Assembly (NCBI GenBank): GCA_029253585.1
Contig: JAQWZF010000018.1
Span: forward strand, 186,001 to 250,000
Reading direction: 5' to 3'
From: Gammaproteobacteria bacterium
GTDB taxonomy: Bacteria; Pseudomonadota; Gammaproteobacteria; Pseudomonadales; Pseudohongiellaceae
Length of the DNA: 64,000 bases
The notes below the pieces were generated by a model. The model was not told the DNA's origin and did no database searches. It saw only the letters and a program-made list of their open reading frames with translations. How positions within the stretch are numbered: position 1 is the first letter of the stretch; each line of letters begins with the position of its first letter. Below are positions 1-64,000 of this stretch, one piece after another. The position numbers and the translations under genes are program-made.

Positions 1-231
1 CTCCATTGAGATGATCAAGCTTTGTGTGGAATTTCTGCGGCTACGACTTAATGTCTACTAATTTAGTCGGCTATTTTACTGCGTTTGCGCTGCACTAAGT
101 GATGTACCTGCTCGTGTTTATTTGATTAAATACCGAGCAGTTTCCTGGCGCACTTGCTGTTCCCCAAAGTTCCTGACATTCAGCAGTAGAACTTATTTGT
201 AGAAGAACTCAATAAAGGAAAAATAATAATA

Positions 232-2259
232 ATGCAGTTCCGTCGCTCTTCGAAGTTGTTGCTAGCCTCACTGACTCGTTTTTTACTTTATCTATTCGCC
301 TCTGCGCTGCTGCCAGCTATTGTTGTTGCTCAGGCAGGTCTCACCGATACCGATATCGCCTTGCTCAAAGAGGTGATGCCCGATGCAAGAAGCTTCTCTG
401 AGAAGGCCGGCGATCCGCCTGTATACAAGGCCTATGCCGCTGCCGAACAGGGTGCCGAGCCCGAACTGATCGGCTACCTATTTGAAACCCCAGACTATCC
501 GCCGGAAGAGATCGGTTATAGCGCGCCTATCGAGGTTTTGGTGGGCATGGACCTCGAAGGAGTCTTGTCGGGTATCAAGGTGCTCTATTACCGTGAATCC
601 TATAAGAGTATCCGCGGTGACTTTATAAATACCGAGCGCTTTCCTAATCAGTTCGAAGGCATGTCGGTATCCGATGGTTTTCGCCCGGGTCGCGATCTCG
701 ATGGAGTGTCTCGCGCGACGATTACCAGCTGGGCCACATCACGGGGAATACGCAATGCCGCACGTCGTGTTGCCCAGAGCTATCTGACAGACTCTGAGTT
801 CGCAGCGAATGCGAACAATGGTGAAACGGCGCTACAAATTTTAGAGGCCCAATCTTGGGAGGAGTTGAAAGAGTCTGGTTTAGTGAAAGACTTTCCCATT
901 GTGCTGAAAGATCTAACCGAGTTGAATCTCACGCTGGCGTTTATGGGTAACGAGAGTCTGGGTGAGCTTCTAGTTGGCCCCGATGATTATTCCAGAGCGG
1001 ACAGAGAGGCGAGTAACAGAGTCAACGACGGCAATATGCTGTTGGTGGGTATCGATGGCAATGCCTCGACTCCGTTCCGGCAAGAGCGCCTGGCGGTAAA
1101 GCAGGGCGACGCTGTCTACAACATCGAGCGTCGCCGCTTCGTCTACGTTGGTAGCGCCGATACTGGCAAGATTGCTGGCAAGGTAAGGTTCGCGGGTGCA
1201 ATGGTGCTGTCTGATGAGATTGATATGAACAAGCCTTTTACGGTTCTGTATGATACCGGCAAACAGGTAGAAACCTTCGAGGAGCTTGCTCAGACCGACT
1301 ATCAGGTGCCACCTGTCCCTTTAGCCCTGGCGATGGGAACACCGGTGCCGGCAGAATTTCTGCCTGAGCGTGCCAACTCGTTTCCAGAGTTCGATGATTT
1401 CGAAGAGGAAGAGGGTGTATGGGCATCGCTCATGAATAGTGCGCCCTGGTACGAGGTTGCGGCACTGTTAGTGCTCTTCGCGTTAGTGATGACAGCCTTC
1501 CTGCGCAAGAGTGCACCTATTCGCTGGGTGACGCTGACCTATACTCTGGTCTATCTGGGCTTCTATAACGGCACCTTTCTCTCTGTCTCCCATATCACCA
1601 ATGGCTTGAAGTTGGGCCCATCTCTGTTTTTGAACGATTTGCCGCTATTGCTTATCGTGGTCTTTACCATTGTCACTACACTTTTCTGGGGTAGAGTATT
1701 CTGCTCTTCGCTGTGTCCTTTTGGAGCGTTGCAGGATTTTATTACTCGTATCGTGCCAAAAAAATGGCAGCGTGAGTTGCCGCAGGCAATTCATGATAAG
1801 GCGCTGTATATTAAATACGGTATCTTGGCGTTGCTGGTCGTTACTGCAGTAACGTTTAGTGACCTCAGTCTGTTTCAATATTTCGAGCCGTTCGGCACAC
1901 TCTTCTATTTCAGTCGCTCCGCGCTGCTATGGGTAATCCTCGCGCTGTTCTTGTTAGCCTCGACTTTTATCAGTCGTTTCTATTGCCGTTACGCCTGCCC
2001 CCTGGGCGCGGCTCTGGGCGTGACTTCTTTTCTCTCGCCTTTTCGTATCAAGCGTGTGCAGCAGTGCGAGGTGTGCAAGGTCTGTGAGAAGAGCTGCCCC
2101 ACCGGAGCGATTAGGGGGCCGGCCATCGACTTCAAGGAATGTGTACGTTGCGATGTCTGTGAAAGTAAATTGATAACGAAGGCTGGAGTCTGCAAACATT
2201 CGGTAGGGGATGTAATGGCGCGACACAAGACCTGGACACCGGTCACGGTAACCGGTTAG
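232..2259 (+). CDS. NosR/NirI-like FMN-binding, iron-sulfur membrane protein
   Basis: This is a membrane electron-transfer protein of the NosR/NirI/RdhC type. A signal peptide (about residues 1-35) is followed by an exported FMN-binding domain whose DGVSRAT motif (157-163) would carry covalent FMN on T163. Five or six membrane segments follow, between about 405 and 600, containing two C-x3-CP motifs (FCSSLCP and YCRYACP). The C-terminus has two 4Fe-4S motifs: C612/C615/C618/C622 and C637/C640/C643/C654. The 675 aa length is normal for NosR. NosR proteins pass electrons toward N2O reductase, but no nosZ, nosD or apbE lies nearby, so a denitrification role is not supported. The neighbour is a convergent haem/copper monooxygenase gene. 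The family is secure; the substrate is unknown. The 231 bases to its left hold no gene I can support. Confidence 0.85.
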   Translation: MQFRRSSKLLLASLTRFLLYLFASALLPAIVVAQAGLTDTDIALLKEVMPDARSFSEKAGDPPVYKAYAAAEQGAEPELIGYLFETPDYPPEEIGYSAPIEVLVGMDLEGVLSGIKVLYYRESYKSIRGDFINTERFPNQFEGMSVSDGFRPGRDLDGVSRATITSWATSRGIRNAARRVAQSYLTDSEFAANANNGETALQILEAQSWEELKESGLVKDFPIVLKDLTELNLTLAFMGNESLGELLVGPDDYSRADREASNRVNDGNMLLVGIDGNASTPFRQERLAVKQGDAVYNIERRRFVYVGSADTGKIAGKVRFAGAMVLSDEIDMNKPFTVLYDTGKQVETFEELAQTDYQVPPVPLALAMGTPVPAEFLPERANSFPEFDDFEEEEGVWASLMNSAPWYEVAALLVLFALVMTAFLRKSAPIRWVTLTYTLVYLGFYNGTFLSVSHITNGLKLGPSLFLNDLPLLLIVVFTIVTTLFWGRVFCSSLCPFGALQDFITRIVPKKWQRELPQAIHDKALYIKYGILALLVVTAVTFSDLSLFQYFEPFGTLFYFSRSALLWVILALFLLASTFISRFYCRYACPLGAALGVTSFLSPFRIKRVQQCEVCKVCEKSCPTGAIRGPAIDFKECVRCDVCESKLITKAGVCKHSVGDVMARHKTWTPVTVTG

Positions 2260-2316
2260 TTAGACCTCACTTAGGTGTTTTCATTTGGGTGTCTGGCAGT
2301 AGATTATTTGAGGGGA

Positions 2317-2357
2317 ATAAAAAACGGACTCAGCGCATTGCGGTGAGTCCGATTTTT
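2317..2357. terminator. Bidirectional Rho-independent terminator
   Basis: An 8-bp stem (CGGACTCA / TGAGTCCG, 2325-2332 and 2344-2351) with an inner CGC/GCG pairing is flanked by an A-run on the left and a T-run on the right. It can therefore end transcription of both convergent genes, the NosR-like gene ending at 2259 and the cytochrome/copper monooxygenase gene ending at 2406. Confidence 0.85.
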
Positions 2358-2405
2358 GCCTTGCAATTCTCTGCAGATCGATAGACCGTCAGAGTGCTAA
2401 TTGGG

Positions 2406-3794
2406 CTAGTCGCTGTCTTCGGTCAACCAGTTCAGGTCATCCTTGCTCTGATCCAACAGATTTGCTCGCTCGCGACGGGTCTGTTCCTCTTTCTGCGCGG
2501 TCTCGAGAATGTCGGCAGGAAGTTCGCCACCTACCACGATGCCGCGCTTGGTAGTAGGCGCGAAGTAGATGCGGGCGTTGGCCATTTCGTCGGTAGTCTC
2601 GGGGCCATATTCAACTGCCGCCGTGTGATCAGGGTTCCAGCGATTCTGATCTGAATTATCGAACCACCAGCTCATGTGCATTACCGAGCCTGCTGGAAGA
2701 AACTTGGGCTCCTTATACTCGTAGAGGAACTGCCAGTTGAAGTCGTAGTCGGGCACCCACAGCAGCGTTTCTCTCTCGCCGTCTGGATATTCAACTTCAT
2801 AGCGCATCGCCTTGCCGCGGTAGTGCATATGCGGTCCCATCGAAAGCAGGAAGATGTCTTCTTTAATCTCGTGGGTATTAGTTACCTTGTAATTGGGATC
2901 ACCCGGCGGGATAGTCCAGCCGTTGTGAGGCAGCAGGTTGGTCTCGACGACGTGATCGATAACCGTGCCATCATCATAGAACACGAAGCCGGCGCGAGTC
3001 ATATCGGTCACCGCCGTGCCCTCACCAGGATCCTTGTGGTAATGCATGTTTACGGTGATAAATGGATCTTCCGGCATTAACACTCCCCAGCCCTCGGGGT
3101 AGGTAAATGGTCCGCGACCTGGGACGCCAACACCCATATGGCTGGAAACGATGTGATGGACCCAAGGGCCGCCTGGATCAAGCTCTGCCTTGGATACCCA
3201 TTTGGGTTCTGTGTGTGCGCCTTCGGCAACAGGCATCTGCACCGTAGGCTGCCAATCGAGAACGTCGTCCTCGACATAGACCGGTCTATCGAATTGCACG
3301 ACCAGATCTGGGTCGCCAATCCACCATCCTGATTCGGGTAAGACTGTTGCTCCAGCTTCGGCTACAAGGCCTGTACTGTCGGCAGCATCGGCAGGGTTTC
3401 CTTCTAGTGCGCCGCCATCTACCCAGGCAACCAGGACTGCCATCTCGTTTTCTTCAATGTAACGTTCGTCCTTAAACTCGCCTCTATGGCGCTCATGAGC
3501 ACCCCAGGGCGGCATGTAGCCGGTGATCAGGGCGTTCTTAATCATCGGAGCCCATAGCTTGGCCTGATCGTAATCCATCAGTGACATAGGCGCCGTAATA
3601 CCGCCGACTTTGGGGCCGTCTGGCTGGTGGCAGGCAACACAGTTCTTCTGAAAAAGCGGTAGCGCGTCAGCATAAAACGTCGGGGCAGACTCTTGTGCCT
3701 GAGCCGTACTGGCCATAAGTAGAGTCGTGAATCCTGCGGCGATCGCCGGGGTTGCTAGCGTCTTTAGGAATACAGAGATAGAAGTGGGTCTCAT
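2406..3794 (-). CDS. Haem c domain fused to PHM/DBM-type copper monooxygenase
   Basis: Secreted two-domain redox protein of 462 aa. A signal peptide (about 1-34, ending AQAQ) precedes a cytochrome c domain with CVACH at 52-56. A copper type II ascorbate-dependent monooxygenase-like module follows, with candidate copper ligands HH (213-214), HYH (251/253), HMH (322/324) and the Met of TDEM (404), mirroring the H/H/H and H/H/M sites of peptidylglycine alpha-hydroxylating monooxygenase. The haem domain probably supplies electrons in place of ascorbate (inference). The substrate is unknown. It converges with the NosR-like gene and shares its terminator. A related fusion lies at 31178-32644. Confidence 0.8.
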   Translation of the reverse strand: MRPTSISVFLKTLATPAIAAGFTTLLMASTAQAQESAPTFYADALPLFQKNCVACHQPDGPKVGGITAPMSLMDYDQAKLWAPMIKNALITGYMPPWGAHERHRGEFKDERYIEENEMAVLVAWVDGGALEGNPADAADSTGLVAEAGATVLPESGWWIGDPDLVVQFDRPVYVEDDVLDWQPTVQMPVAEGAHTEPKWVSKAELDPGGPWVHHIVSSHMGVGVPGRGPFTYPEGWGVLMPEDPFITVNMHYHKDPGEGTAVTDMTRAGFVFYDDGTVIDHVVETNLLPHNGWTIPPGDPNYKVTNTHEIKEDIFLLSMGPHMHYRGKAMRYEVEYPDGERETLLWVPDYDFNWQFLYEYKEPKFLPAGSVMHMSWWFDNSDQNRWNPDHTAAVEYGPETTDEMANARIYFAPTTKRGIVVGGELPADILETAQKEEQTRRERANLLDQSKDDLNWLTEDSD

Positions 3795-4185
3795 AGCGTG
3801 CTCTTCTTATTGATTCGTTTAGAGCAGATTAATGGGAAAAACACAAAAAGTCTATTAAATAGGGGTTTAAACCCAGGTTGGCTAAAGAGGGAATTGATCG
3901 TATTTTTCGATTGATGCTATCGATATTACTCATTTTCCCTATTTGTCCGCTTTGGCTAAAATACCGTGATGGTTATGCAATATACTGTGAAGCGGTTAGA
4001 TTTTAGTCGCGGGATTCAGGCCGCAGTCCTTTGTTTGCAATCTCCTTAGGTGCTCTTTATGTGCCCTTGTATGCGGTGGTGTACTGCATCTGCTTCCAGT
4101 CAAACGGACAGATAGAAGACGCCGCCGTTTTTTTTGTCTGGAAATTTGTCGAGTAATTTTTTCTAGAGAATAACCTGATAGTAGC
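3795..4185. other. 391-base intergenic region with a 12-bp palindrome
   Basis: The region separates the start of the cytochrome/monooxygenase gene (leftward) from the end of the DAAO-like gene (leftward), so it should hold the promoter of the former. I see no coding sequence with support. The notable element is a perfect palindrome GGGTTTAAACCC at 3863-3874, about 70 bases upstream of the monooxygenase start. Confidence 0.5.
3863..3874. promoter_or_regulatory. GGGTTTAAACCC palindrome, possible operator
   Basis: Perfect 12-bp inverted repeat upstream of the leftward cytochrome/monooxygenase gene. It has no adjacent T-run, so it is not a terminator. An operator role is inference from symmetry and position only. 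Confidence 0.3.
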
Positions 4186-5307
4186 TCAAGACCAGGGGTC
4201 ATCCATCGCTGCAAAAAACTCTTTATGACCGGCGATGATGCGTTGTGTGTCCTCCGGATCGGGAGTAGTTGTCCAGTCGTTGCGCTTAAACGTTCCGCCC
4301 AGCAGAATGCCATCCTTACGCGGGAACATATACAGACCGCCGTTGCCTACGGTCATATAGTCAATCTCTTCCTGTGGCAGCAGGAAGCTAAGCTGCCCCT
4401 TTATGGGCATTAATTCATCGTCCTGAAAAATATTCTTCGAGCCCAGACCGGTACAGTTGATGATCACCTGCTCGGAGAGGCTTAAGGCATCGTCTTGTCC
4501 CTTAAACTCTCGGATAACGATCTTGCCTCCAGCGGCATAGAAGTCCTGCATCATGGCAGGGAGGTAGATCGCCGGCTCGATCAACATCGTATTGTAGTGC
4601 CTTACATACTGCGCAGGGAATGGATGCTGGTTTGGTGCTAGGTCGCGTAGCTCGGGATACATCTGCGCATAGCGATCGTTAAAGTTGTCATCAGTTGTCG
4701 GTTGATCTTCTATCGAATAGTTGCTGATCCAGCGAACTCCATATCTGGGTCCGGCGAGGTTCTGAAAATAACGGTAGGCATGACGCATTGCGGATTCGAA
4801 TTGCGCTTCGAATTGTGGCGTCAGCTTGTCATCATCATAGACGGATGTTGGTGACCACTGGCCGCCGGCAATATTCGATGTGGTATTGGGAGACAGGTCT
4901 TTGCTGTAGATGGTGACGTCCCATCCGCGATCTTGCAGTAGACGCGCCGAGGCGAGACCTACCGCGCCCGCGCCGAGCACGGCACAGCGGCGATGAGAAC
5001 TTTGGTGTGCCAGTTCCATAGCCAGGTGCGAGGTGCCCCAAGAGAGTGTTATGCCGCCGCCACCGTGGCCGTAGTTGTGAATGACAGTCTGACTCCCAAA
5101 TGATTCTGCCTCAAGCCGGAAGCCAGACGGGCGAAACGGCCTGGAGCCGGCAATAGTTCGGATCACTCTATCTGCGGAAACTTTGACTCTGTGCAGAGAT
5201 AGCCCGGAGGGCGTAAAGTTGCGCGCTGAGGTAACTGGGCCAGTGCTGCATGCCCCGAGTAGCGGTGTCGCGGCGATGGCTTTGATTAAGGCGCGTCTAC
5301 TGGTCAT
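4186..5307 (-). CDS. FAD-dependent D-amino-acid-oxidase-family protein, circularly permuted
   Basis: Predicted exported lipoprotein of 373 aa: Tat-like TSRRALIK at the N-terminus and a lipobox ending at C20. In standard DAAO the FAD-binding GxGxxG motif is N-terminal, and the RPxRP...RLE plus HNYGHGG...WG segments close the protein. Here the order is reversed: RPFRPSGFRLE (56-66) and HNYGHGG (77-83) come first, then GAGAVGL (112-118) and the GGQW segment (148-151). The protein ends at LLGGTFKRNDW..., which in DAAO precedes the RP segment. The parts are complete but rearranged. The ATG at 5307 is chosen; an in-frame TTG at 5340 would add 11 residues but gives a poorer leader. The substrate is unknown (a D-amino acid or other amine). 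Confidence 0.8.
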   Translation of the reverse strand: MTSRRALIKAIAATPLLGACSTGPVTSARNFTPSGLSLHRVKVSADRVIRTIAGSRPFRPSGFRLEAESFGSQTVIHNYGHGGGGITLSWGTSHLAMELAHQSSHRRCAVLGAGAVGLASARLLQDRGWDVTIYSKDLSPNTTSNIAGGQWSPTSVYDDDKLTPQFEAQFESAMRHAYRYFQNLAGPRYGVRWISNYSIEDQPTTDDNFNDRYAQMYPELRDLAPNQHPFPAQYVRHYNTMLIEPAIYLPAMMQDFYAAGGKIVIREFKGQDDALSLSEQVIINCTGLGSKNIFQDDELMPIKGQLSFLLPQEEIDYMTVGNGGLYMFPRKDGILLGGTFKRNDWTTTPDPEDTQRIIAGHKEFFAAMDDPWS

Positions 5308-5436
5308 TTCCTGTCCTGTTTGATTTGTGACTGTCTCCAAGCATAGCGTAGCAGTGTCAAATAGTTAATGTCACTCTAACTGAAATCAACTGACGTCGGC
5401 CCGCCAGACTTGAACTGTTTAGGTGCTGCGTCAGGC

Positions 5437-5477
5437 ATAAAAAAACCACAAGGCCGAACTGTGTAGCCCTGTGGTTT
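5437..5477 (-). terminator. Rho-independent terminator of the esterase gene
   Basis: An 11-bp stem with one mismatch (AAACCACAAGG at 5443-5453 against 5467-5477) reads on the minus strand as a hairpin followed by a run of seven T. It lies 26 bases beyond the stop of the esterase gene at 5503. Confidence 0.85.
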
Positions 5478-5502
5478 CTGATTACTGCAGACGTGTGCCG
5501 CT

Positions 5503-6387
5503 TTAGTCGGCGAAGCTGCCGTAGCTCTTCGGATGAGCCAGCAACCATTCTACAACCTGTGCAGCGAAACTGTCTGAAAATGATGGCACATGGGAACCAT
5601 CTGATATCGTCCAGAGCTCGCTGGAACCACCTGTCTTACAACCCTGGTTAAATACCTCTACCGAAGATTCATGACCCTCCAGGTTAGCTACAAGATCGCG
5701 TAGCTCGCGCTCATTGGCCTGAGCCTCACAACCGTTATATTCGGCCCACTGAGCGACGGTGTCATGGGCGCTAGGATATGCATTGCCAGCTATATCGTCG
5801 CCGTTGTACGCGATAGTGCCGTCTTTCGTGCCGTGAATCTGTAGCACATGCACAGGATTGGCTGGTGCGGGTCGGTCGTCAATATGACTGGCACCTGCCA
5901 GGCTGGCTATGGCAGCAATAGTTTCGGAATGATCATAGGCCGCGCGGTAAGACATGAAGCCTCCATTCGAATGCCCTACCAGATAGACGCGATTCGGGTC
6001 GACATTGAAGTCGGCCTTCACGGTCTGAATGATGTCGAGAACATAGGCGGAGTCGTCTACATCTGATTGATAGAAGTTGCAGCACGCCGAAGAGGCATTC
6101 CAGAAGCGATTCTCGTCGCCGCCAGCTTCCTTGTCACCATTGGGGGCGACCAGGAGGAAACCGTATTTGTCTGCAATGGAGCTGAAGCCCATGTAGCTAT
6201 CCTGACTCGCTCCGTTCGATGTATAGCCGTGCAGCAATACGATAAGCGGTGCCGGCGTACCGGCATCGTAGTTGGTGGGCACTGTTACCGGCAGTTCGCC
6301 ACGGCCTAGATCGATAGCCTGGGCAAGCATGCTTGTCGGGATTAAAACAAGTGCTGCCGCAGTTAGGAATATTCTAAGTTTTTGCAT
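5503..6387 (-). CDS. Secreted PHB-depolymerase/LpqC-family esterase
   Basis: Alpha/beta-hydrolase of 294 aa with a clean signal peptide (about 1-23, ending MLAQA). An oxyanion-type LLHGYTSNG loop is followed by the nucleophile elbow GHSNGG (138-143, Ser140), the Asp of HGTKDG (D189) and a late GSHVP histidine, giving a complete catalytic triad. The FWNASSACCNF segment is typical of the poly(3-hydroxybutyrate) depolymerase and feruloyl esterase group. It probably hydrolyses a polyester or phenolic ester outside the cytoplasm. It lacks the substrate-binding domain of extracellular PHB depolymerases, so the polymer assignment is weak. It is monocistronic with its own terminator. Confidence 0.8.
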   Translation of the reverse strand: MQKLRIFLTAAALVLIPTSMLAQAIDLGRGELPVTVPTNYDAGTPAPLIVLLHGYTSNGASQDSYMGFSSIADKYGFLLVAPNGDKEAGGDENRFWNASSACCNFYQSDVDDSAYVLDIIQTVKADFNVDPNRVYLVGHSNGGFMSYRAAYDHSETIAAIASLAGASHIDDRPAPANPVHVLQIHGTKDGTIAYNGDDIAGNAYPSAHDTVAQWAEYNGCEAQANERELRDLVANLEGHESSVEVFNQGCKTGGSSELWTISDGSHVPSFSDSFAAQVVEWLLAHPKSYGSFAD

Positions 6388-6440
6388 TGTATTTACCTTT
6401 GTGAATTTAAATCTAAATCCTTGTTTCGTTTGTTAATAGT

Positions 6441-7409
6441 CTAGGGCCTGAGAATTATCTTGCCCGTAGTCTTGCGGCCCTCTAAGGCGTCATGAGCCTC
6501 TTGTGCATTTGCTAGCGCAAAAAAATGTTCCAGACGAAGTGTTAGCTTGCCCTCGGCTATCCATTTAAACACATCACTACTTCGCCATTCCAGACTCTCC
6601 CGGTCGGCGGTGTAGTCGAATAGCGTTGGTCGCGTGAGGAAAAGAGAACCTTTCGGCCCCAGTGTGGCTGGATTGAACTCTGTGACCGGCCCGCTCGCGT
6701 TGCCGTAAAGTACCATGTAGCCAAAGCGCTGCAAACAGTCGATACTCTTTTCGAATGTGGTTTTTCCAACCGAGTCATAGACTACATTCACGCCCTCGCC
6801 ATTGGTAATACGCTTAACTTCGGCTTCGAAGTCGGTCTGGGTATAGAGTATGACCTCGTCCGCTCCAGCAGCTCTGGCCAATTCGGCTTTCTCTTCGGTA
6901 GAGACGGTGCCGATAACGTAGGCGCCGGCATTCTTTGCCATCTGAATCAGAATCAAACCTACGCCGCCAGCTGCTGCGTGAATGAGGCAGCTATCGCTAC
7001 GCTTAATCGGGTAGGTGGATTGTGACAGGTAGTGCGCCGTGCAGCCCTGGAGCATGGCTGCCGCACCCTCTTCGAATGAGACCGCGTCTGGGATACTGAC
7101 GACTTTATCCTGATCGACGGCGGCGTATTCTGCATAGGCACCGAGGACGTTGGTATAGGCGACTCGATCACCAACCTGGAAGCGGCTAACGTCACTGCCG
7201 ATCTGTGCAACCGTGCCACTGGCCTCGAGTCCCAGAGTCGCGGGCAAAGGAATCTGATAGAGGCCAGAACGCTGGTAGGTGTCAATATAATTGATGCCTG
7301 CCGCTTCAACCTTAATGAGTAATTCGCTGGCAGTGGCTTGTGGCTGTTCTGCGTCTTCGTAGCTCATGACCTCGGAACCGCCATGCTCCTTGATTCTTAC
7401 CGCCTTCAT
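6441..7409 (-). CDS. qor: NADPH:quinone oxidoreductase (zinc-independent MDR)
   Basis: Medium-chain dehydrogenase/reductase of 322 aa. The GroES-like half (1-120) carries GINYIDTYQRSGLY, the signature of the quinone oxidoreductase class. The Rossmann half contains AAAGGVG for NADP(H). The zinc ligands of alcohol dehydrogenases are absent. Such enzymes reduce quinones or other enones in the cytosol. AAGGGA six bases before the ATG supports the start. Upstream and downstream genes are unrelated, so it is probably transcribed alone. Another member of the superfamily lies at 51462-52445. Confidence 0.85.
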   Translation of the reverse strand: MKAVRIKEHGGSEVMSYEDAEQPQATASELLIKVEAAGINYIDTYQRSGLYQIPLPATLGLEASGTVAQIGSDVSRFQVGDRVAYTNVLGAYAEYAAVDQDKVVSIPDAVSFEEGAAAMLQGCTAHYLSQSTYPIKRSDSCLIHAAAGGVGLILIQMAKNAGAYVIGTVSTEEKAELARAAGADEVILYTQTDFEAEVKRITNGEGVNVVYDSVGKTTFEKSIDCLQRFGYMVLYGNASGPVTEFNPATLGPKGSLFLTRPTLFDYTADRESLEWRSSDVFKWIAEGKLTLRLEHFFALANAQEAHDALEGRKTTGKIILRP

Positions 7410-7573
7410 GTCGTTATTCCCTTGCTAAAAACAGCCTTTATCGCAGAAATTACCAGTGCTGACAATTCCTGGCTTTATTCTTCCTAAAAATTGCCCACTG
7501 GACGGGTGCTGGTTGCAGGTTTATTCTGTGGAGCAGGTCGTAGTCAATACTTATAAAAAGCCGGAGTCTCTCC

Positions 7574-8644
7574 ATGTTTCTTACCCAATTACGACGCCTT
7601 TCTCTTGGGTTCACTGTTTCATTGCTTCTTCTCATAACCTTGCCGCTTGAGGCGCAGCAAGCTCAGCTTGCATTGAGCGAAGCTATAGTCGATGCAAGCA
7701 GGCAGTTCATAGGGAGTCTAGATACTGCGCAGCGGGAGCAGGCGACTTACGAGTTTGGCTCTGAAGAACGCATAAATTGGCATTTTATTCCGCGCGCGCG
7801 TCAAGGCATTGCGCTGAAGGAATTAGAAGCAGCGCAACTAGTCGCTGCACGGGAGCTGCTGCAGACGCTGTTCAGTGCCAAAGGATTTCAGAAAACCGAG
7901 AGCGTGCGTGACCTGGAAAATGTGCTCGCGGTGTTGGAGCCAAATGGTCGGTTTGTGCGCGATCCTGATCTGTACTATCTCACCGTATTCGGTGAGCCCG
8001 CCATGCAGGGCGTCTGGGGCATTCGCTATGAGGGCCACCACCTCGCGTTTAACTGGACTTTCACTGAGGGTGCTGGCATGTCGAGTACGCCGCAATTCTT
8101 TGGTAGTAATCCGGCCGAGGTGCGCAGCGGGGACAAGCGGGGAACTCGCGTCCTGGCAACAGAAGAAGATGCGGGAAGGCGTCTGGTGAAATCTCTGAGC
8201 GCAGCTCAATTACGTGCAGCGCTGATTCCGGGCGACGCTCCGCGTGATATTTTTAGCGCTGCACAGAAGGAAATCGTGGCGCTCGAAGACTTAGGCATTG
8301 CCTATGGCCTATTGGAGTCAGCGCAGCAGGAGATGCTGCTGGAGATTATTTCCGAAGTCGCTTCTGCGCAGGCCGAGACGGTTGCAGCCGCGAGAATGCA
8401 GCAGATCATAGATAACGGCATTGACGATGTTAAATTTGCCTGGATAGGCGGTATGGAGCGAGGCGATGCTCACTATTATCGCGTGCAGGGAGATAGCTTC
8501 TTAATCGAGTACGACAATACTCAGAACGATGCCAATCACATTCACCTGGTCTGGCGTGACTTCGATGGTGACTTTGGCAGAGACTTAATTTTCTTGCACT
8601 ACGACGCCGTCGCTGCTGAGCATGGGCCGGGTCATCGGCACTAA
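7574..8644 (+). CDS. DUF3500 family secreted protein
   Basis: 356 aa with a signal peptide (about 1-27, ending LEAQQ). The body shows the DUF3500 pattern: FEGSEERINWHFIPR-type N-terminal segment (EFGSEERINWHF), the YLTVFGEP...WGIRYEGHH core and a C-terminal HIHLVWRDFDGDFG motif with several conserved His and Asp residues that could bind metal. The function of the family is not established. GGAG five bases before the ATG supports the start. It is followed 39 bases later by the PQQ sugar dehydrogenase gene on the same strand, so the two are probably co-transcribed. Confidence 0.75.
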   Translation: MFLTQLRRLSLGFTVSLLLLITLPLEAQQAQLALSEAIVDASRQFIGSLDTAQREQATYEFGSEERINWHFIPRARQGIALKELEAAQLVAARELLQTLFSAKGFQKTESVRDLENVLAVLEPNGRFVRDPDLYYLTVFGEPAMQGVWGIRYEGHHLAFNWTFTEGAGMSSTPQFFGSNPAEVRSGDKRGTRVLATEEDAGRRLVKSLSAAQLRAALIPGDAPRDIFSAAQKEIVALEDLGIAYGLLESAQQEMLLEIISEVASAQAETVAAARMQQIIDNGIDDVKFAWIGGMERGDAHYYRVQGDSFLIEYDNTQNDANHIHLVWRDFDGDFGRDLIFLHYDAVAAEHGPGHRH

Positions 8645-8683
8645 TAAGTAGTTAAAAAGAAGATTCGCACAATAGGAAAAGTT

Positions 8684-9889
8684 ATGACTATAAGAAAAAT
8701 TCTAGCACTGCCTCTACTTACTGCCTCTCTGATCTGGGGAGTATCTGCATTTGCTCAGAGCGCCTTCGTCGCACCGCCCTCTATTAGCGAACCCCTGCTA
8801 GTGCCGACCTTTGAGATAGATCAGGTGAAATTAGTGCCCATTGCGACGGGGCTCGCTAACCCATGGGCCATGGCGTTTCGCGATAATGGTGACATCCTCA
8901 TTACTGAGCGCTATACCGGCAAGCTGCGAGTGATTCGCGATGGAAAACTGTTAGACAGAGACATACCTGGCGTGCCCGAGGTGTATTCCGCAGTCTTTCG
9001 CGCCGGATTGATGGCGGTTGCGGTGCATCCCGATGACGATCAGATCGTCTACATGACCTATACCAAAGCAATCATGCACGAGGGGGAGCCGAATCAGGCA
9101 GTGAGCCTAGTTCGTGGCCGATTGGTAGAGGATAATCTGGAAAACGTGGAAGAAATTTTCGTTGCGAAGGGCGTGGATAGCGGTATCGCCGCCTCGGCAC
9201 TGATGTTCGCTCCGGACGGGAAATTAATGATGTCGGTGGGTGGTTCCTATGTCTTTCTCGGCACCGGCGAATACGCCCAAGATCCCGAGGTGCACTACGG
9301 CAAGTTATTGCGGCTGAATGCCGATGGCAGCGCTCCCGATGACAACCCCTTCGTCGACTCGGATGAATTCCTGCCGGAGGTTTATTCGGTAGGTCATCGC
9401 AATCAATTAGGTATCGCATTGCATCCCGAGACGGGTCAGCTCTGGGCTAGTGAGAACGGTCCGCAGGGTGGTGATGAGGCGAATATAATCGAACCGGGTA
9501 AGAACTACGGCTGGCCGTTGGCCTCCTATAGCCGAAACTATCGGGGCGATTGGGTTTCGCAGACACCCTGGAGAGAAGAATTCGAGAGCCCCACTGTAGT
9601 GTGGTGGCCTTCGATTGCGCCTTCTGCATTGACTTTCTATAGCGGAGAACATTTTCCCGAGTGGCAGGGGAATCTATTCGTAGGCTCCATGATGGAGGGG
9701 CGTATTCCAGGTACGGGTCATCTGCAGCGAATCGTTTTCAATAGCCGAGGCCAGGAGATCCGCCGCGAGAGTTTGTTGACCGAACTCAAACACCGTGTAA
9801 GAGATGTAATGCAGGGGCCGGACGGATACCTCTACGTGTTGACCGATGAGGAAGACGGTGCCCTGATACGTATCGAGCGGGCAGATTAG
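8684..9889 (+). CDS. PQQ-dependent aldose/sorbosone-type sugar dehydrogenase
   Basis: Secreted six-bladed beta-propeller of 401 aa (signal peptide about 1-24, ending AFAQS). Features of the soluble glucose/sorbosone dehydrogenase family are GLANPWAMAF at the first blade, YSVGHRNQLGIALHP, WASENGPQGGDEAN and GKNYGWPLASY, the last two being the usual PQQ/Ca2+ region. These enzymes oxidise aldoses in the periplasm and hand electrons to cytochromes. It follows the DUF3500 gene closely. No PQQ biosynthesis genes lie in the window. Confidence 0.85.
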   Translation: MTIRKILALPLLTASLIWGVSAFAQSAFVAPPSISEPLLVPTFEIDQVKLVPIATGLANPWAMAFRDNGDILITERYTGKLRVIRDGKLLDRDIPGVPEVYSAVFRAGLMAVAVHPDDDQIVYMTYTKAIMHEGEPNQAVSLVRGRLVEDNLENVEEIFVAKGVDSGIAASALMFAPDGKLMMSVGGSYVFLGTGEYAQDPEVHYGKLLRLNADGSAPDDNPFVDSDEFLPEVYSVGHRNQLGIALHPETGQLWASENGPQGGDEANIIEPGKNYGWPLASYSRNYRGDWVSQTPWREEFESPTVVWWPSIAPSALTFYSGEHFPEWQGNLFVGSMMEGRIPGTGHLQRIVFNSRGQEIRRESLLTELKHRVRDVMQGPDGYLYVLTDEEDGALIRIERAD

Positions 9890-10035
9890 TCTGACTGCGT
9901 CACTAAACTCATGCATACCTTCAGCTAAGTGCAGACTCTCGATGAGTCCTGTAATTAGCTAGCATTTCTTGCCCCTGTAGATGTGATCGGGAACCTTCAA
10001 TTGCATCGAAGCATAATCGGAAGCGAAGCTTAGCC

Positions 10036-10419
10036 TTGAAAGAATGTAATCAGTGCGGAAAATGCTGCACGAAGTATGGCGGTGACGGCCTGTCTGTATC
10101 GGAAGCGGAGCTAGAACTGTGGGAGATCTTCAGGCCCGACCTCTATAAATATGTGCGCGATGGGGAAATTTGGAAGAATCCTGACACCGGCGAGCAGATG
10201 GAGCGTTGTCCGTGGCTAAGGCAGGTGCCGAATCAAGATAGGTATACCTGCGATATCTATCTCGATCGTCCAGATGACTGCAAATTTTATCCGGTTACTA
10301 TCGAGCAGATGGTGGAGGATGAATGCGAAATGTTAGAGGTTCAGGATCTGGCTAATCCGAAGCAGGCACAAAAAAGCTTGGATAAGGTCATGTCAGAAAG
10401 CCGCCCCCCTTGTAGCTGA
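10036..10419 (+). CDS. YkgJ-type cysteine-cluster protein
   Basis: A small protein of 127 aa beginning at a TTG codon with the N-terminal cluster KECNQCGKCC, then CPWLR, YTCDIYLDRPDDCKFYP and a terminal PPC. This spacing is the YkgJ/Fe-S-oxidoreductase-like zinc or iron chelating domain (family knowledge). No ATG in this frame would preserve the first cluster, so the TTG start is required. The function is unknown; metal binding is inferred from the eight or more cysteines. It converges with the carboxylase gene. Confidence 0.7.
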   Translation: MKECNQCGKCCTKYGGDGLSVSEAELELWEIFRPDLYKYVRDGEIWKNPDTGEQMERCPWLRQVPNQDRYTCDIYLDRPDDCKFYPVTIEQMVEDECEMLEVQDLANPKQAQKSLDKVMSESRPPCS

Positions 10420-10444
10420 CTCGAAGAGGAAGTCGAAAGTGGGT

Positions 10445-12004
10445 TTAAGGACGGGGCGTACGAGATTTAGGTCCGAGCTGGCTTGGTAGTAATTCATAAG
10501 CCTGTTCGATCCACTCACATAGCAGTGGCCGTGTATCTCGCGGGTCTATAATTTCTTCGATGCCGAAAGCCTCCGCGGTCCTCAGCGGCGATCGATACTG
10601 CTCCAACATATCTTCTAATTCACGACGTCGGGCAGCGGGGTCGTCCGCAGATTCGATATCCCGGCGATATGCCGCCTGCACACCACCCTCTATTGGCAGG
10701 GAGCCCCAGTCAGCGGAAGGCCAGGCATAGCGTAGGTTGAGTCGGTCGGCATTGCCGTGCCCGGCGCCGGCGACACCATAACAGCGACGCACTATGACAG
10801 AGACCCAGGGTATTGAAGCCTGGTAGCAGGCCATCAGGGCGCGGCTGCCCAGTCGCACAGTGCCTTCCTCTTCCGCCTTCCTGCCGATCAGGAAACCTGG
10901 ATTGTCTACCAGATTGAGAACGGGGATATGGAAGGTATCGCACAGATCCACGAAACGCATCATCTTCTCCGATGCGGTGGCATTCACGGCGCCGCCATGG
11001 TGATGGGTGTCATTAGCCATGATACCGACGGCATATCCATTCAGGCGTGCCAGCCCTACAGCTAGCGATTCTCCATAGTTTGGATTTATCTCAAAGAAGC
11101 TATCGAGATCGACTACCGAATTGATGATGTCCCTGATCTGGTACATCTGGCGCCTGTCTCTAGGTATGACGAAGAGTAGTGATTCGTCTCTGCGCTCTAT
11201 GGGATCTGAATTTTTTATTCGGGGAGGTGCTTGCCAAACATTCTGCGGTAAGTAAGATAGGAACCGCGCAATAGTCGCGAAAGCGTCCTTTTCTGTTTCG
11301 ACCTCGTTGTCGACGGCGCCGCTGCCATTTGCGTGAATAGCGGAGCCACCAAGCTCGTTTTTTTCTATCGGTTTGCCAAACCCGCGTTCAACGACGGGAG
11401 GTCCAGCTACAAACAACTGACTGGTGTCTTTAATCATCAGAGAAAAGTGAGAGATGGTTGTGCGGACCGCGCCAAGGCCTGCTACCGAGCCCATACACGC
11501 GCAGACAACGGGAACATGCCCCATGAGTTGCATCGTGGTCTCGAAGCCATGCAGAGCGGGGACGTAGGAGTGACCGACCATTTCCAGTGTCTTCACGGAA
11601 CCGCCACCGCCGCTGCCATCGATGAGTCTAACCAAAGGTAGGCGCATCTCCAGGGCATAGCGCTCCCCATAACCCGATTTGTCGCCAATCTTGGCGTCGG
11701 CGGCACCACCGCGAACGGTGAAGTCGTCACCGCCGATGACGATTCGTCTGCCATTGATTCGGGCTGTGCCGAGGACAAAATTTGAGGGCGTAAAATCTTC
11801 TAGCTGACCGTCATCGCCGTAACTAGCCTTGCCTGCCAGTGCACCAATCTCATGAAATGAGCCGCTGTCGGCGAGGGCGTCGATGCGTTCTCTAACGGTA
11901 AGTCGCCCATTGTCATGTTGGCGTGCGATGCTCTCTTCGCCGCCCATGGCTGCAGCCAGCTTTTCGCGGCGCCTTAATTCATCTACTTCATCTTGCCAGC
12001 TCAT
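10445..12004 (-). CDS. Acyl-CoA carboxylase carboxyltransferase (beta) subunit
   Basis: 519 aa biotin-dependent carboxyltransferase with both crotonase-like halves. The N-half has RLTVRERIDALADSGSFHEIG and the G-rich GSGGGGSVKTLE segment. The C-half has NLVDNPGFLIGRKAEEEG and RRCYGVAGAGHG, which bind acyl-CoA and carboxybiotin. It resembles propionyl-, methylcrotonyl- and geranyl-CoA carboxylase beta chains. No biotin-carboxylase alpha subunit is in the window, so the substrate cannot be fixed and the partner must be encoded elsewhere. A good ribosome site (GAGGAGAG) precedes the ATG. Two operator-like palindromes lie 88-153 bases upstream. Confidence 0.85.
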   Translation of the reverse strand: MSWQDEVDELRRREKLAAAMGGEESIARQHDNGRLTVRERIDALADSGSFHEIGALAGKASYGDDGQLEDFTPSNFVLGTARINGRRIVIGGDDFTVRGGAADAKIGDKSGYGERYALEMRLPLVRLIDGSGGGGSVKTLEMVGHSYVPALHGFETTMQLMGHVPVVCACMGSVAGLGAVRTTISHFSLMIKDTSQLFVAGPPVVERGFGKPIEKNELGGSAIHANGSGAVDNEVETEKDAFATIARFLSYLPQNVWQAPPRIKNSDPIERRDESLLFVIPRDRRQMYQIRDIINSVVDLDSFFEINPNYGESLAVGLARLNGYAVGIMANDTHHHGGAVNATASEKMMRFVDLCDTFHIPVLNLVDNPGFLIGRKAEEEGTVRLGSRALMACYQASIPWVSVIVRRCYGVAGAGHGNADRLNLRYAWPSADWGSLPIEGGVQAAYRRDIESADDPAARRRELEDMLEQYRSPLRTAEAFGIEEIIDPRDTRPLLCEWIEQAYELLPSQLGPKSRTPRP

Positions 12005-12092
12005 GTTCTCTCCTCTGCTGCGCTACGTTAGATTAATCGAACATCCGGTGCAAGCCGATGCGCAGATCTGGGGGCTGCGACTCGATGCTTGA

Positions 12093-12110
12093 TGTAAAAA
12101 ATATTGGACA
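12093..12110. promoter_or_regulatory. 18-bp imperfect palindrome, TyrR-box-like (copy 1)
   Basis: TGTAAA-N6-TGGACA, near the TGTAAA-N6-TTTACA consensus known for TyrR/PhhR boxes (two mismatches). It lies between the leftward carboxylase gene and the rightward gene at 12217. A second copy lies 46 bases away centre to centre, and the two arms are inverted relative to each other with 18 of 20 bases matching. The identity of the regulator is inference. Confidence 0.5.
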
Positions 12111-12138
12111 TGAGGAGGCCTTAGGTTTAGGATGCCAA

Positions 12139-12156
12139 TGTCAAATATATTTTACA
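12139..12156. promoter_or_regulatory. 18-bp palindrome, TyrR-box-like (copy 2)
   Basis: TGTCAA-N6-TTTACA with an AT-only centre, one mismatch from the TyrR/PhhR-type consensus. Paired with the site at 12093-12110, it forms a typical two-operator arrangement upstream of the carboxylase gene. Confidence 0.5.
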
Positions 12157-12216
12157 TTGGTGATGTGGCACAAATCCCTGTTCTGCAGTCCCCAATCCGG
12201 TGAGTGGATGTAGAGC

Positions 12217-12579
12217 ATGAGGAAGAACCGAAGGCTTGGCCTGGCTGTTGTCGTCACATCACTAGTCATAAGCGCTGGTGCAAACGGGCAGCGGCATGAG
12301 TCTGAGACTGAGTCATCTCAGGCACCTGCTAGCGTGAGTATCAGACAGAACGATATTGCGCTGTGCGGACAGGAATTTTATGACAATTTCTACGCTCTTA
12401 CGCTTAGTGTGTTTGCCGTTGGTGCCGCCAATGTGAGTACTGAAGAATATACGAGGCGGGTATTCTCCCTGGTGCGTTCTTCCCAGGAATTCGCTGGTAA
12501 GTCTGAGGCATTTGTTGACCATATTAAGGACATTCCAGGTCAACTGGTGGAGATTATTCGTGAGGATGCGGCGGTATAG
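12217..12579 (+). CDS. Small secreted protein of unknown function
   Basis: 120 aa, not recognised. The N-terminus MRKNRRLGLAVVVTSLVISAGANGQ is a signal peptide, followed by a short Ser/Glu-rich linker and a predicted helical region with a single Cys (ALCGQEF). GAGCATGAGG context at the start is plausible. It is divergent from the carboxylase gene and shares the palindrome-bearing intergenic region with it. Confidence 0.5.
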   Translation: MRKNRRLGLAVVVTSLVISAGANGQRHESETESSQAPASVSIRQNDIALCGQEFYDNFYALTLSVFAVGAANVSTEEYTRRVFSLVRSSQEFAGKSEAFVDHIKDIPGQLVEIIREDAAV

Positions 12580-12675
12580 GATAGCTGTGCGAATTTCAGC
12601 GTGGCTCTCGTCGGACCACCATAGACTTATGGCGCATAATTTTTAAACTGTTCGATTGAAACTGAGAGAATCGGT

Positions 12676-13101
12676 ATGTCGTTTCGCGAAAAGAAAGCCT
12701 GGCTTACTATTTTTGCCCTGCTCATAGTATTTTTGCCTTTTTATGGGTTTATGGCGAGCGTCTACCATCAGCCTAATCCAGACATTGGCTATCTAATGCG
12801 CCTGGTGGCGATAGCTATCGCTATATTTATCGCGCTGGAGTGCATGCTGCTCATGCTCGCGCGCAGGTTTTCACCAGAAGATGCTGGCATTCCAAGGGAT
12901 GAGCGAGACCAGCTCTTTGCCTATCGTGCCTCGAGAATTGCCTATATCACATTGATTGTTCTAGTGATTGGTGCGACCTTTCCTATGATTCATATACACG
13001 GAGGCAACTGGGGTTTTGGCATGCTCTATCTGGCGGCGATAATTCTGTCTGAAATTCTTAGAGCCAGCCTTTTAATCTTGCAGTACAGAAGGGGCTACTG
13101 A
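12676..13101 (+). CDS. Four-TM membrane protein, DUF2178-like, paired with XRE regulator
   Basis: 141 aa with four hydrophobic segments (about 10-30, 40-60, 85-105, 110-130). The cytoplasmic loop PRDERDQLFAYRASRIAY resembles the DERD..I..KA pattern of DUF2178 proteins. Its stop codon overlaps the ATG of the XRE gene by one base (TGATG type), so the two are translationally coupled. Such membrane protein/HTH pairs are common, but their role is not established. Confidence 0.65.
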   Translation: MSFREKKAWLTIFALLIVFLPFYGFMASVYHQPNPDIGYLMRLVAIAIAIFIALECMLLMLARRFSPEDAGIPRDERDQLFAYRASRIAYITLIVLVIGATFPMIHIHGGNWGFGMLYLAAIILSEILRASLLILQYRRGY

Positions 13102-13313
13102 TGCCTGAGCTGCCCATAAGTAACTGCATACGGGAACTGCGTGCCGAGAAGGGTGATATGACGCAGCTGGATCTCGCGAAACAGATAGGCGTTACGAGAC
13201 AGACTGTAAACGCTATTGAGTTGGGAAAATACTCTCCGTCACTGGAAGTGGCTTTTCGAATCGCCGCGGTGTTTGGAAAGCCACTAGAAAATGTATTTAG
13301 TTATAGTGGGTAA
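13101..13313 (+). CDS. XRE-family HTH regulator (YozG/Cro-like)
   Basis: 70 aa single-domain DNA-binding protein. The sequence TQLDLAKQIGVTRQTVNAIELGKYSPSLEVAFRIA is an intact helix-turn-helix of the Cro/C1 type (helices at about 21-28 and 32-40), with the ending FGKPLENVFSY typical of the YozG group. It is coupled to the preceding membrane protein gene through overlapping stop and start codons. The target is probably its own operon (inference). Confidence 0.85.
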   Translation: MPELPISNCIRELRAEKGDMTQLDLAKQIGVTRQTVNAIELGKYSPSLEVAFRIAAVFGKPLENVFSYSG

Positions 13314-13373
13314 TCGTTTAGGACAAGTTCTGAGTTAACTAGTAGAATGGCTGAAAATTAGGAGTAGATGACT

Positions 13374-13520
13374 ATGTCAGATAACGAAAAAGAAAACGAA
13401 GTGAAGGTTGAGCCGAACGGCGACGAGGCGAAGCAGAAGTCCGATATAGAGGGTTTGCTATCCGTACTTCGAAAGCTCTCTGAGACGTCCGCTAATAAAG
13501 GCGACGACGCCGAGGCATAG
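13374..13520 (+). CDS. Small acidic protein of 48 aa
   Basis: A short open frame with a good ribosome site (AGGAG, 9 bases before the ATG). It encodes a highly charged polypeptide rich in Glu, Asp and Lys, with one amphipathic helix around IEGLLSVLRKLSE. An in-frame ATG at 13368 is too close to the ribosome site. No homologue is recognised. The Shine-Dalgarno placement and a codon pattern like the neighbouring genes support expression, but this is the weakest coding call in the region. Confidence 0.45.
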   Translation: MSDNEKENEVKVEPNGDEAKQKSDIEGLLSVLRKLSETSANKGDDAEA

Positions 13521-13571
13521 CGGTCTCTGCCGCGAGACTTCAGAGGCGCGCAGATAGTTCTGCATATGTTG

Positions 13572-14447
13572 CTATCTGGCGCTGGTAGTTTTCTCCAGCA
13601 ACGGCACTAGGGAAGGAGTGCTGGCCACATATTTGCTATAGTTAGGGTCGTCTCCCCAGCGCTTCTTTCCGCTTTCTTCCAACAGTCTAACGCCGCTCAC
13701 TTTAATCAACAGCAGCGCCACGAATATTGGCGATATTAGCGTGACGTATTGCCATCCAACCAGTGTTGGCACAGCAATTATGGTTATGCCAATCCAGAGT
13801 ACGATCTCACCAAAGTAATTCGGGTGGCGAGATACGGACCATAAACCTTCCGTTATAAACTTTTCCTTATTATCCGGGTTTCTACGAAATAAAGATTTTT
13901 GTCTGTCCGCAATCACTTCGAAACCAAACCCCAGTATCCAAAGAGCAAAGCCTACGTAGAAGAAGACATCCAATGCAACCTGATTTACCGCAGTGATCGC
14001 CGCTAAGCCGGCGGCCATGGTGATGAACACCCAGGCGCCACCCAGTGTCCACGTGAACATGTAGCGGAAGAATTTGGTTTTGATCTCATCGAAGCGTCGA
14101 TCTTTACCGTCCTTCTTAACTCGCATGAACAGGAAACTGCCTAGGCGTATCGCCCAGATAGCAATTAGAGTGCAAACCACCAGACTACGGGTATCTATGT
14201 TTGGGTGGAAGATAAGGGCAACGGCGATGGTCGATACGTAGGAGATCGACCCGGTCAGATCGAAGTAATGTTCCGTCTGGTAAATATAGGAGGGGATGAA
14301 GATTATCCAGTGGAGTATGAAGCCAACGCTGGCACACATAAGGAACAACGGTATCTCACCCGCCGTGATGCTACCTTGGCTGCCAGCAAGGGCGATTGCG
14401 CCGCTAATTACTAGAATTGCGAGTATGCCGATAATAGGTTTAATCAT
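13572..14447 (-). CDS. DUF1295 family membrane protein (steroid-reductase/ICMT fold)
   Basis: 291 aa with seven or eight membrane segments. The C-terminal half has FITEGLWSVSRHPNYFGEI followed by LLEESGKKRWGDDPNYSKY, the diagnostic pattern of DUF1295, which shares its fold with 3-oxo-5-alpha-steroid reductases and isoprenylcysteine methyltransferases. NAD(P)H- or SAM-linked chemistry on a lipid substrate is likely, but the substrate is unknown. It stands alone, converging with the small acidic gene. Confidence 0.8.
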   Translation of the reverse strand: MIKPIIGILAILVISGAIALAGSQGSITAGEIPLFLMCASVGFILHWIIFIPSYIYQTEHYFDLTGSISYVSTIAVALIFHPNIDTRSLVVCTLIAIWAIRLGSFLFMRVKKDGKDRRFDEIKTKFFRYMFTWTLGGAWVFITMAAGLAAITAVNQVALDVFFYVGFALWILGFGFEVIADRQKSLFRRNPDNKEKFITEGLWSVSRHPNYFGEIVLWIGITIIAVPTLVGWQYVTLISPIFVALLLIKVSGVRLLEESGKKRWGDDPNYSKYVASTPSLVPLLEKTTSAR

Positions 14448-14647
14448 GGGCGCAGGTCCTGACCTCTTGGTCTCTGTGGGTCTTCTTATGATTTTGAGCT
14501 TATTCTAACCTACGCTTGAATTATAGGCATTGGATCACTCGAGGCACAATCCAATTGCTATGGACGGTGCTTGGCAGCTAGTCACGCATTGACTATTATC
14601 ACCCAGTCGTTCTCTTTACGAAAATAATAACATCAGGCCTATTGACT

Positions 14648-15646
14648 ATGTCTACCCCTGCACCTATCCGGCTGATCGAGTACGCAATAGCGTGATTTAG
14701 TTTTCCGGTTCTCATTATGGGCGCAATTATTGCTATTCCCCTTATAAGCATATTCGTGAGTTCAGGTGGATTTAGACCGTTGCCATAATATGACCAGTGG
14801 AATAGGCCGATGGAGATTATTGGGGTTATCCTGCTCCTCACTCTTTCGCCGGCAGGCTTGCTGATGTGGTTCACGGCTTGGGTGCGTTCCAATGAGGTAT
14901 TGTTTGCCGATATTCGCAGTCAGATGGATGCTCCTGCAGAGTTAGGCGTGATGCGCTATCAATTCGGTCGATATTGGCCTGTCGCGGCCAGCCTAGGAAT
15001 TGCTTACGCAGTTTATTGAAGTATTGTTCCCAGTTCGCAGGTTTATGATCCACAGCCGGAAGTATTTTTTATTAGTATGGCGCTAGCATTTGGCCAGCTA
15101 TTCATGTGGTCCATTGTCGGCATTGCTATATTCTTTATCTTTCACGATGACTGGCTTCTGTACCCTTATGAAAAATCTGTCCGAGTAAACATCTACGACT
15201 TGGATAAATTGAATGGGTTAGGAAGGGCAGTGTTTAGCCAGTTCTTAATGGTGGTAGGTGCTTTAGCTTTGACTACGTTGCAGTCCCTCGATCGGGAGTT
15301 TCGATGGTATAGCTACGCGTATGGGCTCTAAGTTTGCGTACCCTCGGCGATTATCTTTGTCTTGCTTCCAACCTGGACGATTCGGAAGAATATCCGCAAG
15401 GAAAAGGCGCTGGCTTTGACTTCTATTAACCCCGAAATTCAATGCAGTTCGACAGCGTTAGATAGTGAGTCACTGGTAAGATTGAATGGTTTGATAGCAC
15501 GACGAGAGCAGGTGCAACATACGCGAACCTGGCCGATGGATATCTCGATATTCTCGCGCTTCCTTTTCTATGTTTTTATTCCGCCGCTCGCATGGCTTGG
15601 AGCGGCGTTGATGGAGGTATTGTTGGATTCCTTCTTAGCCGGCTAG
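14648..15646 (+). pseudogene. Polytopic membrane protein gene with four in-frame stops
   Basis: One reading frame stays coding-like for about 332 codons but is broken by TGA at 14693, TAA at 14786, TGA at 15017 and TAA at 15329, before a final TAG at 15644. Joined, the pieces encode five or six hydrophobic segments separated by normal charged loops (for example AWVRSNEVLFADIRSQM, FHDDWLLYPYEKSVRVN, TWTIRKNIRKEKALAL), and no frame change is needed. TGA-for-TGG and TAA-for-CAA point mutations would explain it. A shorter set of separate peptides is possible but unlikely. The family is not recognised. Confidence 0.7.
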
Positions 15647-15670
15647 CCAGATTTGGGCTAGTACGCTGTT

Positions 15671-16540
15671 CTAATCGACAATGCCCGAATGCATCTTCTT
15701 TCTCTTTGCCGGGATGTCTACGAAATCTGCGGGTCGCTTCTCGGACGCCGCAGTCATCGCCTCCATGATTTCAGCGTTCTGTAACATACTCGCATTCCAA
15801 ATTCCGATGTAGTCTAAGCCGTCTGCGGTGCTGTGATCGCGCGAATAATTGATGATTCGTTTACTACCATAGATTGCCAGTGGGGCTTTGCTCGCTATCT
15901 GTTCGGCGATCTTCATAACCTCAAGGAGTAGCGATTCTTGATCGGCAAAAATAGCATTTACAAAACCAAGTGATTTCGCCTCGGCTGACGACATGCGGCG
16001 ACCTGTATAGGCGAGCTCTTTGACTACGCCCTCTGGTAGTAGCTTTGTAATGCGCGGGAAGGTACCAACATCTGCTGTCATACCGATATTGATTTCGAAG
16101 ATGGTTAGGAAGCCATCGGCGGTCATATAGCGCATGTCGCAGGCAGTTATTAGATCGACGCCGCCGCCAATGACACCGCCCTGTATAGCCGCTAGTACCG
16201 GAACCCTGCATTCCTCGAGGCAGGTAAAGGCTTGTTGCAGGTAATTGACCGTGTCATACAGCTTTGCGCCATGTACCCGGTTTTGTTTCTCTTTAACTTT
16301 TGGGTCGTCACTGGGTTCGGCATTGTTGCTAAACACCGCTGTGTCGATGCCGGATGTAAAGTGAGGGCCAGTGGATGAGATGACGATGACACGCGCCTGC
16401 GCATTCGCATCGAGCTCTCGCACTATGCTGGGCAGCTCATCCCAAAATTCAGGAATCATACTATTTCTTTTTTCGGGGCGATTCAGAACGATATGGGCGA
16501 CCTTATTCTTAACGGTTACGTCGAAACACTTATAACTCAC
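15671..16540 (-). CDS. Crotonase-family enzyme, dienoyl-CoA isomerase (ECH1) type
   Basis: 289 aa enoyl-CoA hydratase/isomerase fold. The oxyanion-hole loop reads AAIQGGVIGGGVDL (117-130). The active-site segment FEINIGMTADVGT carries E149 and D157, and together with D130 these match the three acidic residues of mammalian delta3,5-delta2,4-dienoyl-CoA isomerase (spacing preserved). It would shift double bonds during oxidation of unsaturated fatty acids. The start is a GTG. It stands next to a secreted protein gene rather than in a beta-oxidation operon. Confidence 0.8.
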   Translation of the reverse strand: MSYKCFDVTVKNKVAHIVLNRPEKRNSMIPEFWDELPSIVRELDANAQARVIVISSTGPHFTSGIDTAVFSNNAEPSDDPKVKEKQNRVHGAKLYDTVNYLQQAFTCLEECRVPVLAAIQGGVIGGGVDLITACDMRYMTADGFLTIFEINIGMTADVGTFPRITKLLPEGVVKELAYTGRRMSSAEAKSLGFVNAIFADQESLLLEVMKIAEQIASKAPLAIYGSKRIINYSRDHSTADGLDYIGIWNASMLQNAEIMEAMTAASEKRPADFVDIPAKRKKMHSGIVD

Positions 16541-16569
16541 AGCTTAACTCCAATAGTAATGTTAATGTT

Positions 16570-17217
16570 CTAGCGGCAGTGGAACGCGATAGTATCAGTA
16601 CCGGCGCTGATATTCTGCACCGGAGCGCCTCCAGATCTTATGCCAGCATTGGCTAATCGTCGGCGTCTGTCGGCCATGTAGGCGTTGAATCGAGACAAAG
16701 AAGTTTCATCCAGTAGCGATTCGATATCATGCAATACCACGCGATAGTACTTGGCAATAAATCTTTTGGTAAGTTGTTCTCGTGCCTTATAGGCTGCAAG
16801 CGCCTCGACTATGCGCTCTTCACCCAGTTCTGAAGACGACTCCCACGCGCTGCACATCGCTTGAACATTTTGTAATTCGCTGCCGTTGATAAAGCCGCGG
16901 GCATTGGAAATAGTAATGAATATCTCCTGCAGCTGATCCGCATTGAGGCCGATACGGGCCTGGGTGTTTTCTGGCTCGCTGCTTATCTCTTGCATTAGCC
17001 GGTTTAGAACAGCTCTGTCTATTTCTTCTGCAGCAAGAGTCTCGACTAGAACGGTTAAATCTCTAGGCTTGGAACTTCTGTAGGTTTCAATCGCTTTGTT
17101 CTTGTCGAGGATTTCGGAGGCGGGGTCATTCTGAGAGGCAACAGTATTTGTCTGTGCGAGACTGTTTGCAGAGAACAGGCAAATCAGAAAAATGATCTGA
17201 AGGCGGGGTGAAGGCAT
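16570..17217 (-). CDS. Secreted helical protein of unknown function
   Basis: 215 aa with a signal peptide (about 1-21, ending NSLAQT). The mature part is predicted to be almost all helical, with two distant cysteines (AMCSAW and the penultimate Cys), and no recognised motif. It lies 29 bases upstream of the crotonase gene on the same strand, so the two may be co-transcribed. No function is assigned. Confidence 0.6.
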   Translation of the reverse strand: MPSPRLQIIFLICLFSANSLAQTNTVASQNDPASEILDKNKAIETYRSSKPRDLTVLVETLAAEEIDRAVLNRLMQEISSEPENTQARIGLNADQLQEIFITISNARGFINGSELQNVQAMCSAWESSSELGEERIVEALAAYKAREQLTKRFIAKYYRVVLHDIESLLDETSLSRFNAYMADRRRRLANAGIRSGGAPVQNISAGTDTIAFHCR

Positions 17218-17323
17218 AGGAAACTTTTAGAGCCGTTTGACACACAGGAATATCTTTAGACTACTTGCTTTTTCGGGTTCTCGCTAGGTCTGAGGCCTAT
17301 TGGCAGGCTTCTTTACCTAGTGA

Positions 17324-18646
17324 CTAGTCAGCAACAGCGCCATATAGATCGTACTCGTCAGCATCATGAATCTTAACCTGGATAAAGTCTCCAGCTTCGA
17401 CCCGTGGGTCGGGCTCCAAAAATACATTGCCGTCGATCTCTGGCGCGTCTGCAGCAGAGCGCGCTACGATTCCTTCCGCATTAGCTTCATCTACCAATAC
17501 TTCCAGTTTCTGACCGATCTTTGTGTGTAATTTCTGTGTACTAATTTCCTGCTGTGTTTCCATGAAGCGTTCCCAGCGTTCCTGTTTCAATTCTTCGGGA
17601 ACGTGATTGTCGAGATCATTGGCAGCGGCGCCGTCGACAGGGGAATATTGAAAGCAGCCTACCCGATCTAGCTGCGCGATCTGCAGAAATTGCAGGAGTT
17701 CTTCAAAATCGGCATCGGTCTCACCCGGGAATCCTACTATGAAGGTGCTACGCAGTGTGATGTCGGGACATAGTTTGCGCCATGTGCGAATCCTGTCTAA
17801 GGTCTTCTCGGTTGCGGCGGGTCGCTTCATCGCCTTCAGTACGGACAGGCTCGCGTGCTGAAATGGTATGTCCAGATAGGGCAAAATTTTCCCTTCGGCC
17901 ATCAGAGGTATAATTTTGTCTACGTGGGGATAGGGGTAGACATAGTGAAGGCGAACCCAGATGCCTAGCTGTGCGAGAGCCTCGCACAGTCCCTGCATAC
18001 TCGCCTTGACTGGCTGACCCTGCCAGAAGCCTGTTTGGTATTTGGTGTCCACGCCGTAAGCGCTGGTGTCCTGAGAGATGACCAATAGTTCTCGCACGCC
18101 AGCGTTGGCTAGTCTCTCTGCCTCATCGAGTACCTCGCCAACTGGGCGGCTAACAAGGTCACCGCGCATCGAAGGGATGATGCAGAAGCTGCAGCGATGA
18201 TTGCACCCTTCAGAAATTTTCAAGTAGGCGTAGTGTCTGGGTGTTAGTTTGATACCGTGTGCAGGCACGAGATCGATAAAGGGATCATGAGACTTATTCT
18301 GCGGAAGAAAATTATGTACCTGATTCACAACCTGTTCGGAGGCGGCCGGCCCAGTGACGCCCAAGACCTTGGGGTGCGCATTGGTGATAACTTCTTTCTG
18401 CGCTCCCATGCAGCCGGTAACCAGTACCTTGCCATTCTCGGCAATCGCCTCGCCGATGGCGTCCAGAGATTCCTGTTTCGCGCTATCGATGAAGCCGCAG
18501 GTATTCACCACAACCAGGTCAGCGTCGTCGTAACTCGGCACGATGTCGTAGCCGTCAGATTTTAGCTGCGTGAGTATGCGCTCGGAATCTACCAGGGCTT
18601 TTGGGCACCCCAGAGAGACGAAGCCGACTTTGTTGCTAGATGACAT
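17324..18646 (-). CDS. rimO: Ribosomal protein S12 methylthiotransferase RimO
   Basis: Radical SAM methylthiotransferase that thiolates and methylates the conserved Asp of ribosomal protein S12. The MTTase domain has Cys14 (SLGCPK), Cys50 (VNTCGF) and Cys79 (VTGCMG) for one 4Fe-4S cluster. The radical SAM motif CNHRCSFC (148-155) binds the second. A TRAM domain closes the 440 aa protein. The start ATG at 18646 gives the usual N-terminus [16 protein letters not shown]; an in-frame TTG 45 bases upstream is not needed. Confidence 0.95.
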
Positions 18647-18728
18647 GGAAGATATAGCCTGCATAATTGCTGGGAGCAGGATTATAGCCAATTCACGATT
18701 GAATTGGCATGAGTGAATCCCTCAATGC

Positions 18729-20312
18729 TCAGGCATTTGCGGCCAGACGGGCTCTCTCTTGCTCTACCAACACGCGCCGCAGAATCTTTCCTGATGCAGC
18801 CTTTGGAATTTCAGAGACGATGTCGAGGAGCCGTATCTTTTTATGGGGTGCTACCTGCTCGGCTACCCATTGCATGATTTGCTCAGGCGAGATTTCTTCA
18901 TTTACTACAACAAAGGCCTTAGGTATCTCGCCGGCCTCCTCATTAGGGCTTGGAATTACCGCCGCATCGGCGATAGATTCATGGCTGAGTAATAAGGCCT
19001 CCAGTTCGGCGGGAGCGACCTGATAGCCTTTGTATTTGATAAGCTCCTTCACGCGATCGACGATATAGAAAAAACCATCATCATCGACATAGCCGATATC
19101 GCCGGAATGAAACCAGCCATCGGCATCGATTGTGTTCGCAGACGCTTCCTCATTGTTTAGATAGCCCGCCATCACATGGGGGCCATAGATTAATACCTCG
19201 CCTCTTTCGTTAGGGCCGAGCTCAGCGCCGGTTTCAGTATCTATAATTTTGGAAAGCGTATTCGGCAATACTGGGCCCACTGAACCGGACTTACCGGCTG
19301 ACTCGGCCGCAGGGTTTACATGGGAGGCGCCAGACACTTCCGTTAAGCCATAGCCCTGATAGATCTGACAATTTAGTCTGGCCGAACAGGCCTTCTCTAG
19401 TTCCTCGCCCAGGGGAGCGGCTCCACAACCGATTACTCTAACGCTTGATACATCATAGTTATCAACGACGGGATGTTTCGCCAGTGCGAGAACGATTGGA
19501 GGTACAAGATTGAGGCAGGTGATTTTATAGTCCTGCACTATCTGCAAGAACTGTTCGATATCGAATCGAGGCATCGTTACCAGGGTGGCTCCCCTATAGA
19601 TTGACAGATTGAGTATCAAGACCATGCCGTAGATATGAAAGAAGGGAAGCACGCCAATCATGCTATCGCTTTCATCTATCGGGTTTGGCTGGCAGGAGAG
19701 AATCATATTCGAGATCAGGTTCTCATGAGTGAGCATCACTCCCTTCGATAGGCCGGTCGTGCCGCTGGAATAGGGGAGTGCGACCAGATCTGTTTTTGGG
19801 TTGATAGTGACTGAAGGCGCATCGCCAGTATTATTTAGTAGATCGGAGAACGGGGTAACTCCTTCGATGCCGCTGCTGTCGCCCAGGACAAAGATTTCTT
19901 CTATGCCAGTTTCCCTGGCGGCAGGAAGTGCGCGATCCAGGAATTCTGGAATTGTGAGCAGGAAACGTGCGCCGGAATCGGTGAACTGATGGATCAGGTC
20001 GCTAGTCGAATACAGAGAATTTACGGTGGTGTTGATCCCGCCTACGGCAGCGACACCGAGAAATACCACGGCATATTCAGGCACATTCGGGGTGAATGTA
20101 GCGAAGACGTCGCCTTTCTTAAAGCCGCGCTGGTCAAGCCCGGCGGCAAAGTGCTGGATCTGCTTTGCCAGTTGCGTATAACTGAGCGTCCTTCCTGTTG
20201 ACCCATCGACGAGGGCAGGCTTTTCTCCCAACTCTTTGGCGCGAGTAAGAACCACAGAACATAAGTCTGAATCTGGAATTTCCAGATCTGGATGTTTACT
20301 TTTAAATATCAC
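18729..20312 (-). CDS. Acyl-CoA synthetase, 4-coumarate:CoA ligase-like
   Basis: 527 aa ANL-superfamily enzyme that activates a carboxylic acid with ATP and CoA. The P-loop YSSGTTGLSKGV, the A5 motif YQGYGLTEVSG, the hinge DGWFHSGDIGYVDDDGFFYIVDR (split by normal spacing) and the C-terminal catalytic lysine in ASGKILRR are all present. Overall it is closest to 4CL-like and medium/long-chain ligases. It starts at a GTG preceded by GAGGAG and lies 82 bases upstream of rimO on the same strand. The acid substrate is unknown. Confidence 0.85.
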   Translation of the reverse strand: MIFKSKHPDLEIPDSDLCSVVLTRAKELGEKPALVDGSTGRTLSYTQLAKQIQHFAAGLDQRGFKKGDVFATFTPNVPEYAVVFLGVAAVGGINTTVNSLYSTSDLIHQFTDSGARFLLTIPEFLDRALPAARETGIEEIFVLGDSSGIEGVTPFSDLLNNTGDAPSVTINPKTDLVALPYSSGTTGLSKGVMLTHENLISNMILSCQPNPIDESDSMIGVLPFFHIYGMVLILNLSIYRGATLVTMPRFDIEQFLQIVQDYKITCLNLVPPIVLALAKHPVVDNYDVSSVRVIGCGAAPLGEELEKACSARLNCQIYQGYGLTEVSGASHVNPAAESAGKSGSVGPVLPNTLSKIIDTETGAELGPNERGEVLIYGPHVMAGYLNNEEASANTIDADGWFHSGDIGYVDDDGFFYIVDRVKELIKYKGYQVAPAELEALLLSHESIADAAVIPSPNEEAGEIPKAFVVVNEEISPEQIMQWVAEQVAPHKKIRLLDIVSEIPKAASGKILRRVLVEQERARLAANA

Positions 20313-20448
20313 GCGTTAGTTCTCCTCAGGTAATCGTAGGGATCAAGCCGAAATAGACCAATGCCTGACTCTATGACAGTGGGAAGAAAAGCTCAATGGT
20401 GTTGCTGGGGGTGTCGATTAAGTTATTTGGGGCGTCGATGGGTCGCTT

Positions 20449-20952
20449 TTACAATTTAGCGAACTCTTCGTGATAGGAGATCGTGGCACTGCGATTTTTT
20501 AGAAAGCCATTTTCTAATTCTGCAATCATGAATACATCCTCTGGCACATCGTAGTCAGATTTGAGATTAAACTTTCTAGAATTCTCGAATCCAAATTTAG
20601 GGTAGTATTCAGGATGCCCAAGGACAGCTACGGCACCAACTTTCGATTCCCGGCACAGCTTGAGTCCGGCCTCAACCAAGGCACTCCCGATACCCTTTCT
20701 TTGCAATTCTGGAAGGACTGCCATTGGAGCTAATCCCATTAGTCTTAATGAGGTAGTAGAGTCCAGGGTGACAGGTGAGAAAAGAATGTGACCTACCGGC
20801 CGGCCATCTACTACCGCGACGAGAGAGAGTAGAGTCTTTGCGTTTTTACGCAGCGCAGCAACTAACTGACTCTCGCCAGCGCTGGGAAACGCAGCCAGAT
20901 GGATGGCTTCGATGTGGACAAGGTCATCTTTAGTTTCTTCTCTAATAAGCAT
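20449..20952 (-). CDS. GNAT-family N-acetyltransferase (YhbS-like)
   Basis: 167 aa acetyltransferase. The acetyl-CoA motif reads ELQRKGIGSALVEAGL, preceded by the strand LMGLAPMAVLP and followed by VLGHPEYYPKFGFENS, a YhbS hallmark. The ATG at 20952 overlaps the stop codon of the upstream GNAT gene (ATGCTTATTAG), giving translational coupling. An in-frame TTG at 20970 is rejected as start. The substrate is unknown. Confidence 0.8.
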   Translation of the reverse strand: MLIREETKDDLVHIEAIHLAAFPSAGESQLVAALRKNAKTLLSLVAVVDGRPVGHILFSPVTLDSTTSLRLMGLAPMAVLPELQRKGIGSALVEAGLKLCRESKVGAVAVLGHPEYYPKFGFENSRKFNLKSDYDVPEDVFMIAELENGFLKNRSATISYHEEFAKL

Positions 20953-21373
20953 CGAGTTGCACAACCGCAAAATGATGGCTGGTAATATCGAAGCCTTCTC
21001 TTAGGTAGAACTTGTGGGCCCCGTAGCGTGTGACGCCGGAGTCCAAGTGAATTTGTTGGCAGCCATTCTGTTTGGCATGTTGTTTGAGCCAGTCGACAAG
21101 AACTTTCCCTGCGCCGCTGGAGCGGTGTGCCCCACAGGTGACGAGGTCATCGACATAGATATGTTTCGTCCAGGCAAGCTTCTGCCCAAATAGAAAGCCT
21201 GCTACGCAGAGGACATCTGCACCCGCTTGGACGTAGGCAATGCGGTAGCCATCTTTCTGCTGTGATTGAATCTGCGCGATGAGCCTGTCTGAAGAATATT
21301 GTGGTCTAAGTTGCAGCAACACCGGCGCTATGAGTCTTAGGTCCTCCAGGCTTTCGGCGATTTTGACTTGCAT
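20942..21373 (-). CDS. GNAT-family N-acetyltransferase
   Basis: 143 aa with the GNAT core: HIYVDDLVTCGAHRSSGAGKVLVDWL contains an acetyl-CoA loop of the R/Q-x-x-G-x-G/A type (HRSSGAG), followed by the C-terminal HKFYLREGFDITSHHF strand-helix-strand. It is first of two overlapping acetyltransferase genes. A possible double-enzyme operon is implied, but neither substrate is known. Confidence 0.75.
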   Translation of the reverse strand: MQVKIAESLEDLRLIAPVLLQLRPQYSSDRLIAQIQSQQKDGYRIAYVQAGADVLCVAGFLFGQKLAWTKHIYVDDLVTCGAHRSSGAGKVLVDWLKQHAKQNGCQQIHLDSGVTRYGAHKFYLREGFDITSHHFAVVQLDAY

Positions 21374-21475
21374 GAGGAGCTCCTCTATTTCGTTCTAGGA
21401 TTTCACTTCTTCACTGCGCTGAGGCATCGGATATTTTTTTGGCATGCTGCGGTTCGTTCTTTAGTACACCGAAGC

Positions 21476-22123
21476 TCAGGAGCCGGACAACAGGCCGCTC
21501 TGTGCGATGCCGTCAAAAATAAACTGTACGGCGAGCGCCGATAGCAATACACCGAATACGCGCGTTACAACATGCATGCCGGTTACCCCAAACAGTTGCT
21601 GTATTCTTGAGGCAAGTAATAGCATGATGAAGGTAAGTAGTATGATCGCGAGTAGAGAGGCTACCACGGTGAACTGCAGTACGAGATCGCCTTCGCTGTT
21701 AGCCATCAGCAGGATTACGGCTCCCATGGCCCCTGGCCCAGCAATTAGCGGCGTGGCCAGGGGGAATACAGCGATATCGCGTTTGCCCAAAGCCTCCTGT
21801 TCTTCTTCTTCGGTGGTGGAGGTGCTTCCAGATGTGCGAGCGAATACCATGTCGATGCCGATTAACAGGAGTAGAATTCCGCCTCCCGTGCGCAGGGCTG
21901 CGAGGGAGATGCCGAGGCCGGCGAGTAGAAATTCTCCGACCAGAGCAAATAGCACCAGAATACCAGTCGCGATAAGAGTTCCACGAATGGCCATACTGCG
22001 GCGGCGCTTCGGTGTTTCTGTCGCTGTCAGACCAGCATAGACTGCCGCCACATCGAGGGGGCCGATTGTGGCGAAGAACGTTGCCATTGCAACGGTCGCG
22101 GTCTCTATTATTATTTCATCCAT
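21476..22123 (-). CDS. MarC-family integral membrane protein
   Basis: 215 aa with six predicted membrane segments and the MarC/UPF0056 signatures FFATIGPLDVAAVYAGLT and FPLATPLIAGPGAMGAVI, which form the inverted-repeat re-entrant motifs of the NAAT transporter family. An acidic cytoplasmic loop (TTEEEEQEALG) separates the halves. Despite its name the family is not shown to mediate multiple antibiotic resistance; small amino-acid transport is suggested for some members. It stands alone. Confidence 0.85.
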   Translation of the reverse strand: MDEIIIETATVAMATFFATIGPLDVAAVYAGLTATETPKRRRSMAIRGTLIATGILVLFALVGEFLLAGLGISLAALRTGGGILLLLIGIDMVFARTSGSTSTTEEEEQEALGKRDIAVFPLATPLIAGPGAMGAVILLMANSEGDLVLQFTVVASLLAIILLTFIMLLLASRIQQLFGVTGMHVVTRVFGVLLSALAVQFIFDGIAQSGLLSGS

Positions 22124-22163
22124 AGTCTTCTAAATCTGTATCCGATTTGCAATTGCTGTAAAG

Positions 22164-22871
22164 CTAACTCGACAGCGCTTCTCTTACTGCCTGCTCGGCG
22201 TGTATAGCTGTAGTGTCATAGAGCGGTATTGCCGTGTGTTTCTGCTGAACCAGTAGCGCTATCTCGGTACAGCCTAGAATAACTGCCTGGGCGCCGCTCT
22301 GTGCGAGTCTATCTATGATCTTCAGATATCTCTCGCGGGAATTTTCATCGATGGTGCCAAGGCAAAGCTCCTTGTAGATAACATTATGTATATCGGCACG
22401 ATCGGCTGCTTCAGGTACTAAAACATCGATTCCATAACGCTCTGATATCCGCGTCTTGTAGAAGTCTTGTTCCATGGTGAAGCGTGTGCCTAGAAGACCT
22501 ACTTTCTTAATGCCGTCAGCGCGCAGACGCTGAGCCGTCGCATCCGCAATGTGAAGGATGGGTATGGAGATCTTCTGTTGAATCTGCGAGGCAACCTTGT
22601 GCATGGTGTTGGTGCAGATTAAAAGAAAATCGGCGCCACCTTTCTCTATCGCCATAGCAGCCTCGGCTAGTATGACAGCCGTTCCGTCCCAATCCTCAAT
22701 GTGTTGTAATTTCTCGATCTCCTCGAAGTCGACGCTCACTAGGCAAATTTTTGCCGAATGTAATCCTCCTAGCTCGGCTTTGATGCCCTCGTTAAGATCA
22801 CGGTAGTAGCTGGCCGTGGATTCCCAGCTCATGCCGCCCAATAGACCAATTGTTTTTTGTATAGATCTCAC
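22164..22871 (-). CDS. Aspartate/glutamate racemase family protein
   Basis: 235 aa PLP-independent racemase. Both catalytic cysteines are in their usual settings: CTNTMHK near residue 86 and GCTEIALL near residue 200. The N-terminus KTIGLLGGMSWEST is the YgeA/RacX signature. It probably interconverts L- and D-aspartate or a related amino acid. The start is GTG. The combination with a DAAO-like and a VanX-like protein in the window is suggestive for D-amino-acid use but is not an operon. Confidence 0.85.
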   Translation of the reverse strand: MRSIQKTIGLLGGMSWESTASYYRDLNEGIKAELGGLHSAKICLVSVDFEEIEKLQHIEDWDGTAVILAEAAMAIEKGGADFLLICTNTMHKVASQIQQKISIPILHIADATAQRLRADGIKKVGLLGTRFTMEQDFYKTRISERYGIDVLVPEAADRADIHNVIYKELCLGTIDENSRERYLKIIDRLAQSGAQAVILGCTEIALLVQQKHTAIPLYDTTAIHAEQAVREALSS

Positions 22872-22940
22872 TGTGCTGCCTATTGATTCTTCGGCTGACT
22901 AGGGTTCATTATTGGTGTCTAAAAACTCAGGCTTAACTAT

Positions 22941-22970
22941 CAGTAAATGTCAGTAAATGTCAGTAAATGT
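22941..22970. repeat. Three tandem copies of a 10-mer
   Basis: CAGTAAATGT is repeated three times without mismatch. It lies between the divergent racemase and dipeptidase genes and ends 17 bases before a perfect TATAAT at 22987-22992, so the repeats occupy the -35 and upstream positions of that possible promoter. One helical turn per unit is compatible with stacked protein binding or with slippage-variable length. Confidence 0.85.
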
Positions 22971-22986
22971 AGGTGCCACTTCTAAC

Positions 22987-22992
22987 TATAAT
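22987..22992 (+). promoter_or_regulatory. Candidate -10 element TATAAT
   Basis: Consensus hexamer with the tandem 10-mers immediately at -35 spacing. It would give a 5' leader of about 150 bases for the dipeptidase gene. No good -35 hexamer is present, so activation by a repeat-binding protein is possible (inference). Confidence 0.35.
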
Positions 22993-23152
22993 TCGCTGCT
23001 GCTATTCTTCTATTTTTTCTAGGTATGTTGTCAAGGAGCGGCCTTGGAAAGGACGCCTATTCTATTCCGAAATTACTGACCGCACCACAATTACCAGAGT
23101 TTTCGGCTCGAGGATAGATTAAACTGGGGCATACTGATGCAAGCGGATATCC

Positions 23153-23887
23153 ATGGGAACTAAAATAGTGATTAAATACAGTATCTTAAGATCAAAAAAA
23201 AGTTTTCTAACGCTGCTACTTCTGCTTTTCATACTACAGGGAGAGCAGCGAGCCATGGCCCAGAATGGCGACGAGCTGGTTCCTGATACATTTGTAGAAC
23301 TGCAGGAATTCATACCTACCATTGAGGTTGAACTGCGTTACTTCGGCGAGAACAATTTCGTGGGCAGTGTAGTTGATGGCTATCATGCCGAGCGGGTCTT
23401 CATGACCAGAGAGGCTGCCGGCGCACTCGCCAAGGTGCAGGCGGAAGTCGCGGCCTTCGGGCTGAGTCTCAAGGTGTTTGATGCCTATCGCCCGCAGCGG
23501 GCAGTGGATCATTTCGTGCGTTGGGCTCAAGACTTAGACGACACCAAGATGAAGGCGGTTTTCTACCCCGCTGTGGCAAAGGACATCCTGTTTAGTGAAG
23601 GCTATATCTCGGCTCGCTCGGGTCACACTAGAGGAAGTACTATCGATCTGACGCTGGTCGATGGGGATACGGGGGAGGAGCTCGATATGGGTAGTCCATG
23701 GGATTTTTTCGATCCAGTATCCTGGCCAAGTAATCTGAACCTAACTGCACAGGCGCGGGCTAATAGGAGTCTGTTGGCTGCAGCCATGACCAACCATGGA
23801 TTCAGGGCGATACGTACAGAGTGGTGGCATTTTATGCTCGCAGACGAACCCTTTCCAGATACCTACTTCGATTTTCCGATTAAATAA
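23153..23887 (+). CDS. D-alanyl-D-alanine dipeptidase, VanX/DdpX type (peptidase M15D)
   Basis: 244 aa zinc dipeptidase with an N-terminal signal sequence (LTLLLLLFILQGEQRAMAQ), hence periplasmic. Zinc and catalytic motifs are intact: FDAYRPQRAV (conserved Arg), SGHTRGSTIDLTL (SxHxxGxxxD) and EWWHF (Glu base and His ligand). DdpX/VanX enzymes hydrolyse D-Ala-D-Ala, in wall recycling or glycopeptide resistance. No vanH, vanA or ddp transporter genes are adjacent, so a recycling or nutrient role is more likely. Confidence 0.85.
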   Translation: MGTKIVIKYSILRSKKSFLTLLLLLFILQGEQRAMAQNGDELVPDTFVELQEFIPTIEVELRYFGENNFVGSVVDGYHAERVFMTREAAGALAKVQAEVAAFGLSLKVFDAYRPQRAVDHFVRWAQDLDDTKMKAVFYPAVAKDILFSEGYISARSGHTRGSTIDLTLVDGDTGEELDMGSPWDFFDPVSWPSNLNLTAQARANRSLLAAAMTNHGFRAIRTEWWHFMLADEPFPDTYFDFPIK

Positions 23888-23901
23888 GAATTGGCAGCGT
23901 T

Positions 23902-24507
23902 ATGAGTAAGATAAGAACTAGAGCACAGATGCATTTTCCCACAGTACTGTTAACCCTTATCAGTATTATTCAAGCCTTGGCCCTAGAGTTAATGTGGTCG
24001 AAGATAGTGGAGAGTGACTCGCTCTTGGTAGTAGATTTCAGGCATTGATAGATTGGGGCATGGTGATTGCCGCGTTCTTGGGAATACTGCAGATATGGGT
24101 GATGTACTCGACCATGGTAATGGGTTTTATCTGGCAGCCCCAACTCAGAGATTCCATTGTGCCTTTTATAATTTGGCATTCAACAATTCATGTTGATCAC
24201 TCTAATTGGCGAGGAGTTTACTACCCTGTGGCTTTACGTGCTCGGCTCAATTTTTATATCGGGCAATTGGGTGTCCCATAGTAGCTTTAGGCGCGCGCGT
24301 CAGGACCCAGAGAATGACGATTTCTTCGGTAACAGGAGGCCTGCGACCTTGCGCGACTTTTGGCCAGCAATAACGATAGTGCTCACTCTTGTCGTAATGG
24401 GCCTTGCGATTGATATAACCCAGAACCAGACTTTGCTTCCTGTGCTGGCCCTGATCCTCGCCAATGCAGTTCTAATTTACCAGACTTTCAGATTTCGCAT
24501 GTTATAG
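23902..24507 (+). pseudogene. Membrane protein gene split by two frameshifts
   Basis: Starting with ATG at 23902, frame 1 encodes MSKIRTRAQMHFPTVLLTLI... up to a TGA at 24043. The continuation (FQALIDWGMVIAAFLGIL...) is in the frame one base earlier, and from about 24172 the first frame resumes (QQFMLITLIGEEF... to ...TFRFRML at 24507). Joined, it is about 200 residues with four hydrophobic helices and a polar loop. Two compensating indels, near 24015-24043 and 24170-24180, explain it. Neither lies in a homopolymer. The family is not recognised. A sequencing error remains possible. Confidence 0.65.
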
Positions 24508-24588
24508 CGCCAGATAATGGGCTTGAATGCGGCGGGTTAACTTGCAGCCGCCCCTGAGGGAGACGCTGAGAAGGAGTGAGGAGCAGTC

Positions 24589-25341
24589 GTGAGGTGCCTA
24601 ATTTGTCTACTTAGTTTGAGTTGCAGCTCTCTGGCTTTTGCCGATGGTTACTTGAGCGATAATATTCGCTTCTCCAGTGAGGCTCTGGGTTACGACCTGC
24701 AATACAGAGTCTATGAGCCCGAGGGTACACGAAGAAATGCAAAACTGCCGGTACTCTTTATTACCGATGGTCAATGGTATATCACCCGCGGCGAGCTCCC
24801 TGAACTACTCGATGCAGAAATAGCGACGGGTAATATCGATCCGGTTTTGGTCGTGTTTGTTGATAGTCGCAATCCCGATAAGCTGCGGCAGAATCGACGT
24901 AACCAACAATTTTTCTGCAATCAGCATTATGTCGATTTCTTCACCGAAGAGCTGCTTCCTGCCATAGATAGGGAATATCCGACCGCTGGGACTCGTGATG
25001 GAAGAGTGATTCTGGGGCTATCCTTCGGCGCTCGCAACAGTGCCTGCTTCGGTTTGATGGCCCATGAAAGCTTCGCCGGAATTGCGATGCAGTCACCGGC
25101 AAACAGTGACATGGTAGACGAACTGCGCTTTCGATATATGGTACAGGAAAAATTACCGCTTAAAATTTTTATGAGCGTAGGTACAGCCAATGACAATACT
25201 CAGGCGGGTCAGCAATTCATGGAGACGCTGAAATTTCAGGAATACGATCTAACCTACCGTGAGGTAAATGAGGGGCATGATTGGGATAACTGGGGCCCTT
25301 TGCTAGACGATGTCTTGCACACATTCTTTCGCAAAGAGTGA
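24589..25341 (+). CDS. Secreted esterase (enterochelin-esterase/EstD-like alpha/beta hydrolase)
   Basis: 250 aa with a signal peptide (about 1-18). The fold markers are the LPVLFITDGQWY strand, the nucleophile elbow GLSFGARN (Ser) and a late EGHDWDNW histidine, giving a credible triad. The Fes/esterase D group hydrolyses esters of siderophores or S-formylglutathione, but the substrate here is unknown. It starts at GTG, preceded by AGGAGTGAGGAG. It converges with the dihaem cytochrome gene across 19 bases with no clear terminator. Confidence 0.75.
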   Translation: MRCLICLLSLSCSSLAFADGYLSDNIRFSSEALGYDLQYRVYEPEGTRRNAKLPVLFITDGQWYITRGELPELLDAEIATGNIDPVLVVFVDSRNPDKLRQNRRNQQFFCNQHYVDFFTEELLPAIDREYPTAGTRDGRVILGLSFGARNSACFGLMAHESFAGIAMQSPANSDMVDELRFRYMVQEKLPLKIFMSVGTANDNTQAGQQFMETLKFQEYDLTYREVNEGHDWDNWGPLLDDVLHTFFRKE

Positions 25342-25360
25342 CTGACTATTTAACGATTGC

Positions 25361-26461
25361 TCAGCAGCTGCCTGGCATCTCGCTTATCCAGCGACTTACC
25401 AGATCTATGCCTTCCTTGTGAATCAGGGACCTGCCTAATTCCGGCATCATCTCATCCGGTTTCTCCGACCCCATGCGATAGAGCAAGATGGATTGCTGCG
25501 GCTGGCCGGGCACTATTGCATAGCGTAGGTCACCAGCGCCACCACCGGCAGCAACAGGTGGTTTACACACCCCGCGGTTGATGGCTAGTGTCTGCGAGTT
25601 ATCGAGGATTAGACCTGAGGTGTCTGCCGCGCCCTCTGGATTATGGCAGTGCCCACATTGCATATTCAGATAGGCCAGTGCACGTTCTTGCAGCGGGGCG
25701 GAAGGGTCTTGCCAGGCAACTGAACCAGGAAAATTCTCGTCGCTACTTAGCCATCCCCGTGCCTGCATCTGCACCAGCTGTGTGGGTTTGTCCATGTCGG
25801 GCGCAATAGCGTGTGCATTGAGTTGGCTGAAGGTGGCGCCTAGTGGGTGCATGTCGCCGTTGGGGTGAACCGTAGTGTGACACCCGGCACATTGGTTTTC
25901 GTTAGGAACGAAATAGGTGAAATCGATTTTCTCTGGGTCTGTCTGAGTGCTCAGGGAGACGGCTTTACTCGCCCCGGCAACGCGCAGAAACGCTTCGGTC
26001 TGTTCGTCATTCCAGACATAGGGAAAGGCATCCCAGCCGCCGCTTTTACGTACCAGCAGTCTAGTCTCTATCAGTTGGTTGTCACTAAGGCTTACCGTCT
26101 GCTTCCCTGTGTCAGCAACTTTTGCCAGTGTGGCATTCGCAGCGCGGGGGTAGTAGAAGGTCTTACTCAGCACAGTACCCACCGGATAGTCTATCTCTCC
26201 CTGACTAATATCAGCCTGCAAGCCGGAGGGAATCCACAGGGTGCGCAATTTATGCGCATAATCTGTGAACAATGGATTGTTTGGCCGAAATACCACGCTG
26301 GACTCACTGGGCACGAGTTCTTCTGCATCCATGGTGAAGAGCTGCCAATCCGAGAGTCGCAGCGGTCGTTCTGTCTCATGAAAGACAGGAGGGGCCTCCG
26401 AACACGCGGCAAGGAGTAGGCAAGCACTCAATAACGCCGAGCGCAGATTAAAGACTGTCAT
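25361..26461 (-). CDS. SO2930-family dihaem c-type cytochrome (lipoprotein)
   Basis: 366 aa. The leader ends LLLAACS (lipobox, Cys20), predicting outer-membrane or periplasmic anchoring. Two haem c sites are visible: CAGCH in the NENQCAGCHTTVHPNG segment and CGHCH in NMQCGHCHNPEGA, with PELGRSL near the end as a late conserved segment. The N-terminal half (DYAHKLRTLWIPSG and GTVLSKTFYYP) is diagnostic of the SO2930 family. Its start overlaps the stop of the beta-helix gene by four bases (ATGA), so the two are translated as a unit. The electron donor is unknown. Confidence 0.85.
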   Translation of the reverse strand: MTVFNLRSALLSACLLLAACSEAPPVFHETERPLRLSDWQLFTMDAEELVPSESSVVFRPNNPLFTDYAHKLRTLWIPSGLQADISQGEIDYPVGTVLSKTFYYPRAANATLAKVADTGKQTVSLSDNQLIETRLLVRKSGGWDAFPYVWNDEQTEAFLRVAGASKAVSLSTQTDPEKIDFTYFVPNENQCAGCHTTVHPNGDMHPLGATFSQLNAHAIAPDMDKPTQLVQMQARGWLSSDENFPGSVAWQDPSAPLQERALAYLNMQCGHCHNPEGAADTSGLILDNSQTLAINRGVCKPPVAAGGGAGDLRYAIVPGQPQQSILLYRMGSEKPDEMMPELGRSLIHKEGIDLVSRWISEMPGSC

Positions 26462-27666
26462 TGACTACTTAGGCTCATAGAGATCGGGGAAAGACGATCC
26501 AGCGCACAATCATGTGCGGTGGCATCAAAAGAGGGTTGTGCAAAGCCGTTGCTAGCATCGAGACTTACAAAACTGGTGTCATCGGCCTCGGCGAAGCACA
26601 GGGCATCCGACGCCATTTTGCCTTCTGCTAACATGCCATCCCAAACGATATCCGGTATCGGCTGGCCGGTGGCGGCCTGAAGCAGGGCAAGTGGTTCAGA
26701 GTCGGGTGTTTCGCCACCGCCCTGGTATTGATTGTTATGTATATAGATGGCTTCAGGGAATGGGTCGTAGTTTGCATCGTCAATGGGCAGTTCGTTGATT
26801 AAATAGCTTACGATGAGTATGTTCGCACTGTCATTATTTTCGAAATTATTCTCGAATACTTCGATATTGTCATTAGCCATGATCATCAGGCCAGTACCAG
26901 CGGGAACGCCGGCTACAATATTGCCTTCGGGGGCGAAATTGCCGGTGTTGTTAGCAAAGATTTGATTGGCATAGACGCGCGTATTTCGCCCTCCCTGAAC
27001 TGGTAAATTGGGTAGATCGAAAACCAATATACCGCCGGTGTTATTGGTAGCGACGTTATCGTGGACGTCGGCAAATGTTGAGTTTTCGATCTCGATACCC
27101 GCTACATTGAATTCGGCACGGGAATTTCTAACGATGATCTGTGAGGACTGCCCGACATAGATGCCGGCGTCGGATGCGCCAATTGCGACCACTTCATCGA
27201 TAAGCACATTGTTTGATTGCACCGGATAGATACCATAGGCGCCGTTCGTGCTGAGTGGGCCACCTGTCCATTCTGTCCGCACGCGCAATATTTGTACGTT
27301 ATTGCTCTCGTTGATCTTCAGGGCATCGCCAATCGTGTCCTCGATCGCCAGATCACGAATGACGAAATCGTTTGCGCTAACTAGAATGCCTTCCGCACCC
27401 TGCGCCTGATTCTTAAACGACAGTATCGATGTATCCATGCCTTCGCCGGCTATGGTTACCCCAGAGACATTTAAAGAGAGGCTGCGAGTAATCTCATGCA
27501 CGCCCGCCGGAATCGAAATAACATCACCGGATTGAGCCTGAATTAGTTGTTCCTGTAACGCTTCCTCGAAACTAAGCTCGGGCATAGCGGGCTCTTCACT
27601 TCCACAACCGCTGAGCACAGCCATGGTGCCCGTGATTGCAAAGACTTGTAGAATTCGATTCTTCAT
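26458..27666 (-). CDS. Parallel beta-helix lipoprotein
   Basis: 402 aa. The leader ends VLSGCGS (lipobox). About residues 50-300 are a right-handed parallel beta-helix of the pectate-lyase-like/NosD type, with repeated turns such as GVTIAGEGMD, NNVQILRV, SQIIVRNSRAEFN and ADVHDNVATNNT. The C-terminal domain contains two cysteines (ALCFAEAD, HDCALD). It is the first gene of an overlapping pair with the dihaem cytochrome. These two genes are a recurrent pair in gammaproteobacteria (family knowledge), but no activity is established. Confidence 0.8.
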   Translation of the reverse strand: MKNRILQVFAITGTMAVLSGCGSEEPAMPELSFEEALQEQLIQAQSGDVISIPAGVHEITRSLSLNVSGVTIAGEGMDTSILSFKNQAQGAEGILVSANDFVIRDLAIEDTIGDALKINESNNVQILRVRTEWTGGPLSTNGAYGIYPVQSNNVLIDEVVAIGASDAGIYVGQSSQIIVRNSRAEFNVAGIEIENSTFADVHDNVATNNTGGILVFDLPNLPVQGGRNTRVYANQIFANNTGNFAPEGNIVAGVPAGTGLMIMANDNIEVFENNFENNDSANILIVSYLINELPIDDANYDPFPEAIYIHNNQYQGGGETPDSEPLALLQAATGQPIPDIVWDGMLAEGKMASDALCFAEADDTSFVSLDASNGFAQPSFDATAHDCALDRLSPISMSLSSQ

Positions 27667-27785
27667 GTTGGTCCCATATTTCCCTATGGCGCTAGATTCG
27701 TTATTGATAGGCGCGCACTCGCTGACCGAGTATATGATTCTTTCTCTTAGTGAGTAAACATCTGCGGGCTAAAGCTAGCGCAATG

Positions 27786-27818
27786 AAAAATGGGTGGCTC
27801 GAAAAACGAGCCACCCAT
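27786..27818 (-). terminator. Strong Rho-independent terminator of the cupin gene
   Basis: A perfect 12-bp stem (27790-27801 with 27807-27818) with a 5-base loop, followed on the minus strand by TTTTTC. It sits 33 bases beyond the stop of the cupin gene. Confidence 0.9.
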
Positions 27819-27850
27819 CTGCGATACCTAGACCGAGTAGAGACTTTCTA

Positions 27851-28312
27851 TCAGGGGCGTGTTCGTGCGGCGTTATAGACTGAGTCTGTTACACCTTCTA
27901 ACCAGTTCACTTCGCCTTCGTAGATTGTCATCTGCAACACGTCTTCATCGGGATGGGCGCCATGCCAATGCTCGCGGCCGGAAGGGGTCCACCAAGGTTC
28001 ACCTGGGTGCATTTCCAGAAGTGGGCCGCCCCGGTCCTGAGTCAGGCCACGGCCTTCCTCAACCATGAGCAGTTGGCCCCAGCTGTGGCTGTGCCAATTA
28101 GAGCGCACTCCCGCAGGGAAAATGAGTCGCAACGTGCTCACATCATCGCTGTCTGCGACGCGGGGTGATCCGCCCATGAAATTGCTTTGCTGTGCCGAGG
28201 TTTGGTTTGCCTGTGTGCCCAGTACCAGCCAGCCCAGTACCAGTGCTGCGCAGACCGATGTGAAAATTTGCAGGGTTGAAGTCTTCTTCTGGTTATCGTT
28301 GTTGTGACCCAT
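27851..28312 (-). CDS. Exported cupin-domain protein
   Basis: 153 aa with an N-terminal membrane/signal segment (TSVCAALVLGWLVLGTQA) and one cupin barrel. Motif 1 is SNWHSHSWGQLLMVEEGRG and motif 2 is PGEPWWTPSGREHWHGA, supplying HxH...E and a later His for metal binding. It resembles the single-domain carboxymuconolactone-decarboxylase-associated cupins. The ATG at 28312 is preceded by GGAGAG; an upstream in-frame TTG at 28360 is less likely. It stands alone with its own terminator. Confidence 0.8.
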   Translation of the reverse strand: MGHNNDNQKKTSTLQIFTSVCAALVLGWLVLGTQANQTSAQQSNFMGGSPRVADSDDVSTLRLIFPAGVRSNWHSHSWGQLLMVEEGRGLTQDRGGPLLEMHPGEPWWTPSGREHWHGAHPDEDVLQMTIYEGEVNWLEGVTDSVYNAARTRP

Positions 28313-28519
28313 TTTACTCTCCAGATTGTATTGGCTCTTAGCCTGTATAGAGTTAAACAATGCCGAATCAAAGTCAACAAAACCTTGGATAGCCCGATGT
28401 TGGGGATGGTGGTATTCTTTCTCAGCCTAAGCAAGGCTGGATCGCGGCACCGAGCTATCAAGCAGAATTAGAACTACAGGATAGTAGTATAATAAGAGAC
28501 TAGAATAATAAGAAATACG

Positions 28520-29341
28520 ATGAGCCAAGAAACGAAACATCACAGAGGCCTTTTCGGTCAAGCATCAGCCATTCTGGTCTATACGGCGCTATGCCACCTG
28601 GCTACGGCGATATTCCCTCAAGCTGTGCTCGCGCAGCAGACTAATCCTCTAGCCTCTGATCCCAGAGCCGCAGCTGCGGGCGGCGTTATCTTTCGTGCGC
28701 AATGCGCCACTTGTCATGGTGCGGATGCGAAGGGCATAAGCAGCATTGATGCACCTGACCTTACGCTGATGTGGACCCAGCCCGGAATGAGCGAGAATCG
28801 CGTTTTCTCGCGCATACAAGGGGGCGTGCCGGGCAGCATCATGCCATCACACGATTTTCCCGATACCGAAATTTGGATGCTTGTGAGTTATCTACGCAGC
28901 GTCGCTGTGTCGGGCGCTACAGAAGAGTTTAGGGGGAATGCCGAAAATGGCGCTGGGCTGTTCGCCGATTTTTGCGCCGATTGTCACCGTGTTGGTAGAG
29001 AAGGGGGCAGTCTTGGCCCAAACCTGGGGCGTATTACCTTGCGTCGGACACAGGCAGCGCTGCGCAGTTCGGTACGCGATCCGAATTCGACTGTTGGCAG
29101 GGGCTACAAGCCAATCTCACTGACGACAGTCGGTGGCGACACCGTGCTTGGAGTGATAAAGAGCGAGGACGCCTTCTCCATTCAGATATTGGATAGCGAT
29201 CAGCGGCTGCGTGCCTTCTTGAAATCTGAGTTGATTTCATTGGATCGAGCCATAGCGTCTCTCATGCCTGCCTTCATAGAGCGTCAACTGAGTGAGACTC
29301 AGCTTGACGATATTTTGAATTATCTTCATCAACAGCAATGA
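28520..29341 (+). CDS. Dihaem cytochrome c, partner of PQQ dehydrogenase
   Basis: 273 aa, secreted (leader about 1-38, ending VLAQQ). Two cytochrome c domains: CATCH at 62-66 with distal Met in SIMPSHDF, and CADCH at 152-156. The C-terminal part (GYKPISLTTVGGDTVLGVIKSED) is the short beta-domain seen in haem-binding proteins of the planctomycete-type family. Its stop overlaps the ATG of the PQQ alcohol dehydrogenase by four bases. It is the obvious physiological electron acceptor of that enzyme, which has no haem of its own (inference). Confidence 0.85.
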   Translation: MSQETKHHRGLFGQASAILVYTALCHLATAIFPQAVLAQQTNPLASDPRAAAAGGVIFRAQCATCHGADAKGISSIDAPDLTLMWTQPGMSENRVFSRIQGGVPGSIMPSHDFPDTEIWMLVSYLRSVAVSGATEEFRGNAENGAGLFADFCADCHRVGREGGSLGPNLGRITLRRTQAALRSSVRDPNSTVGRGYKPISLTTVGGDTVLGVIKSEDAFSIQILDSDQRLRAFLKSELISLDRAIASLMPAFIERQLSETQLDDILNYLHQQQ

Positions 29342-31008
29342 AACCTGAGACGCAAATGAAACAGAAGCGAAAACTGCAGCTAATTCTTGGTGAAATGTTC
29401 AATAAGCCGTTTTTCGCGGCGTTTCTGTTTATTTTTCCTGCCATGGTTGCAGTGGCACAGGACGATTCCGGCCCCAATTACGGAGATATCCTACAGGGGT
29501 TTTCGGATCCCTCTCGTTGGCTGACCTATTCCGGCGACTACAGCGGAAAACGCCATAGTCCATTAACTCAGATAAATACCGAGAACGTAGCTTCTTTAAG
29601 CCCCGTATGGACCTTTCAGACGGGCACTACAACCCGTGGTCGTGGCTTCGAAACGACGCCATTGGTCGACGACGGTGTTTTATACGTCACCGGGTCGAAT
29701 AATTATGCCTGGGCGATCGATGCGCGAACTGGGCGCCGTTTCTGGCAATATCGGCGTAATCTCCCAGAAGATCTGACTTACGGTGCCAGCGCCCCGGTTA
29801 ACAGAGGCTTCGGCATGCTCGGTAATAGTTTGTTTATGGTGACGCTGGATGCGCATCTGCTGGCTTTTGACAGACGCAACGGTGACATTCTCTGGGATGT
29901 TGAGCTTGCCGACTACCGCGTCGGTTATGCGGCTACCGGTGCTCCGTTGGTTATCGATGGCATGGTTATCACCGGTGTGTCCGGCGGTGAGTATGCTACT
30001 CGCGGTTTTATCGATGCCTATGATCCGGTTACAGGCGAGCGACTCTGGCGCTTCAATACGATTCCAGGGCCCGGTGAGCCTGGTAGTGAAACATGGCCGA
30101 ACGATCCGGAAATACTGGCCAGAGGTGGCGGTGGCACCTGGATGAACGGCAGCTACGACCCCGAGCTTAACCTCATTTATTGGGGGGTGGGCAACCCTAA
30201 CCCGGATTACTACGGCGATAGCAGGCCCGGAGACAATCTTTACTCCAACTCGCTAGTCGCTCTCGATGCCGATACTGGAGAACTTCAGTGGCACTATCAA
30301 TTTACGCCCCATGACCTGAATGACTGGGACTCCAACCACATGCCGGTGCTTGCCGACATCGAGTGGCAGGGGCAGCAGCGCAGGGTGGTTATGGTAGGCA
30401 ATCGCAATGGCTTCTTCTATGTGCTCGATCGTGTATCAGGGGAATTCCTGCTCGGTAAGCCTTTTACGGGAACTACCTGGGCTCGTGAAATTGGGGCAGA
30501 CGGCCGTCCAATCGTCTTGAACGACGGCAGTAAGGGCTGTGTTCCCGATCCTTGGGGAAGCACAAATTTCATGCCGCCCTCGTTCTATCCAGAGTTAGGG
30601 CTGTTCTATCTCACGGCGCGAGAAACCTGTGCCACGTTTGTACCCGAGGAGCCTAGTCTGGTGCCCGGGCAGGCTTCATTTGGCGGGGTTATATTCATCG
30701 ACCCCGAGCAGGGCTCTGGCGCCTTGCGAGCACTGGATGTGCAGACCGGTGAATTGCGCTGGGAATTTACCTACCCGTCGCCCACCTTCGGTGGTGTGCT
30801 GACGACCGCAGCAGGGCTAGTGTTTGCCGGCGATCACGAGGGAAATTTCATGGCCTTCGATGCGGTAAGTGGTGAGAACCTGTGGCACTATCAAACGGGC
30901 TCGCGAATTTGGGGGGCAGGGGCAATGACGCACCTCCTCGACGGTCGTCAATATGTGTTGATTCCCTCGGGAACCACCCTGACTGCATTCGCTCTACCCG
31001 AGCGTTAG
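29338..31008 (+). CDS. PQQ-dependent alcohol dehydrogenase (quinoprotein)
   Basis: 556 aa eight-bladed propeller with a signal peptide (about 1-40, ending VAVAQ). Expected cofactor residues are E218 (SGGEYATRG), N286 (GVGNPNP) and catalytic D329 in HDLNDWD. The residue two after the catalytic Asp is D331, the extra acidic ligand associated with lanthanide-using enzymes. The vicinal Cys-Cys ring of methanol dehydrogenase is absent (GASAPVNRG). No fused cytochrome domain is present; the overlapping upstream gene supplies it. Alcohol oxidation in the periplasm is the likely role; the substrate is unknown. Confidence 0.85.
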   Translation: MKPETQMKQKRKLQLILGEMFNKPFFAAFLFIFPAMVAVAQDDSGPNYGDILQGFSDPSRWLTYSGDYSGKRHSPLTQINTENVASLSPVWTFQTGTTTRGRGFETTPLVDDGVLYVTGSNNYAWAIDARTGRRFWQYRRNLPEDLTYGASAPVNRGFGMLGNSLFMVTLDAHLLAFDRRNGDILWDVELADYRVGYAATGAPLVIDGMVITGVSGGEYATRGFIDAYDPVTGERLWRFNTIPGPGEPGSETWPNDPEILARGGGGTWMNGSYDPELNLIYWGVGNPNPDYYGDSRPGDNLYSNSLVALDADTGELQWHYQFTPHDLNDWDSNHMPVLADIEWQGQQRRVVMVGNRNGFFYVLDRVSGEFLLGKPFTGTTWAREIGADGRPIVLNDGSKGCVPDPWGSTNFMPPSFYPELGLFYLTARETCATFVPEEPSLVPGQASFGGVIFIDPEQGSGALRALDVQTGELRWEFTYPSPTFGGVLTTAAGLVFAGDHEGNFMAFDAVSGENLWHYQTGSRIWGAGAMTHLLDGRQYVLIPSGTTLTAFALPER

Positions 31009-31177
31009 CGTAGACTTTTCAGGCGAAAAATTTTATCCTCAGAAGTTGGATACCAAGTCGTAATAAAGGGGCGTAGCCGCTGGACTGGTGCTAGCCTTAG
31101 ACTCATAACAAGTGAATTAATCAATCATTAAAAATAAGCGCCCGGCTAAGGTCAGGGTGCGACTCAGGGGAACGGAC

Positions 31178-32644
31178 ATGACTGCCAGAGCGCTTCTTGC
31201 TATAGCTTCTTCTCTTCTTGCACTGCTATTTTCATCCACACTGGTAGCACAAGCCCACGATGCCAGTGTAGCTAATCACCAACCGCATTATTACGATGTG
31301 GAAGATTATGGAATCGATCCGGCTTCGGTGACCTTCGCGGATCATATTGCGCCGATCTTGCAGCGCAGCTGTCAGAACTGTCATCGTCCAGGCGGCGGTG
31401 GCCCCATGGTTCTGATGACCTACGAGGAAGTCAGGCCCTGGGCTCCTATCATCAAGTATCGCACCGCGATACGAGATCGCATGGGCGCGATGCCCCCTTA
31501 TTTCCTGGAAAAGGATATCGGTATCACCGAATTCAAAGACGACTACTCACTGTCTGATGAAGAGTTGGCGATGATTCAGGCTTGGGCAGACAATGGCGCG
31601 CCCCGTGGTAATCCAGAAAATGAGCCGCCGATGTTGGTATTTGGTGATGGTAACGAGTGGAGCATAGGTGAGCCGGATCTTATCTTGCGCTCTGGAGATT
31701 TCTCTCGACCTGCTGTGGGTCCAGATTGGTGGGGCGACATTGGCTTAGTGCCAACGGGTCTCACTGAAGACCGCTATGTTTCCGCCATTCAGGTGCGTGA
31801 GATCAACGACATCCCCGCGGATGGAGATACCGGTACGGTGGGTGGTCGCTATATTGTTCACCACATGACCTATAACAGCGGCGTGCTCAGCGAAGACGGT
31901 ACCGAGGTTGTTGGCGATACGGTTAGCTGGCCTATCCATGAGGTAGGGCGTAACGCGGATATTTTCTCCGAGAAGGCAGGGCGTTTGCTACCCGCGAATT
32001 CGGCCTTGCATCTAGAGGCGACACATATGCATTCCAACGGTCGAGAAACATCGGCCTATGTGGAATTTGGCATCAAATTCTTTCCCGTAGGCTACGAGCC
32101 TCAATACAGTCGTCGCGGACCGCGCACGGGTAATGGCATCGATATCGATGTAGTGCCTAACAAGGCGAATCAGGAATTTCACAACTATGTAGTATTGCAA
32201 GAGCACACCAAGATCATGGCGTTTGAGCCTCATTTGCATGCCCCGGGTGTGCGTATGTGCATGGAGGCGATCTGGGGTCACAATCAATTCACGTTAAACT
32301 GTGTCGGTTATGATCACAATTGGGTTAAGCAGTATGTGTACGAAGATGATGCTGCACCACTGCTACCTAAAGGGACTATCTTGCACACTATAGGCTTTCT
32401 GGACACTACCAGGGCAAACCCCAACCTGGCCGACGCCAGGAACTGGGCAGGTGGCGGACGTCGGTCCGTGTCTAATATGTTTATCGACCTCGGTTATTCG
32501 GTATCGCTTACTGAAGAGCAATTTCAGGAAGAGATGGCAGTTAGAAGGGCAAACATGAAAGATCGAAACGACTACGATGTGTCTTGCCCCCTGTGTTGGG
32601 CGCCGGAGCCCGGAGATCAGTCGCTTGCACTAGGGAATGATTAG
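31178..32644 (+). CDS. Haem c domain fused to PHM-like copper monooxygenase (second copy)
   Basis: 488 aa secreted protein. A signal peptide ends near VAQAH. The haem c site is CQNCH (65-69), followed by the copper monooxygenase-like module with HH (228-229), HMH (283/285) and HLH (352/354). The position equivalent to the Met ligand of CuM (TDEM in the 2406-3794 protein) reads SVSNM (430-434), so the Met is displaced or absent. An ATG at 31178, preceded by AGGGG, is preferred over a GTG at 31157. The next gene begins two bases after its stop. The substrate is unknown. Confidence 0.8.
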   Translation: MTARALLAIASSLLALLFSSTLVAQAHDASVANHQPHYYDVEDYGIDPASVTFADHIAPILQRSCQNCHRPGGGGPMVLMTYEEVRPWAPIIKYRTAIRDRMGAMPPYFLEKDIGITEFKDDYSLSDEELAMIQAWADNGAPRGNPENEPPMLVFGDGNEWSIGEPDLILRSGDFSRPAVGPDWWGDIGLVPTGLTEDRYVSAIQVREINDIPADGDTGTVGGRYIVHHMTYNSGVLSEDGTEVVGDTVSWPIHEVGRNADIFSEKAGRLLPANSALHLEATHMHSNGRETSAYVEFGIKFFPVGYEPQYSRRGPRTGNGIDIDVVPNKANQEFHNYVVLQEHTKIMAFEPHLHAPGVRMCMEAIWGHNQFTLNCVGYDHNWVKQYVYEDDAAPLLPKGTILHTIGFLDTTRANPNLADARNWAGGGRRSVSNMFIDLGYSVSLTEEQFQEEMAVRRANMKDRNDYDVSCPLCWAPEPGDQSLALGND

Positions 32645-32646
32645 CC

Positions 32647-33621
32647 ATGCAGGCAGGAGCGAATAAGGTTTCATGGCTGGCTAGCCTGTTGCTCATAGCC
32701 TTGCTGATTAATCAATCGGCGAATGCACAGACTAGGTTCATGCAACTGCGTGGTCAGATTACATCGCCGGCTTATGAAGGTTGGTGGCCAAACGAAGACG
32801 GATCCTACAAGTTGTTCTTTGGCTACATGAACACCAACTGGGATCAGCAATTTGATATACCTGTCAGTCCGGAAAATTATTTCTCCGAGGTCGAGCCGGG
32901 TGAGCTAGACGATCTTAGCTTGGACGGTTTCGATTTTTCTTCGGCGGATATGGGGCAGCCTACGCACTTCTATCCAAGACGAAATCCTTTTCTGTTTACC
33001 ATCGATGTCCCGGCAGGTTTTGGTGAAAGAGAGCTGGTGTGGACACTAAAGACTCAAGGGCAAACGAATCGAGCCTATGGCACGTTGAAGGCGGACTACC
33101 GTATTGATCCGCAGGTTATCTCCACAGAGGTGGGCGGCAATTACGGCAGCCTGAGTGATTCGCTGCGAACCAATATTCCTCCAGAGCTTCGCATCGAAGG
33201 AGAGAGCTTTCGATCTGTGCGAGTAGGGCAGCCTCTTAGTCTCGCCGTGCGTGCAAGCGATCCCGATAACCTACCCGCGCGTCGCGACCGACCCCGTGCG
33301 CAGACTATGGATCAGTTATACAGACCACCGTCTTCGATAGTGGCAATGAGTGGCCCAGGTTTGCGTTTCTCCTGGACCGTATATCGCGGCCCGGCAGCGA
33401 AGGCGAGCTTTACCCCCACACAGTTCAAGACTTACACCGATACTCGAATTTATGCAAACTCACCCTGGGCACCACCGTTTGAGATTCCGCAGCCTCCAGA
33501 AGATGGACGTTGGGCTGCAGAGGTTGTCTTCGATGAACCGGGTGAATATGTGTTGCGTGGTATAGCCAGTGACGGTTCACTTTTTACCTATCAGAATATC
33601 AACGTTACCGTAACGCGCTAA
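32647..33621 (+). CDS. Secreted beta-sandwich protein linked to copper monooxygenase
   Basis: 324 aa with a signal peptide (about 1-27, ending ANAQT). The N-terminal half is Trp/Tyr-rich (EGWWPNEDGSYKLFFGYMNTNWDQ). The C-terminal half ends in an Ig/cadherin-like strand pattern (EPGEYVLRGIASDGSLFTYQNINVTV). No cysteines or cofactor motifs are seen. It follows the monooxygenase gene by two bases, so it is co-translated and possibly forms a complex (inference). The family is not recognised. Confidence 0.65.
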   Translation: MQAGANKVSWLASLLLIALLINQSANAQTRFMQLRGQITSPAYEGWWPNEDGSYKLFFGYMNTNWDQQFDIPVSPENYFSEVEPGELDDLSLDGFDFSSADMGQPTHFYPRRNPFLFTIDVPAGFGERELVWTLKTQGQTNRAYGTLKADYRIDPQVISTEVGGNYGSLSDSLRTNIPPELRIEGESFRSVRVGQPLSLAVRASDPDNLPARRDRPRAQTMDQLYRPPSSIVAMSGPGLRFSWTVYRGPAAKASFTPTQFKTYTDTRIYANSPWAPPFEIPQPPEDGRWAAEVVFDEPGEYVLRGIASDGSLFTYQNINVTVTR

Positions 33622-33634
33622 CGGCGCGTTACGG
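33608..33634 (+). terminator. GC-rich hairpin over the stop codon
   Basis: A perfect 10-bp stem CCGTAACGCG / CGCGTTACGG with a 7-base loop that contains the TAA of the preceding gene. It is followed by CCTTCT rather than a long T-run, so its termination strength is uncertain, but it marks the end of the 31-33.6 kb operon. Confidence 0.45.
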
Positions 33635-33852
33635 CCTTCTGCTGTTGAGTGCGGATAAAATCATTGCCTGTTATATGGGCGTCTATCTTTTCTGTACGTC
33701 GAATTGCTCGCCGAATTCTTCAGTGAGAGTGCCTTTCTGTTACTACTTCTTCACTGCTCAGCCCAGAGTCGGGAGGCTAGGCCTCGGCTCTTCTAGCAAA
33801 GTCTAATAGGCTAGGTTATGCTCGTGATCAACTTATTGAAGGCAGCATTGCA

Positions 33853-35061
33853 ATGCTAGCGTGCTCTAGAATCACTCAACTATTCAGTTCTTTTTCTGCG
33901 TTCTCATTTGTTAAGAAGGCTTCTGCATTCTTGATCTGCTTGGCATTAATGCCTTCGGCTTTCGCTGCTGAAGGCATCGATCTGCCCAAGACTATCGCCT
34001 GGTCGGCCTATCCCACAGGCACCGGTGGTTATAGCCAAGCCGTCGCTATTGGCAGTATCTTGCAGCGTCAATATCGAGTAAATCTTCGGGTTATTCCTGG
34101 TCGCAATGATGTGTCCCGGCTGGCGACTCTGCGCGCAAACCGAGTGCATTTTTCTGCCGGCGGTTCCGAGGCGGTCTATGCGCAGGAAGGTATACTAAAT
34201 TTCGCTTCAAAAATTTGGGGTCCACAACCAATACGCGCCTTAATGTCCAACTACTCCGATAGCTGCTCTTTTACCTTTGCTACAGCAAGCGATGCAAACA
34301 TAAATAGTGTCGCGAATGTAAAGGGCAAGCGGGTGACATTTGTTCAGGGCGCTCCCTCGCTGAATAATGCGACAGCAGCATTACTGTCCTACGCAAACCT
34401 GACCTGGGATGATGTGACTCCCGTAGAGGTGGGTGGCTACAATGCTTCTATCGACGCCGTGTTGAATAATCGCGCAGACGTTGTCGGTGGCGCCTGCAAT
34501 TCGCCGCCATTCCTGCGCATCGAAGCGTCCCCAAGAGGACTCACCTTTCCTGCCTTGCCCCATGACGATCCGGAGGCGGTGGCAAGAGTGCGGTCCAGGT
34601 TGCCCTGGTATGTGCCGCATATTGCCTATGAGGGGCCAACCCTGCCCGAGGAAGGCCTGGAGGTGTTCTCTTCCGCCTATCCCCTGCTGGTAGGTATGGA
34701 TACATCCGAAGAGACGATGGTGTATAGCATGGTAAAGATCATGCACCAGCATTTCGACGAGTATAAGGACAATGCACCCGGTGCAACGGGTTGGCTGCTA
34801 GAGAGACAAAAATTCGATCAGGCGTTTATACCTTTTCATCCTGGTGCTATTCGTTACTACAAGGAAATTGGTGCATGGAATGCGGCGGCGGATGCGCAGA
34901 ATTCACTCAATCTAAATCGACAGCGTGTTCTCATGGATGCCTGGGCTGCGTTCTTTTCAACAGCGCCTCAGGGCTATGCTGAATTTGAGGCGGCTTGGAT
35001 GCAGGCCAGGAATAGTGCGCTCGAGGCTGAAGGCTTGATAACACTGGGCGAAGGGTTGTAG
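33853..35061 (+). CDS. TAXI-family TRAP transporter solute-binding protein
   Basis: 402 aa periplasmic binding protein with a leader ending PSAFA. The TAXI hallmark YPTGTGGYSQAVAIGSIL (split after Gly) opens the mature domain, and ADVVGGACNSPPF and SEETMVYSMVKIMHQHFDEY match the family. It delivers an organic acid or amino acid to the fused permease gene that starts seven bases after its stop. TAXI systems often transport glutamate, 2-oxoglutarate or aromatic acids; the ligand here is unknown. Confidence 0.85.
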   Translation: MLACSRITQLFSSFSAFSFVKKASAFLICLALMPSAFAAEGIDLPKTIAWSAYPTGTGGYSQAVAIGSILQRQYRVNLRVIPGRNDVSRLATLRANRVHFSAGGSEAVYAQEGILNFASKIWGPQPIRALMSNYSDSCSFTFATASDANINSVANVKGKRVTFVQGAPSLNNATAALLSYANLTWDDVTPVEVGGYNASIDAVLNNRADVVGGACNSPPFLRIEASPRGLTFPALPHDDPEAVARVRSRLPWYVPHIAYEGPTLPEEGLEVFSSAYPLLVGMDTSEETMVYSMVKIMHQHFDEYKDNAPGATGWLLERQKFDQAFIPFHPGAIRYYKEIGAWNAAADAQNSLNLNRQRVLMDAWAAFFSTAPQGYAEFEAAWMQARNSALEAEGLITLGEGL

Positions 35062-35068
35062 CAAGCGT

Positions 35069-37051
35069 ATGAGCGAGAAGTCGAGTATGGAGATAGAGGC
35101 GAAGGATCTGGCCGAGACAGAGGCGGCGAAGATGCGCTACAGAGATCTATCATTCCGCTGGCAGATGGTGATGGCAGCAATGACCGCTTGTTCTATTGCG
35201 CTGGCTATCAATCAGATATTTAACCTCGGGTTCTTCGTCGGATATGTGATGCTCGATAGCCGCTATATGTACCTGATCACTGGGATCATGCTGAGCATGG
35301 TCTTTATTACCTTTCCTGCAAACAAAAGAAGTCCTAGGCATGTTCCCTGGTATGACGTGGCAATCATGCTGATCATCGCTGTCATATTTTCCTATTTCGC
35401 CTTCTATGCAGAGCGTATCGTTCTGGAAGCGTGGGAATACTCGGCACCGCCTTTAGGCATCTGGCTGGCAATGATTACCTGGGCGATCGTGTTGGAGGGG
35501 GGTCGTCGCGCCGGTGGCTGGCCGGTGTTTTTCATCGTGGTAGTGTTCTCCTTCTATCCAACCTTTGCAGACTCGTTACCGAATGTGATCGCCGCGCTTA
35601 GTATCCCGGTTCAGGACGCAGCCATATTCCATGTGTTAGGTGAAGAGAGCCTCTTTGGAATTCCGATGCGCGTATTCGCGCAACTTGTGTTTGGTTTTCT
35701 TGTCTTCGGAATATCGCTGCAATATACAGGCGGCGGCCCCTTCTTTATTAATCTGGCCTTTGCCTTGCTGGGCCACAAGCGAGGCGGTCCTGCCAAGGTG
35801 TCCATCTTCTCTAGCGGCCTGATGGGTTCTATGAGTGGTGGGCCAATCAGTAATGTGCTGACTACGGGCCCACTTTCCATACCTGCTATGCGCCGAGTAG
35901 GTTTTTCGAAGGAATATGCGTCTGGTGTCGAAGCCTGCGCCTCTACGGGTGGCGTATTCATGCCGCCGATAATGGGAGCGACGGCCTTTGTCATGGCGAG
36001 TTTCCTGAACATCAGTTATGTAACAGTCGCTATCGCCGCGATCGTGCCCTCGGTGCTGTATTTCTTCGGTCTGTTTATGCAGATAGATGCCTATGCGGCG
36101 CGGGAAAATCTGGCGGGGCTGCCGCGTGAGGAGCTGCCTAAGATTGGACAAGTATTTAAGGATGGCTGGTATTTCCTCGCGGTATTTGCCGCCCTGATTT
36201 GGATGCTGGTCTTTCTGCAGCGTGAGGCGGTAGCGCCTTTCTACGCGACAGCGCTTCTGTTGGTTATTAATCAATTTACCAGTCATCGTCTGTCGCTAGA
36301 CAAGTTTATGCAGCTAGTCGCTACCATGGGTAAGCTGCTGGCGGAACTTGCCGGTATTCTTGCCGCGATAGGTCTCATCATCGGTGGGCTTGCGGTTACA
36401 GGCATCGCGGGGACGATCGCGAATGACCTGGTCTATCTAGCCGGCGAAAATACCCTGGTGCTGCTATTGATGGGCGCGCTGACCAGTTTTATCTTGGGTA
36501 TTGGCATGACTGTAACGGCGGCCTATATTTTTCTCGCTATCGTTCTGGTTCCTGCCTTGACTAACTCGGGGCTAAATCCATTAGCGAGTCATATGTTCGT
36601 TATGTACTGGGGGATGCTAAGTTTTATTACGCCTCCCGTAGCCCTGGCAGCATTCGCGGCGGCCTCTGTCGCCCATGTATCGCCGATGCGAGCGGGTCTC
36701 GCGGCTATGCGCCTGGGTGCGATTATCTATTTTGTTCCCTTCTTCTTCGTTTTTAATCCTGCGTTGCTGTTGCAGGGCAGTGCTATGGAGAACCTACAGG
36801 CGGTATCGACCGCTCTTGTTGGTGTGGCTCTAGTTTCTGCCGCCCTTCAGGGCTACCTGATCGGTATCGGACATCTGGGGAAGGAAAGTATGGGGATGTT
36901 CGTGCGCATATTCATTGGTCTGTCTGGTCTGACCTTAGCCTTGCCCGCCGGCGGCATGTTCGGTTTCAGCCAGGTATTTCTATTTGTTCTAGCGGCTATC
37001 TTTATGGGTGTAGGCTTAACGGCAAGGAAATTTTTCGCAGCTGATGTCTAG
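35069..37051 (+). CDS. TRAP transporter fused permease (DctQM, 4TM/12TM)
   Basis: 660 aa with about 16-17 membrane segments. The first 180 residues form the small DctQ-like part; the rest is the DctM-like channel, with GGPISNVLTTGPLSIPAM and ASTGGVFMPPIMGATAFVMA, the conserved cation-binding hairpin, repeated later around LGIGMTVTAAYIFLAIVLVP. It pairs with the TAXI binding protein just upstream to import a carboxylate with sodium or protons. A long antisense open frame here is only a composition effect. Confidence 0.9.
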   Translation: MSEKSSMEIEAKDLAETEAAKMRYRDLSFRWQMVMAAMTACSIALAINQIFNLGFFVGYVMLDSRYMYLITGIMLSMVFITFPANKRSPRHVPWYDVAIMLIIAVIFSYFAFYAERIVLEAWEYSAPPLGIWLAMITWAIVLEGGRRAGGWPVFFIVVVFSFYPTFADSLPNVIAALSIPVQDAAIFHVLGEESLFGIPMRVFAQLVFGFLVFGISLQYTGGGPFFINLAFALLGHKRGGPAKVSIFSSGLMGSMSGGPISNVLTTGPLSIPAMRRVGFSKEYASGVEACASTGGVFMPPIMGATAFVMASFLNISYVTVAIAAIVPSVLYFFGLFMQIDAYAARENLAGLPREELPKIGQVFKDGWYFLAVFAALIWMLVFLQREAVAPFYATALLLVINQFTSHRLSLDKFMQLVATMGKLLAELAGILAAIGLIIGGLAVTGIAGTIANDLVYLAGENTLVLLLMGALTSFILGIGMTVTAAYIFLAIVLVPALTNSGLNPLASHMFVMYWGMLSFITPPVALAAFAAASVAHVSPMRAGLAAMRLGAIIYFVPFFFVFNPALLLQGSAMENLQAVSTALVGVALVSAALQGYLIGIGHLGKESMGMFVRIFIGLSGLTLALPAGGMFGFSQVFLFVLAAIFMGVGLTARKFFAADV

Positions 37052-37220
37052 TGCGCTGTAGGAAGTGATGGAGCACATTGCTTTCGCCAGATTCCTGATT
37101 TAATCTGTTTTAGTGTGGCGCGCTGGTGAGAAAGTCTAAGGACGATTTCTATCGAGCCTGCCTCTTTTTATCCAGTTACTATGAATTGTATTTAGCCACT
37201 CTCCCCAAGAGGGATTTAAA

Positions 37221-38345
37221 GTGATCTCCGTCTCCGTGTCTGGTAAACAAGATTCTTTGTTCGCCCAAGCAGCGCAGCCTAGCCTCATTGGTCTGTGCCT
37301 GCGTCCCGCGCTTGGTCTCGTGTTTATTCTCTGCTCTGGCTCGCTATCGGCGCAGCTAGAGCCAATCAATGAAAGGCCGAACCCTTTTTCCAGTGTGGAC
37401 AATTGGGCGACTCTGCCCGATGGTCGTGAATGGGGCTCGACAGCGGGCGTCGACATGGATCCGGACGGACGCCATCTTTGGGCTATCGATCGCTGTGGTG
37501 CTAATAGCTGCATCGGCTCTAGCGTCGACCCCATTGTGAAGATTGACCCGAACGGGAATGTCGTCGCATCGATGGGGGGTGGCTTGATGTTGTTTCCCCA
37601 TGGGCTGCACGTAGATCGTGATGGCAATATCTGGGTAACCGATGGTCAGGGTCCGCGCGCTAACGATCCGACAACTACGGGCATGGGGCACGCAGTGTAT
37701 AAGTTAAGCCCCGAAGGTGAAGTGCTACTGACTCTTGGGCAGCCGGGAGTTGCCGGTGATGGGACGGATGCTTTGCTGGAAACACCCTGTGATGTGGTTA
37801 CCGATGCCGACGGCAATATTTATGTGGGCGATGGCCACAGCGGCCAGAATACCGATGCGACGTCGGCGACCGTTGCGCGCATCGTCAAGTTCGATCGCAA
37901 TGGCAATATGATCAAGTATTGGGGAGGGTGGGGTTCGGATGCGGGTAAGCTGAAGACACCCCATGCATTGGATATCGATTCGCGTAATAGATTAATTGTA
38001 GGCGATAGAGGCAATAACCGTTTGCAGATATTTGATCTGGATGGCAACTACATAGGCGAATTCAAGTCCTTTAGCCGACCTAGTGGGATCTATATTACTG
38101 CCGACGATACGATCTATGTTGCAGATTCGGAGTCCGAGTTCGATGAAGAGCGGAACCCTGGCTGGCATGCAGGTATTCGAGTAGGCAGCTTGCTGGATGG
38201 CATTGTCGACTATTTTATCGATGGAACCGTGGAAGATTACCCCGAAGGCTCGAACCCCGAGGGTGTGGCTGTGGACTCGGCGGGCAATGTATTTGGTGCG
38301 GTAGTGTCTGGCGGCGGCTCGCTGGTAAAATCATCTCGCCGATAG
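37221..38345 (+). CDS. Secreted NHL propeller, peptidyl-alpha-hydroxyglycine amidating-lyase type
   Basis: 374 aa with a signal peptide ending about SLSAQ. The mature part is an NHL six-bladed propeller with blade sequences such as FPHGLHVDRDGNIWVTDGQ, TPCDVVTDADGNIYVGDG and TPHALDIDSRNRLIVGDRGNNRLQIF. The PHGL and PHAL histidines correspond to the metal/catalytic region of PAL, the lyase half of peptide alpha-amidating enzyme. The start is GTG preceded by AGAGGG. PHM-like monooxygenases lie elsewhere in the window, but there is no direct proof that this acts on hydroxyglycine peptides. Confidence 0.7.
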   Translation: MISVSVSGKQDSLFAQAAQPSLIGLCLRPALGLVFILCSGSLSAQLEPINERPNPFSSVDNWATLPDGREWGSTAGVDMDPDGRHLWAIDRCGANSCIGSSVDPIVKIDPNGNVVASMGGGLMLFPHGLHVDRDGNIWVTDGQGPRANDPTTTGMGHAVYKLSPEGEVLLTLGQPGVAGDGTDALLETPCDVVTDADGNIYVGDGHSGQNTDATSATVARIVKFDRNGNMIKYWGGWGSDAGKLKTPHALDIDSRNRLIVGDRGNNRLQIFDLDGNYIGEFKSFSRPSGIYITADDTIYVADSESEFDEERNPGWHAGIRVGSLLDGIVDYFIDGTVEDYPEGSNPEGVAVDSAGNVFGAVVSGGGSLVKSSRR

Positions 38346-38346
38346 G

Positions 38347-38652
38347 CTAGCCTCTGCTTCTCGAGTTCGCATAGCGCGTAAGCATTTCGGGATCATTGTG
38401 TAGTTGTTTCTCGATAACGTTGATGAGATCGCCCTTGGATACCTGGCCATAGTTCGCGATCAGGTCGGAGCTGAAAATAAGCGATACAAATAGGGAAACG
38501 AAAAACATCAGATAGAGGAAAGGGAGCTCTACACCTAACAGCCGTAGTGCCGCCGAAAACAGCAGCCCGAAGATAAGGAAAGATCGCAGTGCAGCCTCGC
38601 GGTGAATCTGACGCTTGGCACGGACTATGAGTTGGAAGTCTCTTTCATTCAT
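38347..38652 (-). CDS. Small two-TM membrane protein of unknown function
   Basis: 101 aa. Charged N-terminal helix (NERDFQLIVRAKRQIHREAA), two hydrophobic segments (about 25-43 and 47-66) and a C-terminal acidic/basic tail. It is not recognised. The ATG at 38652 is preferred to a TTG nine bases upstream. Its stop is two bases from the stop of the propeller gene (convergent). Confidence 0.55.
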   Translation of the reverse strand: MNERDFQLIVRAKRQIHREAALRSFLIFGLLFSAALRLLGVELPFLYLMFFVSLFVSLIFSSDLIANYGQVSKGDLINVIEKQLHNDPEMLTRYANSRSRG

Positions 38653-38793
38653 GTCGATCAACCCAATGCGCTGTGCGCACTCCTCAATGTTTGATTTCTG
38701 ATCACCACTTTATACCTAATAATAGTAGATTCGAGCAACAAACGATAAATTTCAAGGCGCGTGCAGCAAATAACATTCGAGGGATTACAGATA

Positions 38794-39189
38794 ATGCAGA
38801 TTCAAAAGGGATATAAGCAGTTAGTTGAAGAGGCCGAAAAAAACCTGGAAGCCATTGATTCGGCTGAGCTAAACGCTAAGTTGCAGGGCTTAGATGAAAC
38901 ACTGCTGCTTATCGACCTTAGAGACGTGCGTGAGCTTAAGCGCGAAGGGAAGATTCCAGGGGCCTTGCACATTCCCCGTGGCATGCTTGAGTTCTGGATT
39001 GATCCCGATAGCCCCTACTACAGGGCCGAATTCGATAAGGCCGAGGAGCTGATCCTTTACTGCAATAAAGGTTGGCGATCCGCACTGGCGGCCCAATCGC
39101 TGCAGGCCATGGGAGTGGAGAATATTACGCATCTTCAGGGTGGTATGGAGCAGTGGTTGAAGGATGGTGGCGAGGCGCAGCTGAATTAA
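38794..39189 (+). CDS. Rhodanese-domain protein
   Basis: 131 aa single rhodanese module with the active-site loop CNKGWRSA, whose Cys would carry the persulfide, the substrate-binding LLIDLRDVRELKREG strand-turn and the ending GGMEQWL. The ATG at 38794 is preferred over an upstream GTG because GAGGG precedes it. It is likely a cytosolic sulfur carrier or transferase, with partner unknown. Confidence 0.8.
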   Translation: MQIQKGYKQLVEEAEKNLEAIDSAELNAKLQGLDETLLLIDLRDVRELKREGKIPGALHIPRGMLEFWIDPDSPYYRAEFDKAEELILYCNKGWRSALAAQSLQAMGVENITHLQGGMEQWLKDGGEAQLN

Positions 39190-39266
39190 ATTTAGCCTAA
39201 GGTAGACGCTAGCACAGGACTCTGGCTATGATGTCGCGACCAATAAAAGGCGCGAGGATAATGGCT

Positions 39267-40349
39267 ATGACGACCAAATCCAATATGATTGGCAACTCGG
39301 CAATTTTCAGCCGACGCGCAGTACTCAAAGCAATTCCAGCACTTACACTAAGCCCCACACTGCTTGCACAATCGGTGTCACCGATTGCGGTGCGCAAATT
39401 ACACAGTTTTGGCATGCGCGTCTCCAACATGGAGCGGGCGCTGCGATTCTATCAGGACATATTCGGCGCAGCGATTCAGTCGAGGCAGGGAGACACAGTC
39501 TGTCTGCGGATTGGTGATGGCCCCAGATTCTTCTCATTGACACCGGTGCAAGCTGGCGAGCAGCCCGGATTTAGCCACATAGGTCTCAGTTTGGAGAATT
39601 TCGATCTGGAGTCAGTGCGCGATCAGTTGGACGCGTTTGGCATTTCGCGGCGCAGGCAGCCAGGCCCGAAGCAGGCTTCTCTCGATGTAGCAATGCAGTC
39701 CTGGACTACCACACGTGGGAAGCGCGAGGGCGGATCGACGTCAGGCACCGAGGAGCTGTTTTTCGCAGACATCGAGGGCTTGATATATCAACTCTCTGGA
39801 TCAGATCACTGCGGTGGTGCCGGTGACGACGGTGCCGTATGTGAGCGAGTGGAAGAGGCAGCAACTTCTGGTTTGTTTCGCTCCATTGATGTGAGTCACT
39901 TTACAAATTTCCTTGCTAACAAAGATCGGGCCAATGCATTCTACACGCGCATTTTCGGGCTGGGCTTTCAGGCCTACCAGGGCCCTGCATCACCCATAGT
40001 CGGTGTTGGTGACGGAATACAGTTCCTAATGTATGTAGGTGGAGATCAGACGGGAGCACCGGTGCAGCCGGGGCGAGTGGATCATGTATGCCTCAGCATC
40101 GATGATTTCGATGTGGATGGCGTCATAGCAAAACTGGAAGACTATGGTTTTACTGCCCGGCAGAGTGCGGATAATACACCGCCTATGGTGCACTGGATTA
40201 GCATGCGTATGCCTAATCGTGGTGGCATCGAAGGTGGCACGCCTGAGGTCTATTTCTCAGACCCCGATGGAATTCGAATTCAGGTTCAGGATGCCGTCTA
40301 TTGTGGTGGTGGTGGATACCTTGGTGATGATTGTAGCGCCCCAGCCTAG
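39267..40349 (+). CDS. Exported VOC (glyoxalase/dioxygenase fold) protein
   Basis: About 360 aa. A Tat-type leader with SRRAVLKA and a hydrophobic stretch ending LLAQS is followed by two VOC modules: one from HSFGMRVSNMERALRFYQDIFG, the other from IDVSHFTNFLANKDRANAFYTRIFG. Each half retains His and Glu positions (FSHIGLS and VDHVCLS) that could bind metal. A cysteine-rich tail (YCGGGGYLGDDC) is unusual. GAGG at good spacing favours the ATG at 39267 over those at 39228 and 39261. The substrate is unknown. Confidence 0.7.
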   Translation: MTTKSNMIGNSAIFSRRAVLKAIPALTLSPTLLAQSVSPIAVRKLHSFGMRVSNMERALRFYQDIFGAAIQSRQGDTVCLRIGDGPRFFSLTPVQAGEQPGFSHIGLSLENFDLESVRDQLDAFGISRRRQPGPKQASLDVAMQSWTTTRGKREGGSTSGTEELFFADIEGLIYQLSGSDHCGGAGDDGAVCERVEEAATSGLFRSIDVSHFTNFLANKDRANAFYTRIFGLGFQAYQGPASPIVGVGDGIQFLMYVGGDQTGAPVQPGRVDHVCLSIDDFDVDGVIAKLEDYGFTARQSADNTPPMVHWISMRMPNRGGIEGGTPEVYFSDPDGIRIQVQDAVYCGGGGYLGDDCSAPA

Positions 40350-40395
40350 GGCTGATGGTTGGATGATCGATTATGTTTAATTTCGAGGGAGTAGT

Positions 40396-41412
40396 ATGGA
40401 GCATCGGTATATAGGAAAGAGTGGTTTGAGAGTCAGCCCAATCTGTATGGGAACGATGAGTTTCGGCAGTTGGAGTGATAAGAAAGAGTCCTTCAAAATT
40501 CTTGAAGAGTCTTATGAACGTGGAATTAACTTTTTCGATACAGCCGAGGTGTACCCGGTTCCCCCGTCGGCAGAAACTGTAGGTGTAACTGAGCAAATAT
40601 TTGGCGAATGGGTTAAAACCAAGCCCAGAGATTCTCTGATCATAGCAACGAAGGTTGCGGGTGCGGCCGCGGGCTGGTTTGTTCCACCTATCCGCCACGG
40701 CCTGACGGCCCTAGATAGGTTTCATATCGAAACAGCCGTAGAAGGTTCTCTGCGTAGAATGCATATCGATTATATCGATCTCTATCAGGTGCACTGGCCC
40801 GATCCTGTCGTACCCATAGATGAGTCTATGGAGGCATTGGACAGACTAGTGCAGGCGGGCAAGGTTCGCTATGTAGGTACCTCCAACGAAAATGCTTATG
40901 GATTGACCAAGGCCAACACGGTTGCAGAATACGGGGGATTCGCTCGTTTTCAGTCAATACAGAATAATTTTTCTCTCTTAAATCGTCGTTTTCTGGATGA
41001 GTTGGCTGAAGTATGTAGAAGAGAGCATGTGTCACTCCTGCCTTACTCTCCGATTGGGGGAGGTGTGCTAAGTGGTAAATATAATCAGCCAGAAGTACCT
41101 AAAAATTCTCGCTTTAGTGAGTATGGCGATGCCGATCCGCGACAGCGAGCCATGGCGAGTCGTTTTGTGAACGAGGGGACTCTGGCGTCTACCGCAAAAT
41201 ATATGGAAATAGCAAAAGAGGCGGGCATGTCGCCTGTTACGCTGGCCACAGCCTGGAGTATGAATTTCGATTTCGTTGCATCGACCATTATTGGAGCGCG
41301 TACTGCAGGTCAGCTAAAGGATTCGCTGGCAGCACTAGATGTAAAATTAAGCGATGAGACAATGAAGCAGTGCGATGAAGTTCATAAGCAAATCCTTTAT
41401 CCGATGGGTTAG
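40396..41412 (+). CDS. Aldo/keto reductase (Tas-like)
   Basis: 338 aa NADPH-dependent TIM-barrel oxidoreductase. The tetrad is visible: Asp and Tyr in FFDTAEVYPVPPS, Lys in IIATKVAG and His in YQVHWPD. The SLLPYSPIGGGVLSGKY cofactor segment is intact. The AEVYPVP and QVHWP wording matches the Tas-like subgroup. GAGGGAG seven bases upstream supports the start. Its 3' end overlaps the next gene by 38 bases. Confidence 0.85.
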   Translation: MEHRYIGKSGLRVSPICMGTMSFGSWSDKKESFKILEESYERGINFFDTAEVYPVPPSAETVGVTEQIFGEWVKTKPRDSLIIATKVAGAAAGWFVPPIRHGLTALDRFHIETAVEGSLRRMHIDYIDLYQVHWPDPVVPIDESMEALDRLVQAGKVRYVGTSNENAYGLTKANTVAEYGGFARFQSIQNNFSLLNRRFLDELAEVCRREHVSLLPYSPIGGGVLSGKYNQPEVPKNSRFSEYGDADPRQRAMASRFVNEGTLASTAKYMEIAKEAGMSPVTLATAWSMNFDFVASTIIGARTAGQLKDSLAALDVKLSDETMKQCDEVHKQILYPMG

Positions 41413-42226
41413 TATTGCCGGTCTCTTAGCTGTGACTCTAGCATCCTTGACACAGCTCAGAGCGCAGACAGTGCATATCGCACATTGTATGGCTGGCTGC
41501 CCTGAAAATGATGGTGGCGTTTCGCTCGATGCTAGCGAGCTTCTCGTGCGGCAGCTGTTTGTAGCCTCCATCAACAGTCGCACTGGCCTTTCAGATTGGC
41601 AAGCCTATAGAGTGCTTGCCGACAGCGTTGGTGTCGCTTCCCTATTGCCGCGCGTCTGGTATGAAGATTCATTGGTATCTCCCAATGTTGCCTCTGCTGA
41701 TGTCATCGATGACGATCAGCAGTTCGTGCAAGCACTACCGATTGACGTGGAAGAGCGCAGCTATCAGTTGAATGAAATCAATATCTTACCCGAGGATCAG
41801 GGGCGGTTGGTGCCGATGAGCAGCTTTGCCGGCACTCCCTATTGGTCGGAGCTGAACTTTCTCAGCAATATGGCAGCTCTTCCTTTCGAACTGCGAACAG
41901 GGAGTTGGTCCCGGCTCGATCAGGCGATCAATGCCTTAGCGAATCAGACCGGTGAGGTCTTTGTCGTCACCGGGCCTATCTTGGATGACTTGGGGAGGGC
42001 GGGCGATGATGTGCTGATAAACCCTTCGGCCTATTTTAAAGTCATAAATACCCGCTCTGCGATGAGTGCTTTCATTTTTAGTAGCGATGTTCAGCAGCAT
42101 GTGAATTTCTGTGATCAGCTAAGTACTAGGGAAGTTGTGGAGGAGCGGACGGGACTCGGCTTGTTTCCGCAGCGGGAGAATGACTTTACTGATACTCTTC
42201 ATGCACAATTAGGTTGCGCACCCTGA
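41375..42226 (+). CDS. Secreted DNA/RNA non-specific endonuclease-fold protein, catalytic His absent
   Basis: 283 aa, leader about 1-30 (ending LRAQT). The core follows the NUC1/Serratia nuclease pattern: PEDQGRLVPMSSF (140-151) in place of the usual DRGHLAPAAD, then FLSNMAALPFELRTGSW in place of NMSPQ...LNxGxW, and GEVFVVTGP. The catalytic His of DRGH is Arg144. N165, the magnesium ligand, remains, but the second conserved Asn is replaced (LN to LR). It is likely a pseudoenzyme or has another role. It overlaps the AKR gene by 38 bases in another frame. Confidence 0.65.
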   Translation: MKFISKSFIRWVSIAGLLAVTLASLTQLRAQTVHIAHCMAGCPENDGGVSLDASELLVRQLFVASINSRTGLSDWQAYRVLADSVGVASLLPRVWYEDSLVSPNVASADVIDDDQQFVQALPIDVEERSYQLNEINILPEDQGRLVPMSSFAGTPYWSELNFLSNMAALPFELRTGSWSRLDQAINALANQTGEVFVVTGPILDDLGRAGDDVLINPSAYFKVINTRSAMSAFIFSSDVQQHVNFCDQLSTREVVEERTGLGLFPQRENDFTDTLHAQLGCAP

Positions 42227-42305
42227 ACTCACGTTATTGAAGCGTGGGCTACGATAGCGCAACAGAGTAAAAGCGCGAATTAAAAACTACAGAGAATAAC
42301 CATCT

Positions 42306-43016
42306 ATGCAATTCGTAATAGAACAACAAGAACCGATTACAGTTCCAGTGCGGACAAGCCCCGATACCGAAGTCAGCGAGCAGAGCCCTAAATTTCCAGT
42401 ACATCGTATCTATTGTGTTGGCAGAAACTATGGCGAGCATGTAAAGGAGATGGGGGGAGATCCCAAGGAAGAGCCGCCAATATTTTTTAGTAAGCCGGCA
42501 AGCGCCTGTGTCATATTCAATCAGGATGTAGCCTATCCACAGGCCACCAAGGAATTGCATCATGAGGTGGAGCTGGTCGTTGCCCTGAAATCTGGCGGCA
42601 AAGATATTTCGCCGGTCTCTGCGATAAACTGCGTGTATGGCTACGCTGTTGGCATCGATTTCACCCGGCGCGATCTACAAGCGATCGCCAAGGACAAGGG
42701 CCGGCCCTGGGACGTTGCCAAGGGTTTTGATCAGTCTGCGCCAATTTCGGCGATTCTGCCGGCGAGTGAGGTTTCACGGCTTAGTGATGTTGAGATTTCG
42801 CTTAAAGTTAACGGTGAAAAGCGGCAGCAGGCACAGCTTAGCGATATGATTTGGTCGGTTCCTGAAATAATCTGCGAGCTATCAAAATTCTTCGAGCTAA
42901 AACCCGGAGATATTATCTATACCGGAACGCCTTCGGGTGTGACTGCTGTAATCAAGGGTGACCGTATCACTGCTTCGGTGGCGGGTATAGGATCTCTGGA
43001 CTTCAAGATAGTATAG
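42306..43016 (+). CDS. Fumarylacetoacetate-hydrolase-family protein (FAHD1-like acylpyruvase)
   Basis: 236 aa. VGRNYGEHVKEMGGDP at the N-terminus, HHEVELVVAL (metal-binding Glu residues), GYAVGIDFTRRDLQ (Asp ligand), AKGFDQSAPI and the ending KPGDIIYTGTPSGV match the FAHD1/YcgM group, which cleaves acylpyruvates or decarboxylates oxaloacetate. It sits alone upstream of an SLC13 transporter gene by 15 bases, so co-transcription with a dicarboxylate carrier is plausible. Confidence 0.85.
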   Translation: MQFVIEQQEPITVPVRTSPDTEVSEQSPKFPVHRIYCVGRNYGEHVKEMGGDPKEEPPIFFSKPASACVIFNQDVAYPQATKELHHEVELVVALKSGGKDISPVSAINCVYGYAVGIDFTRRDLQAIAKDKGRPWDVAKGFDQSAPISAILPASEVSRLSDVEISLKVNGEKRQQAQLSDMIWSVPEIICELSKFFELKPGDIIYTGTPSGVTAVIKGDRITASVAGIGSLDFKIV

Positions 43017-43031
43017 GCAGAACCATTTTCT

Positions 43032-44807
43032 ATGAGTACTGATCAAGCTGTTCTACTCTTAATATTGTTCGCTCTGTTAGTGCTGCTGGTTTGGGGGCGC
43101 TGGCGTTACGATATTGTCGCACTGGGCGCGCTGTTTACTGCTAGTATCTTCGGCTTAGTGCCGCAGACAGAATTGTTCGCCGGCTTTGGAAATCCTGCAA
43201 CTATAACTGTCGTCATGGTGTTAATAGTCAGTTTCGGCCTGACTAAATCCGGGGCTGTAGAATTTATAGCCGATGCGATTGAGCCTATTTCGTCCACACC
43301 GTATCTGCATATTGCGGTATTAACATTTCTTGCTGCATTTCTCTCGATGTTTATGAACAACGTCGGTGCTCTAGCGCTACTTATGCCTATCGCTATTAAA
43401 TCGACTACCATGGCTGGACGGTCACCGGCTACGGTTCTGATGCCGCTTTCCTTCGGCTCTATTCTTGGCGGTCTCGTAACCTTGATTGGTACGCCTCCGA
43501 ATATTCTAATCGCAAACTATCGTCAGCAGATGACGGGCGAGGCATTCACCATGTTTGATTTTGCGCCTGTCGGCGGGGGCATAGCGATCTGTGGAATATT
43601 TTTCATGCTACTAATTGGCTGGAAGTTGGTGAGGGTGCGCAAACAGACTACTGGCTTGGATCTTTTCGACGTGGAGAAGTACCTCTTCGAACTCAAGGTG
43701 ACAGAGGAATCCGTATTTGCGAATAAGAAGGCTGGCGAGCTGAGGGACGCCCTCGCCGAACAGAAGTTATCGGTTCATTCGATGGTGCATCGACGAGAGA
43801 AACTACCCATGGTCTATAGGCGCCAGATGGTATTGCCGAATGACCTTTTAATGTTGCAGGGATCTCACGACGATATAGCGCAATTTGCAAGTGCCAACGG
43901 GCTACTTATGGTGTCTGCGGAGAATGCGCAGAAAGAGGTTTTGCATTCGGAGGATTCGAAGGTTGCAGAAGTGGTAGTGACGCCTAATTCACCCATAGTG
44001 GGCAGAACGGTTAGCCAGATTAGGTTTAATAGAAAATATTCAGTCAATTTGCTAGCCGCATCGAGATCGGGTACTCCACATAAGGAGAGGTTAAGAGACT
44101 TCAAGTTTGAAATTGGGGATGTTCTGTTGTTGCATGGGGCGGAAGACGAAATCGAGGAGGCGATAATGAAGTTGAACTGTTATCCGCTGGCGAGTCGAGT
44201 TCTGGGCCTGGGCAGGAGCAAGAAGGCAGTGCCTGCCATGCTCACGTTTATTATCGCCATTGTCGCAGCGGCAAGTGGTCTAGTAACTATTCAGCTGGCC
44301 TTGGGTTTTGCAACGGTGGCCATGGTGTTGCTAAATACAGTACCGGTTAGGGAGTTCTACGATGGCGTCGATTGGGCTGTAGTCGTTCTGCTGGGTGCGA
44401 TGATTCCGCTTGGAGCTGCATTGGAAACGACAGGGACAACGACACTGTTAGTTAACGGTATTCTAGTCGTAGCTGGCGATATGTCTCCTGTTTTTCTGAT
44501 CGCAATGATACTAATTATTACTATGTCGGTGTCAGACGTTCTCAACAATGCCGCGACAGCGATCCTGATGGCGCCAATTGCATTTAATATAGCCTTGTCG
44601 CTCAATCTCAATCCGGATGCCTTCTTGATGGCCGTCGCTGTAGGTGCATCATGCGCATTCCTAACGCCGATTGGTCATCAGAACAATGCGCTCATAATGG
44701 GGCCTGGTGGCTATAAATTTGGTGACTACTGGCGCATGGGTCTGCCATTGGAGATTGTCATAGTCATCGTTGCTCTTCCCCTTTTGCTTATAGTTTGGCC
44801 CCTCTAG
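43032..44807 (+). CDS. SLC13/DASS-type transporter with internal TrkA-C domains
   Basis: 591 aa. Membrane half 1 (about 1-200) has the FMNNVGALALLMPIAI and GGLVTLIGTPPNILIA motifs of the DASS substrate site. Two TrkA-C (RCK) regulatory domains occupy about 205-385. Membrane half 2 (400-591) repeats the motif as SDVLNNAATAILMAPIA and ASCAFLTPIGHQNN. These proteins carry sulfate, citrate or dicarboxylates. It follows the FAHD1-like gene by 15 bases. Confidence 0.85.
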   Translation: MSTDQAVLLLILFALLVLLVWGRWRYDIVALGALFTASIFGLVPQTELFAGFGNPATITVVMVLIVSFGLTKSGAVEFIADAIEPISSTPYLHIAVLTFLAAFLSMFMNNVGALALLMPIAIKSTTMAGRSPATVLMPLSFGSILGGLVTLIGTPPNILIANYRQQMTGEAFTMFDFAPVGGGIAICGIFFMLLIGWKLVRVRKQTTGLDLFDVEKYLFELKVTEESVFANKKAGELRDALAEQKLSVHSMVHRREKLPMVYRRQMVLPNDLLMLQGSHDDIAQFASANGLLMVSAENAQKEVLHSEDSKVAEVVVTPNSPIVGRTVSQIRFNRKYSVNLLAASRSGTPHKERLRDFKFEIGDVLLLHGAEDEIEEAIMKLNCYPLASRVLGLGRSKKAVPAMLTFIIAIVAAASGLVTIQLALGFATVAMVLLNTVPVREFYDGVDWAVVVLLGAMIPLGAALETTGTTTLLVNGILVVAGDMSPVFLIAMILIITMSVSDVLNNAATAILMAPIAFNIALSLNLNPDAFLMAVAVGASCAFLTPIGHQNNALIMGPGGYKFGDYWRMGLPLEIVIVIVALPLLLIVWPL

Positions 44808-44835
44808 TTTCAATGTTTGCACGGCTTAAGTGTGA

Positions 44836-44862
44836 TTGCTAGTAAGGCCGGAATGCTATAAA
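44836..44862 (+). promoter_or_regulatory. Candidate extended -10 promoter for the ATP-grasp gene
   Basis: TGCTATAAA (44854-44862), an extended -10 element, with TTGCTA about 15 bases upstream. It is 32 bases before the start of the ATP-grasp gene, after the SLC13 gene ends. This implies independent transcription of the ATP-grasp/alpha-E/peptidase operon. Confidence 0.4.
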
Positions 44863-44894
44863 TTACAGGCTTTATCATCGTTTAAGCGATTCCT

Positions 44895-46337
44895 ATGCGT
44901 GTCAATTGGAAGACTTACAATTCCGGCAAATTTTTTGATGAGATCATCAGCACTCCAGGTTTTGCCCGTAAGCCAGCACGCCGCCTGGCGAGTTATCTTG
45001 CTTCTCTGACTCACGCTGAGTTGCTTGAGAAGAAGCGCGCCGCCGATCTGGCAATCAAGACGATGGGCATTTCCTTTACCGTCTACAGCGATGCTGGAAA
45101 TATCGATCGCGAGTGGCCCTATGACATCATTCCGCGCATTATTGCGGAGAAGGAATGGGATAAAACTAGTCTCGGTTTGCAGCAACGGCTACGCGCCCTA
45201 AACTGCTTCATCAACGACACCTATAACGACCAGAAGATTTTTAAAGACAAGGTAATTCCCAAAGAACTTGTTCTGGATTCGACCAATTTTAGAAAGCAGT
45301 GTATGGGGATCAACCCGCGCTTTGGTGTCTGGGCTCATATCTGCGGTACCGACCTGATCAAGGGTGATGACGGTCAGTTCTATGTCTTGGAAGATAATCT
45401 TCGAGTTCCTTCCGGTGTTTCCTATATGCTGGAAAATCGACGAGTAACGAAGCGTGTGTTTCCCGAACTTTTCGAGAACCATAGCATTCGTCCTATTACA
45501 GAATATCCGGCGCAGTTGTTTGACACGCTGGCGGCGATCTCCCCCAGACAGTCAGACTATCCCGAGGTTGTCGTCCTCACCCCTGGGGTCTATAACTCGG
45601 CATACTTCGAACACTCCTTCCTTGCGCAGCGTATGGGGGCAGAGTTGGTTGAGGGTGGAGATCTTGTCGTTGAGAAAGACAAGGTCTACATGCGCACTAT
45701 CGATGGTCTGTCGCAGGTGGATGTAATCTATCGAAGAATCGATGATATGTTTCTCGACCCAAAAGTTTTCAATAAAGACTCCGCATTGGGTGTTCCCGGG
45801 CTTTTTCAGTCCTGGGTTAAAGGCAATGTAGCCCTTGCTAACGCTCCGGGAGCTGGCGTAGCTGACGACAAGATTATCTATACCTACGTTCCCGCTATGA
45901 TTAAATATTATCTTGGTGAGGAGCCGCTGCTGCCAAATGTGCCGAGTTTTCTTTGCGTTGATAAAGTACAGCGGCAGCATGTGTTGCAGAATCTGGACAA
46001 ATTAGTGATTAAACCTGCGAATGAATCGGGTGGCTATGGCATGCTCATTGGCCCGCAGGCTAGCAAGCGGGAATTGGCGGAGTTTGCTCGACGAATCAAG
46101 GCCGACCCAAGAAATTACATGGCGCAGCCGCTCATCTCACTATCCACCGTGCCCATACTAGGCGAGCACAGCGTGGAGCCAAGGCACGTCGACTTGCGAC
46201 CCTTCATCCTGCAGGCAGACAAGACGCACGTAACGGCTGGCGGTCTCACTCGGGTAGCGATGGTGAAGGGCTCCTTCGTGGTTAATTCATCACAGGGTGG
46301 CGGTAGTAAAGACACCTGGATAGTGGGAGATAAATAA
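44895..46337 (+). CDS. Circularly permuted type 2 ATP-grasp protein
   Basis: 480 aa protein of the circularly permuted ATP-grasp family (DUF404/407). Signatures: FNDTYND-type segment (FINDTYNDQKIF), the GVWAHICGTDLIKGDDGQFYVLEDNLRVPSGVSYML region (split by normal turns), KPANESGGYGMLIGP as the ATP-binding turn, and RHVDLRPFILQ. It is known to be co-encoded with alpha-E, transglutaminase and Anbu genes and is proposed to form peptide-like bonds. Here the alpha-E gene follows five bases later. Confidence 0.9.
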   Translation: MRVNWKTYNSGKFFDEIISTPGFARKPARRLASYLASLTHAELLEKKRAADLAIKTMGISFTVYSDAGNIDREWPYDIIPRIIAEKEWDKTSLGLQQRLRALNCFINDTYNDQKIFKDKVIPKELVLDSTNFRKQCMGINPRFGVWAHICGTDLIKGDDGQFYVLEDNLRVPSGVSYMLENRRVTKRVFPELFENHSIRPITEYPAQLFDTLAAISPRQSDYPEVVVLTPGVYNSAYFEHSFLAQRMGAELVEGGDLVVEKDKVYMRTIDGLSQVDVIYRRIDDMFLDPKVFNKDSALGVPGLFQSWVKGNVALANAPGAGVADDKIIYTYVPAMIKYYLGEEPLLPNVPSFLCVDKVQRQHVLQNLDKLVIKPANESGGYGMLIGPQASKRELAEFARRIKADPRNYMAQPLISLSTVPILGEHSVEPRHVDLRPFILQADKTHVTAGGLTRVAMVKGSFVVNSSQGGGSKDTWIVGDK

Positions 46338-46342
46338 ATCTT

Positions 46343-47290
46343 ATGCTTTCACGAGTTGCTGAACGAATATACTGGCAGGCGCGCTATTTGGAGCGCGCGG
46401 AGAATACCGCGCGTCTTCTCAATGTTTTTTCTACCTTGCTGTTAGACCTGCCCCCAGGTACTAAGCTGGGGTGGAGGTCTCTGGTCGAGATTACCGGCAA
46501 TGAGATCGCCTTCGATGCGAAATACAAGTTGGCGAACGAACGCAATGTTATGCGTTTTCTGATGCTAGATGGGGGAAGCAGTTCGCTTCTAGCGACTTTA
46601 GCGAATACTCGAGAGAATGCCCGAACCACTAGAGAGATAATGCCGCTAGAGGCGTTTGAGCAGATCAATGACCTCTATCATTATGCCAAAGACAACGCGG
46701 TCGCTTCTCTTTCCGGCGGTTCCAGGCACAAATTTCTCGAAGAAATTATCTCTAATTGTCATGAAATCTCCGGTTTGATGGCGGGCACTATGAGCAGGGG
46801 AGCGGCATACAGTTTTGTTCGCCTCGGTAGATCGCTGGAGCGAGCCGATATGGCAACTCGTATTATCGATGTTGGTTCTGGCAATTTGTTGCCTGATATA
46901 GGTACGGGAAAGAGGCAGGCGGAATCGAATGAGCCCTATGAGAACACGCTCTGGATGAACATTTTGCGCTCACTAACTGCTTATCAGATGTATCGCCAAC
47001 ACGTGAAGCACCGAGTTAACGGTGAAGATGTTGTAAGGTTTCTTCTTCAGGATGATGACTTCCCTCGGGCGGCGACTCATGCGCTAACCACTATAACAAA
47101 GGTATTGAAGCACCTGCCGAAGGGTAGCAAAGCCGCCAAGCAGGTGGACAAGACACTTCTGATTATTCAGAAGGGCAACATCAGCAAGTTACTAGACGCG
47201 GGCTTGTTTAAATATCTTGATGGCTTACAAATTGAAATTGCCACGATACATCAAAGTATTGCGGACACCTGGTTCCTTCCTCACAAATAG
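46343..47290 (+). CDS. Alpha-E domain protein (DUF403)
   Basis: 315 aa all-helical protein. The N-terminus MLSRVAERIYWQARYLERAENTARLL (split here) is the defining motif, and FVRLGRSLERADMATRIIDVG repeats it internally, consistent with an internal duplication carrying Arg/Glu-rich sites. The function is unknown, but it is always linked with the ATP-grasp protein. It begins five bases after that gene and is followed with no gap by the zinc peptidase gene. Confidence 0.9.
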   Translation: MLSRVAERIYWQARYLERAENTARLLNVFSTLLLDLPPGTKLGWRSLVEITGNEIAFDAKYKLANERNVMRFLMLDGGSSSLLATLANTRENARTTREIMPLEAFEQINDLYHYAKDNAVASLSGGSRHKFLEEIISNCHEISGLMAGTMSRGAAYSFVRLGRSLERADMATRIIDVGSGNLLPDIGTGKRQAESNEPYENTLWMNILRSLTAYQMYRQHVKHRVNGEDVVRFLLQDDDFPRAATHALTTITKVLKHLPKGSKAAKQVDKTLLIIQKGNISKLLDAGLFKYLDGLQIEIATIHQSIADTWFLPHK

Positions 47291-48301
47291 ATGAGAAATT
47301 TTAAATGTAAATGCGGGCAGGTGCTCTTCTTTGAGAACAGCAAGTGCCTCAGTTGTGGCTTTAGTGTGGGCTTCGACCCCCATACAATGAAGATGCGCCG
47401 AGTCGCCGAGGCGAACTTGAGCAACCCTCAGATTGCATCGAGAAAGTCTCCGCTACATCGCTGCAAGAACAATATCGACTATGATGTGTGTAATTGGCTG
47501 GTTAATGATCCGGCTGCTGAATACTGTCTCTCCTGCGAGCTAAACCATACGATTCCTAATTTACTGGATCAGAATAGACGTGCGTGGTGGAAGAGCCTGG
47601 AATATGCCAAACGCCGACTGGTCTTCTCTCTGCTGAGTCTTAACTTGCCCGTAGTAAGTAAACGCAATGACCCTATGGGTCTGGCTTTTAAGTTTATGGA
47701 AGACAAGAGGACAAACCCGGAAGTCTTCGAATCCCATGTTAATACCGGTCACCTCGATGGCATGATTACTATTAACATCGCCGAAGCGGATCGGGTGAGG
47801 AGCGAAATCGCCAGGCAATATACCAGAGAATTGTATCGCACCCTGCTTGGCCATTTCCGCCACGAGAGCGGACACTTTTACTTTCTTAAGTTGATCGATA
47901 CCGACCAGAGGAAAGAGCAATTTAAGGCATTATTCGGCGACTACACGGTTGATTATTCTGCCGCTCTGAAGGCCTATTATGAGAATAACTTCGTCACACC
48001 CCATGACCCGAATATGATCAGCCATTATGCACAGTCTCATCCATGGGAGGACTGGGCGGAAGTCTGGGCGCATTACCTGCACATGATAGATACTCTAGAG
48101 ACGGCGAATCAGTATCGCGTCCGTCAGAGCTCGGCACAGTTTGACAATATCGATAATACTCTGGCTAAGTGGGCAGATTTGACGCTGCTATTGAATTCGC
48201 TGAACCGCAGTATGGGGCTGGAAGATGCCTACCCGTTTGTACTCTCACAGTTATCGCTTAGGAAGCTCCGCTTCGTTCATGGCCTAATTTATCCCAGTTA
48301 G
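47291..48301 (+). CDS. Zinc-ribbon putative metallopeptidase (Peptidase_Mx/DUF type)
   Basis: 336 aa. The N-terminus carries a zinc ribbon (C6, C8, C19, C22: CKCGQVLFF...CLSC). A second Cys group is at C58, C67, C79 and C82. A HExxH site, H191-E192-S193-G194-H195 (FRHESGHFYF), is followed by EDWAEVWAHYLHM, which may supply the third ligand. It matches the putative zinc-binding metallopeptidase family. It abuts the alpha-E gene and occupies the slot where a transglutaminase is usual in this cluster. Its 3' end overlaps the convergent Anbu gene by 44 bases. Confidence 0.8.
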   Translation: MRNFKCKCGQVLFFENSKCLSCGFSVGFDPHTMKMRRVAEANLSNPQIASRKSPLHRCKNNIDYDVCNWLVNDPAAEYCLSCELNHTIPNLLDQNRRAWWKSLEYAKRRLVFSLLSLNLPVVSKRNDPMGLAFKFMEDKRTNPEVFESHVNTGHLDGMITINIAEADRVRSEIARQYTRELYRTLLGHFRHESGHFYFLKLIDTDQRKEQFKALFGDYTVDYSAALKAYYENNFVTPHDPNMISHYAQSHPWEDWAEVWAHYLHMIDTLETANQYRVRQSSAQFDNIDNTLAKWADLTLLLNSLNRSMGLEDAYPFVLSQLSLRKLRFVHGLIYPS

Positions 48302-49016
48302 TTGCCCAGGTAAGGGGTGGCATGCGCAGGAAGGCACCTTTGAGTAGTTGATCCCAGGATTTTTTTAGATCGCGAAGAAATTCGCTGTCTTCGTCGAAGC
48401 GGTGATAATTCGTCGCGGTGAGAGAGCTTGTTTTGTAGATTAGCATTTCAATCGGTGGTCCCACACTCAGGTTACTGCGCAGCGTTGAGTCCATGGAAAC
48501 GAGTGCGCACATAGCGCAAGTATCCAGATCAAGCTCAGGTGTCAGAATGCGGTCGAGTATGGGCTTGCCATATTTACTTTCTCCTATCTGTAGATAGGTT
48601 GTGTCCTTGGAAGTCGTGATGTGGTTTCCTTCCGGATAGACCAGTATAGTTTCATGCTTGGCAGTGCCTATCTGGCCGCCAATGATAAAGCTAGCCTCGA
48701 ACTTCTTGCCTTCGACTGTGCGTTTTTCCTGCTGTTCCCTTGAGATGTCACCGATGTAATCGGCCGCCTCTTCGAGGCTGCCAATATTGAGGAGATTTAC
48801 GTCTGCATTCTTTCGGATATCGGACTTTACGGTAGCGATGGTGGCCTGAGATGTGGCCAGGTTACCGGCGCTGAGGATGACGAACTGACGCTCGCCATCG
48901 ATGCCAAAGCGAAACATTTTGCTGTAAGTGGACACCTGATCTATACCGGCGTTGGTGAGTGAATCGGAGCAAAAGATCATGCCTCCGTCCACGGATACTG
49001 CTACACAATAAGTCAT
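48258..49016 (-). CDS. Anbu proteasome-like N-terminal-nucleophile protease
   Basis: 252 aa of the HslV/20S-beta superfamily. The N-terminus MTYCVAVSVDGGMIFCSDSLTNAG (two pieces) shows that Thr2 becomes the nucleophile after Met removal, with D17 and K32 of the mature chain (SDS; STYSKMF) completing the catalytic set. Anbu assembles into open helical or ring structures and is genetically linked with ATP-grasp/alpha-E genes; its substrates are unknown. Here it is on the opposite strand and convergent, overlapping the peptidase gene by 44 bases. Confidence 0.9.
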   Translation of the reverse strand: MTYCVAVSVDGGMIFCSDSLTNAGIDQVSTYSKMFRFGIDGERQFVILSAGNLATSQATIATVKSDIRKNADVNLLNIGSLEEAADYIGDISREQQEKRTVEGKKFEASFIIGGQIGTAKHETILVYPEGNHITTSKDTTYLQIGESKYGKPILDRILTPELDLDTCAMCALVSMDSTLRSNLSVGPPIEMLIYKTSSLTATNYHRFDEDSEFLRDLKKSWDQLLKGAFLRMPPLTWATNWDKLGHERSGAS

Positions 49017-49198
49017 TTTTTATTAATTCTAGAAAATCAGGCGGACAATCATACTAACTATGCTGGTAGCTGGGTAGCGGTTTTTCAATAATTTCGGAGG
49101 GAAATTTTCACGAATATAGCGGGTTTTATTTGAAGCGAATAATAGCCACAGGGCCTCTAAAAATAGCCTCTACAGGGTCTTCTATCGACATAATAAAC

Positions 49199-49480
49199 CT
49201 AGCGCATGGAGTCTAGCAGGCCATTCAGATCATCGTAGCCGAAGTCATCGTCGTAGTCGAATTCGTGTTCGATACGCTTGCTCTCCAAACGTTCTTCGAT
49301 GCGCCTACGCAAATCGGTTAGCTGTGTCTTGGAGGGGGCCGCTTTTACCGTTTCGTCATCACTATCAGTAGCAACAACGGCGTCGTCAATATCATCTGTA
49401 TCATCGATCGGTAATATGGCAGCAGAATCAAAAAACTCTTTCGAGTCGTCGATTGAGTCATCCCATTGGGTTTCTTTCAT
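49199..49480 (-). CDS. Small acidic protein, possibly PA3496 family
   Basis: 93 aa, strongly acidic with many Asp. The segment LTDLRRRIEERLESKRIEHEFDYDDDFGYDD (two pieces) has the R-R-x-I-E-x-x-x-E-x-K-R helix followed by an acidic tail seen in PA3496-type small proteins; this assignment is tentative. ATG at 49480 is chosen over an upstream GTG at 49492. It stands alone. Confidence 0.55.
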   Translation of the reverse strand: MKETQWDDSIDDSKEFFDSAAILPIDDTDDIDDAVVATDSDDETVKAAPSKTQLTDLRRRIEERLESKRIEHEFDYDDDFGYDDLNGLLDSMR

Positions 49481-49713
49481 GGTGATCACCACTGTGTCAA
49501 AATAAACGGTGTTTAACTGAGAGCACTAGCTCCTTGGTAAACGTATCGTTTGTTCTGGCGCGAATCTTCAATAAAAATCACGAAAAAATCAAAGAATATT
49601 TTAAGAATTTTTAGGCGGCGTGAAGCGCCCGAAAGAGCGCCAGAGGAAGTGCTAGAGAAAGGCCAGAGAAAAGCCAATAAAAACAGCAAATTACTTGGGT
49701 GAGGAGGGGCTGT

Positions 49714-51465
49714 CTAGGCGCCAGCCTGAAGTAGATCAATCGCTTTCTGGCGTAATTCTTTCTTGGCAATCTTGCCGGTCGCGATTCGTGGGAGTTGCTC
49801 GTATTGAAAATAGAAGCGCTCGGGAATCTTGAAGCCTGCGATGCGCGAGCTAAGAAAACTGGTCAACTGCTCATCGCTAAGGGTGCTGCCTTCTTGCAAC
49901 ATGATAGATGCGCAGGGCATCTCGCCAAGTCTCTCGTCAGGGATGCCATAGACAGAAACTTCGTTGACTTCGGGATGTTCGCTGATGGCATATTCGACTT
50001 CCGCGCAGCCAATATTTTCGCCACCGCGTATCACTATGTCTTTCGCACGATCCAGAATAATAAGAAAACCGAGTTCATCCAGCATACCGATGTCGCCACT
50101 GTGGAACCAGCCGTCTTTGATGACCTCGGCGGTGGCCTCGGGATTATTCCAATAGCCCTTCATCACGGTTGGGCCTTTAATACAAATCTCGCCTACCTGA
50201 CCGTCTTCTAGAGTCTTTCCGGACTCGTCGACTATCTTCACACTGGTGACAGGTGGGGTCGGCCTTCCCGTGCTATTCGGTCGGCTAGCGTAGAATTTTC
50301 CAGAGATAATAGCGCCTATTGCATTGGTCTCGGTCAGACCATAGCCCAACCCTGGAACCGCTGCATCGGGAAACTTTTGCATGATCATATTGAGGTGCTC
50401 AGGAGGGCGAGGCGCACCACCGCTCTGCACAGCACGCAGACTACTCAGGTCTGTCGCGGCGAATTTCGGAGACTGCATGATTTCCCAGGCCATGGTAGGT
50501 ACGCCGTGGAATACCGAGATTCTCTCTTGTTCTATCAGTTGCAAAGCGACGTCTGCATCCCATTTGTACATCATCACAAACTTGCGCAGGTAGATGAAAC
50601 TCGCCAGAAACTGGGCATGACTTCCAGTCACATGAAATAGAGGTACATTCGCGAGCAAGGCTGGTGGATACTCCGGGTTTTCGTCTACTAGCTCAGGACG
50701 AAGAATCTCTGTTATTTCCTTAACAAATTTCCAGGTGTACAGAGCATTAATAATACTTCTATGAGTGGAGAGCACGCCTTTGGGCATGCCTGTTGAGCCA
50801 GATGTGTACATGATCGAGGCTTTGTCTTCGGGAAGCACCTGAATCTGCGCAAATTCTTTGTTAGATAGTGGCTGCACAGCCCGTGCTAATTGATAAAACT
50901 CGCCGTAGGAGGAGTTCTCTTCGGGCTTGATCATCACGACCTGCACATCAAGGTCTTCGATGAATGGTTTGACCAAATTCAGGCGCGCAGGGTCTAGGAA
51001 TATTAGCTTGCTGTCGCTGTCGGTGAGACCAAATTTCAGTTCCGGCCCCTTCCACCAGGAATTCATGGGGACTGCGATTGCGCCCATGGCGGTGATGGCC
51101 ATGTAGGCAATGCACCATTCGGGAGAATTGCGCGCACAGATGGCGACACTATCGCCCAATTCGATCGCGTATTTTTCTTTTAAGACTCTCGCCATGCGCA
51201 GAGCGATATCCAGACTCTCCGAGAAACTAAGCCGTTCTTCCTGATAGACGAGGAATGTCTGATCCGCAGCTTCCAGCCCCAGTTGGTAGAGCTCGTAGAG
51301 GTTCGCAGGGACGTTGGCGAATACATCTAGCTCCTGACCATCGATGCTAATGGTTTCTGTTGCCAGTGGCGCCCCTGGTGCCTTATGTGTAGCTGCAATG
51401 GTTTTCAGCTGGGTCAGGTCATCGCTTATTTGCTGCTCGGAAAGTTTGTTGGCTTCTAGAGTCAC
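49714..51465 (-). CDS. Class I adenylate-forming acyl-CoA synthetase
   Basis: 583 aa. P-loop IMYTSGSTGMPKGV, A5 motif GYGLTETNA, the hinge GWFHSGDIGMLDELGF, ILDRAKDIVIRGGENIG and the acyl-adenylate lysine in ATGKIAKKELR are all intact. Activation of a fatty or aromatic acid is expected. Its GTG start overlaps the stop of the quinone oxidoreductase gene by four bases, so the two form an operon. The synthetase at 18729 is only a distant relative. Confidence 0.85.
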   Translation of the reverse strand: MTLEANKLSEQQISDDLTQLKTIAATHKAPGAPLATETISIDGQELDVFANVPANLYELYQLGLEAADQTFLVYQEERLSFSESLDIALRMARVLKEKYAIELGDSVAICARNSPEWCIAYMAITAMGAIAVPMNSWWKGPELKFGLTDSDSKLIFLDPARLNLVKPFIEDLDVQVVMIKPEENSSYGEFYQLARAVQPLSNKEFAQIQVLPEDKASIMYTSGSTGMPKGVLSTHRSIINALYTWKFVKEITEILRPELVDENPEYPPALLANVPLFHVTGSHAQFLASFIYLRKFVMMYKWDADVALQLIEQERISVFHGVPTMAWEIMQSPKFAATDLSSLRAVQSGGAPRPPEHLNMIMQKFPDAAVPGLGYGLTETNAIGAIISGKFYASRPNSTGRPTPPVTSVKIVDESGKTLEDGQVGEICIKGPTVMKGYWNNPEATAEVIKDGWFHSGDIGMLDELGFLIILDRAKDIVIRGGENIGCAEVEYAISEHPEVNEVSVYGIPDERLGEMPCASIMLQEGSTLSDEQLTSFLSSRIAGFKIPERFYFQYEQLPRIATGKIAKKELRQKAIDLLQAGA

Positions 51466-52445
51466 TCTTTGCTGATCTCCAAGGTTACTTTGCCCATGAC
51501 TTTTCGCTCGGTAAACACATTAAAGGCGTTTACAAAATCGCTCATGGCAAAAGATTCGGTGACGATTGGCTTGAGTTTGCCTTCGTCGTACATCTGCAGC
51601 AGTTCGGCGAAGTTATTCTCGTACTCTTGGGGCTCTTCTTTTCTAAAGCGACCCAGGAATACGCCTACCATCGAGGCACCTTTTAGCAGCGCGAGATTTG
51701 CCTTGTATTCGGGTATGCGTCCACTGGCAAACCCAATAACCAGGAGTCTTCCGTTCCAGTTTATGCAGCGACAGCTCTGATCGAACAGGTCGCCACCAAC
51801 CGGATCATAGATGACATCGGCGCCTCTGCCTTTCGTGAGGTCTTTAACTCGTTCCTTTAATTCCCCGTCACCATAGTTGAGCAGTGCATCCGGGTGCAGC
51901 CGATTGACGAACTCGAGTTTCTCATCGGAGCTTGCGGCGGCTATCACCCGTGCTCCCATGACTTTGCCTAACTCAACGGCAGCCAGGCCGACACCGCCAC
52001 TGGCACCAAGTACGAGTAAGGTTTCATCTGGCTTTAGCTGTGCACGCTGCTTCAGTGCGTAGTAGGAGGTGGTGTAGATCATGGCGAAGCCGGCGGCGGT
52101 CTTGAAATCCATGCTATCCGGAATCTTGCGCAGACCATCGGCTTTTACAGCAACTTGCTCGGCCAGGCCGCCGATACCGGGCGTTGCCATGACCCTGTCG
52201 CCTACAGAGAATCCCTGCAGCCCGGCTCCAACGGAGGTAATAATTCCGCCAACTTCCGAGCCAGGTGTGAAGGGCATGGGTGGTTGGAATTGGTATTTCC
52301 CTTGAATTTGCAAGCCATCTGGAAAATTCAGCGATGCTGAGTAGACTTTTACAATAGTCTCGTTTTCAGAAGCGACGGGGTCGTCGATATCTTCCAATAC
52401 TAGGTTTTCTGGTGGGCCATAAGACTTACAAACTATAGCTTTCAT
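51462..52445 (-). CDS. NADPH:quinone oxidoreductase family protein
   Basis: 327 aa zinc-independent MDR enzyme, with AASLNFPDGLQIQGKYQ-type N-terminal motif (SASLNFPDGLQIQGKYQ), GSEVGGIITSVGAG and the Rossmann turn GASGGVGLAAVELGK. This subgroup often accompanies acyl-CoA metabolism and may reduce enoyl-CoAs or quinones. It is translationally coupled to the acyl-CoA synthetase gene (ATGA-type overlap), supporting a shared pathway. Confidence 0.8.
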   Translation of the reverse strand: MKAIVCKSYGPPENLVLEDIDDPVASENETIVKVYSASLNFPDGLQIQGKYQFQPPMPFTPGSEVGGIITSVGAGLQGFSVGDRVMATPGIGGLAEQVAVKADGLRKIPDSMDFKTAAGFAMIYTTSYYALKQRAQLKPDETLLVLGASGGVGLAAVELGKVMGARVIAAASSDEKLEFVNRLHPDALLNYGDGELKERVKDLTKGRGADVIYDPVGGDLFDQSCRCINWNGRLLVIGFASGRIPEYKANLALLKGASMVGVFLGRFRKEEPQEYENNFAELLQMYDEGKLKPIVTESFAMSDFVNAFNVFTERKVMGKVTLEISKE

Positions 52446-52610
52446 CGGTTTACCTCGTGCACAACGAAGGCGGATTCAATCATGAATAGGGCTCTACTTC
52501 AATTAATCAAGGAATTCTGAGTTTGTTCGCTTCAGTAGTCGCGATAGTATTGTTGTGGCCACTGCAAACGCGTATATTTACATAGTGACTTTTCTGCAGT
52601 GCATCCCACA

Positions 52611-53411
52611 ATGAATGAACTACAAAGGCAGGCCTATTTGCAGGCCATGGATATTCAGCCGTATTTTCCGCGGAAGGTGCTGCCGGGAGCCAAGCCCTCG
52701 CGACATTATGATATCCCCATAGCTACAGCGGTCGATGCAAAGCCGGTAAAAACTGCAAATATAGAGCAGGCCAAGCAGGTTATTCCCGGCACTGGTTTGG
52801 CGGCGATAGATGAATTGCGCTCGACCCCGGAGTCTGCTCGGAAAGCAACGGTGACACCGATCCGTCAACAGAACAGAGAAGTAGCCGAGAGAACTGATTC
52901 TCCGACGGCCGCAGAGCAAGAAAGCATCCTGCGTTTTACACTTCGTTATCACCGTATAAACGACATGCTCGTGGTGCTCGATGAAGTGCCTTCGCGGGGG
53001 TCTGAACAACTTAGCCGGGAGTCGCACAAATTGATGCAGGCGATAGTGAGGTCCTTGGGTTGCTCTAGCGCCGAATTTTCAATGCAAGTTGAGGAATTTA
53101 GCTGGCCAGTACAGAGTGGATATTCCGTGAAAAATTCTCCGGAAGTAGAAGCGGCGAAGGCAATATCGGGATTTCTACAGATGCGGCAAGAGACCGATGG
53201 GTTTACGAATCTGCTGATCTTTGCCGGGCAGGTTGAGGACTTATTTCTGCAGAACGCGCCGGACAAAACTGCACGGGATTTTGAGAGTAGCAAAGGCTAT
53301 CATATTAGCGTAACCCACAGCCTAGCCTCGATGATGGCAGTTCCCACTTTAAAGAGAGATGTATGGCAACATTTACAGCCACTTCGAAAGCGAATCGACG
53401 GTTCTAGCTAG
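52611..53411 (+). CDS. holD: HolD-like protein (DNA polymerase III psi), divergent
   Basis: 266 aa. The N-terminal RQAYLQAMDIQPYFPRKV has the shape of the psi segment that binds the clamp loader, and the C-terminus HISVTHSLASMMAVPTLKRDVWQHLQPL resembles the psi domain ending. The middle (about 60-110) is low-complexity and much longer than E. coli psi (137 aa). Position directly before rimI, as in E. coli and Pseudomonas, is the main support. The ATG at 52611 is preferred over a GTG at 52599. Confidence 0.55.
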   Translation: MNELQRQAYLQAMDIQPYFPRKVLPGAKPSRHYDIPIATAVDAKPVKTANIEQAKQVIPGTGLAAIDELRSTPESARKATVTPIRQQNREVAERTDSPTAAEQESILRFTLRYHRINDMLVVLDEVPSRGSEQLSRESHKLMQAIVRSLGCSSAEFSMQVEEFSWPVQSGYSVKNSPEVEAAKAISGFLQMRQETDGFTNLLIFAGQVEDLFLQNAPDKTARDFESSKGYHISVTHSLASMMAVPTLKRDVWQHLQPLRKRIDGSS

Positions 53412-53460
53412 AGCCTTGTATTTACTTCATGGGTCAGCTGTAAGCCAACAGCAATAGTTT

Positions 53461-53937
53461 ATGCTTCCTGAAAATAACCCTCAGACTGATTTTTTTGCCC
53501 GAACTATGCGTACAAGTGATATTGACTTGGTTGCGCAGAATGAGGCGGCTGCCTATGTTCACCCATGGACCAAGCGTATCTTCGTCGATTGTCTTCGGGC
53601 AGGGTATCAAAGCTGGGTGTTAGCCAATAAGCAGCAAATAGTCGCTCACGGCGTCATGTCGGTAGCCATTGGTGAATGTCACCTGCTAACACTCTGTGTG
53701 CGGCCAGAGTATCAGCGCCTTGGTTATGGTAGAAAGCTTTTTAAGTTGTTGTTGGATCGTGCCGTTAAGCTCGACGCACAAACCTGCTTTCTCGAAGTGC
53801 GCCGCTCGAATGAGGGCGCGATTAAACTATACCGTTCTATGGGTTTTATGCAGATAGGGGAGCGTAAGAACTACTACCCGGGAAAGGCTGATAGAGAAGA
53901 TGCCCTGATAATGTCACGTGAGTTGCCGCTGCCCTGA
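53461..53937 (+). CDS. rimI: Ribosomal protein S18 alanine N-acetyltransferase
   Basis: 158 aa GNAT enzyme. The MRTSDIDLVAQNEAAAYVHPWTKRIF opening (two pieces), LLTLCVRPEYQRLGYGRKLFK acetyl-CoA loop, FLEVRRSNEGAIKLYRSMGF and YYPGKADREDALIMSREL ending match RimI, which acetylates the N-terminal Ala of ribosomal protein S18. It is downstream of the HolD-like gene. Confidence 0.9.
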   Translation: MLPENNPQTDFFARTMRTSDIDLVAQNEAAAYVHPWTKRIFVDCLRAGYQSWVLANKQQIVAHGVMSVAIGECHLLTLCVRPEYQRLGYGRKLFKLLLDRAVKLDAQTCFLEVRRSNEGAIKLYRSMGFMQIGERKNYYPGKADREDALIMSRELPLP

Positions 53938-53965
53938 GAACGGCCCGATAATCGACTTAGCCTTA

Positions 53966-54205
53966 CTATTGAGAGCTACTAATTCTTTGTAGTAATTTCT
54001 TGAGTAGTGTAAAAACTGCGACGAGACATGCCGCTACAAGCATTATGCCAAGCAATAGCAAGACGCTGCCTAGCAGCATATTTAGAATATCTTCCAGGGT
54101 TAATTCTTGCCAAGACGCGACTACCCACACGCAGGCCAAACCACAGGTGATGCCGACTAATACCGCTGCGGTTTTTTTGCGTATTTTCAGTAGTGAAAAA
54201 ATCAA
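53966..54205 (-). CDS. Small two-TM membrane protein of unknown function
   Basis: 79 aa with two hydrophobic helices (AAVLVGITCGLACVWVVAS and MLLGSVLLLLGIMLVAACLV) and a basic tail. It starts at TTG, overlapping the stop codon of the zinc-finger gene upstream, which is the only start that keeps the first helix. It is not recognised, and the TTG start makes it a moderate call. Confidence 0.5.
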   Translation of the reverse strand: MIFSLLKIRKKTAAVLVGITCGLACVWVVASWQELTLEDILNMLLGSVLLLLGIMLVAACLVAVFTLLKKLLQRISSSQ

Positions 54206-54636
54206 AACTTTGGCCTGTTATCGTCGTCGTTATAGCTAGCACTGCAGTTTGGATAATCGCTGCAACCCCAGAATACACCATTCTTGCCGCTGCGCTTTAC
54301 TAGTAATTGGCTACATTTTTGACACTGATAGGCGGCCTCAGGCACGCCGTCATGATCCGGCAGTGTTACCTTGCAACCCTTAGAGTACCCGCTACAAAAC
54401 CAATAGTCCCCTTTTGCTTTACCGGCTTTGATTAAGCGGCGTGTGCACAGTGGGCAGCGGTAGTGCTCATCGATGTCTTCGGAAGGTCCGCCGTCTACGT
54501 CATTGAACGATGTGCGGCAGCCTGGAAAGCCGGTGCAGCCCCAGAATGGCCCCATTTTTCCCTGAATCCTGCGCAGGGACTTTTTGCATCGAGGACAATA
54601 GTGCAGCCGTTCGCTTTTGTTTTCGTTTTCAGCCAT
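54202..54636 (-). CDS. Topoisomerase-type C4 zinc-finger protein
   Basis: 144 aa with three C4 zinc-finger modules of the topoisomerase I C-terminal type: CPRCKKSLRRIQGKMGPFWGC, CPLCTRRLIKAGKAKGDYWFC and CQKCSQLLVKRSGKNGVFWGC (each interrupted after its first part by charged residues, followed by G-F/Y-x-x-C). These bind single-stranded DNA or RNA. It is a stand-alone zinc-finger protein not fused to a topoisomerase. The next gene overlaps its stop. Confidence 0.8.
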   Translation of the reverse strand: MAENENKSERLHYCPRCKKSLRRIQGKMGPFWGCTGFPGCRTSFNDVDGGPSEDIDEHYRCPLCTRRLIKAGKAKGDYWFCSGYSKGCKVTLPDHDGVPEAAYQCQKCSQLLVKRSGKNGVFWGCSDYPNCSASYNDDDNRPKF

Positions 54637-54737
54637 GGCCGGTTCGTCAGAGCAGTAGCGGGCATGGATCTGCTCAATAAGCTAAGGTGTTCCATCCATG
54701 GTAGCAGAAGCAAGGAGTCAGTGCAGCGGCTGGCATC

Positions 54738-55829
54738 TTAAGAGAGAGACTCTAATTTCGAACGGGCTTCTTTTATCGCGGCTATTAGCGCGACATTATC
54801 AGTTTCGCTGCCAATAGAAATTCGTAGTTTGTCGCGCAGCCGATCTTGATCGAAATAGCGAACCAGAATATTTTTATGTTTCAGGTGGCGATAGAGATTC
54901 TCCGCGCCAATTTTCTGTGGTACTTGGCATAGGATGAAATTACTCTGGCTCTCTGCTGCACTTAATCCAAGTTCATTCAGGTTCTCACGAAGACGATTGC
55001 GGCTCTCTCGAATTCGATTGCAGTTTTCTTGCGCGTATTCAAAGGATTCGATAGCTGCAGTCGCCAGCTTCTGCGAAATATGGTCTGTATTGTAACTGTC
55101 TCGTGTCTTATACAACATCGGTGCGATTAGTGAGCTTGCGCCAATGCCATAGCCAAAACGCAGGCCCGCCAGAGAATAGGCCTTGCTTAACGTTCTGAGT
55201 ATCAAAATATTCTCATGCTCGCGAATTAATGAAATCGAATCGTAATTAAGCTCGGGGTCAACGAAATCGACATAGGCCTCATCGATAAGCAATAGTCCCG
55301 AAAAGCTTTCCGCTATCTTCGCGAGATAGGCCGCTGGCAGCAGCATGCCAGTGGGAGCGTTTGGGTTCACAATAATTACCAGCTTGGCCGCTGATTTTTG
55401 CAACTGCTCGATAAAATCTTTAGGCATGCTCCAGTCGTCGTTGAGAGGGATCTCTTCGAATTGACATCCCTGTATCTGAGCGAGAACCGGATACAGTGAA
55501 TAGCTGGGTTTGCACACCGCAATTGTGTCTTGTTGCTCGATATAAGTTGTTAGCACTAGCCGTAATAATTCATCGCCGCCATTAGTGGCTATAATCTGAT
55601 CTATTGAAATATTGTGAAGCCGGCTGGCCGCTTCGCGAAACGAGTCCGCCATCGGTGTTGGATAGCGCTTAAGAGCTGCTATGTCTATTTTCTGAAGCGC
55701 GGCAGCGACTTCAGGGCTTGGAGGATAGGGGTTCTCATTCGTGTTGAGCTTGATAGTATCAGCTGTGCCAGTTTGTTCACCTGGTGCATAGCCCTGCATC
55801 TTCTCAATATTTTGACGTTCGAAAGACAT
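54738..55829 (-). CDS. hisC: Histidinol-phosphate aminotransferase
   Basis: 363 aa fold-type I PLP enzyme. LNTNENPYPPSP is the HisC opening; NPNAPTG, LLIDEAYVDF and the PLP lysine in TLSKAYSLAGLRFGYG are intact, and RYFDQDRLRDKLRISIG closes the family pattern. It transaminates imidazole-acetol phosphate in histidine synthesis, or a related aromatic step. It is not beside other his genes, so a side role is possible. Confidence 0.85.
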   Translation of the reverse strand: MSFERQNIEKMQGYAPGEQTGTADTIKLNTNENPYPPSPEVAAALQKIDIAALKRYPTPMADSFREAASRLHNISIDQIIATNGGDELLRLVLTTYIEQQDTIAVCKPSYSLYPVLAQIQGCQFEEIPLNDDWSMPKDFIEQLQKSAAKLVIIVNPNAPTGMLLPAAYLAKIAESFSGLLLIDEAYVDFVDPELNYDSISLIREHENILILRTLSKAYSLAGLRFGYGIGASSLIAPMLYKTRDSYNTDHISQKLATAAIESFEYAQENCNRIRESRNRLRENLNELGLSAAESQSNFILCQVPQKIGAENLYRHLKHKNILVRYFDQDRLRDKLRISIGSETDNVALIAAIKEARSKLESLS

Positions 55830-55970
55830 ACTTGCGGTTCTTAAGTGATTGAATGGCTCTAGAGAATTAGATGAGCGGAATGATTCGATTCATCTGCAAA
55901 CGGTAGGGTGCAAAGATTAATGCTTTACCGCGTTCGAGTCTAGCGTATCAAGTCCTGTGCTGTGATTCTA

Positions 55971-56783
55971 CTAGTCGGGCAAATAGGTCTGTAACCGGTT
56001 CTTCCAGCCGGCGATCCAGCGCTGTTCTCGGCGCTCGACAGGCGCATTGGCTACTCGCCGCTCCAGCACCCGGGTGGCCGCGATGACAAAGTTGTCTAGA
56101 TTTGCCTCAACACCCTGCAGCTCCACTAATACTTGCAAAAGGCCCCAGCCTTCTCCCTGATAACGCTCGCTCGTAGCTAGCCCTGTTCCTTTAAAATGTA
56201 CGTAGTCGATGAGAGCATAGAGCCCATAGGGAGTCTCTGCATTCGCGATGTCATAGAAGCTAGTCTGCAAGGCGGCTCTGCGCGAGGCTTCCAGCTGGCC
56301 AAACAGCTCTCCAGTAGAGTTTTGCAGGCGCTCTACGATGAACATGACTTGAAGTTCTGTGGTCGCGGCGAGGAACTGGCGCAGCTGGCGCATGTTTTCG
56401 CTATCGGTTTCGGCCAGAAACTGTTCCCTACTGTGCCAGGGTGAATCGGTGGTTGGCAGTGACTCCAGCCAGTAAGGCAGCTCATAGCCGTGTTGTTTGT
56501 AGTAGTTCACAAGGGCAGGAAACGTTTCTTCGAAGCGCTCTTGTTGTTCGGCTGCGTACCAGATGAAATGGCCAATGCCCAGTGACGGAAAGTCTTCACC
56601 TTCATTCCAACTTGTAAGACAGGAAAAATTTCTATTGCACTCGTTTGCAAAAACTCGATCACCCAGCCAGCTCATCTGCTGCTGACTGAATTCAGGCAAT
56701 TGGCCCCAAGCCCCCGGAATTACTGCGGTCTGCAGAAACAATAAGAGTAAAAATCTATTGAAACTGATTGAAATAGCTGGCAT
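55971..56783 (-). CDS. Secreted protein with lysozyme-like motif
   Basis: 270 aa with signal peptide (SFNRFLLLLFLQTAVIPGAWG). The segment from E48 through GEDFPSLGIGHFIWY (GIGH at 69-72) resembles the T4-lysozyme active-site region (E...YYTIGIGH), with Ser for the usual Thr before LGIGH. It also has a C-C pair and a Trp-rich middle. The length and other parts do not match a known lysozyme, so a peptidoglycan role is an inference. ATG at 56783 is preferred to an ATG at 56822 that would extend the leader. Confidence 0.55.
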   Translation of the reverse strand: MPAISISFNRFLLLLFLQTAVIPGAWGQLPEFSQQQMSWLGDRVFANECNRNFSCLTSWNEGEDFPSLGIGHFIWYAAEQQERFEETFPALVNYYKQHGYELPYWLESLPTTDSPWHSREQFLAETDSENMRQLRQFLAATTELQVMFIVERLQNSTGELFGQLEASRRAALQTSFYDIANAETPYGLYALIDYVHFKGTGLATSERYQGEGWGLLQVLVELQGVEANLDNFVIAATRVLERRVANAPVERREQRWIAGWKNRLQTYLPD

Positions 56784-57044
56784 TTTGAGTTGTCGTTGCC
56801 ATGTTAAAGATGGAAATAGCATGATAAGCCTTATTATCGGCCATAGCCCTAGAATACGCGGGATTCAGTAAGATTTTTTTAAATCGATTTTGCAGAAGCT
56901 CGGGGCCCGATCAAGAAAGCTAGCCTCGCCCAAGAAGGCCTAGAACAGTCAAAATCATTTCGGAATAGCTGCCGAAATTAAAGAGAAGCAATGACCTAGA
57001 CAGCTAGTACAGATAAAGAGATAGAAGCCCCACCGCCGCGTGTT

Positions 57045-59279
57045 GTGGATCAGCAGGACGAATTTGTCGCCAATTTGTCAAAGATCTACCAACGCCTCAA
57101 GTACAGTAAAAAATTAAAGACCGCCATGAAGGAGGTCGAAAAAGACCTGCTCAGCTTGCTGGATGTCAAACTGTTCACGATTTATCAGAGCGTGGACAAC
57201 GGTAAGGAAATTCTAGCCAGCTTCAAAGGTGGTGATCCTGACGATGATGATTCGATAGAAATTAGGGTTCCATTTAGCCCAACCTCCCTGGCCGGCTACG
57301 TGGCTTTAAGCCAGAGAGCTCTGGTCATTAAAAATGTATTGAACAGCGATGAGCTGATCGACATCCATCCGCGCCTACAATTTGATAAGTGTTTCAGTGA
57401 AGGCAAGGGCTGGAACGTTAAATCTATGATCATCGTTCCCATCAAGGATGAAATCCTGCTGGGAGTTATGCAGCTGGACAATTTTGAGGGTGACCGAGAA
57501 TTCACCAAGACGGATCTGAAGCACGCGATGATGGTTAGCCAGATGTTGGCTAAACAATTCCGTTCCTACTTACAAAGCACTCAGGGCCCCTTCGACTACC
57601 TGGTTCAGAAGAGCGAGATATCTGGAGTCGAGCTAGCCGAATTGCAGAACAATGTCTCGCTCTACGGTGGCTCCGTTACGCGTAGCCTGATGGAAGAATT
57701 CAATATAGAGGTGGATGATGTAGGCAAGTCGCTAGAGCATTACTACTGCGTTCCCTACATGAAATATGACTCGGAGCATGAGCTACCCATCGAGCTTCTA
57801 GAGAATATTGGTGTGAGCTATCTGCGCAGCAATCTGTGGTTGCCGGTTGCGGGCGATAAGGAGGAGGCTGTCATTCTTATCGATGACCCATCCGACTATC
57901 AGCGCATCATGGAAATTCAGGGTGTCGTTAACGCCAGAAACTATGTGTTTCGCGTAGGCCTTCCCGAGCATATACAGCAGTTCTTGCGGGGTGATGCAGA
58001 CGCCAGTATGGAAGCCGGCTTCGATGATGTGTTCGATGCGCTCGGTGGCGAAGATGGCATCGAGATTGACGGTGATGACCTGGCGGCTACCTCGGGCATT
58101 ATCCAGCTGGTGAATCGAATTATTACCGAATTAGAAAGGCTGGGTGCTTCGTATTTTCATATCGAACCGGGGAAAGAGGATGCGCCCGGCGGTGTGCGGA
58201 TCCGCGTCGACGGCATCTGCAGAGAATTGTTAAAGGTACTGAAGGAACACTGCGCCGCATTGATAGCGCGCATCAAGGTTATTTCCAGGTTGAATATTGC
58301 CGAGAGGCGTCTACCCCAAGACGGCAAGTGTAAGTTGAAGGTTAGGGGGCAGAAGCTAGCGCTGCGTGTGGCCACCGTGCCTAAGGTACAGTGCGAGAAT
58401 GCCGTACTGCGTATTCTTGCGGCAGGTAGTGCGATGCCGTTGGACAAACTGAACCTGAGCCCGAAAAACCACGAAAAGATCATCGACCTGCCTGCCCATC
58501 CTCACGGATTGTTTCTGGTAGTGGGGCCAACCGGTTCTGGTAAGACAACTACTTTGCACGCCGTTTTGGGGCAGATTAACAAGCCGGATAGAAAGATCTG
58601 GACGGCGGAAGATCCTGTGGAGATTACCCAGCCTGGACTGCAGCAGGTGCAGATGCTGCCGAAGATCGACTTCACCTTTGATACAGCCATGCGTGCGTTC
58701 TTGCGAGCCGACCCAGACGTTATTCTAATCGGTGAGATGCGGGACGATGAGACGGCCAGTATAGGTGTTGAAGCCTCTCTCACTGGTCACTTGGTTCTTT
58801 ACACCCTGCACACCAACTCAGCGCCGGAGACGATTACCCGCCTCCTCGACCTCGTTCTCGACCCCGTCAACTTCTCCGATGCCTTGCTGGGTGTGCTAGC
58901 TCAGCGTTTGATGAGAACTATATGTGGTAAGAGTAAGCAGCCCTATAAGCCGGATGAGAAAGAATTAAATCATCTCATCGATGCCTATGGCCGCGAAGAA
59001 TTTAAAGAGCTCGAGATGGATATGTATAATATTGAGTATCAGGGGCCGGTAGGCTGCGATGACTGCGGTGGAACTGGCTATAAGGGGCGAACGGGTATTC
59101 ACGAATTGCTGCGGGGAACGAACGAACTGCAGGCAATGATCTATCAGAAGGCTGAGCTCGACACTATTCGCGCGCAGGCACTTAAGGATGGCATGCAGAC
59201 CATGAAGCAGGATGGCATCGCTAAAATATTTCAGGGCCTCACTGACTATCAGCAACTACTGCGTGTTGTTGCGGAATAA
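57045..59279 (+). CDS. GAF-domain GspE/PilB-family ATPase
   Basis: 744 aa from the GTG at 57045. A GAF-like domain (about 30-175) precedes a linker (180-340) and a secretion ATPase: Walker A GPTGSGKT (494-501), Walker B region DPDVILIGEMRD (557-567), and a zinc-type loop in which C627, C671 and C674 remain but the fourth Cys is absent (CGKSK). An upstream ATG at 56991 with a purine-rich ribosome site leads in frame into this protein but meets TAG at codon 3; the GTG has no obvious ribosome site. Pilus or secretion partners are not encoded nearby. Confidence 0.85.
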   Translation: MDQQDEFVANLSKIYQRLKYSKKLKTAMKEVEKDLLSLLDVKLFTIYQSVDNGKEILASFKGGDPDDDDSIEIRVPFSPTSLAGYVALSQRALVIKNVLNSDELIDIHPRLQFDKCFSEGKGWNVKSMIIVPIKDEILLGVMQLDNFEGDREFTKTDLKHAMMVSQMLAKQFRSYLQSTQGPFDYLVQKSEISGVELAELQNNVSLYGGSVTRSLMEEFNIEVDDVGKSLEHYYCVPYMKYDSEHELPIELLENIGVSYLRSNLWLPVAGDKEEAVILIDDPSDYQRIMEIQGVVNARNYVFRVGLPEHIQQFLRGDADASMEAGFDDVFDALGGEDGIEIDGDDLAATSGIIQLVNRIITELERLGASYFHIEPGKEDAPGGVRIRVDGICRELLKVLKEHCAALIARIKVISRLNIAERRLPQDGKCKLKVRGQKLALRVATVPKVQCENAVLRILAAGSAMPLDKLNLSPKNHEKIIDLPAHPHGLFLVVGPTGSGKTTTLHAVLGQINKPDRKIWTAEDPVEITQPGLQQVQMLPKIDFTFDTAMRAFLRADPDVILIGEMRDDETASIGVEASLTGHLVLYTLHTNSAPETITRLLDLVLDPVNFSDALLGVLAQRLMRTICGKSKQPYKPDEKELNHLIDAYGREEFKELEMDMYNIEYQGPVGCDDCGGTGYKGRTGIHELLRGTNELQAMIYQKAELDTIRAQALKDGMQTMKQDGIAKIFQGLTDYQQLLRVVAE

Positions 59280-59592
59280 AGTCGCGTAAAAAGTTTGTCA
59301 GATATGCCGGTGAAAAGAATCCCTCCCGCCGGCACAATTCTCAGGTTCCAGGAATCCCTCTTTAAAGAGAAGGCTGATCTCTTTGTCTTTTCCCGCCGAA
59401 ATACCGGGTTTTTGCGCCTGTTTTCTCCTCCCTAAAGTCCTGAACGTACGTATTACATTGAAAGTGACGGTTGGCGCACAACAGGGGTTTGAACCAGTTC
59501 ATAATCTGGGCCATTGACCACCCCAAGGCCCATCTCTTGTTCTATAGTCTTTCTCAAGCCCACTAAAAGTGATTAGCTTGAGAGGTTTTAGT
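59280..59592. other. 313-base intergenic region with terminator-like hairpin
   Basis: Between the GAF-ATPase gene and the small membrane protein gene. It contains a TGCCGG/CCGGCA hairpin (59305-59334) without a T-run and a better terminator-like hairpin at 59364-59390. No coding or RNA gene is seen. Confidence 0.5.
59364..59390 (+). terminator. Probable terminator after the GAF-ATPase gene
   Basis: Perfect 7-bp stem AAAGAGA / TCTCTTT with a 7-base loop followed by GTCTTTTCC. The T-run is interrupted, so efficiency is uncertain. Confidence 0.45.
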
Positions 59593-59916
59593 ATGGAACG
59601 ACAAAGACAGTTAATTCAGCCGCTTGTTTATTATGCAGTAGTTTTCATTACCTTGGGGGAAGCCATAGCGAATGAAATTCTGGCCCGCTTTGGGTTGGAG
59701 AATAATTACATCTTCGCTTTTGCTATTGCGTTTGTGGTAGCGGGCCTGCTACTCAGCAAGAACGTTATTTTTCTCGCCTTGGTGCTGCTTGGGGTTTTTG
59801 CAATCAACCTGCCCGATGCAAAGCTGGTTCGGTATAGTCTGTATCGCGATGTGTTGCTGGCGTTGGTGTGCGCGACGCTGCTGGTGCCGTCCGTGTATCA
59901 GCTCATTGTGCGCTAA
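59593..59916 (+). CDS. Small membrane protein of unknown function
   Basis: 107 aa with three hydrophobic segments (PLVYYAVVFITLGEAIANEIL, FAFAIAFVVAGLLL, NVIFLALVLLGVFAI) and a fourth near the C-terminus. GAGAGG seven bases before the ATG supports this start over a GTG at 59569. It is not recognised. Confidence 0.6.
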   Translation: MERQRQLIQPLVYYAVVFITLGEAIANEILARFGLENNYIFAFAIAFVVAGLLLSKNVIFLALVLLGVFAINLPDAKLVRYSLYRDVLLALVCATLLVPSVYQLIVR

Positions 59917-60042
59917 TGCGCTCCTCTTAAGAAACAAGCATCTCGCAACTAGGGCGAACCTGGATATTAGTCATCGGTTATTGGTCAGAAGCATTTCGAT
60001 CTGAAGGCTTCCGGGTGCATTGCGAAACCTGAGTTCGACTTC

Positions 60043-60384
60043 TTAGTTCGCCGACGCAGTCCGAGTCCCAATGGGTATCAGGGGGATGTCAGAGCTGCCG
60101 CGAATGCTAACCAGGGAGTCTAATGGCCCTAGAGGTAGATTCATGTTTTTCAGATAAAGCAGAAGTTTCTCCTGGGGGAACTGTGCCTGATAGTCGGGGT
60201 GAGCATTGTCGATCGGGGTGGCAGGAAAGTCAGTTGTAAAACTTTCCTCAGATACTGTTAGAGCCAACTCTTGGGCCGCCAATTCGAGTCGATTCGTGCG
60301 CAGGATTGTCCATGCCATTACTGAGATAACTGCGATTAGAGCTAGGCAGACGACAACGGTGAGCTTCGGTCGGATATTGATCAT
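60043..60384 (-). CDS. Single-TM protein of unknown function
   Basis: 113 aa with an N-terminal membrane anchor (LTVVVCLALIAVISVMAWTIL) and a periplasmic-type tail containing DFPATPIDNAHPDYQAQF. It is divergent from the gene at 60924 across an AT-rich gap. It is not recognised. Confidence 0.5.
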   Translation of the reverse strand: MINIRPKLTVVVCLALIAVISVMAWTILRTNRLELAAQELALTVSEESFTTDFPATPIDNAHPDYQAQFPQEKLLLYLKNMNLPLGPLDSLVSIRGSSDIPLIPIGTRTASAN

Positions 60385-60923
60385 GGTGGTTGGGTAAAAC
60401 CTGAATATATAGCTGCGAGAACGAACGGTATTATAGGCTGAAAAACTTCAATAAAAACAGTGATAAAGGAACTCTTACATTTGCGAAATTGCGTTTGCTG
60501 CGCTAATTTATGCACAAAAATGAAGCTTCTGTCATAAAACACTAAAAATAAGCAGGTTTTATTTTAGATTGTAAATTCCAAAACACGCAAGTAACTGAAT
60601 AATAAAGATTTAACCCATTGACTAAAATTTGATCAATTTGTGCCATACAAGCGTAATTTCGAGGCTTGGAGCTATTTTTGGCGATTTATGCACTGAGTTA
60701 TCCACAGAATCTGTGGAAAAAATAATTCCCAGCTGTAAGTCGAATTTTTCAAGTTCCTCAATGGCTTAAGCAAGCTTGCTTGAGAGCGCTTCAGCAGTGT
60801 GCCCTAAGTGGCTAGTTTAAAATTGCTCCCAATTCACGTGACAGGCCGCAATTAAGATTCAGATTAAACCGATCAATGGAATGTGCTATGTTTGCACCAT
60901 AACCAGCTGTATAGCATTAGAAT
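60385..60923. other. 539-base AT-rich gap with DnaA-box cluster
   Basis: Non-coding, AT-rich region between two divergent small genes. It contains three boxes matching TTWTNCACA exactly, TTATGCACA (60508-60516), TTATCCACA (60698-60706) and the inverted TTTTCCACA (60712-60720, minus strand), plus TTATGCACT (60686-60694, one mismatch). The last pair forms a perfect TCCACAG/CTGTGGA hairpin. No replication gene is adjacent. Confidence 0.65.
60698..60720. promoter_or_regulatory. Inverted pair of DnaA boxes
   Basis: TTATCCACA and, on the other strand, TTTTCCACA, both matching the DnaA consensus TTWTNCACA and separated by 5 bases. Together they form a short perfect hairpin (7-bp stem, 3-base loop). 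Without a T-run it is not a terminator. The role (origin, DnaA titration or regulation) is undetermined. Confidence 0.6.
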
Positions 60924-61559
60924 ATGATTGAGTTAACCGCTGACATTCCATTTCTATGGCGCCTGAGTGCCGAGAGTAGCGAAGGCTATTGCTCTGTTGC
61001 CATGGTAGTTCCTTGCCCCCCGGAAACTGAAGTCAAAGACCTTACTATTGAGACCAGTGTCCTCAGCCTGTCATCCGATAGCAGTCGTTCAGAGAAAGAA
61101 GAAACTCTCGAATGGAATCAAGAAGACATCAGCCTGTTCTTGAAGCTGGTCAATCAGAAACAACTGGCAAATAATCAGTTAATATCCGATACGGTCCGGA
61201 TCGATCTAACCGACCTTGCCGTCATCGAGATTATTCATATTGTCGCGGCAGCGGGATTCGGCGTTGCCTTCACTTCCTATGGCTTATTGAAAGAGTCTAA
61301 TAGTTTGTACCCTGTGCACAGTTGCGAAGTTGGTGCGCTCGCTTCACTGAATACGATCGTCGGATTCAAATCATGCATCGTGGTCGACATTGAAGACGAT
61401 GACGTGGTCTGTGTTTTGTTGGAAGACATCGATGTCTGTGCCACTGATGAGTACGATAGACTTGCCAGACACGATTTGTTGTTAGCGAAACGTGGCGATG
61501 TCTTGCATCCGGAATTTGCGGAGAGCAAAGCCAAGCCGGAAAGCGCAGTATTGCACTAG
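60924..61559 (+). CDS. Conserved-looking protein of unknown function
   Basis: 211 aa, acidic. It has a middle hydrophobic stretch (LAVIEIIHIVAAAGFGVAFTS) and several Cys/Asp-rich motifs (SCIVVDIEDDDVVCVLLEDIDVC). It is not recognised. The ATG has no strong ribosome site. The codon use is like its neighbours, and no overlapping frame competes. Confidence 0.5.
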   Translation: MIELTADIPFLWRLSAESSEGYCSVAMVVPCPPETEVKDLTIETSVLSLSSDSSRSEKEETLEWNQEDISLFLKLVNQKQLANNQLISDTVRIDLTDLAVIEIIHIVAAAGFGVAFTSYGLLKESNSLYPVHSCEVGALASLNTIVGFKSCIVVDIEDDDVVCVLLEDIDVCATDEYDRLARHDLLLAKRGDVLHPEFAESKAKPESAVLH

Positions 61560-61606
61560 TCTGTTTCTAGGTTACTTTGCCTAGTGACTTCCTCACCAGA
61601 CCTCTA

Positions 61607-62770
61607 TTATTTCGCGCGCTGATTGAAGCGTCTGCCGGCCAGAGCTGCTGCTATATTTACCTTTTGAATGTCGATGGCACCGCCAGCAATTCCCCATCCC
61701 CAGGCATCTCTCAACTTCTGCTCCAGTGGATACTCCTTCGAATAGCCATAGCCGCCCATGAGTTGCATGGCTTTGCCCGTCACCTCGCGCGCAGCTTCAT
61801 TGGCGAAACATTTGGCGACCGAGCTTTCGGCGATAGAGGGCAGGCCTTTCTCGGCGTTGACTACGGCTCGATAGAGCAGGAGTCGTGCCGCATCTAGCCT
61901 CATTTTCATCTCGGCAATCTGTAATTGCACAGCCTGGAAATCAATTAGTGACTTCCCGAATTGTCGGCGCTCCTGAGAATACTGCAGAACGTAGTCGAAT
62001 GCCGACTGTGCAACGGCGAGAGACATGGTTGTGTTACCGCAACGTTCCAGGTCGAATGCGTCCATAAGTTTGCCGAAGCCTCCCGCAGCGACGAGTACGT
62101 TTTCCTTGGAAACTTCCACGTCGTCGAAATACATATCGGCGCTAGCCACTCCGCGAAAACCCATGTGGTGGTCACGCTTGCCAAAACTGAATCCTTCGCT
62201 GCCTTTTTCTATGACTACCGCCCCGATGCCTTTCGCTCCGGGGATATCGTCCATGCGGCAGTAGACAACATAGGCCTCGGAATGACCGGCACCAGAGCAC
62301 CAACGTTTACTCCCATTAACTATCAGGCGGTCAGACTCGACCCTGGCCTGAGTTGTTAGGTCGGTAAGCGCTGACCCGGCGTCGGGCTCGGACATGGAGA
62401 CCGCGACTACAATCTCGCCGGAGCAGACTCTTGGCAGTATTTTCTCGCGTAGCCGGTCGCTGCCAAAATGTCCGATCGCAAGGCTAGGGCCAAAGCAGGA
62501 TTCGAAGATGGGAAAGGCCACAGCAATAGAGACCTTGGCGATCTCCTCGAGGACTATAACGGCGTCGAGGTGGGACATTCCTGCGCCACCGTATTTCTCG
62601 TCGAGATTAACGCCAAGATAGCCCAGTTCGGCGTAGCGTTTGCGTAATTCGATGCCGGGGGGGGCGTCAGACTCTTCTATTTGTCTGGCGATATCGGGCA
62701 GTTCTTTCTGGGCAAACTTCTGCACCGACTGCTTGAGTGCTACTTGTTGGTCGGATAGAGTGAAATCCAT
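61607..62770 (-). CDS. Acyl-CoA dehydrogenase, isovaleryl/long-chain type base
   Basis: 387 aa flavin dehydrogenase. VSMSEPDAGSAL, GSKRWCSGAGHSEAYVV and ERRQFGKSL are standard. The C-terminal GGYGYSKEYPLEQKLRDAW lacks the usual catalytic Glu of MCAD-type enzymes (region reads GIAGGAIDIQ), but E242 in FDLERCG matches the Glu used by isovaleryl- and long-chain acyl-CoA dehydrogenases, so activity is expected. It oxidises a branched or long-chain acyl-CoA, passing electrons to ETF. Confidence 0.85.
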   Translation of the reverse strand: MDFTLSDQQVALKQSVQKFAQKELPDIARQIEESDAPPGIELRKRYAELGYLGVNLDEKYGGAGMSHLDAVIVLEEIAKVSIAVAFPIFESCFGPSLAIGHFGSDRLREKILPRVCSGEIVVAVSMSEPDAGSALTDLTTQARVESDRLIVNGSKRWCSGAGHSEAYVVYCRMDDIPGAKGIGAVVIEKGSEGFSFGKRDHHMGFRGVASADMYFDDVEVSKENVLVAAGGFGKLMDAFDLERCGNTTMSLAVAQSAFDYVLQYSQERRQFGKSLIDFQAVQLQIAEMKMRLDAARLLLYRAVVNAEKGLPSIAESSVAKCFANEAAREVTGKAMQLMGGYGYSKEYPLEQKLRDAWGWGIAGGAIDIQKVNIAAALAGRRFNQRAK

Positions 62771-62884
62771 ATCGGCGATTCCTTGTGCTGAGTTACTCGG
62801 TCGTGTTTCTCGATAGTGTAGAGTAACCGGCAGCCAAGCTGTAGGCCAGTGTTAGCGATCGGTTTCCCTAGTCTTGCTCCCTGC

Positions 62885-62893
62885 TGCTATAAT
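62885..62893 (+). promoter_or_regulatory. Extended -10 promoter of prfC
   Basis: TGCTATAAT, an exact extended -10 element (TGnTATAAT). No good -35 is present, which is usual for extended -10 promoters. It would start transcription near 62900, about 90 bases before the prfC ATG. Confidence 0.6.
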
Positions 62894-62991
62894 CGCGCCC
62901 GATTTGAATGGGCAGACGATCTACTACTTCTACAATCTGGCATCGAGAGCTTGAACTTGCACTCTCTAAGATCACAACACGGCATATCAGC

Positions 62992-64000
62992 ATGGGCATT
63001 GAAGCACTGAACGACGAAATAGGGCGCCGCCGCGTTATGGCTATTATTTCGCATCCCGACGCTGGTAAGACCACCATCACGGAAAAACTACTGCTATTCG
63101 GCAACCTGATCCAGGTGGCGGGCTCGGTAAAGAGCAAGAAATCCGATCGTCACGCGACATCGGACTGGATGGCGATGGAGCAGCAGCGTGGTATCTCGGT
63201 GACCTCATCGGTGATGCAGTTCCCGTATAAGGGACGCATGGTGAATCTGCTGGATACACCCGGCCATGAAGATTTCTCCGAAGACACTTACCGCGTTCTG
63301 ACCGCTGTAGACTCGGCACTCATGGTTGTCGATGGAGCTAAAGGTGTAGAAGAGAGAACGATCAAGTTGATGGATGTCTGTAGACTGCGCGACACCCCGA
63401 TCTTCACTTTCGTCAATAAGCTAGACAGAGATATTCGTGACCCTATTGAGATTCTCGATGAGATTGAGACGGTGCTGAACATAAAGTGTGCGCCGATAAA
63501 CTGGCCGCTAGGTATGGGCAAGGAATTCAAGGGCGTCTATAACCTGTATGAAGACAAAATTCACGTCTATCAACAAGGCCAGGGAAATAAAATTCCCGAC
63601 GAGGTTGTCATCGATGGCCTGGACAGCCCTGAGACGAAAGAGCTTCTCGGAAGCTATGCGCAAGATTTTAAAGACGAGATAGAGCTGGTGCGCGGTGCCA
63701 GCAATCATTTCGACAGGGAGGCATACTCAAAGGGTGACTTGACTCCTGTCTATTTTGGTACTGCTCTGGGAAATTTTAGTGTAAAAGAAATGCTCGCGGA
63801 TTTTGTAGACTGGGCTCCCCAGCCGCAGGACAGAGAAACCGAGTCGCGTATCGTAAGTGCTAAAGAGAAGGATTTTAGCGGCTTCGTTTTCAAGATCCAG
63901 GCGAATATGGATCCGAAGCATCGTGACAGAATCGCGTTCATGAGAATCTGTTCCGGAAAGTATACTAAGGGTATGAAGATGCGGCACACACGCATTGGCA
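62992..64000 (+). CDS. prfC: Peptide chain release factor 3 (5' part, runs off window)
   Basis: Translational GTPase that recycles RF1/RF2. It begins [34 protein letters not shown] (two pieces), containing the P-loop HPDAGKTT, and shows DTPGHEDF (G3) and NKLDRD (G4). The frame is open from 62992 to the right edge with 336 codons visible, against about 530 in the family, so the 3' end lies outside. An in-frame ATG at 62908 would add 28 residues that RF3 proteins do not have. Confidence 0.93.

Follow-up and report, generated by a model that had tools for sequence, protein, structure and literature searches.

Anbu has been proposed to occupy a position near the root of proteasome evolution, and we know of no substrate for it. 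In the operon that bears its name, Anbu accompanies an ATP-grasp protein, an alpha-E protein and a transglutaminase-like protein (PMC6376114 and PMC5666114). According to PMC6376114, the Anbu proteins of three species failed to cleave any of three substrates, the operon proteins were not seen to form a complex, and a Y. bercovieri operon enzyme released phosphate from ATP. Related clusters respond to nitrogen supply: in P. putida on nitrate versus ammonium, PP_2685 (Anbu) and PP_2688 (ATP-grasp) show log2 fold changes of 4.44 and 3.99 (PMC8050072); under nitrogen limitation, PP_2686–2688 reach values of 11 to 37, and Anbu PP_2685 only 1.1 to 4.8 (PMC7801951); and in B. cenocepacia I35_5080–83 are common targets of sigma54 and NtrC, with values of -6.0 to -9.4 in an ntrC mutant (PMC5491218). 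Here we describe a locus in which the same ligase, alpha-E and Anbu families adjoin a different third gene, a predicted zinc peptidase.

Gene content and control of the locus

The cluster lies in the window (that is, the whole stretch of 64,000 nucleotides that was analysed), which comes from a gammaproteobacterium of the Pseudohongiellaceae, and comprises the following features.

44836..44862, plus strand: possible sigma70-type promoter of the ATP-grasp gene (TTGCTA, 15 bases, TATAAA; extended -10 TGC)
44895..46337, plus strand: circularly permuted ATP-grasp protein, presumed amide ligase, 480 aa (PF14403, CP_ATPgrasp_2, 556 bits)
46343..47290, plus strand: alpha-E helical protein, 315 aa (Alpha-E, PF04168, 270 bits)
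47291..48301, plus strand: Peptidase_Mx protein with an eight-Cys zinc-ribbon region and HExxH, 336 aa (PF15887, 288 bits; PF10005, Zn_ribbon_DZR_6, 76 bits)
48258..48301, both strands: convergent overlap of the Peptidase_Mx and Anbu frames, 44 bases (from the ORF coordinates)
48258..49016, minus strand: Anbu, of the proteasome-like N-terminal threonine hydrolase family, 252 aa (PDB sequence matches)
49048..49053, minus strand: TATGAT, possible -10-like element upstream of Anbu

The coordinates given in an initial annotation of this DNA match the open reading frames exactly. The ATP-grasp protein aligns with PDB entry 3n6x over residues 12–479 (E 1.6e-154) and its gene is separated by five bases from that of alpha-E, for which no PDB relative was found by sequence at E 1. 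The alpha-E stop directly abuts the Peptidase_Mx start (TAGATG). In the Peptidase_Mx protein, HESGH occupies residues 191–195, the eight cysteines are at positions 6, 8, 19, 22, 58, 67, 79 and 82, and H191, E192, H195, H250, E253, D254 and E257 are invariant in a 36-row alignment; zinc peptidase activity is predicted from the HExxH site and a profile match over the full length. The annotation of the third gene as an eight-Cys HExxH peptidase abutting alpha-E is thus borne out by both the Pfam matches and the residue positions. A search of its profile against the PDB returned a single marginal match (E 0.0085, 38 positions), to the zinc metallohydrolase lipoprotein 9urd_A. AlphaFold models built on alignments of 13 rows, all near relatives, were of too low quality to assign a fold to either Peptidase_Mx (mean pLDDT 49, pTM 0.36) or alpha-E (47 and 0.41).

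Neither Pfam nor NCBIfam yields a match for Anbu at E 0.001. In the PDB, by contrast, the protein hits five different sequences (5loy, 5nyw, 5lox, 5nyj and 5nyf; E 1.5e-66 to 3.3e-51), of which three bear the name Anbu and the other two are labelled just 'Peptidase'. Thr2, Asp18 and Lys33 of Anbu are invariant across 28 aligned rows. Its convergence on the peptidase gene with a 44-base overlap, also described in the initial annotation, agrees with the ORF coordinates and recurs with intact frames in 13 of the 14 relatives fetched by the peptidase; in the fourteenth (L047) the frames are broken.

Across 11 aligned upstream regions, the columns of the sigma70-type element of the ATP-grasp gene are partly conserved (L045 differs), and GTATGATT upstream of Anbu is invariant. 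With an approximate scoring matrix, no sigma54 site was found in the window upstream of the ligase, peptidase or Anbu genes (scores 4.1, 4.1 and -1.0; maximum 19.6). Sigma54-like sites precede 18 of 115 ATP-grasp ORFs (15.7%) as against 1.3% of 1,631 other ORFs, and two of these 18 high-scoring loci are peptidase-linked (L086 and L108). Given the lack of a site in the window and the two linked loci among 18, nitrogen control may not apply to peptidase-type clusters.

Co-occurrence and linkage of the peptidase with alpha-E

The initial annotation had suggested surveying genomes for co-occurrence of Peptidase_Mx with alpha-E and ATP-grasp, and the association proves to be far above chance. We sampled 274 genomes from the class to which the window belongs: 79 of them have alpha-E, including every one of the 38 that encode double-ribbon Peptidase_Mx (Fisher 9e-25, uncorrected for kinship and genome size). 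The 38 remain after nine of 48 Peptidase_Mx genomes were dropped for having short matches only, assumed to be another protein, and after G025, whose sole full-length copy is of a second subfamily, was set aside (39 to 38). Seven of the nine lack alpha-E, so that including them would weaken the dependency; six of the nine short matches cover one common stretch of about 75 of 236 positions. In a sample of 219 genomes from the phylum, alpha-E occurs in 25 of 25 double-ribbon genomes, three of which are shared with the class sample. Here, two of 32 peptidase genomes were dropped as fragments (both with alpha-E), and five of the other 30 because they carry the second subfamily only; the sole genome of the 30 without alpha-E (G349) carries this other subfamily. 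The 25 were sorted by BLAST (13), via the class sample (3) or by Pfam score (9; double-ribbon at least 320 bits, second subfamily at most 276). Alpha-E is also found in 66 of 67 genomes with full-length Anbu (two of 69 were dropped for half-length matches) and in all 49 with DUF2126.

Peptidase_Mx lies within 8 kb of alpha-E in 23 of the 38 double-ribbon genomes, where about 0.2 would be expected, which rules out chance neighbourhood, and lies apart from a stand-alone alpha-E in the other 15. The linked loci follow three gene orders (ligase–alpha-E–peptidase, peptidase–Anbu–ligase–alpha-E and peptidase–ligase–alpha-E), and contig ends truncate several loci, at which a missing neighbour is partly uncertain. 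On the alpha-E gene tree, a quick tree with support on 21 of 76 inner branches, presence or absence of the peptidase changes at least 25 times, ten of the changes being forced by supported branches; peptidase and alpha-E are therefore not a single inherited block. The linked or unlinked state changes at least seven times on the peptidase tree (6 of 54 rows omitted as near-identical or broken), with three changes forced by supported branches. As the double-ribbon form was found in both samples only in genomes with a member of the ligase pair, we suggest that Peptidase_Mx and this pair act on one common substance. None of the literature matches listed links Peptidase_Mx with alpha-E, the 2009 amidoligase paper (PMC3268129) being outside their scope.

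Alternative readings and the question of replacement

It is conceivable, albeit unlikely, that Peptidase_Mx serves as a peptidase of general or stress function and only happens to have hosts and regulation in common with the alpha-E system. The 15 genomes with an unlinked peptidase are in keeping with this, as is a Sphingomonas plasmid on which the peptidase adjoins Hsp20 and sugar-phosphate genes; plasmid records, where they annotate the protein at all, call it a 'putative zinc-binding (metallo)peptidase' and assign it to no pathway. However, alpha-E accompanies the double-ribbon form in every genome of both samples despite many gains or losses, and adjacency occurs in several gene orders with repeated changes between linked and unlinked states. 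The initial annotation had instead placed the peptidase in the position of a transglutaminase, and part of this holds: the cluster has no match to a transglutaminase profile (38–56 kb of the window), and the two kinds of enzyme are anticorrelated. Among the 79 alpha-E genomes, DUF2126 is present in 16 of 38 with the peptidase versus 33 of 41 without (p 0.0005); for PF08379, counted above 40 bits, the corresponding figures are 18 of 38 and 36 of 41 (p 0.0002); a transglutaminase lies within 8 kb at 6 of 23 peptidase-linked loci versus 35 of 61 loci (p 0.014); and 12 peptidase genomes lack both PF08379 and DUF2126, ten of them also lacking a match to the window genome's own transglutaminase. Although these figures favour a reading in which Peptidase_Mx takes over the step of a transglutaminase-like enzyme, we doubt it: both enzymes occur in many genomes, the tree-independent pairs are too few for the anticorrelation with DUF2126 to reach significance, and the survey of Transglut_core proteins was confined to PF08379, DUF2126 and the window-type transglutaminase. 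Strict replacement is ruled out by the six of 23 linked loci that hold both enzymes, by loci in which the peptidase adjoins a fused ATP-grasp system with transglutaminase-DUF2126 (four of seven double-ribbon loci from the phylum's other classes: L200, L206, L208 and L210) and by an unlinked copy in the window genome. This genome has three Transglut_core matches, the sole one on the same contig 168 kb from the cluster, so that a transglutaminase elsewhere, for which the initial annotation had advised a search, does exist. Homologues of the unlinked transglutaminase were found in 36 of the 79 genomes with alpha-E versus 0 of 80 others tested, and four other genomes have close orthologues of it within or next to an alpha-E or fused cluster. 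Partial substitution of transglutaminase by Peptidase_Mx is possible.

Two further readings, both improbable in our estimation, concern what the ligase makes. It might tag proteins with a peptide, Anbu degrading or untagging them and Peptidase_Mx maturing or removing the tag in the manner of a deubiquitinase; such a scheme was proposed in earlier work for the four-gene Anbu operon (as told in PMC6376114), and here two different proteases adjoin the presumed amide ligase. The idea, which the initial annotation shared, gained no direct support: no recurrent tag candidate or conserved small modifier ORF was found beside the clusters, no AAA+ unfoldase-like family was seen among the recurrent neighbours (one representative per family), and no peptidase activity of Anbu was detected in the experiments cited above. 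Alternatively, what the ligase makes may be a natural product (a small peptide or an amide) that Peptidase_Mx and Anbu mature. ATP-grasp enzymes make small-molecule amides, and the phosphate release by the Y. bercovieri enzyme fits; against this, a precursor ORF was looked for beside the clusters and not found, recurrent neighbour families are few, and the spread of the peptidase over 32 families and of alpha-E over more than a quarter of the class sample points to general metabolism. The neighbour families recurring in at least five loci are ABC ATPases (12 loci), a gene of about 410 aa (11, whole in nine), a short-chain-dehydrogenase-like family (8) and a hisC-like gene (5, in near relatives), with no other beyond these four. 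Recurrent small ORFs beside the clusters fall at the site of one 410 aa gene, and recurrent ORFs of at least 80 aa include no further named family. The search yielded no additional fixed partner gene; none of the 11 loci with the gene of about 410 aa is peptidase-linked.

A proposed modular amide-bond system compared with known clusters

We propose, at a probability of roughly 0.45, that the cluster represents one arrangement of a modular system for amide bonds, in which an ATP-dependent ligase core is combined with optional hydrolases that act on its product. The ATP-grasp ligase, partnered by alpha-E, would be the constant part and would join a carboxylate to an amine at the expense of ATP, and individually optional hydrolases of different types (that is, Anbu with its N-terminal threonine, the zinc enzyme Peptidase_Mx and transglutaminase-like cysteine enzymes) would process this product or a precursor of it. 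Peptidase_Mx is encoded in the same direction as the core genes, whereas Anbu is convergent and probably has a promoter of its own, so that the cell could adjust synthesis independently of breakdown. We infer both that Peptidase_Mx acts on the ligase's product and the direction of flux, and a role in nitrogen economy would be carried over by analogy from the P. putida and B. cenocepacia clusters. A more specific version, offered tentatively and with the odds somewhat against it, is that the double-ribbon Peptidase_Mx is dedicated to the alpha-E/ATP-grasp pathway, being present only where there is a core, and that it, Anbu and the transglutaminase-like proteins are interchangeable hydrolases that open a nitrogen-related amide made by the ligase. 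In the samples examined, a second protease family is confined to genomes with the alpha-E core. This provides the Anbu system with a definite partner that can be put to the test, and reduces the problem to which amide the ligase makes and which hydrolase opens it.

The window protein resembles the Peptidase_Mx/Zn_ribbon_DZR_6 family in matching both domains over their full length, with HExxH and eight cysteines, and differs from the plasmid copies, annotated without a pathway, in abutting a co-directional alpha-E gene. With I35_5080–83 and PP_2685–2688 the cluster shares the DUF404/DUF407 ATP-grasp and DUF403 alpha-E proteins, and with P. putida also Anbu, whereas the genes described in those reports include a transglutaminase rather than Peptidase_Mx and are under nitrogen control, for which no sigma54 site was found in the window. 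Although the window departs from the four-gene, single-operon order of the Anbu operon (Peptidase_Mx is the third gene, no transglutaminase is linked, and Anbu lies on the opposite strand, overlapping the peptidase), gene order varies in its relatives too, and the ligase, alpha-E and Anbu families are the same, their genes again adjacent.

Cluster genes in the window and in close relatives

The initial annotation gave the positions and strands of all four cluster genes correctly:

44895-46337, +, CP_ATPgrasp_2 (Pfam, 556 bits)
46343-47290, +, Alpha-E (Pfam, 270 bits)
47291-48301, +, Peptidase_Mx with Zn_ribbon_DZR_6 (Pfam, 288 and 76 bits)
48258-49016, -, Anbu (PDB sequence matches, conserved catalytic residues)

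The peptidase starts directly at the alpha-E stop and carries, as first read, an HExxH motif (HESGH, residues 191-195) and eight Cys (residues 6, 8, 19, 22, 58, 67, 79 and 82). The gene at 48258-49016 is without a match in Pfam or NCBIfam; in the PDB it matches five distinct sequences (E 1.5e-66 to 3.3e-51; three bear the name Anbu), and Thr2, Asp18 and Lys33 do not vary across 28 aligned rows. Gene identities and conserved catalytic motifs are direct observations. Residue 20 of the window Anbu is Leu (SDSLTNAG), where all 27 further sequences in alignment A1 have Arg; Leu is also present in the near relatives compared, except locus L045. Upstream of Anbu lies a small acidic ORF (49199-49492, -; ~95 aa) that has no Pfam match and whose 3' end is kept in near relatives.

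Fourteen loci from uncultured Gammaproteobacteria and Pseudomonadales were retrieved with the window peptidase. The 44-base peptidase/Anbu overlap described initially is identical in 13, with both frames intact, and both frames are broken in the fourteenth (L047); a contig end truncates L036 and L040 on the ligase side.

Dependence of the peptidase on the alpha-E core

Double-ribbon Peptidase_Mx (that is, with the full eight-Cys ribbon, as in the window) depends on the alpha-E core in both samples, which is putatively a new point and a useful one. In the sample from the window's own class (274 genomes; the class sample), Peptidase_Mx occurs in 48 genomes (full-length in 39), alpha-E in 79, Anbu in 69 (two of these half-length) and the transglutaminase-related DUF2126 in 49. 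We left out nine genomes with short Peptidase_Mx matches alone, presumed to be another protein (seven are without alpha-E), and G025, whose sole form is a second subfamily; all 38 remaining genomes, from 32 families, encode alpha-E (Fisher 9e-25, from raw genome counts ignoring kinship and genome size). In the phylum sample (219 genomes), alpha-E accompanies full-length peptidase in 29 of 30 genomes; the exception, G349, has the second subfamily alone, and after exclusion of this genome and four more of its kind, alpha-E is present in 25/25 double-ribbon genomes, three of them common to the class sample.

In a tree of 48 peptidases, L125 and L130, with degenerate ribbon regions, split off with 100/100 support. 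The second subfamily comprises these loci, L191-L196 and L213, all with a degenerate ribbon region, and alpha-E adjoins the peptidase in 0/9.

Linkage was likewise observed directly. Neighbourhoods were retrieved around alpha-E and peptidase matches, with genes marked by profiles built from these. Among 84 stand-alone alpha-E loci, peptidase lies within 8 kb in 23, Anbu in 49 and transglutaminase in 41; the 23 linked peptidases compare with ~0.2 expected by chance, which bears out the association proposed initially. Three orders occur. In the window type, the peptidase follows ligase and alpha-E, mostly with a convergent Anbu; in the second, a convergent peptidase and Anbu precede ligase and alpha-E; in the third, the peptidase comes first, before ligase and alpha-E. 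Seven double-ribbon loci were retrieved from other classes of the phylum: four adjoin a fused ATP-grasp system that includes transglutaminase-DUF2126, and system genes are absent from the fetched stretch in three. The peptidase tree requires a minimum of 7 switches between linked and unlinked (3 forced). Presence of the peptidase, mapped onto the gene tree of alpha-E, changes at least 25 times (10 forced by supported branches) and clusters no more than in shuffles, which argues for repeated gain and loss of the peptidase.

Eleven loci, among them L144 (10013-11251, +) and L080 (2565-3785, -), have an unnamed ~410 aa gene close to their alpha-E cluster. It is complete in nine of the loci; whole copies are 62-67% identical to the L080 copy, and it has no confident match in Pfam or NCBIfam.

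Linked and unlinked transglutaminases

The view that the peptidase stands in place of a transglutaminase holds for the cluster, which lacks one, but not for the genome, in which a search gave three Transglut_core matches, one of them being:

61838-62629 of contig C40, window genome G000 (8839-9633 of locus L180), transglutaminase-like protein, 264 aa, outside the window, 168 kb from the cluster

A transglutaminase is therefore present in the cell but unlinked. We take its flanking genes to encode a rimK-like ATP-grasp protein and a RimB-like protease; the rimK neighbour recurs in 1/14 fetched loci only (L228). Homologues (E 1e-15 or better) occur in 36/79 alpha-E genomes and in none of 80 genomes sampled from the 195 without alpha-E. 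Close copies (at least 51% identity) are found in 19 genomes including the window's, 13 of which have the peptidase. Of the other 18 copies, four (G128, G043, G264 and G256) sit inside or next to an alpha-E cluster or a fused one; ligase, alpha-E, peptidase and Anbu are absent from the fetched stretches, some on short contigs, around the remaining 14.

Across the sampled loci, any replacement would be partial: transglutaminase within 8 kb is rarer in peptidase-linked loci (6/23 versus 35/61 without peptidase, p 0.014), yet those six hold both. Within alpha-E genomes, DUF2126 occurs in 16/38 with peptidase versus 33/41 without (p 0.0005). Tree-based comparison of independent pairs shows the same tendency, but with too few pairs for significance. 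Twelve peptidase genomes have no match to PF08379 or DUF2126; two (G124 and G140) match the window genome's transglutaminase, leaving ten.

Possible role and nitrogen control

Several unrelated hydrolases are found almost only where the ligase core (ATP-grasp and alpha-E) occurs, which suggests that they would act on its product; we infer a substrate common to core and hydrolases, and the direction of the reaction. The peptide-tag idea proposed initially is without support, since no conserved small modifier gene was found beside the clusters, although one may be encoded elsewhere. In the passages cited, Anbu from three species was inactive on three substrates, and a complex with operon partners was not detected (PMC6376114).

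Sigma54-like sites, scored with an approximate matrix, lie upstream of 18/115 ATP-grasp ORFs (15.7%) versus 1.3% of 1631 other ORFs. Only two of these 18 loci are peptidase-linked; no such site was found upstream of the window cluster with this matrix, where partly conserved sigma70-like elements lie instead.

The cited passages report nitrogen control for P. putida PP_2685 and PP_2688 (PMC8050072), for PP_2686-2688, with just 1.1 to 4.8 for PP_2685 itself (PMC7801951), and for B. cenocepacia I35_5080-83 (PMC5491218), and, in marine metagenomes, correlation of urea genes with DUF403, DUF404 and DUF407 (PMC3597751). These nitrogen-controlled clusters are related to the window's, although the passages cited on them leave the peptidase out; a peptidase copy is present on a B. 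cenocepacia plasmid record (H5). The window cluster is a real, recurrent variant of an already known system.
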